NCBI GenBank assembly: GCA_903970555.1
Contig: CAJCJD010000015.1
Location: 1-33,449 of the forward strand
Source of the DNA: Vulcanimicrobiota bacterium
GTDB taxonomy: Bacteria; Pseudomonadota; Gammaproteobacteria; Xanthomonadales; Rhodanobacteraceae
DNA: 33,449 bases
Direction: 5' to 3'
The notes beneath the pieces were generated by a model. The model did no database searches and was not told where the DNA came from. It saw nothing but the letters and a program-made list of their open reading frames with translations. The position numbers and the translations under genes are program-made. Below, piece by piece: positions 1-33,449 of this stretch (position 1 is the stretch's first letter; the number at the start of each line of letters is the position of its first letter).

Positions 1-1254
1 CTGATCTCCGGCGTGGCGTTCTACTTCATCACCAAGAGCCTGATGCCGGCGATGGCGGACAATCTGTTCGGCTGCACCATCGTCGGGCTGGCATTGACCG
101 CCGCGCTGATCATCATCACCGAGTACTACACCGCGACCGAGTACAGCCCGGTGCGGAAAATCGCCGCCGCGTCGCAGACGGGTCATGCCACGAACATGAT
201 TGCGGGGCTCGGCCTCTCGATGAAAGCCACCGCGCTCCCGGTGCTCGCCGTGTGCATCGCCATCTGGGGCGCCTACAAACTCGGGCAGGAGTACAGCATC
301 GGCCTCTACGGGATTGCCACGGCCGCGACGGCCATGTTGTCGATGACCGGCATGATCGTGGCGCTCGACGCCTACGGACCGATCACCGACAACGCGGGCG
401 GTATCGCGGAAATGGCGGGCCTTTACGGCATCGCCGTCGCCGCGACGGCCATGTTGTCGATGACCGGCATGATCGTGGCGCTGGATGCCTATGGTCCGAT
501 CACCGACAACGCTGGCGGCATTGCCGAAATGGCGGAGCTGCCGCCGGAAGTGCGCGGCGTAACCGATCCGCTCGATGCGGTCGGCAACACCACCAAGGCG
601 GTGACCAAGGGCTATGCCATTGGCTCGGCCGGCCTGGCTGCGCTGGTGTTGTTCGCCGATTACACCCATCGGTTGGCGCTGGATCATCCGGGCAAGGTGT
701 TCACGTTCGATCTTTCCGATCCTCGCGTGATCGTCGGCTTGCTGATCGGCGGACTGATCCCCTACTTGTTCGGCGCGATGGCGATGGAAGCGGTCGGCCG
801 TGCGGCGGGCGCGGTGGTGGAAGAAGTGCGTCGCCAGTTCCGTGAGATTCCCGGCATCATGCAGGGCACCGCGAAGCCGGACTACTCGCGCGCCGTGGAC
901 ATGCTCACCAAATCGGCGATCAGTGAAATGCTGGTCCCATCGCTGTTGCCTGTGTTGATCCCGATCATCGTCGGTTTCGTACTCGGGCCCATCGCGCTGG
1001 GCGGCCTGTTGATCGGCACCATCGTCACCGGCTTGTTCGTAGCCATTTCGATGACCACCGGCGGCGGCGCCTGGGATAACGCCAAGAAGTACATCGAAGA
1101 TGGCAACTTCGGCGGCAAAGGTTCCGAAGCGCACAAGGCAGCAGTTACTGGCGACACCGTGGGCGATCCGTACAAGGACACCGCCGGCCCTGCCGTGAAT
1201 CCGCTGATCAAGATCATCAACATTGTGGCGCTGTTGCTGATTCCGTTGCTCTGA
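1..1254 (+). CDS. hppA: Membrane-bound proton-translocating pyrophosphatase, C-terminal part (5' end outside window)
   Basis: Integral membrane pump that couples hydrolysis of cytoplasmic pyrophosphate to ion export. The reading frame is open from base 1, so the start lies upstream. Family motifs are clear: EYYT near the left end, [32 protein letters not shown], and the C-terminal [14 protein letters not shown] and [14 protein letters not shown] blocks, ending in a hydrophobic helix. The lysine in GNTTK (codon 595-597) is the residue that marks K+-independent H+ pumps; K+-dependent members have alanine there. The oddity is an exact in-frame tandem duplication of 39 codons (301-417 and 418-534), which repeats one helix and the DNAGGIAEM active-site segment; normal members have one copy. 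A strong terminator follows the stop. The identity is certain; whether this copy is functional is not. Confidence 0.95.
301..534 (+). repeat. In-frame tandem duplication of 117 bp inside hppA
   Basis: Two adjacent 117-bp units (301-417, 418-534) each encode the same 39 residues from GLYGIA to AGGIAEMA. I count 14 base differences. They change only one residue (Thr in copy one, Val in copy two, codons 319 and 436). A central block of 44 bases (322-365 and 439-482) is identical, and all differences lie on either side of it. Confidence 0.95.
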
Positions 1255-1269
1255 CGACGCTTTAAAACA

Positions 1270-1300
1270 CCCCTCGCCCATCTCGTGGCGAGGGGTTTTT
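1270..1300 (+). terminator. Rho-independent terminator after hppA
   Basis: A 9-bp perfect stem (CCCCTCGCC at 1270-1278, GGCGAGGGG at 1287-1295) with an 8-base loop is followed by five T. Four A at 1264-1267 on the left side could give weak function in the other direction. Confidence 0.9.
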
Positions 1301-1424
1301 GGACGCCGAATGATGATCGCCTGGCGCTCCATCCAGACTTCCGCCACTGGCGCCCCTCATCAAAGCGTGCATCCTGAACGCTCCGCGCGATGCCCCGGCC
1401 TCGCGCCCATCACGGAGCGCACGC

Positions 1425-3551
1425 ATGAGTTTGAAGACATCGGCACGGCTGGCCCTCGTGCTCGCCGTCATAATGGGCGGCATGACCCACGCCCAAGACA
1501 ATCCAACTCCCGGCACAGCCGCCCCCTCTGACGATCCGTATCTGTGGCTGGAAGACATCCACAGCCAGCGCGCGATGGATTGGGTCAAAGCCCAAAATGC
1601 CATCACCCAAAAGCAATTCGCCAGCAGCCCCGAATTCACGAAAACCCAGGATCGCATCCTGGAGGTGCTCGATTCCGATGCGCGCATTCCGTACGTCTCG
1701 CGCCGTGGCGACCATCTCTACAACTTCTGGCAAGACAAAGCCCATCCGCGTGGCATCTGGCGACGCACCACCCTCGCCGAATACCGCAAGGCCGATCCCG
1801 CATGGGATGTGTTGCTGGATATCGATGCGCTAAACAAAGCCGAGGGCAAGCGCTGGGTGTTCAAGGGAAGCGACTGCCTCAAGCCAGCGTACAACCGATG
1901 CCTGATCATGCTGTCGCCCGATGGCGGCGACGCGGTCGAAGTGCGCGAGTTCGACATTGCCAGCAAGTCTTTCGTCAAAGGCGGTTTCGAACTACCGATC
2001 GCCAAGACCCAGGCCAGCTGGATCGACGAAAACCATCTGTACGTCGGCACCGATTTCGGTCCCGGTTCGATGACGACATCGAGCTATCCGCGCATCGCCA
2101 AAGTGTGGACGCGCGGCACGCCACTGAGTGCCGCCACCACGGTGTATGAGGGCAAGACAACCGATCTATCGATCAGCGCCGCACACGACCGCACGCCCGG
2201 CTTCGAACGCGATTTCGTTACCGTCGCGCACGATTTCTTCCATAGCGACACCTACCAGCTCAAAAACGGCAAGCTGATTCATCTCGATGTGCCGGTCGAT
2301 GCCGCGAATGTCGACGCCCATCGCGAATGGCTGCTGGTGCAATTGCGCAATGCCTGGACTGTCGGCGGCAACACGTATCCTTCCGGTGCGTTGATTGCCA
2401 TCAAATACGACGACTTCATGGCCGGCAAGCGCCAGTTCGCTACGCTGTTTGCGCCCGACGCGCATACAGCGCTGTCCAACTATGCGTGGACGCGGCATCA
2501 CATCATCCTGGACATCATGGACGACGTGAAAAGCCGTCTCGATGTACTTAGTCCGCAAGCCGATGGCCATTGGGCGCGCGAAGCAATGCCTGGCGCGCCG
2601 CAGTTCAGCACGGTGGAAGTGCTCGACACCGATCCTGACAACACGGACGAATACTGGCTCAGCGTCACCGGCTTCCTTAATCCATCGTCGCTGGAGCGCG
2701 GCGTGCTTGGCGAAGGCCAAGCGCAAACCATCAAACATAGCCCGGCGTTCTTCGACGCATCGAAGTTTGAGGTGAGCCAGCATTTCGCCACCTCGCGCGA
2801 CGGCACGCAGGTGCCGTATTTCGAAATCGCGCCCAAGGGCATCATGCTCGATGGCGCCAACCGCACATTGCTTTATGGCTATGGCGGTTTCGAGGTGTCG
2901 CTGCAACCGTTCTACAGCGGCAGTGTCGGCCGCGCATGGCTGGAACGCGGTGGCGTGTATGTCATCGCCAATATCCGCGGTGGAGGCGAATACGGTCCGC
3001 GCTGGCATCAAGCGGCGCTGCAAGAAAATCGTCTGCGCGCCTATGAGGACTTCGCCGCGGTAGCGATGGATCTGATCAAACGCGGTGTTACTTCGCCGAA
3101 CCATCTCGGTGCCGAGGGCGGCAGCAACGGCGGCCTGCTGATGGGCAACATGCTCACGCTCTATCCGCAGCTGTTCGGTGCGATTGCCTGCGAAGTACCG
3201 TTGCTCGACATGAAGCGCTACACGCACCTCTCCGCCGGCGCGTCATGGATTGCCGAATATGGCGATCCGGACGATCCGAAGCAGTGGTCCTTCATCAAGA
3301 CATTCTCGCCGTACCAGAACGTCAAGCCAGGCGTGACGTATCCACCCGTGTTGTTCTACACGACCACCAGCGACGATCGCGTGGGCCCCGTACAGGCGCG
3401 CAAGATGGCCGCGAAGATGGAAGGCATGGGTTACAAGAATGTCTGGTTCTTCGAGAACACCGAAGGCGGTCACGGCGCCGGCGCCGACAACAAGCAGGCC
3501 GCGTACATGCATGCGCTCGCCTTCGACTTCCTGTGGGACCGTTTGCAATAA
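1425..3551 (+). CDS. Secreted prolyl oligopeptidase family serine peptidase (S9A type)
   Basis: 708-residue exported peptidase expected to cleave short proline-containing peptides. Residues 1-24 form a signal peptide: a Lys/Arg start, a hydrophobic core and an Ala-Gln cleavage region after THA. Next come the N-terminal DPYLWLED block, a beta-propeller region, and a C-terminal alpha/beta hydrolase domain with YGYGGF and NIRGGGEYG. The catalytic triad is visible: Ser567 in GGSNGG, Asp650 in SDDRV, His683 in GGHG, with spacing close to porcine prolyl oligopeptidase (554/641/680). The start is supported by GGAG seven bases upstream of the ATG. It stands alone between two hairpins. The exact cleavage specificity cannot be read from the sequence; an oligopeptidase B-like role is less likely. 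Confidence 0.93.
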   Translation: MSLKTSARLALVLAVIMGGMTHAQDNPTPGTAAPSDDPYLWLEDIHSQRAMDWVKAQNAITQKQFASSPEFTKTQDRILEVLDSDARIPYVSRRGDHLYNFWQDKAHPRGIWRRTTLAEYRKADPAWDVLLDIDALNKAEGKRWVFKGSDCLKPAYNRCLIMLSPDGGDAVEVREFDIASKSFVKGGFELPIAKTQASWIDENHLYVGTDFGPGSMTTSSYPRIAKVWTRGTPLSAATTVYEGKTTDLSISAAHDRTPGFERDFVTVAHDFFHSDTYQLKNGKLIHLDVPVDAANVDAHREWLLVQLRNAWTVGGNTYPSGALIAIKYDDFMAGKRQFATLFAPDAHTALSNYAWTRHHIILDIMDDVKSRLDVLSPQADGHWAREAMPGAPQFSTVEVLDTDPDNTDEYWLSVTGFLNPSSLERGVLGEGQAQTIKHSPAFFDASKFEVSQHFATSRDGTQVPYFEIAPKGIMLDGANRTLLYGYGGFEVSLQPFYSGSVGRAWLERGGVYVIANIRGGGEYGPRWHQAALQENRLRAYEDFAAVAMDLIKRGVTSPNHLGAEGGSNGGLLMGNMLTLYPQLFGAIACEVPLLDMKRYTHLSAGASWIAEYGDPDDPKQWSFIKTFSPYQNVKPGVTYPPVLFYTTTSDDRVGPVQARKMAAKMEGMGYKNVWFFENTEGGHGAGADNKQAAYMHALAFDFLWDRLQ

Positions 3552-3565
3552 CGCGCTAACAGGTG

Positions 3566-3589
3566 TCTGGCCGCATCATCGCGGCCAGA
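3566..3589. terminator. Hairpin after the S9 peptidase gene
   Basis: A 9-bp perfect stem TCTGGCCGC / GCGGCCAGA with a 6-base loop lies 14 bases after the peptidase stop codon. No T-run follows, so intrinsic termination is uncertain; it may protect the mRNA 3' end instead. Confidence 0.55.
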
Positions 3590-3614
3590 TACCCTGCTGT
3601 GGCATGCTTTCGCA

Positions 3615-4469
3615 ATGAAATCGCACCTCCCCATCCGCCCTGAACTTCGCGAGTGGATCCTTTCCACAACGCATGCTGGCCATAGCGTCGAAGCCGTTCT
3701 CAAGCTTATGCAGGAGACCGGCTACGATCCGCGACAGAGCCGCAGCATCGTCGCCACCGTCTTGAACATGCCGATCACGGCGCTCGATGCGCACGTTCAA
3801 GCGCCTAAGCTTCAAGGACGACGCACACGTCATCCCGAAGCGCCGCAGATGACGATCGACGGGCGCGCTATCCATGTGGCCGTCAGCGTCGAATCGCCTG
3901 CGTTGCGCGTGCTCAATGACCTGCTATCCACCGATGAATGCACAGCATTGATCGAGGAGGCCAAGCCGCGCCTGCAACGCGCCATGACTGTCGACAGCGC
4001 CGGCAAGCAGCAAGTGGACGCGCGCCGCACCAGCGAAGGCATGTTTTTCGCCATCGGCGAATCGCCGCTGATCAAGCGCATCGAAGCACGCATCGCCACC
4101 TTGCTCAGCATTCCCGTCGATCACGGCGAAGGCCTGCAGGTGTTGCACTATCTTCCGGGCCAACAGTACGAACCGCATCACGATTGGTTCGATCCGGAAC
4201 AGCCCGGCTTCGACGCCATCACAGCCAAGGGCGGCCAGCGTATTGCCAGCCTAGTGATGTATCTCAACACGCCTGAAGCAGGTGGCGGCACCGCATTTCC
4301 GGAAATCGGCCTGACCGTCACGGCACTGCGCGGTTCGGCAGTCTATTTCGCATATGACACGGGTGACACCGCATCGCTGCACGCCGGCTTGCCGGTGTCG
4401 AAGGGCGAGAAGTGGATCGCCACCAAATGGCTGCGCGAACGGCCGTTCCAAACTGCATCGCGCGGATAG
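3615..4469 (+). CDS. 2-oxoglutarate/Fe(II)-dependent prolyl 4-hydroxylase-like oxygenase
   Basis: 284-residue cytoplasmic enzyme with a C-terminal P4Hc-type double-stranded beta-helix domain (about residues 95-275) after a helical N-terminal region. The iron ligands are His188 and Asp190 in PHHDW and the distal His256 in LHAG. Lys266 in GEKW is the 2-oxoglutarate-binding lysine, 10 residues after the distal His as in animal prolyl hydroxylases. It should hydroxylate a proline or a similar residue in a protein or peptide; the target is unknown. No signal peptide is seen. The gene is convergent with the small membrane protein gene on the other strand, with 11 bp between the stop codons. Confidence 0.9.
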   Translation: MKSHLPIRPELREWILSTTHAGHSVEAVLKLMQETGYDPRQSRSIVATVLNMPITALDAHVQAPKLQGRRTRHPEAPQMTIDGRAIHVAVSVESPALRVLNDLLSTDECTALIEEAKPRLQRAMTVDSAGKQQVDARRTSEGMFFAIGESPLIKRIEARIATLLSIPVDHGEGLQVLHYLPGQQYEPHHDWFDPEQPGFDAITAKGGQRIASLVMYLNTPEAGGGTAFPEIGLTVTALRGSAVYFAYDTGDTASLHAGLPVSKGEKWIATKWLRERPFQTASRG

Positions 4470-4494
4470 CGCAGAAATCGTTACGGTTTCTGCG
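4470..4494. terminator. Small inverted repeat between convergent genes
   Basis: CGCAGAAA (4470-4477) and TTTCTGCG (4487-4494) form an 8-bp stem with a 9-base loop that contains the stop codon of the leftward gene. There is no T-run. It could act as a weak bidirectional terminator. Confidence 0.35.
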
Positions 4495-4984
4495 TGGCCC
4501 AACGCGCGCCCTGCGCGATCGTGATGCCAAACAGCAGGTGCACCACGATGCTGCAAACGATCCAACTCGGCACGAAGGGCGACTTCGGCGCGGCCGATAG
4601 CGGCAACACGATGTAGTTCATTGTCACGTACAGCACTGCGCCATACAGCAAGCCATAGAACCATGGCCGCTGACGCAACGCATGAAAGCGCGAGCTGATC
4701 GCGTAATACGTCGCCACCATGATGGACACCATGGCGTATTGCAGCAGCATGCCAAGCTGCGCGGCACGCATGCCGCCCAGGAACGCGCGCTTGCCTATCA
4801 AGCCTGAGGCAATGTTCTGCAGCAGACGCGTCGGCGGCACTCCGTAGAGCTGATTCCAGTAAGCGCACGCGAAAATGAGATCCGCCGTGGCAAGCACGAA
4901 GGTGATAGCTGTCGCGGATGTAATAAACCGGTTTATATGTCTGTCGCCATCGAACAAAGATGAATCGGCTTGGGGTGTCGACAT
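4481..4984 (-). CDS. Uncharacterised four-helix inner-membrane protein
   Basis: 167-residue protein that I do not recognise as a named family. Four hydrophobic helices are clear, at about residues 20-43, 70-97, 107-130 and 141-160. Short polar loops separate them; the second loop contains an HALRQRP stretch and the third helix ends in a conserved-looking NYIVLPLSAAP segment. The start is the ATG at 4984 with only a weak purine stretch upstream. It is transcribed away from the MocR-type regulator at 5242, so it is a possible target of that regulator. A terminator-like hairpin pointing in its own direction lies about 60-100 bp upstream of its start, which would attenuate transcription coming from the mocR-side promoter region. 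Its role cannot be told. Confidence 0.75.
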   Translation of the reverse strand: MSTPQADSSLFDGDRHINRFITSATAITFVLATADLIFACAYWNQLYGVPPTRLLQNIASGLIGKRAFLGGMRAAQLGMLLQYAMVSIMVATYYAISSRFHALRQRPWFYGLLYGAVLYVTMNYIVLPLSAAPKSPFVPSWIVCSIVVHLLFGITIAQGARWATQKP

Positions 4985-5040
4985 CAGCGGTCACTCTTCA
5001 GATTGAGATTGGCGTCAGTGTTTGCATGCATCCTCGCCCG

Positions 5041-5088
5041 AGAAAACCCCACGGAGTGGCCGTGAGAACGGCCACCTCGCGGGTGGGG
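5041..5088 (-). terminator. Leftward terminator-like hairpin upstream of the four-helix protein gene
   Basis: Read on the minus strand, an outer stem CCCCAC/GTGGGG (5083-5088 with 5047-5052) encloses a perfect 8-bp stem GTGGCCGT/ACGGCCAC (5068-5075 with 5056-5063) closed by a 4-base loop. TTTTCT follows (5046-5041). This is an intrinsic terminator shape facing the gene at 4984. It could be an attenuator for that gene or the 3' end of a small RNA. Confidence 0.6.
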
Positions 5089-5192
5089 ACATGTGGGAGA
5101 CATCGCCGGGAGGGCCCATTACCTGGGGGTGGATCGGCAGCCCTGCTTTGGATTGGCGACGTTTGCAGACTAGGTATCTCGGCACATTCCCT

Positions 5193-5230
5193 CCATAGCC
5201 AATTACCCGTAATTTGGAAGAGCCAATTGG
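5193..5230. promoter_or_regulatory. Candidate MocR operator, copy 1 (two direct repeats 24 bp apart)
   Basis: AGCCAATT occurs at 5197-5204 and again at 5221-5228, exactly 24 bp apart, with an inverted TAATTTGG half-site between them; the right copy is part of the palindrome CCAATTGG. The element ends 11 bases before the mocR start and touches its ribosome binding site. MocR/GabR regulators usually bind paired direct repeats and repress themselves, so autoregulation is likely. A related copy lies at 6930-6967. Confidence 0.6.
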
Positions 5231-5241
5231 AGGGATGCCAC

Positions 5242-6675
5242 GTGTTTCTAGAATTGGATGGGCGAGGACCGCTTTACGATCAACTCACACGCGCGTTGAA
5301 AGGGTCCATTCTCGACGGCCGCATTACAGCGGGCACGCAGCTGCCGCCCACACGCGAACTGGCCGAAGAGTTGGAGTTGTCACGCACCACCGTGTTGGCC
5401 GCCTACGAGCAACTGCGTGCGGAGGGCTTTATCGACGGTCGCGTCGGCTCAGGCAGCTACGTCAGCGATCTGCAAGCCAAGCCCGCTACACATCACGCCG
5501 ACACCACGGCCCCTCCGCCCACCCGCTATGCACAGCGTGCCCGCGAAGTAACCAATTGGGAAATTGCGCGCGTACATCGCGGCCTGCGCTACAACTTGCA
5601 ATACGGCAACCCCTCCATCAATCCCGCGCTCAACAACGCGTGGGGCCGCGAACTGTCCCGCGCAGCCGCTTACACGCGACTCAACGTCAACGAAGTGGCC
5701 GGGTTATCGGCTCTGCGCAAACAGACTTGCGATTACCTGGCGCGCCGACGCGGTGTGCAGGCCGAACCGGACGACATCTTGATCGTCAGCGGCACCCAGC
5801 AAGCCATCGAACTGACCACGCGTGTTCTGCTGAACGAAGGCGACCGCGTGGTGCTGGAAGAACCGCATTATTTCAGCGCACACCAGGCACTGATCGCGCA
5901 CGGCGCGGATTTGATCGCGGTGCCGACAGATGACGAAGGTCTGATCTGCAGTGATCTTCCTACGCAATCGCCACGACTGATCTACGTCACTCCCTCGCAC
6001 CATTTTCCTACCGGTGCGGTGATGTCCTTGCCACGCAGAGCCGAACTGCTGCGATATGCAACACAACATCAGTGCTGGATTCTGGAGGACGATTACGACG
6101 GCGAATTCCGCTATGACGCGCATCCGCTGGCGGCACTGCGGGCGCTTGATGAAACCGATCGTGTCATCTATGTGGGCACCTTCTCCAAGGTGATGTTCGG
6201 CGGTCTTCGCCTGGGTTACATGGTGCTGCCCGCGGCGTTGCGCGCGGATTTTCTCAACGCTAAATACCTTAGCGATATTGCCTGCCCCATCATCGAACAA
6301 GCCGCACTTGCGCACTTCATGGAGGATGGTGGATTCGAACGCCACCTACGCCTGGCGCGTAAGGAACTCAAGGCGCGCCGCGACGTGCTGATCGCCGGAT
6401 TGAAGGAACACGCTCGCGATCGCGTGGAGATCGGCGATACGCCAGCCGGCATGCATCTCGTGGTGTGGCTGCGCAACAACGACCCCGCGCACTGCGAGGC
6501 CTTGATCGCCTATGCCCACGAAAATGGCCTGGGCCTGTATCCGATGTCGCCGCTTTATCTGCATGCACCCCCGCGGCAAGGATTGCTGCTCGGCTACTGC
6601 GGGCTTTCCTTGGCGGAGCTGCGCGAGGCTATGAAGCTATTTGGTCACTGCCTGGATCATTTCGAAAACACGTAA
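5242..6675 (+). CDS. MocR/PdxR-type regulator (GntR winged helix fused to a PLP aminotransferase fold)
   Basis: 477-residue transcription factor. Residues 5-70 are a GntR winged helix (GPLYDQLTRAL to VGSGSYVS, including SRTTVLAAYEQL). After a linker comes a fold-type I aminotransferase domain with SGTQQAIEL, EDDYDGEFRY and GTFSK, where Lys316 should carry PLP. Start: the frame is open further upstream from 4960, but GTG at 5242 has GGAGGG seven bases before it, and the GntR domain begins at once; the upstream part is intergenic in character. The ligand is unknown; relatives sense PLP (PdxR) or amino-acid-like amines (GabR, TauR). No vitamin B6 genes lie nearby. It is divergent from the four-helix membrane protein gene, the best local target besides itself. 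Confidence 0.92.
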   Translation: MFLELDGRGPLYDQLTRALKGSILDGRITAGTQLPPTRELAEELELSRTTVLAAYEQLRAEGFIDGRVGSGSYVSDLQAKPATHHADTTAPPPTRYAQRAREVTNWEIARVHRGLRYNLQYGNPSINPALNNAWGRELSRAAAYTRLNVNEVAGLSALRKQTCDYLARRRGVQAEPDDILIVSGTQQAIELTTRVLLNEGDRVVLEEPHYFSAHQALIAHGADLIAVPTDDEGLICSDLPTQSPRLIYVTPSHHFPTGAVMSLPRRAELLRYATQHQCWILEDDYDGEFRYDAHPLAALRALDETDRVIYVGTFSKVMFGGLRLGYMVLPAALRADFLNAKYLSDIACPIIEQAALAHFMEDGGFERHLRLARKELKARRDVLIAGLKEHARDRVEIGDTPAGMHLVVWLRNNDPAHCEALIAYAHENGLGLYPMSPLYLHAPPRQGLLLGYCGLSLAELREAMKLFGHCLDHFENT

Positions 6676-6783
6676 ACACGCCCTCTCCGTTCGCACAAGA
6701 AATGTCCCGACGCGAAATTACTTGTGAACGTGTCGAGGATCGACACGCAAGCAGCCGCCCACGTGTTTTTCGTGTCGTGGGGT

Positions 6784-6824
6784 AAAAAGCCCCGCGGGGG
6801 CATAGGGGGATCCATCCCGCGGGG
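6784..6824 (-). terminator. Leftward terminator-like hairpin with no leftward gene upstream
   Basis: On the minus strand, a perfect 9-bp stem CCCCGCGGG / CCCGCGGGG (6824-6816 with 6798-6790) with a 17-base loop containing CCCCC is followed by C and five T (6788-6784). No leftward protein gene ends here: the neighbours mocR and ppa both run rightward. It may end a small leftward RNA or block antisense transcription into mocR. Confidence 0.6.
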
Positions 6825-6929
6825 TGGGGGGAGACGCACTATCTCGTCTTAAACGTAAGGGGACGCGACACGCTACGCATGCGCAGCTGGCCGTCCGTAA
6901 ATCACCCTACGCGGTGACCTTCCCCTCTT

Positions 6930-6967
6930 CCATAACCAATCACGCGCCATCACGTAGAGCCATTTGT
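6930..6967. promoter_or_regulatory. Candidate MocR operator, copy 2
   Basis: CCATAACCAATCAC (6930-6943) and AGAGCCATTTG (6956-6966) match the element before mocR. The CCA cores are again exactly 24 bp apart, and I count 27 identical bases out of 38 without gaps. It lies about 170 bp before ppa and about 105 bp right of the hairpin at 6784-6824. Confidence 0.55.
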
Positions 6968-7139
6968 TGCACGCGCGCTCTTCCACTGGCTCGCGAGATA
7001 CGTTGACACTGAATCACGGGAAGCCGCACCCGTCCGGCGATAGATCGACGCACGCCAGACCTGCCCTTGGTGCGCCGCGGCAAGCTTTGCCGTATCCTGA
7101 GCGGCTATCCCCGCTTTAGTTAGACGTAAGGAGTGCCCC

Positions 7140-7676
7140 ATGGGCCTGGATCTGGTTAGCGCCGGCCGCGACGTGCCGAACGAAATCAACGTCGTCATCG
7201 AGATTCCCAAGGATGCGGAACCGGTTAAATACGAAGTGGACAAGGCCAGCGGCGCGATCTTCGTGGACCGCATCCTTTCCACCCCGATGCGCTACCCGTG
7301 CAACTACGGTTACGTGCCGGGCACCTTGGGCGGCGACGGCGATCCGCTGGACGCACTGGTGATCCTGCCGCTGCCGCTGGTTCCTGGCTCGGTGATCCGC
7401 TGCCATCCGGTCGGCATGCTGAAGATGACTGACGAAGCGGGCAGCGACGAAAAGCTGGTGGTGATTCCCTCGTCGAAAATTTTCCCCGGCTACGCCCATA
7501 TCAACGACATCAAGGGCGTGTCCGCGCACTGGCTGGAACGCATCGGCCACTTCTTCGAGCATTACAAAGATCTCGAGAAGGGCAAGTGGGTGAAGATTGA
7601 AGGCTGGGTTGGCGCTGAAGAAGCCAAGGCCGAGATCCTGGCCGGCGTCGAACGCCACAAGAACAACAAGGACTAA
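7140..7676 (+). CDS. ppa: Soluble inorganic pyrophosphatase, family I
   Basis: 178-residue cytoplasmic enzyme that hydrolyses pyrophosphate to two phosphates with Mg2+, pulling biosynthetic reactions forward. The E. coli pattern is complete: EIPKD and KYEVDK near the N-terminus, YPCNYGYVP, then Asp66, Asp68 and Asp71 in DGDPLD (E. coli 65, 67, 70), an SDEK metal/phosphate site, and HYKDLEKGKW near the C-terminus. The start ATG has TAAGGAG seven bases upstream. It is a single-gene unit with a strong terminator, and shares the window with membrane pyrophosphatase hppA, so the organism has both routes of PPi removal. Confidence 0.97.
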   Translation: MGLDLVSAGRDVPNEINVVIEIPKDAEPVKYEVDKASGAIFVDRILSTPMRYPCNYGYVPGTLGGDGDPLDALVILPLPLVPGSVIRCHPVGMLKMTDEAGSDEKLVVIPSSKIFPGYAHINDIKGVSAHWLERIGHFFEHYKDLEKGKWVKIEGWVGAEEAKAEILAGVERHKNNKD

Positions 7677-7696
7677 GTGCAGCCGAAGCACGAAAA

Positions 7697-7726
7697 GCGC
7701 GCCGCCTCGAGCGGCGCGCTTTTTTT
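7697..7726 (+). terminator. Rho-independent terminator after ppa
   Basis: A perfect 9-bp GC stem GCGCGCCGC / GCGGCGCGC with loop CTCGA is followed by seven T, 20 bases after the ppa stop. Four A before the stem could give weak function for the leftward LysR gene whose stop is at 7743. Confidence 0.95.
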
Positions 7727-7742
7727 GTGCCCGCCGCGCGGA

Positions 7743-8663
7743 TTAGCTGCCCAATCCGCGCTCCCACGGCGGCAACTCGCCGAACTGCTCCGCCAGGAAA
7801 TCCACGAATGCGCGCACGCGCAAGGGCACCAGACGCCGTTGCGGCATCACGGCGTAGATGCCCGTATCGGCAATCGAGTACGCCGGCAGCACGATTTTCA
7901 GGCGCCCTGCACGTAAGTCATCGCACACGTGCCAGGTGGAATGATGGGCAATGCCAAGCCCCGCCAGCGCCGCATCGCGCAATAGCTCGCCCAGCGTCGA
8001 CTCAAGGCGCCCACTCACGCGCACCGTGTGCAATTGGCCCTGCGCATCGTGCAGGCGCCACACATCGTGTCGTCCGCCGCGGCCGACCAACATCAGGCAT
8101 TCGTGCTGGGTCAGCTCTTCGGGTGTGTTTGGCATGCCGAAGCGGCGCAGGTAATCCGGGGATGCGCACAACACCCGGCGATTCACCGCCAGCTTGCGCG
8201 CGACCAGTTGCGAATCGTGCAGCGCGCCGATGCGGATCGCGAGATCGAAACCGGCACTGACCAGATCCTGCAACTCATCGGTGAGATTCACGCTCAAGCG
8301 CATGCCCGGATAGCGCGCCATAAAGGCCGGCAACAAGGGCGAGACGTATTGACGTCCAAACGATGCCGATGCCGTGAGGCGCAACGTACCCACGACATCC
8401 GTCGCGCCGCGGCGCAGGCCCGTGGTCAGCGCCTCCAGATCCTCCACCAGGGCACGCCCCTGTTCTGCCAGGGCGATGCCTTCGGGGGTGGGATGAAGGC
8501 GGCGGGTCGTCCGATGCAGCAGGCGCACGCCGAGGTCCTGCTCCAACCGCTTCAGGCGCTGACTGGCCACGGCGACGGAAAGATCCAGGCTACGCGCGGC
8601 GGCGCTGATCGAACCCTGGTCGAGCACGCGCATGAAAAGGACGAGGTCACCGACGCGATCCAT
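7743..8663 (-). CDS. LysR family transcriptional regulator
   Basis: 306-residue regulator with an N-terminal winged helix (residues 1-60, GSISAAARSLDLSVAVASQRLKRLE region) followed by an effector-binding periplasmic-protein-like domain (about 90-295, GTLRLTAS onward). The ATG at 8663 was chosen because the helix-turn-helix begins directly after it; a TTG three codons upstream is possible, and neither has a clear ribosome binding site. It is divergent from the MFS exporter at 8763, and the shared 99-bp region holds an AT-rich palindrome. The typical LysR arrangement suggests that it activates the exporter and perhaps the dehydrogenase at 10072 in response to an unknown small molecule. Confidence 0.9.
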   Translation of the reverse strand: MDRVGDLVLFMRVLDQGSISAAARSLDLSVAVASQRLKRLEQDLGVRLLHRTTRRLHPTPEGIALAEQGRALVEDLEALTTGLRRGATDVVGTLRLTASASFGRQYVSPLLPAFMARYPGMRLSVNLTDELQDLVSAGFDLAIRIGALHDSQLVARKLAVNRRVLCASPDYLRRFGMPNTPEELTQHECLMLVGRGGRHDVWRLHDAQGQLHTVRVSGRLESTLGELLRDAALAGLGIAHHSTWHVCDDLRAGRLKIVLPAYSIADTGIYAVMPQRRLVPLRVRAFVDFLAEQFGELPPWERGLGS

Positions 8664-8667
8664 GATT

Positions 8668-8690
8668 ATCAATATTTTATTGAAATTGAT
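8668..8690. promoter_or_regulatory. Candidate LysR binding site in the divergent promoter region
   Basis: The perfect inverted repeat TCAATA-TTT-TATTGA (8669-8683) sits in an AT-rich patch that is unusual for this DNA, and is overlapped by a second dyad ATCAAT (8668-8673) / ATTGAT (8685-8690). It begins 5 bases before the LysR start and about 80 bases before the exporter start, the normal place for a LysR site giving autorepression and divergent activation. Confidence 0.5.
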
Positions 8691-8762
8691 TACTCATATT
8701 GGTGGTTTTTGAAGAATATGCAAGCGTCTACGCTGTGACCTCATCTTTCGATGGAGCCACCC

Positions 8763-9977
8763 ATGGCCGCCGCATCCCCTTCTCGCTCCATGCCGGTGGC
8801 GCTTTACGCCCTGGCTGCGGGCGCCTTTGGCATTGGCACAACCGAGTTCGTGATCATGGGCCTGCTGATGCAGGTGGCCGCGGACCTGAAGGTGAGCATT
8901 GCCACGGCCGGCCTGTTGATTTCCGGGTATGCCCTGGGCGTCTTTATCGGTGCACCGATACTGACCGTGGCGACCAGCCGCATGCCGCGCAAAACGGTAC
9001 TGATCGGGCTGATGGCGATCTTCACCCTTGGCAACCTGTGCTGTGCGCTGGCGCCCAACTACACGGTGTTGCTGCTGGCGCGCATCATCACCGCACTGGC
9101 ACATGGCACCTTCTTCGGCGTCGGCGCCGTCGTCGCGACCGGATTAGTGGCCGCGGATCGTCGGGCATCGGCTATTTCGATCATGTTTACCGGACTGACC
9201 ATTGCAACCTTGCTCGGCGTTCCCGCGGGCGCATGGCTGGGTCTGCATTTTGGTTGGCGTTCGACGTTCTGGGCGGTGGCTGTGATCGGTGTGCTTGCCA
9301 TGGTCGTGATCGCCGCGCTGGTGCCGGCCAGCCGCGATAACAACATCCGCATCGCCGTGCGTGACGAACTGCGCGCCATCAGCAATCCCGCCGTGTTGCT
9401 TGGTCTGTTGATGACCGTGTTCGGCTTTGCCGGCGTGTTTACGGTGTTCACCTACATCCAACCGATTCTCACTGAAGTCACCGGCTTTGCCGAAAGCGCG
9501 GTGTCGCCCATCTTGTTGGTGTTCGGCGTTGGCCTGATTGCAGGGAACCTGCTGGGCGGAAAACTCGCCGATCGCAAACTGATGCCCGCGCTGCTGCTGA
9601 CCTTGGTCGCCCTTATCGCGGTGCTGGGCGTGATGACCTTTGCGCTGCACAACAAGGCGTTGACGGTGGTCTTTGTCGGGCTGCTTGGCGTGGCGGCGTT
9701 TGCCACCGTGCCGCCGCTGCAGTTGTGGGTGCTGCACAGGGCCCATGATGCGCAAAGCCTGGCATCGAGCCTGAACATCGGCGCGTTCAATCTCGGCAAC
9801 GCACTGGGTGCGTGGTTGGGCGGCGTGGTAGTGGCGCGCGGTCCAGGGCTTGGTGCGCTGACCTGGGTGGCTGCCTTGATCACGCTGGCTGGCTTGATGG
9901 TGGCGCTATGGGTACGTCAACGCGATATCAGCGACGAACGCCTGCCCGCAGTCATCTGCCCGAGTGGCGAGGTGTAA
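8763..9977 (+). CDS. MFS exporter, DHA1 family (AraJ/SotB-like)
   Basis: 404-residue, 12-helix major facilitator protein of the inner membrane. The first helix has GIGTTEFVIMGLL, the signature of the AraJ/SotB/YdhP sugar and drug efflux branch. The loop after helix 2 carries a variant of the MFS motif A (TSRMPRK), and helix 5 a GVPAGAWLG motif C-like stretch typical of antiporters. The ATG at 8763 has GGAG six bases upstream; the ATG at 8751 has none. It is likely to export a small metabolite or drug by proton antiport; the substrate is unknown. It is divergent from the LysR gene and followed after 94 bp by an MDR dehydrogenase in the same direction. Confidence 0.9.
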   Translation: MAAASPSRSMPVALYALAAGAFGIGTTEFVIMGLLMQVAADLKVSIATAGLLISGYALGVFIGAPILTVATSRMPRKTVLIGLMAIFTLGNLCCALAPNYTVLLLARIITALAHGTFFGVGAVVATGLVAADRRASAISIMFTGLTIATLLGVPAGAWLGLHFGWRSTFWAVAVIGVLAMVVIAALVPASRDNNIRIAVRDELRAISNPAVLLGLLMTVFGFAGVFTVFTYIQPILTEVTGFAESAVSPILLVFGVGLIAGNLLGGKLADRKLMPALLLTLVALIAVLGVMTFALHNKALTVVFVGLLGVAAFATVPPLQLWVLHRAHDAQSLASSLNIGAFNLGNALGAWLGGVVVARGPGLGALTWVAALITLAGLMVALWVRQRDISDERLPAVICPSGEV

Positions 9978-10071
9978 TCGCAGCATGCATCTTCCATCGC
10001 GCGGCAAATATCATCCTAAAACGCCGCGCCCCCGTTTACATGTTCATCGACAGACAGATGGAGATATTCCC

Positions 10072-11088
10072 ATGAAAGCCATCGCCCTCACTCGTTACCT
10101 TCCCATCGACGATCCGCAATCGCTAGTCGATGTGGAAGTGCCCAAGCCGGAGATCGGTGCGCATGATCTGCTGGTGCGCATCGAAGCCGTGTCGATCAAT
10201 CCTGTCGACACCAAGGTGCGCTCGCCCAAACCGCAAGTGGAATCGCAACCACGCATCCTTGGCTATGACGCTGCCGGCGTTGTCGAAGCCATCGGCGCCG
10301 AGGTGAGCGGCTTCAAGCCTGGCGATGAGGTGTATTACGCCGGCGATGTCACGCGCCCCGGTAGCAATGCGCAATACCAAGCAGTGGATGCGCGGCTTGT
10401 CGCGCACCGTCCGCGTCGCCTCGATGCAGCCGCCGCTGCCGCGTTGCCGCTCACTAGCATTACCGCGTGGGAGTTGCTGTTCGAACGCATGCCCTACAAC
10501 AGCGAAAATGGCGGCGAAGGAAAATCGATGCTGGTGATCGCCGGTGCGGGCGGCGTAGGCTCCATCGCCATCCAACTGGCGCGACGTGCCGGCTTCACCG
10601 TGATTGCCACGGCATCACGACCCGAAACGCAAGCGTGGTGCCGCGCGATGGGCGCGCAGCACGTGATCGATCATCGCCAGCCGCTTACGCCGCAATTGTC
10701 GGCGCTCGGCTTCACGCAGATCGACGCCGCGGTCAATCTCGCCAACACGGAGCGTTATTGGGATGAGCTTGGCGAATTGCTGGCGCCACAAGGGCATGTT
10801 GGATTGATCGTCGAGCCCGCGGCGCCACTGAATATCGGCGATCCATATAAGGCCAAATGCATCGGCATCCATTGGGAAATGATGTTTGCGCGCCCCCGCT
10901 ACAAGACCCCTGACATGGCCGAACAAGGGCGCATCCTCGCGCGCGTAGCGACATTGATCGACGCGGGCGAGCTGCGCGGCATCCAACGCGAAATACTCTG
11001 CCCCATCAACGCGACCAACATGCGTGAGGCGCATCGTCGGCTTGAGTCGGGCAGTACGATCGGCAAGCTGGTGGTGTCGGGTTGGTAA
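10072..11088 (+). CDS. Zinc-type alcohol dehydrogenase family / quinone oxidoreductase-like MDR protein
   Basis: 338-residue cytoplasmic medium-chain reductase of the subgroup usually named zinc-binding alcohol dehydrogenase family (MKAIALTRYLPI start, SINPVDTKVR block). An N-terminal GroES-like domain (1-125) is followed by a Rossmann domain with the nucleotide motif AGAGGVGSIAIQLA. The usual structural four-cysteine zinc loop and catalytic cysteine of true alcohol dehydrogenases are not seen, so NADPH-dependent reduction of quinones or enones is more likely than alcohol oxidation. The ATG at 10072 has GGAG eight bases upstream; a longer frame overlapping the exporter gene is not needed. The LysR, MFS and MDR trio suggests a response to a reactive carbonyl or quinone compound. 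Confidence 0.88.
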   Translation: MKAIALTRYLPIDDPQSLVDVEVPKPEIGAHDLLVRIEAVSINPVDTKVRSPKPQVESQPRILGYDAAGVVEAIGAEVSGFKPGDEVYYAGDVTRPGSNAQYQAVDARLVAHRPRRLDAAAAAALPLTSITAWELLFERMPYNSENGGEGKSMLVIAGAGGVGSIAIQLARRAGFTVIATASRPETQAWCRAMGAQHVIDHRQPLTPQLSALGFTQIDAAVNLANTERYWDELGELLAPQGHVGLIVEPAAPLNIGDPYKAKCIGIHWEMMFARPRYKTPDMAEQGRILARVATLIDAGELRGIQREILCPINATNMREAHRRLESGSTIGKLVVSGW

Positions 11089-11127
11089 TGGCGCGTCCTC
11101 TCGTTCACACGACATGACATGATCGTT

Positions 11128-11156
11128 CCGTCGTCCCGGATTCACCGGGACGACGG
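11128..11156. repeat. Long GC-rich palindrome between convergent genes
   Basis: A perfect 12-bp stem CCGTCGTCCCGG / CCGGGACGACGG with a 5-base loop lies 10 bases before the ferritin-like gene's stop. No T-run follows on either strand. It may be a REP-like interspersed element or a bidirectional stem that ends both transcripts. Confidence 0.6.
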
Positions 11157-11166
11157 CTTACGCGAC

Positions 11167-11742
11167 TTACCTGCTGCGCTTGGCCGGTTTGGCCGGCTCC
11201 CCCTTCTTGCCCAGTTCGTCGAGCAAGGTGGCCAAATCCTCGGCGTGCTCTTCTTCCATCGCCAGGATGCCCTCAAGCATGCGGCGCGATGTGGAATCGT
11301 CGTTGCCCAGGTAGTGAATGATGTCGCGATAGCTGTCGATGGCGATGCGCTCGGCGACCAAGTCTTCCTTGATCATGTCGACCAAATCATCGCCCTCAAC
11401 GTAATCGGCATGGCTGCGACTGAGCAGACCTTCCGGATTGAAGTTAGGCGCACCGTCGAGCTGGGTGATTCGTTGGGCGATCAGATCGGCATGCGCCTGC
11501 TCTTCGTTCGCATGCTCCAGAAATTCGGCCGCCACGCTCTTGGCGTGAATGCCCGATGCCATGTAGTAGTGCCGTTTGTAGCGCAGCACGCAAACAATCT
11601 CGGTGGCCAAGGCCTCGTTCAACAGTTTGATCACCATGTTGCGGTCGGCTTTGTAGCCGTCGGTGATGGCACCTTTTTCGATGTGTTCGCGGGCACGCTT
11701 ACGGATAGTCTTGATATCGGTCAGGAAGGGCTTGGCCGCCAT
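11167..11742 (-). CDS. Ferritin-like di-iron protein (bacterioferritin relative, no haem methionine)
   Basis: 191-residue four-helix di-iron protein. The ligand set is complete: Glu48, Glu81 and His84 (EQAH), Glu131, Glu163 and His166 (EEEH). The spacing follows bacterioferritin (18, 51/54, 94, 127/130) with about 30 extra N-terminal residues. The position of the haem-binding Met52 is Gln82, so it should not bind haem. It should oxidise or store iron or protect against peroxide. The C-terminus is basic (PAKPAKRSR), which could bind DNA or the cage surface. The ATG at 11742 has GGAG six bases upstream. It stands alone, convergent with the MDR gene. A Dps-type or rubrerythrin-type role is the alternative. 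Confidence 0.85.
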   Translation of the reverse strand: MAAKPFLTDIKTIRKRAREHIEKGAITDGYKADRNMVIKLLNEALATEIVCVLRYKRHYYMASGIHAKSVAAEFLEHANEEQAHADLIAQRITQLDGAPNFNPEGLLSRSHADYVEGDDLVDMIKEDLVAERIAIDSYRDIIHYLGNDDSTSRRMLEGILAMEEEHAEDLATLLDELGKKGEPAKPAKRSR

Positions 11743-11844
11743 GGCTATCTCCTCGTGGCGAGTGGCTGGCAATGCTGTTGGCCCATCCTGTCTTCGCAAC
11801 TGCGAAGTGCGGGTGAAAATGCAGTAAGTTGATGTTTCCCGCGT

Positions 11845-12246
11845 TCAGCTGCTTTCCTGAGAAAAACCGTAATCGAAGGTGTATGCATGCCGACCCTGCT
11901 CGATCTGGATCTGCATGGATCCGCTCAAACCAATCAGCTCATCGGTGCCCGAATCAGGCACGACAGTAATCACGAGCTGCGGCACACCACGATTCATTGT
12001 TCCCGTATGCTGCAGCACAAAGCTTCCGCGCTTGCCATGCAACACACCGGTCACGCGTTCGATGGCGACGTAGCCGGCCGAGCCTTGCACGTTGCCCATC
12101 GCCGACAGCATTTCGCCAAGGCTGGTGGCGTCCAGATCGCCTTGGAATTGCTTGCTAATCGTCTGTCGCCCTAGATTCGCTGGCTCGATGCCAGGCGCGG
12201 CGGGTTGCGGCGTAAGCTTTACTTCGAAGGGTCCGCTTGCATGCAT
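11845..12246 (-). CDS. DUF3224 domain protein
   Basis: 133-residue protein with the DUF3224 signature: a KQFQGDL block, GSFVLQHTGTM, VVPDSGTDELIGLSG and a C-terminal HAYTFDY. The family is predicted to form a small beta-barrel and has no assigned reaction. No signal peptide or membrane segment is seen, so it should be cytoplasmic. The ATG at 12246 has GGAG nine bases upstream. It is divergent from an AraC regulator at 12392, with 145 bp between the starts; the pairing suggests that this regulator controls it. Confidence 0.85.
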   Translation of the reverse strand: MHASGPFEVKLTPQPAAPGIEPANLGRQTISKQFQGDLDATSLGEMLSAMGNVQGSAGYVAIERVTGVLHGKRGSFVLQHTGTMNRGVPQLVITVVPDSGTDELIGLSGSMQIQIEQGRHAYTFDYGFSQESS

Positions 12247-12391
12247 GGTCGTGTTCTCCTTGAAATAGCCAACCAGGTGTCGGCGCTAGATCGAAAGCGC
12301 GTACTCGTCCTCTAACTCTGAGATTAGTACAGTGTGCCTCCATGGCGATTGGAAAAACGCGACGGGACTGCAACACCTCGGTTGATCCGCG

Positions 12392-13201
12392 ATGAATACG
12401 GGCGCAGATCAACCACGCGGCGTGCTGCACCGGCGCCTGGAGCAAGGGGAGTTTCAGCATGCGCGCCGACCGCCGTCATCGGCGCTGGCAGCGTTGATCG
12501 AACACTATTGGTATGTGTCCTGGGATCTACGCGGCTTGCCGGCACAGCAGCAGGAAACGCTGCCTCACCCAAACGTGCACTACGTGGTCGAGGCGGGTTC
12601 GACGGCGATCTATGGCGTGCACACTAGCCGCTTTGTTCGTCAGCTCGAAGGACAGGGACGCGTGTTCGGCATCAAGTTCAAGGCAGGCGGCTTTTTTCCG
12701 TTTTCTCGCATGCCGGTTTCAAGCCTGATGGACCGTTCGCTCGAACCGCTTCGAATTTTCGGTGATGACGCCGCGCGTTTTGAGACAGATGTATTCGCCA
12801 GCGCCAGCTTCGATGCCATGTCAGCCGCTGCTGAAAAATTACTGCTGGCTCATCTACCGCACGACGACCCAAACGTCGCGGAGGTCAGTTCACTAGTCGC
12901 CAGCATTGCCTCGGATCGCAGCCTTACTTCGGTCGAAGAACTGGCTTTGCGCACTGGGCTCACCAAGCGCGCGTTGCAAAGACTATTCAACCAATACGTC
13001 GGCGTGAGCCCAAAGTGGGTGATCAATCGTTACCGACTGCACGAAGCCGTAGCGCAGTTGCAAGCTGGCGTGCCGATAGCGTGGACCGATTTGGCGTTAG
13101 AGCTTGGCTATTTCGACCAAGCTCACTTCATTCGCGATTTCCGCAAACTGGTCGGACGCACGCCTGCCGAATACGCGCGACGCGAAGGCAAGCCAAGTTA
13201 A
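12392..13201 (+). CDS. AraC family transcriptional regulator
   Basis: 269-residue regulator. The N-terminal part (about 20-150) has IEHYWYVSWDL and LPHPNVHYV, as in the DUF6597 sensor domain common in this AraC subgroup. The C-terminal 100 residues hold two helix-turn-helix motifs (SVEELALRTGLTKRALQRLF and WTDLALELGYFDQAHFIRDF) and the closing GRTPAEY. The ligand is unknown. No good ribosome binding site precedes the ATG at 12392, so the start is less certain than the frame. It is divergent from the DUF3224 gene and probably regulates it. Confidence 0.9.
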   Translation: MNTGADQPRGVLHRRLEQGEFQHARRPPSSALAALIEHYWYVSWDLRGLPAQQQETLPHPNVHYVVEAGSTAIYGVHTSRFVRQLEGQGRVFGIKFKAGGFFPFSRMPVSSLMDRSLEPLRIFGDDAARFETDVFASASFDAMSAAAEKLLLAHLPHDDPNVAEVSSLVASIASDRSLTSVEELALRTGLTKRALQRLFNQYVGVSPKWVINRYRLHEAVAQLQAGVPIAWTDLALELGYFDQAHFIRDFRKLVGRTPAEYARREGKPS

Positions 13202-13225
13202 CGAGTCCAGCAGCAGCGGCAACCA

Positions 13226-13287
13226 GCGATAAATTTTTATGCGATTTATACGGGTTCGCCCACTCGCGTTACTGCGATTTTTATGCG
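13226..13287. repeat. AT-rich direct and inverted repeat after the AraC gene
   Basis: GCGATTTTTATGCG at 13274-13287 repeats GCGAT-AAA-TTTTTATGCG at 13226-13243 with three bases removed, and ATAAAT (13229-13234) pairs with ATTTAT (13244-13249). It lies between the AraC stop and the small open frame at 13300 and may be promoter or operator DNA. Confidence 0.35.
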
Positions 13288-13299
13288 GCGAGCCAGACA

Positions 13300-13533
13300 A
13301 TGCCGCCCATGAAGACGCCTACCGCGCGAATTGCATCAGCCGCCGCCCCGGCCCGGGGAATCGGAGTTATTGCAGCCATACTGCTGTTCTCGCTCGCGGT
13401 TTTTAGATTGCTGCACTTACCCGCGACGTCGATCAATCACGACGCACTCGATGTATGGCGCGGCGCTGCCATTGGATCGCTTTATCTGGTGCTCTGTCTT
13501 TCCACAGCACACCGCTCCCGTCCAAACCTTTAA
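13300..13533 (+). CDS. Possible small two-helix membrane protein
   Basis: An open frame of 77 codons (or 74 from ATG 13309) encodes two hydrophobic segments, about residues 18-38 and 52-66, with a basic N-terminus and a C-terminal HRSRP tail. It lies between the AraC gene and thiC, and its stop codon sits in the stem of the shared terminator, a normal place for a gene end. There is no clear ribosome binding site and I recognise no family. It could be a real small membrane protein or chance. Confidence 0.4.
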   Translation: MPPMKTPTARIASAAAPARGIGVIAAILLFSLAVFRLLHLPATSINHDALDVWRGAAIGSLYLVLCLSTAHRSRPNL

Positions 13534-13562
13534 GCAGCGGCGACTTCCGCCAGCTGCTTAAA
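13529..13562. terminator. thiC: Bidirectional terminator between the small frame and thiC
   Basis: TTTAAGCAGC (13529-13538) and GCTGCTTAAA (13553-13562) form a perfect 10-bp stem, continued inward by GGCG / CGCC (13539-13542, 13548-13551). The A/T ends give short T stretches on both strands. It lies 18 bases after the thiC stop. Confidence 0.7.
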
Positions 13563-13579
13563 CGTCGGAGCCACCACAC

Positions 13580-15637
<2,058 letters not shown>

Positions 15638-15678
15638 CAAAGCGGTATTTGACCACGAAGCGGGGTGCGAGACGAGTG

Positions 15679-15695
15679 CAGGCAGGTTCTGCCTG
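15679..15695 (-). terminator. Short hairpin between the TetR gene and the thiC riboswitch
   Basis: CAGGCAG and CTGCCTG pair with a 3-base loop 11 bases after the TetR stop. There is no U-run, so termination is doubtful. It separates two genes of the same direction. Confidence 0.35.
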
Positions 15696-15705
15696 GGACA
15701 AGCTC

Positions 15706-16356
15706 TTAGCGGGGCGCGTAGGCGCGCAGGAACATCGCCACGCCAGCGCGGGCGTTTTCTTCGACTTCCCGTGCATAGGTTTGCACGCAGTCGGCGCAAC
15801 CGAACATGCGGCGCATCATCATGTCACCCTTGATCAACGACATGAACTGGATGCCTGCACGCGTGATGTCACCGATATCGAGCTTGCCGGCGTCAACCGC
15901 TTTCTGCAGCAGGCGTTCCATCAGGGCCCGGGTACGCATCGGGCCTTCTTCCCACATCAGCTTGCCGTAGCGCGGATTGCCCTGGCGGCAATCACTGAGG
16001 ATGGCGCGGAAGGTTCCCACGTTTTCCGGGTCGCAATCGAGGTGGGCGTGGATCAGGGCAATGCGATTGAGGATATCGCCGATGTCCGCGCTCGGATCAA
16101 AGTTGTAGGTTTCTTCGGGCAATAGGTCCTGGATTCGCGCACGGATGACCTCGCGGAACAGGTTGTCCTTATCACCGAAATGACTATAGACGGTCAGCTT
16201 GGAGACGCCCGCTTCGGCGGCAATCGCATCCATGCTGGTGCCGGCGAAGGCGTTGCGAATGAACAGGGCCTTGGCGGCCTCCAGGATGGCCGCACGCTTC
16301 TCCATGTCCTTCGGGCGGCCTGGCCCGTGTGGCTTGGTGAGCGGCATCGAGTTCAT
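15706..16356 (-). CDS. TetR/AcrR family transcriptional regulator
   Basis: 216-residue repressor. After a basic N-terminus (GPGRPKDMEKR), residues 20-70 form the TetR helix-turn-helix (AAILEAAKALFIRNAFAGTS and AIAAEAGVSKLTVYSHF with FGDKDNLF). The rest is an all-helical ligand and dimer domain. The ATG at 16356 has AAGG eight bases upstream. A perfect -10 TATAAT (16395-16390) lies 34 bases before the start. It is divergent from a possible 117-residue protein. The ligand and target are unknown; control of efflux such as TolC-dependent export is possible from the neighbourhood but unproven. Confidence 0.9.
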   Translation of the reverse strand: MNSMPLTKPHGPGRPKDMEKRAAILEAAKALFIRNAFAGTSMDAIAAEAGVSKLTVYSHFGDKDNLFREVIRARIQDLLPEETYNFDPSADIGDILNRIALIHAHLDCDPENVGTFRAILSDCRQGNPRYGKLMWEEGPMRTRALMERLLQKAVDAGKLDIGDITRAGIQFMSLIKGDMMMRRMFGCADCVQTYAREVEENARAGVAMFLRAYAPR

Positions 16357-16389
16357 GGTTGCACCTTCACAAATCAGAAAACCCAATTT

Positions 16390-16420
16390 ATTATACGGGA
16401 CGGTTTAATTATTTCCTGAA
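16390..16420. promoter_or_regulatory. Promoter and possible operator between TetR and the divergent frame
   Basis: On the minus strand TATAAT (16395-16390) is a perfect -10 with a poor -35 (TTCAGG, 16420-16415). It abuts ACGGGACGG (16395-16403), a short direct repeat that could be a TetR half-site pair. On the plus strand TAATTA (16406-16411) lies 8 bases before the ATG at 16420. Confidence 0.5.
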
Positions 16421-16773
16421 TGATACCCAATATTCGCCTAATGCGCCCCACTTTCCCAGAATTGGTAGTTAGTGCTCCCTACCGCCAGGCGCAGCGTTTG
16501 CTCGCCGACTGGCTGGAGCGCGACCGTGCCGAGGCGCAGCGTCATGTCTTTGCCGTCCGTATGGCGCTAGCGCGTCTCAACGCGGCCGAGCGGCATAGCC
16601 TGTCGCGTTGGCTGGCATGGCTGTGCGTGGCGGCGGCGAGTCGCGGGACGTCGGTCCTCGGGCGGATCCGGCGACTGGATCTCATGTTGGGTGCCAGCAC
16701 CATCGATGCGCTTGCGCGTCTGCCTGCCGGCATCGCTTTGCCAGCTCTTGTACGTAGTCGAAAAAGTGCGTAA
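16420..16773 (+). CDS. Hypothetical 117-residue basic helical protein
   Basis: I do not recognise this protein. It starts at ATG 16420 (or ATG 16441) and is rich in Arg, Ala and Leu, with predicted helices and one moderately hydrophobic stretch (WLAWLCVAAAS). The third codon positions look like the real genes around it, and the frame fills the gap between the TetR gene and the pcm-like gene without overlap. No ribosome binding site is seen. A -10-like TAATTA 8 bases before the ATG would fit a leaderless mRNA. It could be a TetR-controlled gene or a chance frame in GC-rich DNA. Confidence 0.45.
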   Translation: MIPNIRLMRPTFPELVVSAPYRQAQRLLADWLERDRAEAQRHVFAVRMALARLNAAERHSLSRWLAWLCVAAASRGTSVLGRIRRLDLMLGASTIDALARLPAGIALPALVRSRKSA

Positions 16774-16825
16774 GTGTCCGCGGACACAGCCATTTACATG
16801 ACTTACGTCAGGTCATCGCGATGAC
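16774..16825. promoter_or_regulatory. Two perfect 14-bp palindromes upstream of the pcm-like gene
   Basis: GTGTCCGCGGACAC (16774-16787) starts directly after the stop codon at 16773. GTCATCGCGATGAC (16812-16825) is the second; between them ATGAC-TTAC-GTCA adds further half-sites of the same TGAC/GTCA type. They lie about 110-165 bp before the ATG at 16937 and look like protein binding sites. The regulator is unknown. Confidence 0.4.
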
Positions 16826-16936
16826 TTCCGGCACTTCGTGCAAGATGGCATAGCCCGCACGCTAACCATTGTCGAAACAGGGTCTAAACGCTTATCCTTT
16901 TTGACCTTTTTTCGATCCACATAGGCTTGTTTTCTC

Positions 16937-17596
16937 ATGGCGATGAACTTCGATCAGGCGCGTCAAAACATGGTGGAGAACCAGGTGCGCCCCTGGGAGG
17001 TGCTGGATGGTCGCGTGCTCGAGGTGCTGGGCCGCGTTCGCCGCGAAGACTTCGTCGCGCCCGCGCATCGCCAGCTTGCCTTCGCCGACCTGTGCCTGCC
17101 GATCGGCCACGACGAAGTGATGATGAAGCCGGTGGTGGAAGGTCGCGTGCTGCAAGCACTGGATCTGAAGCCGGAAGACAGCGTGCTGGAAATCGGCACC
17201 GGTTCGGGTTTCCTCACCGCATGCCTGGCCAACCTCGCCGGGCGCGTGACCAGCGTGGATATCCATGCCGATTTCACCGTCGCCGCAGGTCAGCGCCTGC
17301 AGGCCGCAGGCATCGGCAACGTGCAGTTGGTCACCGGTGAAGCGGTGAACGGCTGGCAGCCGCAAGAATCCTTCGATGCGCTGGTTGTCACCGGTGCTGT
17401 TTATCGTATTCCCGACCGTTTCCTCGGCTGGCTCAAGCCGGGCGGCCGATTGCTCGTCGTTCGCGGCGAGTCGCCGGTGCAGCATGTGATGCTGCTTACC
17501 CACGAGGGCAACGGGCGTTATCGCGAAGAAAGCCTGTTCGAGACGGATCTGCCGTATCTCGCACATGCCCAACCACCCCGCCAATTCGTTTTTTGA
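16937..17596 (+). CDS. Protein-L-isoaspartate O-methyltransferase family protein
   Basis: 219-residue SAM-dependent methyltransferase of the PIMT family (N-terminal ARQNMVENQVRPWEV and REDFVAPAHRQLAFAD; SAM motif VLEIGTGSGFLTACLA at about 84-99). True PIMTs have GQTIS-P before the Rossmann fold as the isoaspartate-binding strand. Here it reads GHDEVMMKP, so repair of damaged aspartate is doubtful and another substrate is possible. A TTGACC lies at 16901-16906, but the -10 is weak. It precedes tolC by 34 bases on the same strand and is likely co-transcribed with it; this pairing is common in Xanthomonadales. Confidence 0.85.
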   Translation: MAMNFDQARQNMVENQVRPWEVLDGRVLEVLGRVRREDFVAPAHRQLAFADLCLPIGHDEVMMKPVVEGRVLQALDLKPEDSVLEIGTGSGFLTACLANLAGRVTSVDIHADFTVAAGQRLQAAGIGNVQLVTGEAVNGWQPQESFDALVVTGAVYRIPDRFLGWLKPGGRLLVVRGESPVQHVMLLTHEGNGRYREESLFETDLPYLAHAQPPRQFVF

Positions 17597-17630
17597 TTCC
17601 GCCACCGACCCCGACCCCACGAGGCGAACC

Positions 17631-18971
17631 ATGCGCTTGAAGCTTCTGACCCTTGCCCTGTCCCTGGCCGCAGTTTCTCTGCCCAGCTATGGCGAGGATT
17701 TGCTGGATGCATACCGTCAGGCGCGTGCGAACGACCCTGTCCTGGCTCAGGCCGATGCAACCCGTCTCGCCGTACACGAAGGTATTCCGCAGGCGCGTGC
17801 ACTGCTGCTGCCGCAGATCAACGGCACGATGAGCTTGCAGCAGCAGAGCGGCGGCGGGAGTGGCAGTGAAGTCACCAATTCCGGCACCACGCTGGACCCC
17901 GGTCATCTGCGCACGCGCTCATTGGGCGTCGAGCTGGACCAAACGATCCTCAATCTTGGCGACATCGCCAATCTGCAAGCCGCTCATTCCACAGCCGATG
18001 CGCAGGAACAGACGTACGAGGCCGCCGCCCAGGATTTGTTCGTCCGTGTCGCCACGGCCTACTTCACTGTGCTCAGCGATGAAGATCAGGTGACCTACGC
18101 CAAGGCCAACGAAGAAGCCTACCGCGTCACCTACGACCAGGCCGAGCAGCAGTACAAAGTAGGTATCGCGGCTGTCACCAACGTCTATCAGGCCAAATCG
18201 TTTTACGAGTCGGCCAAAGCGACCACGATCAGCGATGAAAACACGCTCGCCAATGACCGCCAGGCCTTGACCGTCATCACCGGGAAGCCCGTCGGCGAGC
18301 TCAAGAAGTTGCAGCCCGACCTTCCCTTGGATGCGCCCCTGCCCGCCGACCCGCAGGCATGGGTGGACAGTTCGATGAAGAACAACCCGACGCTTCTGTC
18401 GGCGCAGCTATCGGTTGATGCCGCCAACCACGACATCAATGTCGCACGCGCCGGCCATCTGCCCACGATCACCGCCAGCCTGAGCCGCGCCAAGAGCACC
18501 AGCTGGCTGGAGAACGGCAGCTACAACGTGATCGGCAACGGCCGTTATGGCAACACCATCGGCCTCACGCTGTCGGTGCCGATCTTCGCCGGCGGCGCAA
18601 CGCAGTCCAAGGTTCGCCAATCGATCGATCAACGTGACGAAGCGCAGGATTCGCTGGAATCCGTACGCCGCCAGACCGTGCAGAACACCTTGAACTTCTA
18701 CAACTCGGTGAACGCCGGGATCAGCGAAGTGAAGTCGGGCAAGGCCGCTGTCGATGCGGCGCAGGAATCGCTCGACGCCACCAAGGCCGGATTCCAGGTG
18801 GGTACGCAGATCATGCTGGACGTCTTGACGGCGATTCAGACATTGACGCAGTCCGAAAGCACCTATTCGCTGGCGCGCCATCAGCTGGTTCTCAACCGCC
18901 TCCTGCTGAAGCAGTCGGCCGGCACGATCGAGTTCAAGGATCTCGAGTACGCCAACTCGCTGCTGCAGTAA
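17631..18971 (+). CDS. tolC: TolC-family outer-membrane efflux protein
   Basis: 446-residue outer-membrane channel that links inner-membrane exporters (RND, ABC, MFS) and type I secretion to the outside. Residues 1-21 are a signal peptide (hydrophobic LTLALSLAAVSLPSYG, then GEDLL). Two OEP repeats follow, each with long helical heptad-like stretches, including the DLLDAYRQARANDP start and GAATQSKVRQ in the second half. The length is close to E. coli TolC without its C-terminal tail. The ATG at 17631 has GAGG six bases upstream. It probably shares a message with the methyltransferase gene before it and ends at a perfect palindromic terminator. No exporter subunits are adjacent. Confidence 0.95.
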   Translation: MRLKLLTLALSLAAVSLPSYGEDLLDAYRQARANDPVLAQADATRLAVHEGIPQARALLLPQINGTMSLQQQSGGGSGSEVTNSGTTLDPGHLRTRSLGVELDQTILNLGDIANLQAAHSTADAQEQTYEAAAQDLFVRVATAYFTVLSDEDQVTYAKANEEAYRVTYDQAEQQYKVGIAAVTNVYQAKSFYESAKATTISDENTLANDRQALTVITGKPVGELKKLQPDLPLDAPLPADPQAWVDSSMKNNPTLLSAQLSVDAANHDINVARAGHLPTITASLSRAKSTSWLENGSYNVIGNGRYGNTIGLTLSVPIFAGGATQSKVRQSIDQRDEAQDSLESVRRQTVQNTLNFYNSVNAGISEVKSGKAAVDAAQESLDATKAGFQVGTQIMLDVLTAIQTLTQSESTYSLARHQLVLNRLLLKQSAGTIEFKDLEYANSLLQ

Positions 18972-18990
18972 TTCGACGCGACATCGTCGT

Positions 18991-19020
18991 AAAAAAGGCC
19001 GGGATATCCCGGCCTTTTTT
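18991..19020. terminator. Bidirectional terminator shared by tolC and waaA
   Basis: A perfect 30-bp palindrome: six A, GGCCGGGATATCCCGGCC, six T. It serves tolC on the plus strand and waaA on the minus strand; the last two T are part of the waaA stop codon. Confidence 0.95.
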
Positions 19021-20284
19021 ATTCCTGCAACATGCGATCGATCAGCTTCATGACCCGGCCCACCGCGCCGCGCTCGCTATCGAACACGATGCGCGCCTGC
19101 CGGCCCATCTGTTTGCACCGGTCGGCGTCCTGCAACAGCTCAAGCACTTCGGCGCCTAGCGTTTCGCTCTGCAATACGCGCTTCGCGCCACCGCCCCGGA
19201 TCAGCGTGAGGGTGATTTCCTCGAAGTTGAAGGTATGCGGGCCCACCAGAACCGGCCTGGACAGTGCCGCAGGCTCAAGCACGTTGTGGCCGCCAATCGG
19301 CACCAGGCTACCGCCCACAAAGGCCATGTCCGATGCTGCGAAGAACGGCATCAGCTCGCCCATCGTGTCGATCACGAAAACCTGGTGCGACGCACCGGGA
19401 ACGTGATCCACGCTGCGCGTCGCCATCGAGAAACCAAGACTGCGCACGGAATGCTCGACCAGTCGGAATCGCTCCGGATGGCGTGGCGCTATCAACAGCA
19501 GCGCATCGGGCAATCGCTTGAGCACTTCCAGATGCGCTTCCAGCACCGCCAGCTCTTCGCCCTCGTGCGTGCTGGCGGCGGTCCACACGGGACGCAGGTG
19601 TCCCCATTGCTGGCGGAAAATCGCGCCACCCTCCAGCGCACCATCCGGTATAGGCATGTCGAATTTGAGATTGCCGCTGACCGTAACGAGCGCTGGATCG
19701 GCGCCCAGCAAACGATAGCGCGCCGCATCGGTACGCGATTGAGCAGCAATATGCCGCACGCAGCGCAGCGCCGAACGCAACAGCGCCCGCATCGGCGCAT
19801 AGCCGCGCAGCGAACGCCCGGACAGACGCGCGTTGACGATCATCAGTGGAATGCCGCGGCGATGGCAGCCGAAATACAGGTTTGGCCAGATCTCGGTTTC
19901 CACGATCAGCGCCAGCCGCGGTCGCACCTGCTTCAGGAATCGGTGCACGGAGAACGGCAGGTCGTACGGCAAATACACGTGGAACACGCTGTCGCCGAAC
20001 AGCTGATGGACACGCGCCGAACCGGTCGGCGTCACCGTCGTCACCACCAGCGGCGCATTCGGATAGTCGTCGCGCAAGGCCTTGATCAGCGGCTCGGCCG
20101 CATTGACCTCGCCCACCGATACCGCATGCACCCAAATGCTGCCGCGCAGGTCCGGCGCCTTGAAGATGCCGAAACGCTCAGGCCAGCGCCGGTGGTAATT
20201 GCCGTAACGCATACCGCGCGTCAGCAGCCGCATCACGATCAGCGGCGTGGCGAGGTACATGAGGATCGTATAGAGGTAGCGCAA
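19019..20284 (-). CDS. waaA: 3-deoxy-D-manno-octulosonic acid (Kdo) transferase WaaA
   Basis: 421-residue inner-membrane-anchored GT30 enzyme that adds Kdo from CMP-Kdo to the lipid A precursor, the first step of the LPS core. The N-terminal anchor helix is followed by HAVSVGE with the catalytic Glu59 (E. coli Glu60), YLPYDLP, ETEIWPNL, NARLSGRS, STHEGEE, PRHPERF, DTMGEL and GGSLVPIGGHN-LEPA. The frame is open to 20362, but TTG at 20284 is the likely start: it matches the E. coli N-terminus and has AGGGA seven bases upstream. It is divergent from the LpxL-like acyltransferase and opens the LPS cluster. Confidence 0.96.
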   Translation of the reverse strand: MRYLYTILMYLATPLIVMRLLTRGMRYGNYHRRWPERFGIFKAPDLRGSIWVHAVSVGEVNAAEPLIKALRDDYPNAPLVVTTVTPTGSARVHQLFGDSVFHVYLPYDLPFSVHRFLKQVRPRLALIVETEIWPNLYFGCHRRGIPLMIVNARLSGRSLRGYAPMRALLRSALRCVRHIAAQSRTDAARYRLLGADPALVTVSGNLKFDMPIPDGALEGGAIFRQQWGHLRPVWTAASTHEGEELAVLEAHLEVLKRLPDALLLIAPRHPERFRLVEHSVRSLGFSMATRSVDHVPGASHQVFVIDTMGELMPFFAASDMAFVGGSLVPIGGHNVLEPAALSRPVLVGPHTFNFEEITLTLIRGGGAKRVLQSETLGAEVLELLQDADRCKQMGRQARIVFDSERGAVGRVMKLIDRMLQE

Positions 20285-20361
20285 CGGACATTCCCTGCAG
20301 TGGCTACGCAGTATAAGAGCCCGGACCCGTAAGCAGGCCAAGACCGCGCCAGGCCGGTACA

Positions 20362-21297
20362 ATGGGCCGGATGCCCGGCACGCCTTATCCCGTCTTCACC
20401 CGCTCCCTACTCGCACCACGCCTCTGGCCGGCGTGGATCGGCGTGGGCATCATGAAACTGATCGCCATGCTGCCGTGGAAAGTGCTGATGGCGATCGGAC
20501 GCATGCTGGGCGCGGGCATTGAACGCTTTCCCTCGCCACGGCGCGAGGTCGCCGCCACCAATATCGCGCTGTGCTTTCCCGAGCTCGACGCTGCCGCGCA
20601 AAAGAAGCTGGTGGACGCGCACCTGCGCGACATCGGCATGATGCTGATCGAATTCGCGCTGGGCTGGATGGGTTCCGATCGCGCCATCGCACGCATCCCG
20701 GTGCGCTTCGAAGGACTGGAGCATCTCGAAGCCGCACACGCGCAAGGGCGCGGCGTGCTGTTGGTCGGCGGGCATTTCTCGCATCTGGAGCTATGCGCAC
20801 GGCTGGTCTCGCAACGCATTCGCATCGCGGGCATGTATCGGCACATGGATAACCCGGTATTCGAATGGGCCGTACTACGTGCGCGCCTGGGCTATGCGCG
20901 CGCCATGTTCGACAAGGACGACATCCGCGGCACGGTGAAATACCTGCGCAGCGGCGGCACGCTCTGGTACGCACCCGACCAGGACATGCGCAGCAAGGAC
21001 AACGCCTTCGTGCCGTTCTTCGGCGTGATCGCGGCGACCATCACCGGCACCCATCACCTGGCGCGGATGTCCCATTCGGTGGTCATTCCCTTCTTCCATC
21101 GCCGCCTGCCCGGCAATCAGGGCTACGCGCTTCGCCTGGGCGCGCCGCTGGAAGGCTTGCCAAGCGCCGATGCCGAAGCCGATACCGCCCGGGTCAACCT
21201 GAGCATCGAGCAGATGGTGCGCGAGGCTCCAGAGCAGTACCTGTGGGTGCACAAGCGGTTCAAGACGCGTCCGGAAGGGTCCCCGCCGATCTACTAG
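20362..21297 (+). CDS. LpxL/HtrB-family lipid A acyltransferase
   Basis: 311-residue inner-membrane enzyme that transfers an acyl chain from acyl-ACP to Kdo-lipid A or to a related lipid. One N-terminal hydrophobic anchor (about 24-50) precedes the catalytic HX4E motif, His138 and Glu143 in GGHFSHLE. MYRHMDNP, WYAPDQD and YLWVHKRFKTRPEG are further family blocks. The ATG at 20362 is used; the ATG three codons later is equally possible. It is divergent from waaA, with 77 bases between the starts, fitting a joint role in making Kdo2-lipid A. Which secondary acyl chain it adds (LpxL or LpxM role) cannot be told; an ornithine-lipid or aryl-polyene acyltransferase is less likely. Confidence 0.92.
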   Translation: MGRMPGTPYPVFTRSLLAPRLWPAWIGVGIMKLIAMLPWKVLMAIGRMLGAGIERFPSPRREVAATNIALCFPELDAAAQKKLVDAHLRDIGMMLIEFALGWMGSDRAIARIPVRFEGLEHLEAAHAQGRGVLLVGGHFSHLELCARLVSQRIRIAGMYRHMDNPVFEWAVLRARLGYARAMFDKDDIRGTVKYLRSGGTLWYAPDQDMRSKDNAFVPFFGVIAATITGTHHLARMSHSVVIPFFHRRLPGNQGYALRLGAPLEGLPSADAEADTARVNLSIEQMVREAPEQYLWVHKRFKTRPEGSPPIY

Positions 21298-21460
21298 ATC
21301 CACGACAGGCTAGCGTCAGCCTCTCCCGGTAGATAAGCGGGCTAGCTATCTTCCCCAGCCTCTATTCCATGCCCAACTGCCGTCCGCCCCTCCGGTCGAA
21401 ACGCCGCCCGGCCCTGTCGTTTGCCGTAAGCTCTTACGCGTGGCTGACACGGAGTGCCGC

Positions 21461-22222
21461 ATGAGCGCAGCGCAAGGACATCCGGATCGGGCCCACCCGA
21501 TTTTCATGTATCACAACATCGCCCAGGCCCCGCGCGGCCTGCGCCGCTGGCGCAGCCTGTATGTGAGCCCGGGCGCGTTCGCGCGGCAGATGTGGCTGCT
21601 CAAGCGCCTGGGTTACACCGGCCTGTCGATGTCCGACGCGATGCCTTATCTGCGCGGTGAGAAACAGGGCCGCATCGCCGTGGTCACGCTGGACGACGGC
21701 TATGTCGACAATCTCGAATCCGCAATGCCGGTGCTGCAACGATATGGCTTCACCGCAACCTGCTACGTGGTCAGCGGGAGCATCGGCCGCTTCAACAACT
21801 GGGATGCGGAAAAGCTCGGCATCCAGAAACCGCTGATGTCGCCCGCGCAACTGCGCGCATGGCGCGAGGGCGGCATGGAAATCGGTGCGCACACGCGTAG
21901 CCATCCGCATCTGACCCAGTGCAGCGACGCGCAGCTCCACGATGAAATCGCCGGTAGCAAGGCGGACCTGGAAGATCATCTCGGCTCGCCGGTTACCCAG
22001 TTTTGCTATCCCTACGGCGACATGAATGAGCGCGTCGCAGAAGTTACGCGTGTGGCTGGCTATGCCGCTGCCACAACCACCCAACGCGGCCGCGCCATCA
22101 TCGGAACCGATCTTTGGCATCTGCCGCGCGTGCAAGTCGCGCGACATCACGTGTTACCGCAGTTCGCCATGCGTGCTTTCACCAATTACGAAAACAAGCG
22201 TTACGAGAGCAAGCGCACATGA
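21461..22222 (+). CDS. Polysaccharide deacetylase (NodB homology domain)
   Basis: 253-residue carbohydrate esterase 4-type enzyme. Motif 1 is TLDDG (Asp78 base, Asp79 metal), motif 2 is HTRSH (His144, His148) and motif 3 is YPYGD. It removes N-acetyl groups from amino sugars. No signal peptide or anchor is seen, so it should act in the cytoplasm, on a nucleotide-sugar-derived or lipid-linked LPS intermediate rather than on cell wall. The ATG at 21461 has GGAG six bases upstream; a GTG at 21440 is weaker. Its stop overlaps the start of the next glycosyltransferase gene (ATGA, 22219-22222), so the two are translationally coupled. The 163 bp before it hold no gene. Confidence 0.9.
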   Translation: MSAAQGHPDRAHPIFMYHNIAQAPRGLRRWRSLYVSPGAFARQMWLLKRLGYTGLSMSDAMPYLRGEKQGRIAVVTLDDGYVDNLESAMPVLQRYGFTATCYVVSGSIGRFNNWDAEKLGIQKPLMSPAQLRAWREGGMEIGAHTRSHPHLTQCSDAQLHDEIAGSKADLEDHLGSPVTQFCYPYGDMNERVAEVTRVAGYAAATTTQRGRAIIGTDLWHLPRVQVARHHVLPQFAMRAFTNYENKRYESKRT

Positions 22223-23295
22223 AATTTCTTTTCGTTGGCACCAACCCGGAAAATACCGGGGCTGCCACGCACTTCGTGGCGCTCGCGCAGGCCATGGTCG
22301 AAGCCGGCCATCAAGTCAGCGCGGTGGTTTTTCCCAATGGGCTGATCGCCAATAGTCTTGCCAACTCGGGAGTGCGCCTTTATCCGGCGAAATTCCGCAA
22401 TGTTTTTGATTTGCGCGGCTACTTCGCGACATTCAAAGCCGCGCGCGACCTGCGCCCGGATTGGTTGGTCGGCAACTTTGGCAAAGAATACTGGCCGCTG
22501 ATTCTGGTGAGCCGATTGCTGCGCGTGCCGGTGGCGTTGTTCCGCCATCGCACACCGGCGATGGGACGCGTATCGGGCTATCTCATACCGCGCCTGGCGC
22601 AACGGTTTTTTGCCGTCTCCAACCATGCGCGCCAGGCCTATCTCGATCGCGGTGTACCGCCGCAATTGGTGCGCGTGCTGTACAACCCGGTGAATATGGC
22701 GTGGTGCCAGCCCGACCCAAAGCGGCGCAGCGAAATACTGCATAGCCTGGGCATTCCGGAGGATGCGATCGTGCTTGGCTACTTTGGCCGCATGCACGGT
22801 AGCAAGGGCATCTACACCCTGCTCGAAGCCCTCGACGGCGCGATGACGCAAGAACCGCGCCTGCATTGCATGTGGCTCGGCCACGGCCCGGATTCGCAAG
22901 CGCTGGGCGAACGCATCGATGCCGGCGCTTTCGCACACCGGCATCACATGCTGGGCTGGATCGACGATGTGCATCCGTATTACAGCGCCATCTCCATGCT
23001 GGCCTTTCCATCGATCGCCACCGAAACCTTCGGCCGCGTCTCGGTGGAAGCACAAGCTGCAGGCGCACCGGTGCTGGGCAGCAATATCGGTGGCATTCCC
23101 GAAACGCTTTCGGCCAATGTAACCGGCCTGTTATTGCCGCCGGGCAATGTCACCGCGTGGCGCAATGCGATCCTGCGCATGTGCGATGCGGAAGTACGTG
23201 AACCGATGGGTGTCGCGGCGCGCGATTTCGTCGACCGGCATTTCAGCACGCGCGTGATCGCGGATGAGTTCGTGCGGATTTTAGGCGACGGTTAG
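22219..23295 (+). CDS. Glycosyltransferase family 4 protein (LPS core type)
   Basis: 358-residue GT-B glycosyltransferase. The N-terminal half starts KFLFVGTNPENTGAATHF and ends near FRHRTPAMGR; the C-terminal half has LGYFGRMHGSKGIYTLLEA, WLGHGPD and the EX7E donor site Glu269-Glu277 (ETFGRVSVEA) followed by GAPVLGSNIGGIPE. It should transfer a sugar from a nucleotide donor at the inner face of the inner membrane. It is coupled by a 4-base overlap to the deacetylase, which suggests action on the same amino-sugar-containing intermediate. Its stop codon overlaps the convergent GT2 gene by 4 bases. Donor and acceptor are unknown. Confidence 0.9.
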   Translation: MKFLFVGTNPENTGAATHFVALAQAMVEAGHQVSAVVFPNGLIANSLANSGVRLYPAKFRNVFDLRGYFATFKAARDLRPDWLVGNFGKEYWPLILVSRLLRVPVALFRHRTPAMGRVSGYLIPRLAQRFFAVSNHARQAYLDRGVPPQLVRVLYNPVNMAWCQPDPKRRSEILHSLGIPEDAIVLGYFGRMHGSKGIYTLLEALDGAMTQEPRLHCMWLGHGPDSQALGERIDAGAFAHRHHMLGWIDDVHPYYSAISMLAFPSIATETFGRVSVEAQAAGAPVLGSNIGGIPETLSANVTGLLLPPGNVTAWRNAILRMCDAEVREPMGVAARDFVDRHFSTRVIADEFVRILGDG

Positions 23296-24059
23296 TTGCC
23301 GTCGTTCCGTTTCGCCCTGCGTGCTTCGTGCAGCTTGGCGTATTTAAGAAAGACGTAGAACGCACCCAGCACACTGGCGATGAAACCCGCCCAGCCACTG
23401 AGAAAATACCGCTTCAGCAAGTACTGCCGCAGGAAAAACAGCGACGGATAGATCACCATACGAAAACCGGTGAACCGCTGACGGCGACGCAGCTTGTGCG
23501 CGACCATGCCGCTGCTGTAGCGATTGATCTTTTCCACGCGCGTGGCGATGTCGCCATCGCCGTTATTGACGAAGTCGGCGCCCCATAGCGTCCTGACCGG
23601 CCCCTGCACTTCCACCGCCGAATGAACTTCCACGTCATTCATGCCACCGCGTTTCCGATTGAACAAACGCAAATGACCGTTGCGGTGACTCCAGCGATGT
23701 TGCACCGTCCAGAACATGCGCTCGCGACGTGGCAAGCGAAAGCCGGCGTGCTGCGGATCTTCCAACGCGCGCTCGATGATCGCGCGCGTGCCGGGCGACA
23801 GTATCTCGTCCGCGTCGAGGTTCAATATCCAGTCGTTGCGTGCCAGGTCATAAGCACGCTGTTTCTGCGGACCATAATCGTCGAACGGATGCACTTCCAC
23901 GCGCGCACCGTGCATGCGCGCGATGGCGACGGTATCGTCGGTCGAGCCGGAATCGAGCACCACGATCTCATCCACCCAATCCACTTCGCGCAGGCAAACG
24001 TCGAGCGTGTCGGCATTGTTGTAGGTGATCAAGACGACCGAGAGCAATTCACGCGCCAT
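23292..24059 (-). CDS. Glycosyltransferase family 2 protein (WaaE/KdtX-like)
   Basis: 255-residue GT-A enzyme. The start LSVVLITYNNADTLDVCL, DEIVVLDSGSTDDT, the YGPQKQRAYDLA stretch and the metal-binding LDADE (DXD type) match the WaaE/KdtX LPS inner-core glucosyltransferases. The C-terminal part has one amphipathic or membrane segment (SGWAGFIASVLGAFYVFLKYAK). The ATG at 24059 lies 11 bases inside the end of the upstream ligase gene, so the two are coupled. It likely adds a hexose to the inner core; the exact linkage is inferred only from family similarity. Confidence 0.9.
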   Translation of the reverse strand: MARELLSVVLITYNNADTLDVCLREVDWVDEIVVLDSGSTDDTVAIARMHGARVEVHPFDDYGPQKQRAYDLARNDWILNLDADEILSPGTRAIIERALEDPQHAGFRLPRRERMFWTVQHRWSHRNGHLRLFNRKRGGMNDVEVHSAVEVQGPVRTLWGADFVNNGDGDIATRVEKINRYSSGMVAHKLRRRQRFTGFRMVIYPSLFFLRQYLLKRYFLSGWAGFIASVLGAFYVFLKYAKLHEARRAKRNDGN

Positions 24060-25317
24060 CACGCTGTTCCTTCGCTGACGCGTAAAGCGCCGCGCACCAT
24101 AGACCCAACAACCAGGCGAACAACAAACCCCACCAAGCCGAATAAAACGCAAGGTGCGTATTGATTGGAAAGAGCATCACCGCCAGCGATACGCTGACAG
24201 GAAAAGCAGCGGCACGACCCACCTCGCCCACGCGTCGCCAGGCGCGCCACGCAATCGCGACACCAGTCAGCCACAACAGCAATCCGATGGCGCCGGTTTC
24301 AGTGAGAATCTCAAGCACGATTTGATGCGCATGGCAGGCACCTTCGCCCTCACCACACGTTTCCGCCGTCATAAAGTGATCGTTTGGGGGCGCGAACTGC
24401 GGATAGGCATAGCGAAAATCGCGAACGCCTACACCCGTAAGCGGATGGGCCGCGATCATGCGTAGGCTGTTGTGCCAGATATCGAGTCGTCCGGTCATCG
24501 CCTGATTCAGATCCTGTTCGTTGCCGCTCAATGCGGTGAGTGTGCGCTGCATGCGCGCATCGAAGCGCGTGGATGTCTTCCACGCAACACCGCCAGCAAC
24601 AAGCAATATCGCTGCGCCTATCGCACAAGCCACGACAAATCGCAGGGGCGAACCGGCTTCGCGCCAAGCAAACACCAGTGCAACCAATCCATAGCAGAGC
24701 CACGCAGCGCGCGAACCGCTCAACATCACCGGCCCAAGCAGTAGCAAGAACGCAACGATCAAACCGCGCAGCCCCCATCGCTGCCGCGACACCCATAATG
24801 CGAAGGGCGAAAGCACCGCCAGTGTCGGGCCAAGTTTGGGATCGTCCGCGCCGAAAAGGCCTGATATGCGTTCTGGTTCGGCGTGACCACGCAGACTCCA
24901 GCCGGTGAGCATCTGCATCCAGGCATCGAGCACCCAGAACGCGATGACCACGGCAACGGCAGCGTAGAACCCGTGCAAACGTTGTTCACCGCGCACCGCA
25001 TAACAGGCGTAAAGGCCCAGAGGGAGATAGCGCAGCAGCCCCAGCACGGTCGCCCAACTCTTTCCTGGCACAACCGCTGTAAATGCGGAAAGCAATGCGG
25101 CACCGATGTAGCAGGCGAGCAAGCAAAACAGTAGGCGCGCTGCCGGAGATGTCAGCAACCTTCTGCCATCGCGACGCCACGCAAATGCGATGCCGGCAAA
25201 GCACAGGAAAGTACCAAGTTCCGCACTACGCCCGAACGGCAGTAGCGCGACGACCAACCAGAAAGGCAGGCATGCCGAACGCAGCAGGTTTTTCAGTACA
25301 GGGACGGAGGAGTTCAT
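24049..25317 (-). CDS. O-antigen ligase / polymerase family membrane protein (WaaL/Wzy_C)
   Basis: 422-residue polytopic protein with about 10-12 hydrophobic helices and the Wzy_C periplasmic loop: SGSRAAWL, RLDIWHNSLRMIAAHPLTGVGVRDF, then a cysteine-containing segment and CHAHQIVLEILTETG, with the histidines and Arg typical of ligases. WaaL joins O-antigen to lipid A core; Wzy-type polymerases share the fold. The surrounding core genes favour ligase. The ATG at 25317 is the first in a good context, although its ribosome binding site is weak; 14 further codons upstream are open. It lies 58 bases after the GT4 gene and overlaps the GT2 gene by 11 bases. Confidence 0.88.
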   Translation of the reverse strand: MNSSVPVLKNLLRSACLPFWLVVALLPFGRSAELGTFLCFAGIAFAWRRDGRRLLTSPAARLLFCLLACYIGAALLSAFTAVVPGKSWATVLGLLRYLPLGLYACYAVRGEQRLHGFYAAVAVVIAFWVLDAWMQMLTGWSLRGHAEPERISGLFGADDPKLGPTLAVLSPFALWVSRQRWGLRGLIVAFLLLLGPVMLSGSRAAWLCYGLVALVFAWREAGSPLRFVVACAIGAAILLVAGGVAWKTSTRFDARMQRTLTALSGNEQDLNQAMTGRLDIWHNSLRMIAAHPLTGVGVRDFRYAYPQFAPPNDHFMTAETCGEGEGACHAHQIVLEILTETGAIGLLLWLTGVAIAWRAWRRVGEVGRAAAFPVSVSLAVMLFPINTHLAFYSAWWGLLFAWLLGLWCAALYASAKEQRDGA

Positions 25318-25375
25318 GCAGGGTCCGGAACCATGGCCCCCGCATTGTAGGCGAGTCATCGTCGCCTACAGACTG

Positions 25376-26500
25376 TTAGCCAGCCACTTCCTCGTAAAGG
25401 GCCAACGCGGCGCGCTGCATATCGACCAGCCGGTAGCGTTGCAGCGGCGAAATGGGCGGTGCCACGCGCAGCAGTTCGGCGGCGCGTTCGACCAGACGCT
25501 CCTTGTCGCCCGGCGGCACGCGCCCGGCGGGATAGAGTTCAGCCAGCAGTTCGCCGACACCGCCGTGGGCATAGCCCAACACCGGACGGCATAGCGCGAG
25601 CGCTTCCACGACCGTGCGACCGAAGGCTTCCGGCTTGTTCGAAAGCTGCAGGACGAGTGCGGACATGGCGTAGATATCGCGCACATCTTCGCGGGACTCT
25701 GTCAGCACCACTTGTGAGCCGATGCCGCGCGCTTGGATCAGATCCTCCAGCTCGCGCACATAGGCTTCGCGACCGGGCTCGATCACGCCCAGCAGCAGCA
25801 AACGCGTTTCGATGCCGCGTTGCTTCAGTTCTGCCACCAGCTCGATCGCGTCGCGATGACCCTTGAGGCGTGTACCGCGGCCAGGCAGGGTGAGCAACGG
25901 CGCACCCGCGAGGTTGGGATATTCCGTAAAGAAGGCTTTTTGCCAGGCCTCGTCAGGCCGATGGCCGTACGGGAAGGCTTCTGGATCGATGCCGCGCGGG
26001 ATGATCCGGATGCGCGCCGTATCCAGGTTCTGGTAATGGCTAATGAGGTAATCGCGCACGGTCTGCGACACGACCACGATCCGTTCGCCACGCAGCATGA
26101 TGGAGCTGTAGCGCCCCGGCGAATTGAGGCCGTGCACGGTGGTCACAAAATGCGGTTTGGGCGACATGCCCTTCACCGCCCACCAGCCCATCCAGGCAGG
26201 TAGACGCGAACGGACATGCACGATGTCCGGCTTCAGTTCGCGCAGCAGACGTCGCAACCGACCCAGACGAGCCAGTGTGCCTAGCGACTTGCGACCGATA
26301 TCCAGGGTGATGTGCTCGCTGCCTTCGGCTTGCAGCTGGGTGGCCATGCGGCCGCCGGCAGAAATAACGACCGAACGATGGCCGGCTTGCACTAATGCCT
26401 GCCCCATCTCCAGCACCGAGCGCTCTGCTCCCCCTGCGCGCAGCGCAGGGATCAGCTGGACAACAGTCAGCGCCCTGGCCGGCGTGGCGGCAACAGACAT
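25376..26500 (-). CDS. Glycosyltransferase family 4 protein
   Basis: 374-residue GT-B enzyme. It starts LTVVQLIPALRAGGAERSVLEMGQAL, a typical GT4 N-terminus, with HVRSRLPAW and VTTVHGLNSPGRYS. The C-terminal donor domain has LPGRGTRLKGH and the EX7E site Glu291-Glu299 (EAFGRTVVEAL) followed by CRPVLGYAHGGVGE. The ATG at 26500 has GAGGG four bases upstream; 12 codons further upstream are open but lack a signal. It is the second gene of the leftward LPS run, between the zinc-finger protein and the ligase. It probably adds a core sugar; donor and linkage are unknown. Confidence 0.9.
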   Translation of the reverse strand: MSVAATPARALTVVQLIPALRAGGAERSVLEMGQALVQAGHRSVVISAGGRMATQLQAEGSEHITLDIGRKSLGTLARLGRLRRLLRELKPDIVHVRSRLPAWMGWWAVKGMSPKPHFVTTVHGLNSPGRYSSIMLRGERIVVVSQTVRDYLISHYQNLDTARIRIIPRGIDPEAFPYGHRPDEAWQKAFFTEYPNLAGAPLLTLPGRGTRLKGHRDAIELVAELKQRGIETRLLLLGVIEPGREAYVRELEDLIQARGIGSQVVLTESREDVRDIYAMSALVLQLSNKPEAFGRTVVEALALCRPVLGYAHGGVGELLAELYPAGRVPPGDKERLVERAAELLRVAPPISPLQRYRLVDMQRAALALYEEVAG

Positions 26501-26585
26501 GGTTCCCTCATTTGCAACTCTCATCCATAGAAGCAAGCACCAATCGTGCCGTCCAGCGCCTCAATGACCGGGCGATGACCAAGGC

Positions 26586-26792
26586 TCAATCGCGCAGCAC
26601 GTAACGTGCGCCGCAATAAGGACAAATGGACTCGCCACCGTCTTCGACGACGGGCAGATAGACCTTCGGATGGGAGTTCCACAGTGCCATGCCGGGCATC
26701 GGACAAGACAGCGGGAGGTCCGAACGCGTCACTTCATAACGATTTTCGGCATTCGCCAGGATTGGCGTCGCCGCGGCAGAGGAACCCGACAT
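26586..26792 (-). CDS. Small zinc-finger protein, zf-CHCC type
   Basis: 68-residue protein with SCPMPGMALWNSHPKVYLPV and a C-terminal CPYCGARY. One Cys, one His and two Cys make the zf-CHCC zinc site known from the mitochondrial complex I subunit NDUFS6 and from short bacterial proteins. The function of the bacterial members is not established. The ATG at 26792 has GGAG nine bases upstream; the ATG eight codons earlier lacks one. It precedes the leftward LPS genes by 85 bases and may be co-transcribed with them. Confidence 0.88.
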   Translation of the reverse strand: MSGSSAAATPILANAENRYEVTRSDLPLSCPMPGMALWNSHPKVYLPVVEDGGESICPYCGARYVLRD

Positions 26793-26858
26793 GGGGTATT
26801 GCTCCGGGTAGGACATGGGACTGGCAATGTTAGCAGGCCGGCGCCCGGTGCGCCCTGC

Positions 26859-26889
26859 TCCCTCTCCCCACATGTTCAGGGGAGAGGGA
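26859..26889. repeat. CCCTCTCC-type intergenic palindrome
   Basis: An 11-bp perfect stem TCCCTCTCCCC / GGGGAGAGGGA with a 9-base loop lies between yceI and the zinc-finger gene. It has no T-run on either strand. Palindromes of this CCCTCTCC/GGAGAGGG type are scattered between genes in many xanthomonads and pseudomonads, so it is probably an interspersed repeat that may also end or protect the yceI message. Confidence 0.6.
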
Positions 26890-26903
26890 CATGCAAAGCA
26901 GAC

Positions 26904-27497
26904 TTACTGCGCAGCGCCAGCCTTCGGCACTTCCGCTTCGGTGGTGATGTCGAGCTTGATCTCATCGCTCACCTTCGGCACGTACGCGCCAAGGCCGAAG
27001 TCCGAACGCTTGAGCGTACCCGTCGCGTTGAAACCGATCGCCGGCTGGCCGGTCATCGGATGCGCGCCGCTCTTGTTGAGCGTGGCGTTCAGCACCACCG
27101 GCTTGGTGACACCGTGCACGGTCAGGTCACCGGTCACCTTGTAGTGGTTGCCGCCCAGCGACTGCACGCTGGTGCTCTTGAAGGTCACGGTGGGGAATTT
27201 GCCGGCATCGAAGAAGTCCGGCTCCTTCAGGTGATTGTCCAGCGCCGGCACGTGCGTGTCCAGGTTGGCCAACGGCATGGTCACTTCCACCGAGGACTTG
27301 GACGGGTTCTGCTGGTCGAACACCAGCGTGCCATCGGAGATACCGAAGTTGGCCGTGGGATTGGAGAAGCCGAAGTGGCTCCAGCTGAACAACACCATGG
27401 TGTGGCCGGGGTCGAGCTTGTAGGTCACCGGGGCGGCCTGGGCCGACATCGCCGCGCCCAGCAAGCCGGCCAGCATCACGTAACGAAGAGTGCGCAT
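26904..27497 (-). CDS. YceI family periplasmic lipid-binding protein
   Basis: 197-residue exported protein. Residues 1-22 are a signal peptide ending AQA-A. The mature part shows the YceI lipocalin-like barrel: YKLDPGHTMVLFSWSHFGFS, FDAGKFPTVTFKS, VTGDLTVHGVTKPVVL and RSDFGLGAYVPKVSDEIKL. Relatives bind polyisoprenoid or amide lipids in the periplasm and respond to base or osmotic stress. The ATG at 27497 has GGAG six bases upstream. It stands alone, with no cytochrome b561 gene beside it as in some species. Confidence 0.94.
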   Translation of the reverse strand: MRTLRYVMLAGLLGAAMSAQAAPVTYKLDPGHTMVLFSWSHFGFSNPTANFGISDGTLVFDQQNPSKSSVEVTMPLANLDTHVPALDNHLKEPDFFDAGKFPTVTFKSTSVQSLGGNHYKVTGDLTVHGVTKPVVLNATLNKSGAHPMTGQPAIGFNATGTLKRSDFGLGAYVPKVSDEIKLDITTEAEVPKAGAAQ

Positions 27498-27606
27498 GTG
27501 TATCTCCTGCCTCAATCAGTTAGGGGGAAAGCGGCGTTCGCGACGCCTATTCAAATACCATCGAAAGCAAAACGTCCAGCGTGCGTGCAGCACGCCAACG
27601 CCTGAC

Positions 27607-28200
27607 TTACTCCACGCGGCACGCCTCGTCGAACGACAGACGTGGGCTGCGCGCATACAAATCACGGCTGGCATCGCCGTAGCCGATGTTGATCAGGAAG
27701 TTCGACTTGATCGGGGTACCGGCGAAGAACGCCTCATCCAAGCCCGCATTGTCGAAACCGGACATCGGACCGCAGTCCAGTCCGAGAGAACGCGCAGCCA
27801 TGATGACGTAGGCACCTTGCAGGGTAGCGTTGCGGAAAGCCGTGAGGTCAGCCACTTGCTGGTTGCCCGCAAACCAGCTGCGCGCATCGGCATGGGGGAA
27901 CAACTGCGGCAGCTTGTCGTAAAACGTGTGATCGTTGGCGATGATCGCCGTTACCGGCGCTGCGAGGGTCTTGGCGCGATTGCCTTCGGAAAGGAACGGC
28001 TTGAGCTTTTCCTTGGCCGCCTTGGACTTCACGAACACCACCCGCATCGGCGAGCTATTGGCACTGGTCGGGCCGAACTTCGCCAGGTCGTACAGCGCGT
28101 GCAACTGTTCGTCGGTCACTTCTTTGGGCAGGAAAGCGTTATAGGTGCGGGCTTCGCGGAATAATTGATCCAGCGCCGCGTCGGTAAGCTTCTCGCTCAT
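27607..28200 (-). CDS. Nitroreductase family protein, RutE-like (malonic semialdehyde reductase)
   Basis: 197-residue FMN-dependent flavoprotein, nearly the length of E. coli RutE (196). Family blocks are [59 protein letters not shown] and the C-terminal NIGYGD with [10 protein letters not shown]. RutE reduces malonic semialdehyde to 3-hydroxypropionate in uracil breakdown; no other rut genes are present, so a general NADPH-dependent aldehyde or quinone reductase role is equally possible. The ATG at 28200 has GAGG upstream. It is divergent from the ELM1-family gene, with 125 bp between the starts. Confidence 0.9.
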
Positions 28201-28325
28201 ATGGGTATCCTCTGACATGTGGACGCGCCTTTTCGCGGCGCAACAGACCAACAGTGTAGGGGCAAGCCGGATATCCCACGAGTGAACAAGGCGAAACGAA
28301 CTGTGCAGAATCCGACGACAATCCC

Positions 28326-29306
28326 ATGACCGCGACCGCATTGCTGGGGGAATGCTGGGCGATCACGGACCATGCCGCCGGAAACCAGCGCCAGGCGCTG
28401 TCGCTGGCCGCTCGGCTGGGAATGCCGGTTCGGCATCTTGTGGTCTCGCCGCGGCCGCCGTGGTCGTGGCTGTCGCCGAGAATCGTCTTGGGAGGGCGCT
28501 TCGCGCTACCCAGGGCGCAACGCATGGCCTTCGCACCGCCCTGGCCGGCCGTAGCCATCGGATGCGGCCGTAGCGCCGCACTTTTTACCCGGATGCTGCG
28601 GGGGGTTGCAAACGGTCGCTGCCATACGGTGCAGATCCTCGATCCGCGCATCGATCCCACGCATTGGGACACGGTGATCGCTCCACGCCACGATCATTTG
28701 ACCGGCGCCAACGTGCTGCAGCTTCTGGGCTCGCTCAATCCGGTCGACGATGCGTGGCTGGAAGACGGCCGCGAAGCGTGGCCGACATTGGGCGACCTGC
28801 CGGGCCCGCACGTGGGCGTCTTGCTCGGCGGTCCGCGCACGGGCATTCGCATCAATGAGGATTACGCCCAACAACTGGCCGATCGGCTGCTCGCTCGCCA
28901 ACACAAGGAAGGCGGAAGCGTGATGGTGCTGGCATCGCGCCGAACGCCTGCCGCGGTGATAGCCGTGTTTCGCCGTCGGATGCACGGCATTCCTGGCCTG
29001 ATCTGGGCCAGCCCGAGCGACGGCAGCAATCCTTATCCCGGCGTTCTTGGCTGGGCCGATCGCCTGGTCGTGACGCCCGATTCGGTCAATATGCTCAGCG
29101 AAGCCTGCGCCGTGGGTTGCGCTGTGCAGACGTGGGCGCCAGCACGCCTGCCATCCAAAATCGCATATTTCCATCAAAGCTTGCGCGACGCGGGCTTGCT
29201 GCACGATCTGGATAACGAGCCTGCATTGCCACAGCCACCGTTACGCGAAACCGAGGCGATCGCCGAGGCGTTGCGTCAGCGCATCGTCGCCGCGCAAGAC
29301 GCTTAG
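28326..29306 (+). CDS. ELM1/GtrOC1 family protein (PF06258-type)
   Basis: 326-residue protein of the bacterial family related to plant mitochondrial fission protein ELM1. Recognisable parts are [19 protein letters not shown] at the start, [45 protein letters not shown] and a C-terminal [14 protein letters not shown]. The fold resembles GT-B glycosyltransferases, and bacterial members often sit near LPS genes, as here; a role in the envelope is inferred, the reaction is unknown. No signal peptide is seen. Its stop codon overlaps the stop of glnE by 4 bases (29303-29306). Confidence 0.88.
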
Positions 29307-32155
29307 AAATCGAAGCCCAAAGCGTGCGTCACGACACGCACGTCGTTACACAAGGCATCCAGCTCCGCATCACGCAACGCAATACGCGAACGCAGATCGA
29401 GCGTGCACAACAGCGCACGACGTAGCAGCTCGGCATGGGCACGACTGAAACAATTCGCCTGCGCGGTATCGAGCAATCCCGCGTCGCGGCAGCTTTCGAT
29501 CAAACCGGCGTTGGCCGTAACGCCCAACAAGGCAGGCGAATGTGCCGCGTGGGCCAGCACCAACCCTTGCAATGCGAATTCAATATCGAGCAAGCCGCCA
29601 TGACCTTGTTTGAGATCGATCTGCGCGGCATTCGAACGATCACGCTCGGCACGCCAACGTTGCCGCATGCTGCTGACTTCGGCGAGCACCGCGCCGCGAT
29701 CGCGCGGCACTGCAAGCGTGCGGCGACGGACGTCGGCTAGCTCTGCATTCAACGTCGCATCGCCGGCCACCGGCCTGGCGCGTAGCAACGCCTGGTGCTC
29801 CCACGTCCAGGCGCGGCTTTCCTGATACGCCACGAACGCTTCCAGGCTACCCACAAGCAATCCTTTGGAGCCATCCGGCCGCAGGCGTGTATCCACCTCG
29901 TACAAACGGCCCGCTCGGGTAAGCACGGTCAACCAATTCATCACGCGCTGCGTCAGTCGCTGATACCAACGTGAGCCATCCAACGGGCGCGGCCCATCGC
30001 TCATCGCCTGTGCGCGCTGTCCGTCGAAGATGAACACTAAATCCAGATCGGACGCGAAACCGAGTTCCTCGCCGCCGAGACTGCCGTAGCCAAGAATCGA
30101 AAATCCCGAACCGTGACCCGGAAGGCGGCCATGTTGTGCGACGACTTCACGCTCAGCCAATGCAGCAACTGCGTTGACGACCGATTCGGCTAACGCCGCC
30201 AACCGGCGCGCAGTCGCCACTGCGTCGGCGCGGCCATCGTTGAAAGCCAAGCCCAAACGGAACGCGATACTCGATTTGAATTCGTTGATTCGCTCCAGCT
30301 CCGCCTCTGCCTCGCGCTCGTCCAACGTGGTGAGCACGTGCGTAATCTCGGCGCTGATATCGGCACGTTTAAGTGGCAGCTGATCGATGCGCGGATCGAG
30401 TACGTCATCGAGCAACAAAGGTTGCGCGATAACGCGTTCCGCGAGGAAGGCGCTGTCCGCAAACAGTTGTGCAAGACGCCTTCGCGCCGCGGGTTGCTCT
30501 TCAAGCAATGCGAGATAGGAAGGACGACGCGCCACCGTCTGCACTAATCGGCACAAGCGCAGCAGACACGGCACCGGCGCCGCCGTGGTGCGCGCGACGG
30601 CAAGCAATTGCGGCATCACGTGATCGAGCTGTTCGCGCGCACGCGCCGACATCGCGCGCAACTGTGCCGCTTGCGGCAATTTAAGCAACGCTTCGGCCGC
30701 TTCCGCACCGGGCACGAAGCCGGAGGCTTCGAGCAAGCTGGCGTCGAGCGACTCATCGCAGGCGCGCTGCCACAGAATCGCGTCAGCTGCGGGCACGCTC
30801 GCCTTGGAACCGCCTTCGGGCATCAGTACGGCCGCAAATTCAGCGGCTACGATCTCACGATGTTTTGCGAGCTCTTCGGCCAGCGGCTCCCAGGCGGGAT
30901 AATCGAGGCCTAGCGCCAAACGCTCGCGTGTCAGCGCGTCCTCGGGCAAATCGTGCGTCTGCGCATCGCGCAGCATCTGCACGCGATTTTCCAGACGCCG
31001 CAGAAATACATATGCCTCGCGCAAGGCACGTGCGCGTGCTGCGGGAATGTGCCCGCGCGCCTCGCAAGCAGTCAGCGCTGGCAATAGGCCACGCACACGC
31101 AGGCTTGGCTCGCGACCGCCGCGAATCAGCTGCACAAGTTGCACGATGAATTCGATCTCGCGAATGCCGCCAGGGCCAAGCTTGAGGTTATCGGCGAGAT
31201 CCTTGCGCGCCACTTCCGCATCGATCAACGACTTCATTTCGCGCAAGCCGGCAAAGGCCGTGTAATCGAGGTATTTGCGATAAACGAAGGGCCGCAACAT
31301 CTCCTGCAATTGCTTGCCTTCGCTACGATCGCCAGCCACCGTGCGCGCCTTGATCCAGGCGTAACGTTCCCAGTCGCGACCTTCGCGCTGGTAATACTGC
31401 TCCATCGCGCTGAACGGCAACGCGAGCCGGCCGGCATTGCCGAAGGGGCGCAAGCGCAGATCCACGCGCGCGCAGATCCCGTCCGTCGTGGGCTCGTGGA
31501 GCAAACGCACCAGCTGCCGCCCCATGCGCACGAAATATTCGCTGTTATCCAGCGTGCGTGCGCCGTCGCTTTCGCCGCCGTGCGGATAAGCCAGCACGAG
31601 GTCGATATCGGAAGAGAAATTCAGCTCGCTGCCGCCTAGCTTGCCGAAGCCGATCACCACCAGACGCTGCAAACTGCCGTCGCTGCCTCGCGCATGACCA
31701 TAGCGTTGGGCGAGCATGCGTTCGGACCAATCCAGAGCACGTCCTAGCAGCGCCTCGTACAACACGCTCGTCGCGGAAAGAATCTCCGGCAATTCATCCA
31801 GACCATTGACGTCGCGAAACACCAGACGCAAGGCCTCTGCATGCCGAAACCGGCGCAGTGCCGTCATACAAGTCGCTTCGTCGGTATCGAGCTTCAACGC
31901 ATCGATGCGTGCAGCGGCGTCGCTGCCCGAGCGCAGACGCTCCAATCCCTGCGGTGACAAAAGCTGCGGCTGGCTACGCCATGTTTCAAAAGCAAAATCG
32001 CTAGCCAGCAGTGTGCGGCGAATGCGTTCGGCCACGCCCGCATCATCGTGCAAGGGAACGCCCGCCGCGCGGCAACGGGCAACCAGCTGCGCGTAGCGAT
32101 CATCGATCAGGGCACGCAGCGCGGGGGATTCGAGCGAAGGTGATGCAACGGTCAT
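29303..32155 (-). CDS. glnE: Bifunctional glutamine synthetase adenylyltransferase/adenylyl-removing enzyme
   Basis: 950-residue cytoplasmic enzyme that adds AMP to glutamine synthetase or removes it by phosphorolysis, according to PII protein and glutamine. There are two nucleotidyltransferase domains: an N-terminal GFGKLGGSELNFSSDIDL with Asp183 and Asp185 (removal), and a C-terminal GYGSLGGEELGFASDLDL with Asp703 and Asp705 (addition). E. coli GlnE (946) has them at 173/175 and 701/703. The middle and C-terminal helical parts include KLGPGGIREIEFIVQ and DLKQGHGGLLDIEF. The ATG at 32155 gives the expected length. It is a single gene here; glnA is not in the window. Confidence 0.97.
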   Translation of the reverse strand: MTVASPSLESPALRALIDDRYAQLVARCRAAGVPLHDDAGVAERIRRTLLASDFAFETWRSQPQLLSPQGLERLRSGSDAAARIDALKLDTDEATCMTALRRFRHAEALRLVFRDVNGLDELPEILSATSVLYEALLGRALDWSERMLAQRYGHARGSDGSLQRLVVIGFGKLGGSELNFSSDIDLVLAYPHGGESDGARTLDNSEYFVRMGRQLVRLLHEPTTDGICARVDLRLRPFGNAGRLALPFSAMEQYYQREGRDWERYAWIKARTVAGDRSEGKQLQEMLRPFVYRKYLDYTAFAGLREMKSLIDAEVARKDLADNLKLGPGGIREIEFIVQLVQLIRGGREPSLRVRGLLPALTACEARGHIPAARARALREAYVFLRRLENRVQMLRDAQTHDLPEDALTRERLALGLDYPAWEPLAEELAKHREIVAAEFAAVLMPEGGSKASVPAADAILWQRACDESLDASLLEASGFVPGAEAAEALLKLPQAAQLRAMSARAREQLDHVMPQLLAVARTTAAPVPCLLRLCRLVQTVARRPSYLALLEEQPAARRRLAQLFADSAFLAERVIAQPLLLDDVLDPRIDQLPLKRADISAEITHVLTTLDEREAEAELERINEFKSSIAFRLGLAFNDGRADAVATARRLAALAESVVNAVAALAEREVVAQHGRLPGHGSGFSILGYGSLGGEELGFASDLDLVFIFDGQRAQAMSDGPRPLDGSRWYQRLTQRVMNWLTVLTRAGRLYEVDTRLRPDGSKGLLVGSLEAFVAYQESRAWTWEHQALLRARPVAGDATLNAELADVRRRTLAVPRDRGAVLAEVSSMRQRWRAERDRSNAAQIDLKQGHGGLLDIEFALQGLVLAHAAHSPALLGVTANAGLIESCRDAGLLDTAQANCFSRAHAELLRRALLCTLDLRSRIALRDAELDALCNDVRVVTHALGFDF

Positions 32156-32273
32156 GGGCGCATTATGACCGCATCCTTAGCCGTTGCCGACGAACCCTCT
32201 CGGGCTTGCACGTCAGCACGCCATCAAGGCTGCCACCGTCGCCACGCAGCGAATGGAATGACGAACTAGATGA

Positions 32274-33281
32274 TTAGGCGGCGCGAGTCGCTACGCGGCG
32301 AACGCCACGATGCTGCAGTTCGCCCCACAGCGGCGGCGTGGGCCAATGGGCTTCGGCGTGCCCAGCCACCACGCGTCGCAGCTCAGCTTCGTCAATTTGC
32401 GGTGCCACCAGCCGTGCCAGCTGCGCTACGTAACTGCGCAGCACGTGATCGCGGCGCAACACCAGCCAGCTGGTGCATACAGGGAGCAAGTCATCAATAT
32501 CGAGCGTAACCAGCTCGCGCGCGTCGATCGCGCCGATAGCCATCTCGGCCAGAATGCCAACGCCTAGACCAGCGAGCACATAGGTCTTGATCAAATCGGC
32601 ATCGGCAGAAGTGCAAGCGATACGCGGCGTGAGTTCGGCCGCCGTGAAGGCGCGACGCAACGACGATTCCGCCTGCAGGGAGGATTCGTAACTGACCAGC
32701 GGATATTCGGCCAGATCCTGGATGCGCAGCGGACGCCCCAGCTTCGCCAGCGGATGACCGTGCGGAACCACCGCGCGGCGATACCAGCGGAATAACGGCA
32801 CCGCGATGCCACCCTCTGGCGCCTGACCGCTGGTGCTGACGATAACCAGGTCGACTTCACCGCTTTCAAACAGGCCGATGATGCGACCCTCGCCCTGCGG
32901 GCGAATATGCACGCCCAGCTCGGGGTATTGCTGCTTCAGCTTGGCAATGGCCTCGGGCAACACAAAACGTGCCTGGGTATGCGTGGTGGCCAGCGAGAGC
33001 TCGCCGTGGGCCTCCTCGCGCAGGTTGGCTGCCAGCGCACGAATGTTGCGCGCCTCGTGCAGGATGCTGCGCGCGCGCTCCAACACCTGCCCGCCTGCCG
33101 GCGTGATGGCATCCAGACTCTTGCCGCGGCGGGTAAATACCTGAAAACCCAACTCGCCTTCGAGCTGCTTGAGCTGCTTGCTGATGCCGGACTGGGTGGC
33201 GTGGACGTTGTCGGCGGCCAGGGTGATGTTAAGGCCGGCGTCGGCAATGGCGACGATGTAACGGAGTTGCGTAAGGGTCAT
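32274..33281 (-). CDS. cysB: CysB-like LysR regulator of sulfur assimilation
   Basis: 335-residue LysR-type activator. The N-terminus LTQLRYIVAIADAGLNITLAA with HATQSGISKQLKQLE and FTRRGKSL is typical of CysB/Cbl, as is TTHTQARFVLP in the effector domain, which binds acetylserine or sulfate/thiosulfate-type signals. It should activate sulfate uptake and reduction genes when cysteine is low. The ATG at 33281 has GGAG eight bases upstream; 25 further codons are open but start in poor context. The C-terminal 25 residues extend past E. coli CysB (324). Its targets probably lie right of the window. Confidence 0.9.
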   Translation of the reverse strand: MTLTQLRYIVAIADAGLNITLAADNVHATQSGISKQLKQLEGELGFQVFTRRGKSLDAITPAGGQVLERARSILHEARNIRALAANLREEAHGELSLATTHTQARFVLPEAIAKLKQQYPELGVHIRPQGEGRIIGLFESGEVDLVIVSTSGQAPEGGIAVPLFRWYRRAVVPHGHPLAKLGRPLRIQDLAEYPLVSYESSLQAESSLRRAFTAAELTPRIACTSADADLIKTYVLAGLGVGILAEMAIGAIDARELVTLDIDDLLPVCTSWLVLRRDHVLRSYVAQLARLVAPQIDEAELRRVVAGHAEAHWPTPPLWGELQHRGVRRVATRAA

Positions 33282-33449
33282 GAGATCGGCTCCAGGATGG
33301 GTTGCGTGCAGGGCTGTGCGTTGCGCGTGACGCAGCACATACAGCTCACGAACCACCCTGGACGGCGTTTCATCATGGTCTCCACATCGGCCCTATACCA
33401 ACTGTCGATCGACATTAACACAGCGTTATTTGGACGTCTATACATCTAT
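33282..33449. promoter_or_regulatory. Region upstream of cysB at the window end
   Basis: No gene is seen in these 168 bases. The last 40 are AT-rich for this DNA and include the dyad TAAC-ACAGC-GTTA and a TATACAT stretch. They may be a promoter or CysB site for a rightward gene beyond the edge, but the context is cut off. Confidence 0.3.

Follow-up and report, generated by a model that had tools for sequence, protein, structure and literature searches.

An apparent tandem repeat in hppA at a contig end and its almost certain origin in the joining of two bacterial lineages

The hppA frame and its repeated segment

The window, by which we mean the whole stretch of DNA analysed here, is contig C15 in its full length of 33,449 bases, window base 1 being contig base 1 and thus a contig edge. 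An hppA reading frame occupies positions 1-1254 of the forward strand and stays open throughout, including across the junction between its two pieces. The left piece (1-417, forward strand) begins at the contig edge and comprises 139 residues through the first of two repeat units; amino-acid identity, tree placement and GC3 mark it as a foreign piece of hppA. The right piece (418-1254, forward strand), starting with the second unit, is native and forms the C-terminal part of the hppA that belongs to this genome. Tandem Repeats Finder reports a single array in the window, at 301-535, with a period of 117, 2.0 copies and 88% matches. The units are adjacent and 117 bp long each: unit 1 (301-417, forward strand) is the conserved helix and DNAGGIAEM segment of the left piece, and unit 2 follows at 418-534. 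Direct comparison of the two gives 14 differences, twelve at third codon positions and one each at a first and a second position, the latter two falling in the single changed codon, which turns T into V and is the sole amino-acid change. An identical core of 44 bp lies at 322-365 in unit 1 and 439-482 in unit 2. The repeat is therefore present in the letters just as an earlier note on this DNA had described it, with 117-bp units, 14 differences, one amino-acid change and a 44-bp core, although as biology it is almost certainly false.

Both pieces are clear members of the membrane pyrophosphatase family HppA. Each matches the NCBIfam model NF001951 (sodium-translocating pyrophosphatase), positions 1-417 with an E-value of 2.6e-53 and positions 418-1251 with one of 1.6e-163, and 13 NCBIfam membrane pyrophosphatase models match each of the two. 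The whole joined frame passes the cut-off of one of these 13, NF001960 (575.5 against 546 bits), as is expected of a protein cut by a contig edge. The joined protein also matches 11 distinct solved sequences (family structures include PDB 4a01, 4av3 and 8b37). In the best of these matches, to 4a01, residues 21-92 and 138-416 align as separate stretches and unit 1 is left out, and the match to 8b37 is a single stretch over residues 15-412, placing 398 query residues on 381 chain residues. Known HppA proteins differ from the joined frame in that the latter carries the helix and DNAGGIAEM segment twice. Among the hppA loci of relatives (146 loci, some of whose rows represent one genome twice, for example L018 and L145), the motif DNAGG[IV]AEM occurs once in each of the 139 open reading frames where it was found; seven loci without a recognised motif (L047, L056, L074, L118, L125, L127 and L132) were left out of the alignment and trees. 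The doubled segment in the joined frame reflects the join and not a variant family.

Different ancestry on either side of the repeat

From unit 2 onwards the frame shares 92.8-97.1% amino-acid identity, in the full alignment, with the HppA of all 15 same-genus genomes. Likewise, when 100 genomes including the window's own were searched, residues 138-417 matched all 15 at 93-97%; for the N-terminal part the same search gave 61-67% among the matches listed, which cover 11 of the 15. In the full alignment, residues 1-100 (95 aligned residues) reach 58.9-65.3% identity to the HppA of the 15 same-genus genomes. Among the loci compared, the best matches to these residues come from a Steroidobacteraceae MAG (L032) and a Gammaproteobacteria MAG (L037), both at 76.8%, followed by a Nevskiaceae MAG (L035) and L038 at 74.7%, L067 at 73.7% and L033 at 69.5%. 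GC3 changes along the frame as well, from 0.92 (positions 1-300) and 0.90 (unit 1) to 0.82 in unit 2 and 0.80 in the rest to the right.

The trees separate the two pieces in the same way. The right piece groups with the genus, nearest to G013, in a tree built with a quick method, whereas the left piece falls in a seven-row clade with L032, L033, L035, L037, L038 and L067 (support 100/98), apart from the group containing the 15 rows of the genus; this left-piece tree was built on 102 columns and its fine placement is unsure. The left piece thus almost certainly derives, as far as sequence comparison can place it, from a lineage near Steroidobacteraceae- or Nevskiaceae-type Gammaproteobacteria. 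The earlier note had read the frame as one HppA in which a helix and the active-site motif are duplicated, and had proposed alignment with the HppA of near relatives. That alignment returned a genus-level match from unit 2 onwards and a left flank that lies outside the genus; with 58.9-65.3% identity on one side, 92.8-97.1% on the other and trees that disagree, the flanks do not belong to one gene lineage as those of a genuine duplication would, and the reading as a single HppA with a doubled helix is not supported.

A donor of the left piece was sought without success among 369 class-level and 398 phylum-level genomes, two overlapping sets that both include the window's own genome, and also among 80 loci retained from at least 591 in the genome collection; the donor gene's continuation past unit 1 was accordingly not seen. 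The lineage of the donor is placed by the tree, the closest match in the alignment being 76.8% at the amino-acid level over 95 residues. In the class- and phylum-level search the best match by E-value was to G310 (70% over residues 2-139), and the highest identity among the matches listed was to G407 (78% over residues 19-139).

The foreign piece has about five extra residues at a loop before GLYG (residues 96-100, window 286-300), which are absent from the 15 same-genus HppA and from the nearest named MAGs printed. The match in G310 is as long as the query, so a loop of the same length may be present there.

The native N-terminal half on another contig

Contig C153 breaks off inside hppA, and at this edge it carries the N-terminal half of the genome's own copy. 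In a tree built with the same quick method the C153 fragment groups with the genus, as the right piece does. Over the 59 residues covered by both, C153 is 81.4-96.6% identical to the genus and the window 45.8-52.5%, while C153 and the window are 49% identical to each other. In all 15 same-genus genomes, a single gene contains the positions corresponding to C153 base 1 and to window base 418, with exactly 106 bases separating them. The native continuation that a chimeric contig would leave elsewhere in the assembly is hence found at the edge of C153. Judged by this spacing, the genome's real hppA would most simply consist of C153, then about 106 unassembled bases, then window 418-1254, an arrangement in which the left piece has no place in the gene.

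The repeat units and the junction

The conservation of the repeated segment limits what the units themselves can tell. Where the units differ (14 sites), the letters of the same-genus genomes match unit 2 in 116 of 210 comparisons and unit 1 in 50 of 210. The units nearest to unit 1 are those of L034 (13 differences) and of L008 and L044 (14 each), L008 being a same-genus locus. Among the 75 pairs formed by five foreign-type and 15 same-genus units, none shares a run of at least 44 bp, the longest being 39, and the differences range from 10 to 29 with a mean of 20.9, so that the window's 14 stand at the low end. Across all 106 natural units, however, a run of at least 44 occurs in 227 of 5565 pairs and at most 14 differences in 820 of 5565. 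Between L003-L031 and L032-L111, sets that are not clean families as Rhodanobacteraceae occur in both, the corresponding counts are 111 and 332 of 2233 pairs. The 44-bp core is consequently unusual, not unique. By themselves the units leave two origins unproven, and the argument rests on the flanks; unit 1, too conserved to be assigned alone, would belong to the left piece on account of its flank, and there may be a further lineage switch inside it.

The junction (413-422, forward strand) can be read from the flanks of the unit in relatives. Gly-Leu follows the unit in five of the six clade partners of the left piece (for example ..GAGATGGCA GGCCTC.. in L037), the sixth, L033, having Glu-Leu. 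Leu-Ala stands before the unit in all 15 same-genus genomes, 14 of which open the unit itself with Gly-Leu-Tyr-Gly (for example ..CTGGCG GGACTCTACGGC.. in L005), L003 having Gly-Met-Tyr-Gly. The window reads ..GAAATGGCG GGCCTTTACGGC.. at this point. Foreign ..M-A-G-L.. and native ..L-A-G-L-Y-G.. thus appear to overlap, and the junction probably carries a microhomology of about 10 bp, Met-Ala-Gly-Leu and Leu-Ala-Gly-Leu sharing up to about 10 bases in the same codon phase. The length of the microhomology is estimated from relatives, since the assembly contains neither the native bases on the left side of the junction nor the foreign ones on its right. A join at a microhomology in the same phase would explain the tandem repeat, the exact codon phase and the open frame together.

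Origin of the join

Taken together, the lineage switch and the C153 fragment leave us highly confident that this sequence arose as a chimeric read or a misjoin of the hppA genes of two community members at a contig end, and not as a duplication in an organism. About 417 bases of another bacterium's hppA would have been joined end to end with the native gene, whose sequence would start at about 413-418, and the conserved 39-residue segment, present both at the right end of the foreign piece and at the left end of the native one, would for that reason be seen twice. We infer that the join arose outside any cell, either in vitro or in silico. Template switching at the microhomology of about 10 bp could have given rise to a chimera among the library molecules or reads; alternatively, the short overlap could have been accepted when gaps were closed or scaffolds built. 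The frame would survive because the join lies between Ala-Gly-Leu codons that stand in the same phase in both genes. Several observations count against this account: the core is long, unit 1 has mixed affinities, L033 has Glu-Leu after the unit, no donor was found among the genomes and loci searched, and the join is in frame, for which chance gives about 1 in 3. The first three of these touch neither the lineage switch nor C153.

Inter-species chimeric contigs arise in short-read metagenome assembly. The present case resembles them in that the lineage changes within a conserved gene at the end of a contig and the native partner breaks off on a different one; it differs in that the join involves about 10 bp of microhomology at non-equivalent positions and no long shared k-mer. 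It is the joining at non-equivalent positions that leaves an apparent tandem repeat. With about 10 bases, the microhomology falls short of every k-mer length in usual use, so the join is not explained by a simple error over a shared k-mer; likelier sources are a library molecule or read that was itself chimeric, or else the filling of gaps or the building of scaffolds. The left end of C15 has one other match reported in the genome, a homologous stretch of 41 bp in C153 at 88%, within which the longest exact match is 27 bases. At the right end, exactly 61 bases (window 33389-33449) recur, reverse-complemented, at the end of contig C102 of the same genome (G000). Neighbours in a de Bruijn graph share such end overlaps, which makes C15 and C102 probable neighbours in the graph of this assembly; at a k of this size, a join over about 10 bases cannot follow a path of shared k-mers.

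Two pieces of differing origin in a frame open across the junction could also be found in a genuine mosaic, in which a strain would have acquired the central part of hppA from a bacterium of Steroidobacteraceae type through illegitimate recombination at the microhomology, with the segment doubled in the process. Against such an event, the native N-terminal half persists and breaks off at a contig edge, facing the missing 106 bases, the foreign piece begins exactly at a contig edge, and every relative's reading frame with the motif (139 of 139) has it in one copy; we consider this origin very improbable. It is equally hard to believe that the locus encodes a real, expressed mosaic pyrophosphatase with an extra active-site helix gained by inter-family recombination, the native N-terminal half being a separate fragment.

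Less probable still, to the point of being negligible, is an old tandem duplication within hppA kept by selection, in which gene conversion made the 44-bp core identical, as the earlier note had suggested. Two nearly identical in-frame units and a core longer than the longest run in all 75 foreign-type/same-genus pairs would suit it, yet it leaves unexplained both the lineage switch, with sequence from another lineage ahead of unit 1, and the presence of a native N-terminal half on C153, and natural units also have runs as long as the core. We give just as little weight to a second, foreign hppA in the genome, a fragment of which the assembler fused to the native one; the foreign piece is a plausible HppA segment, but no other part of a second hppA is reported in the genome, and while all 15 same-genus genomes have two matches, the second, among the matches listed (11 of 15), is the adjoining N-terminal part rather than another gene. 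An assembly join between strain haplotypes had been proposed as well. The assembly join fits, but haplotypes do not, the left part at 58.9-65.3% as opposed to 92.8-97.1% on the right being divergent far beyond the genus.

With the two units almost certainly coming from joined lineages, the question of how an added helix would affect the topology of the protein does not arise. The hppA gene as assembled is unfit for studies of pyrophosphatase topology, and the first approximately 417 bases of C15 should be treated as foreign. More generally, an in-frame, highly similar tandem repeat in a conserved gene at a contig end can represent the homologues of two organisms joined at a microhomology, and separate comparison of both flanks with near relatives exposes such joins at once.

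Downstream neighbourhood

The next gene downstream (1425-3551, forward strand), which we take to be prolyl oligopeptidase-like, is native, its first part, up to window position 2750, matching all 15 other same-genus genomes. In G013, hppA and this gene are covered by one unbroken match. Across the interval corresponding to window 1255-1425, the gene directly follows hppA in G013, while the two matches lie about 3 kb apart in some same-genus genomes (for example G001, G007 and G011) and about 38 kb apart in G012, a variation in distance which indicates that genes were gained, lost or moved between them. Further along, about 5.9 kb beyond hppA, lies a frame (7140-7676) that presumably encodes a soluble family I inorganic pyrophosphatase-like protein.
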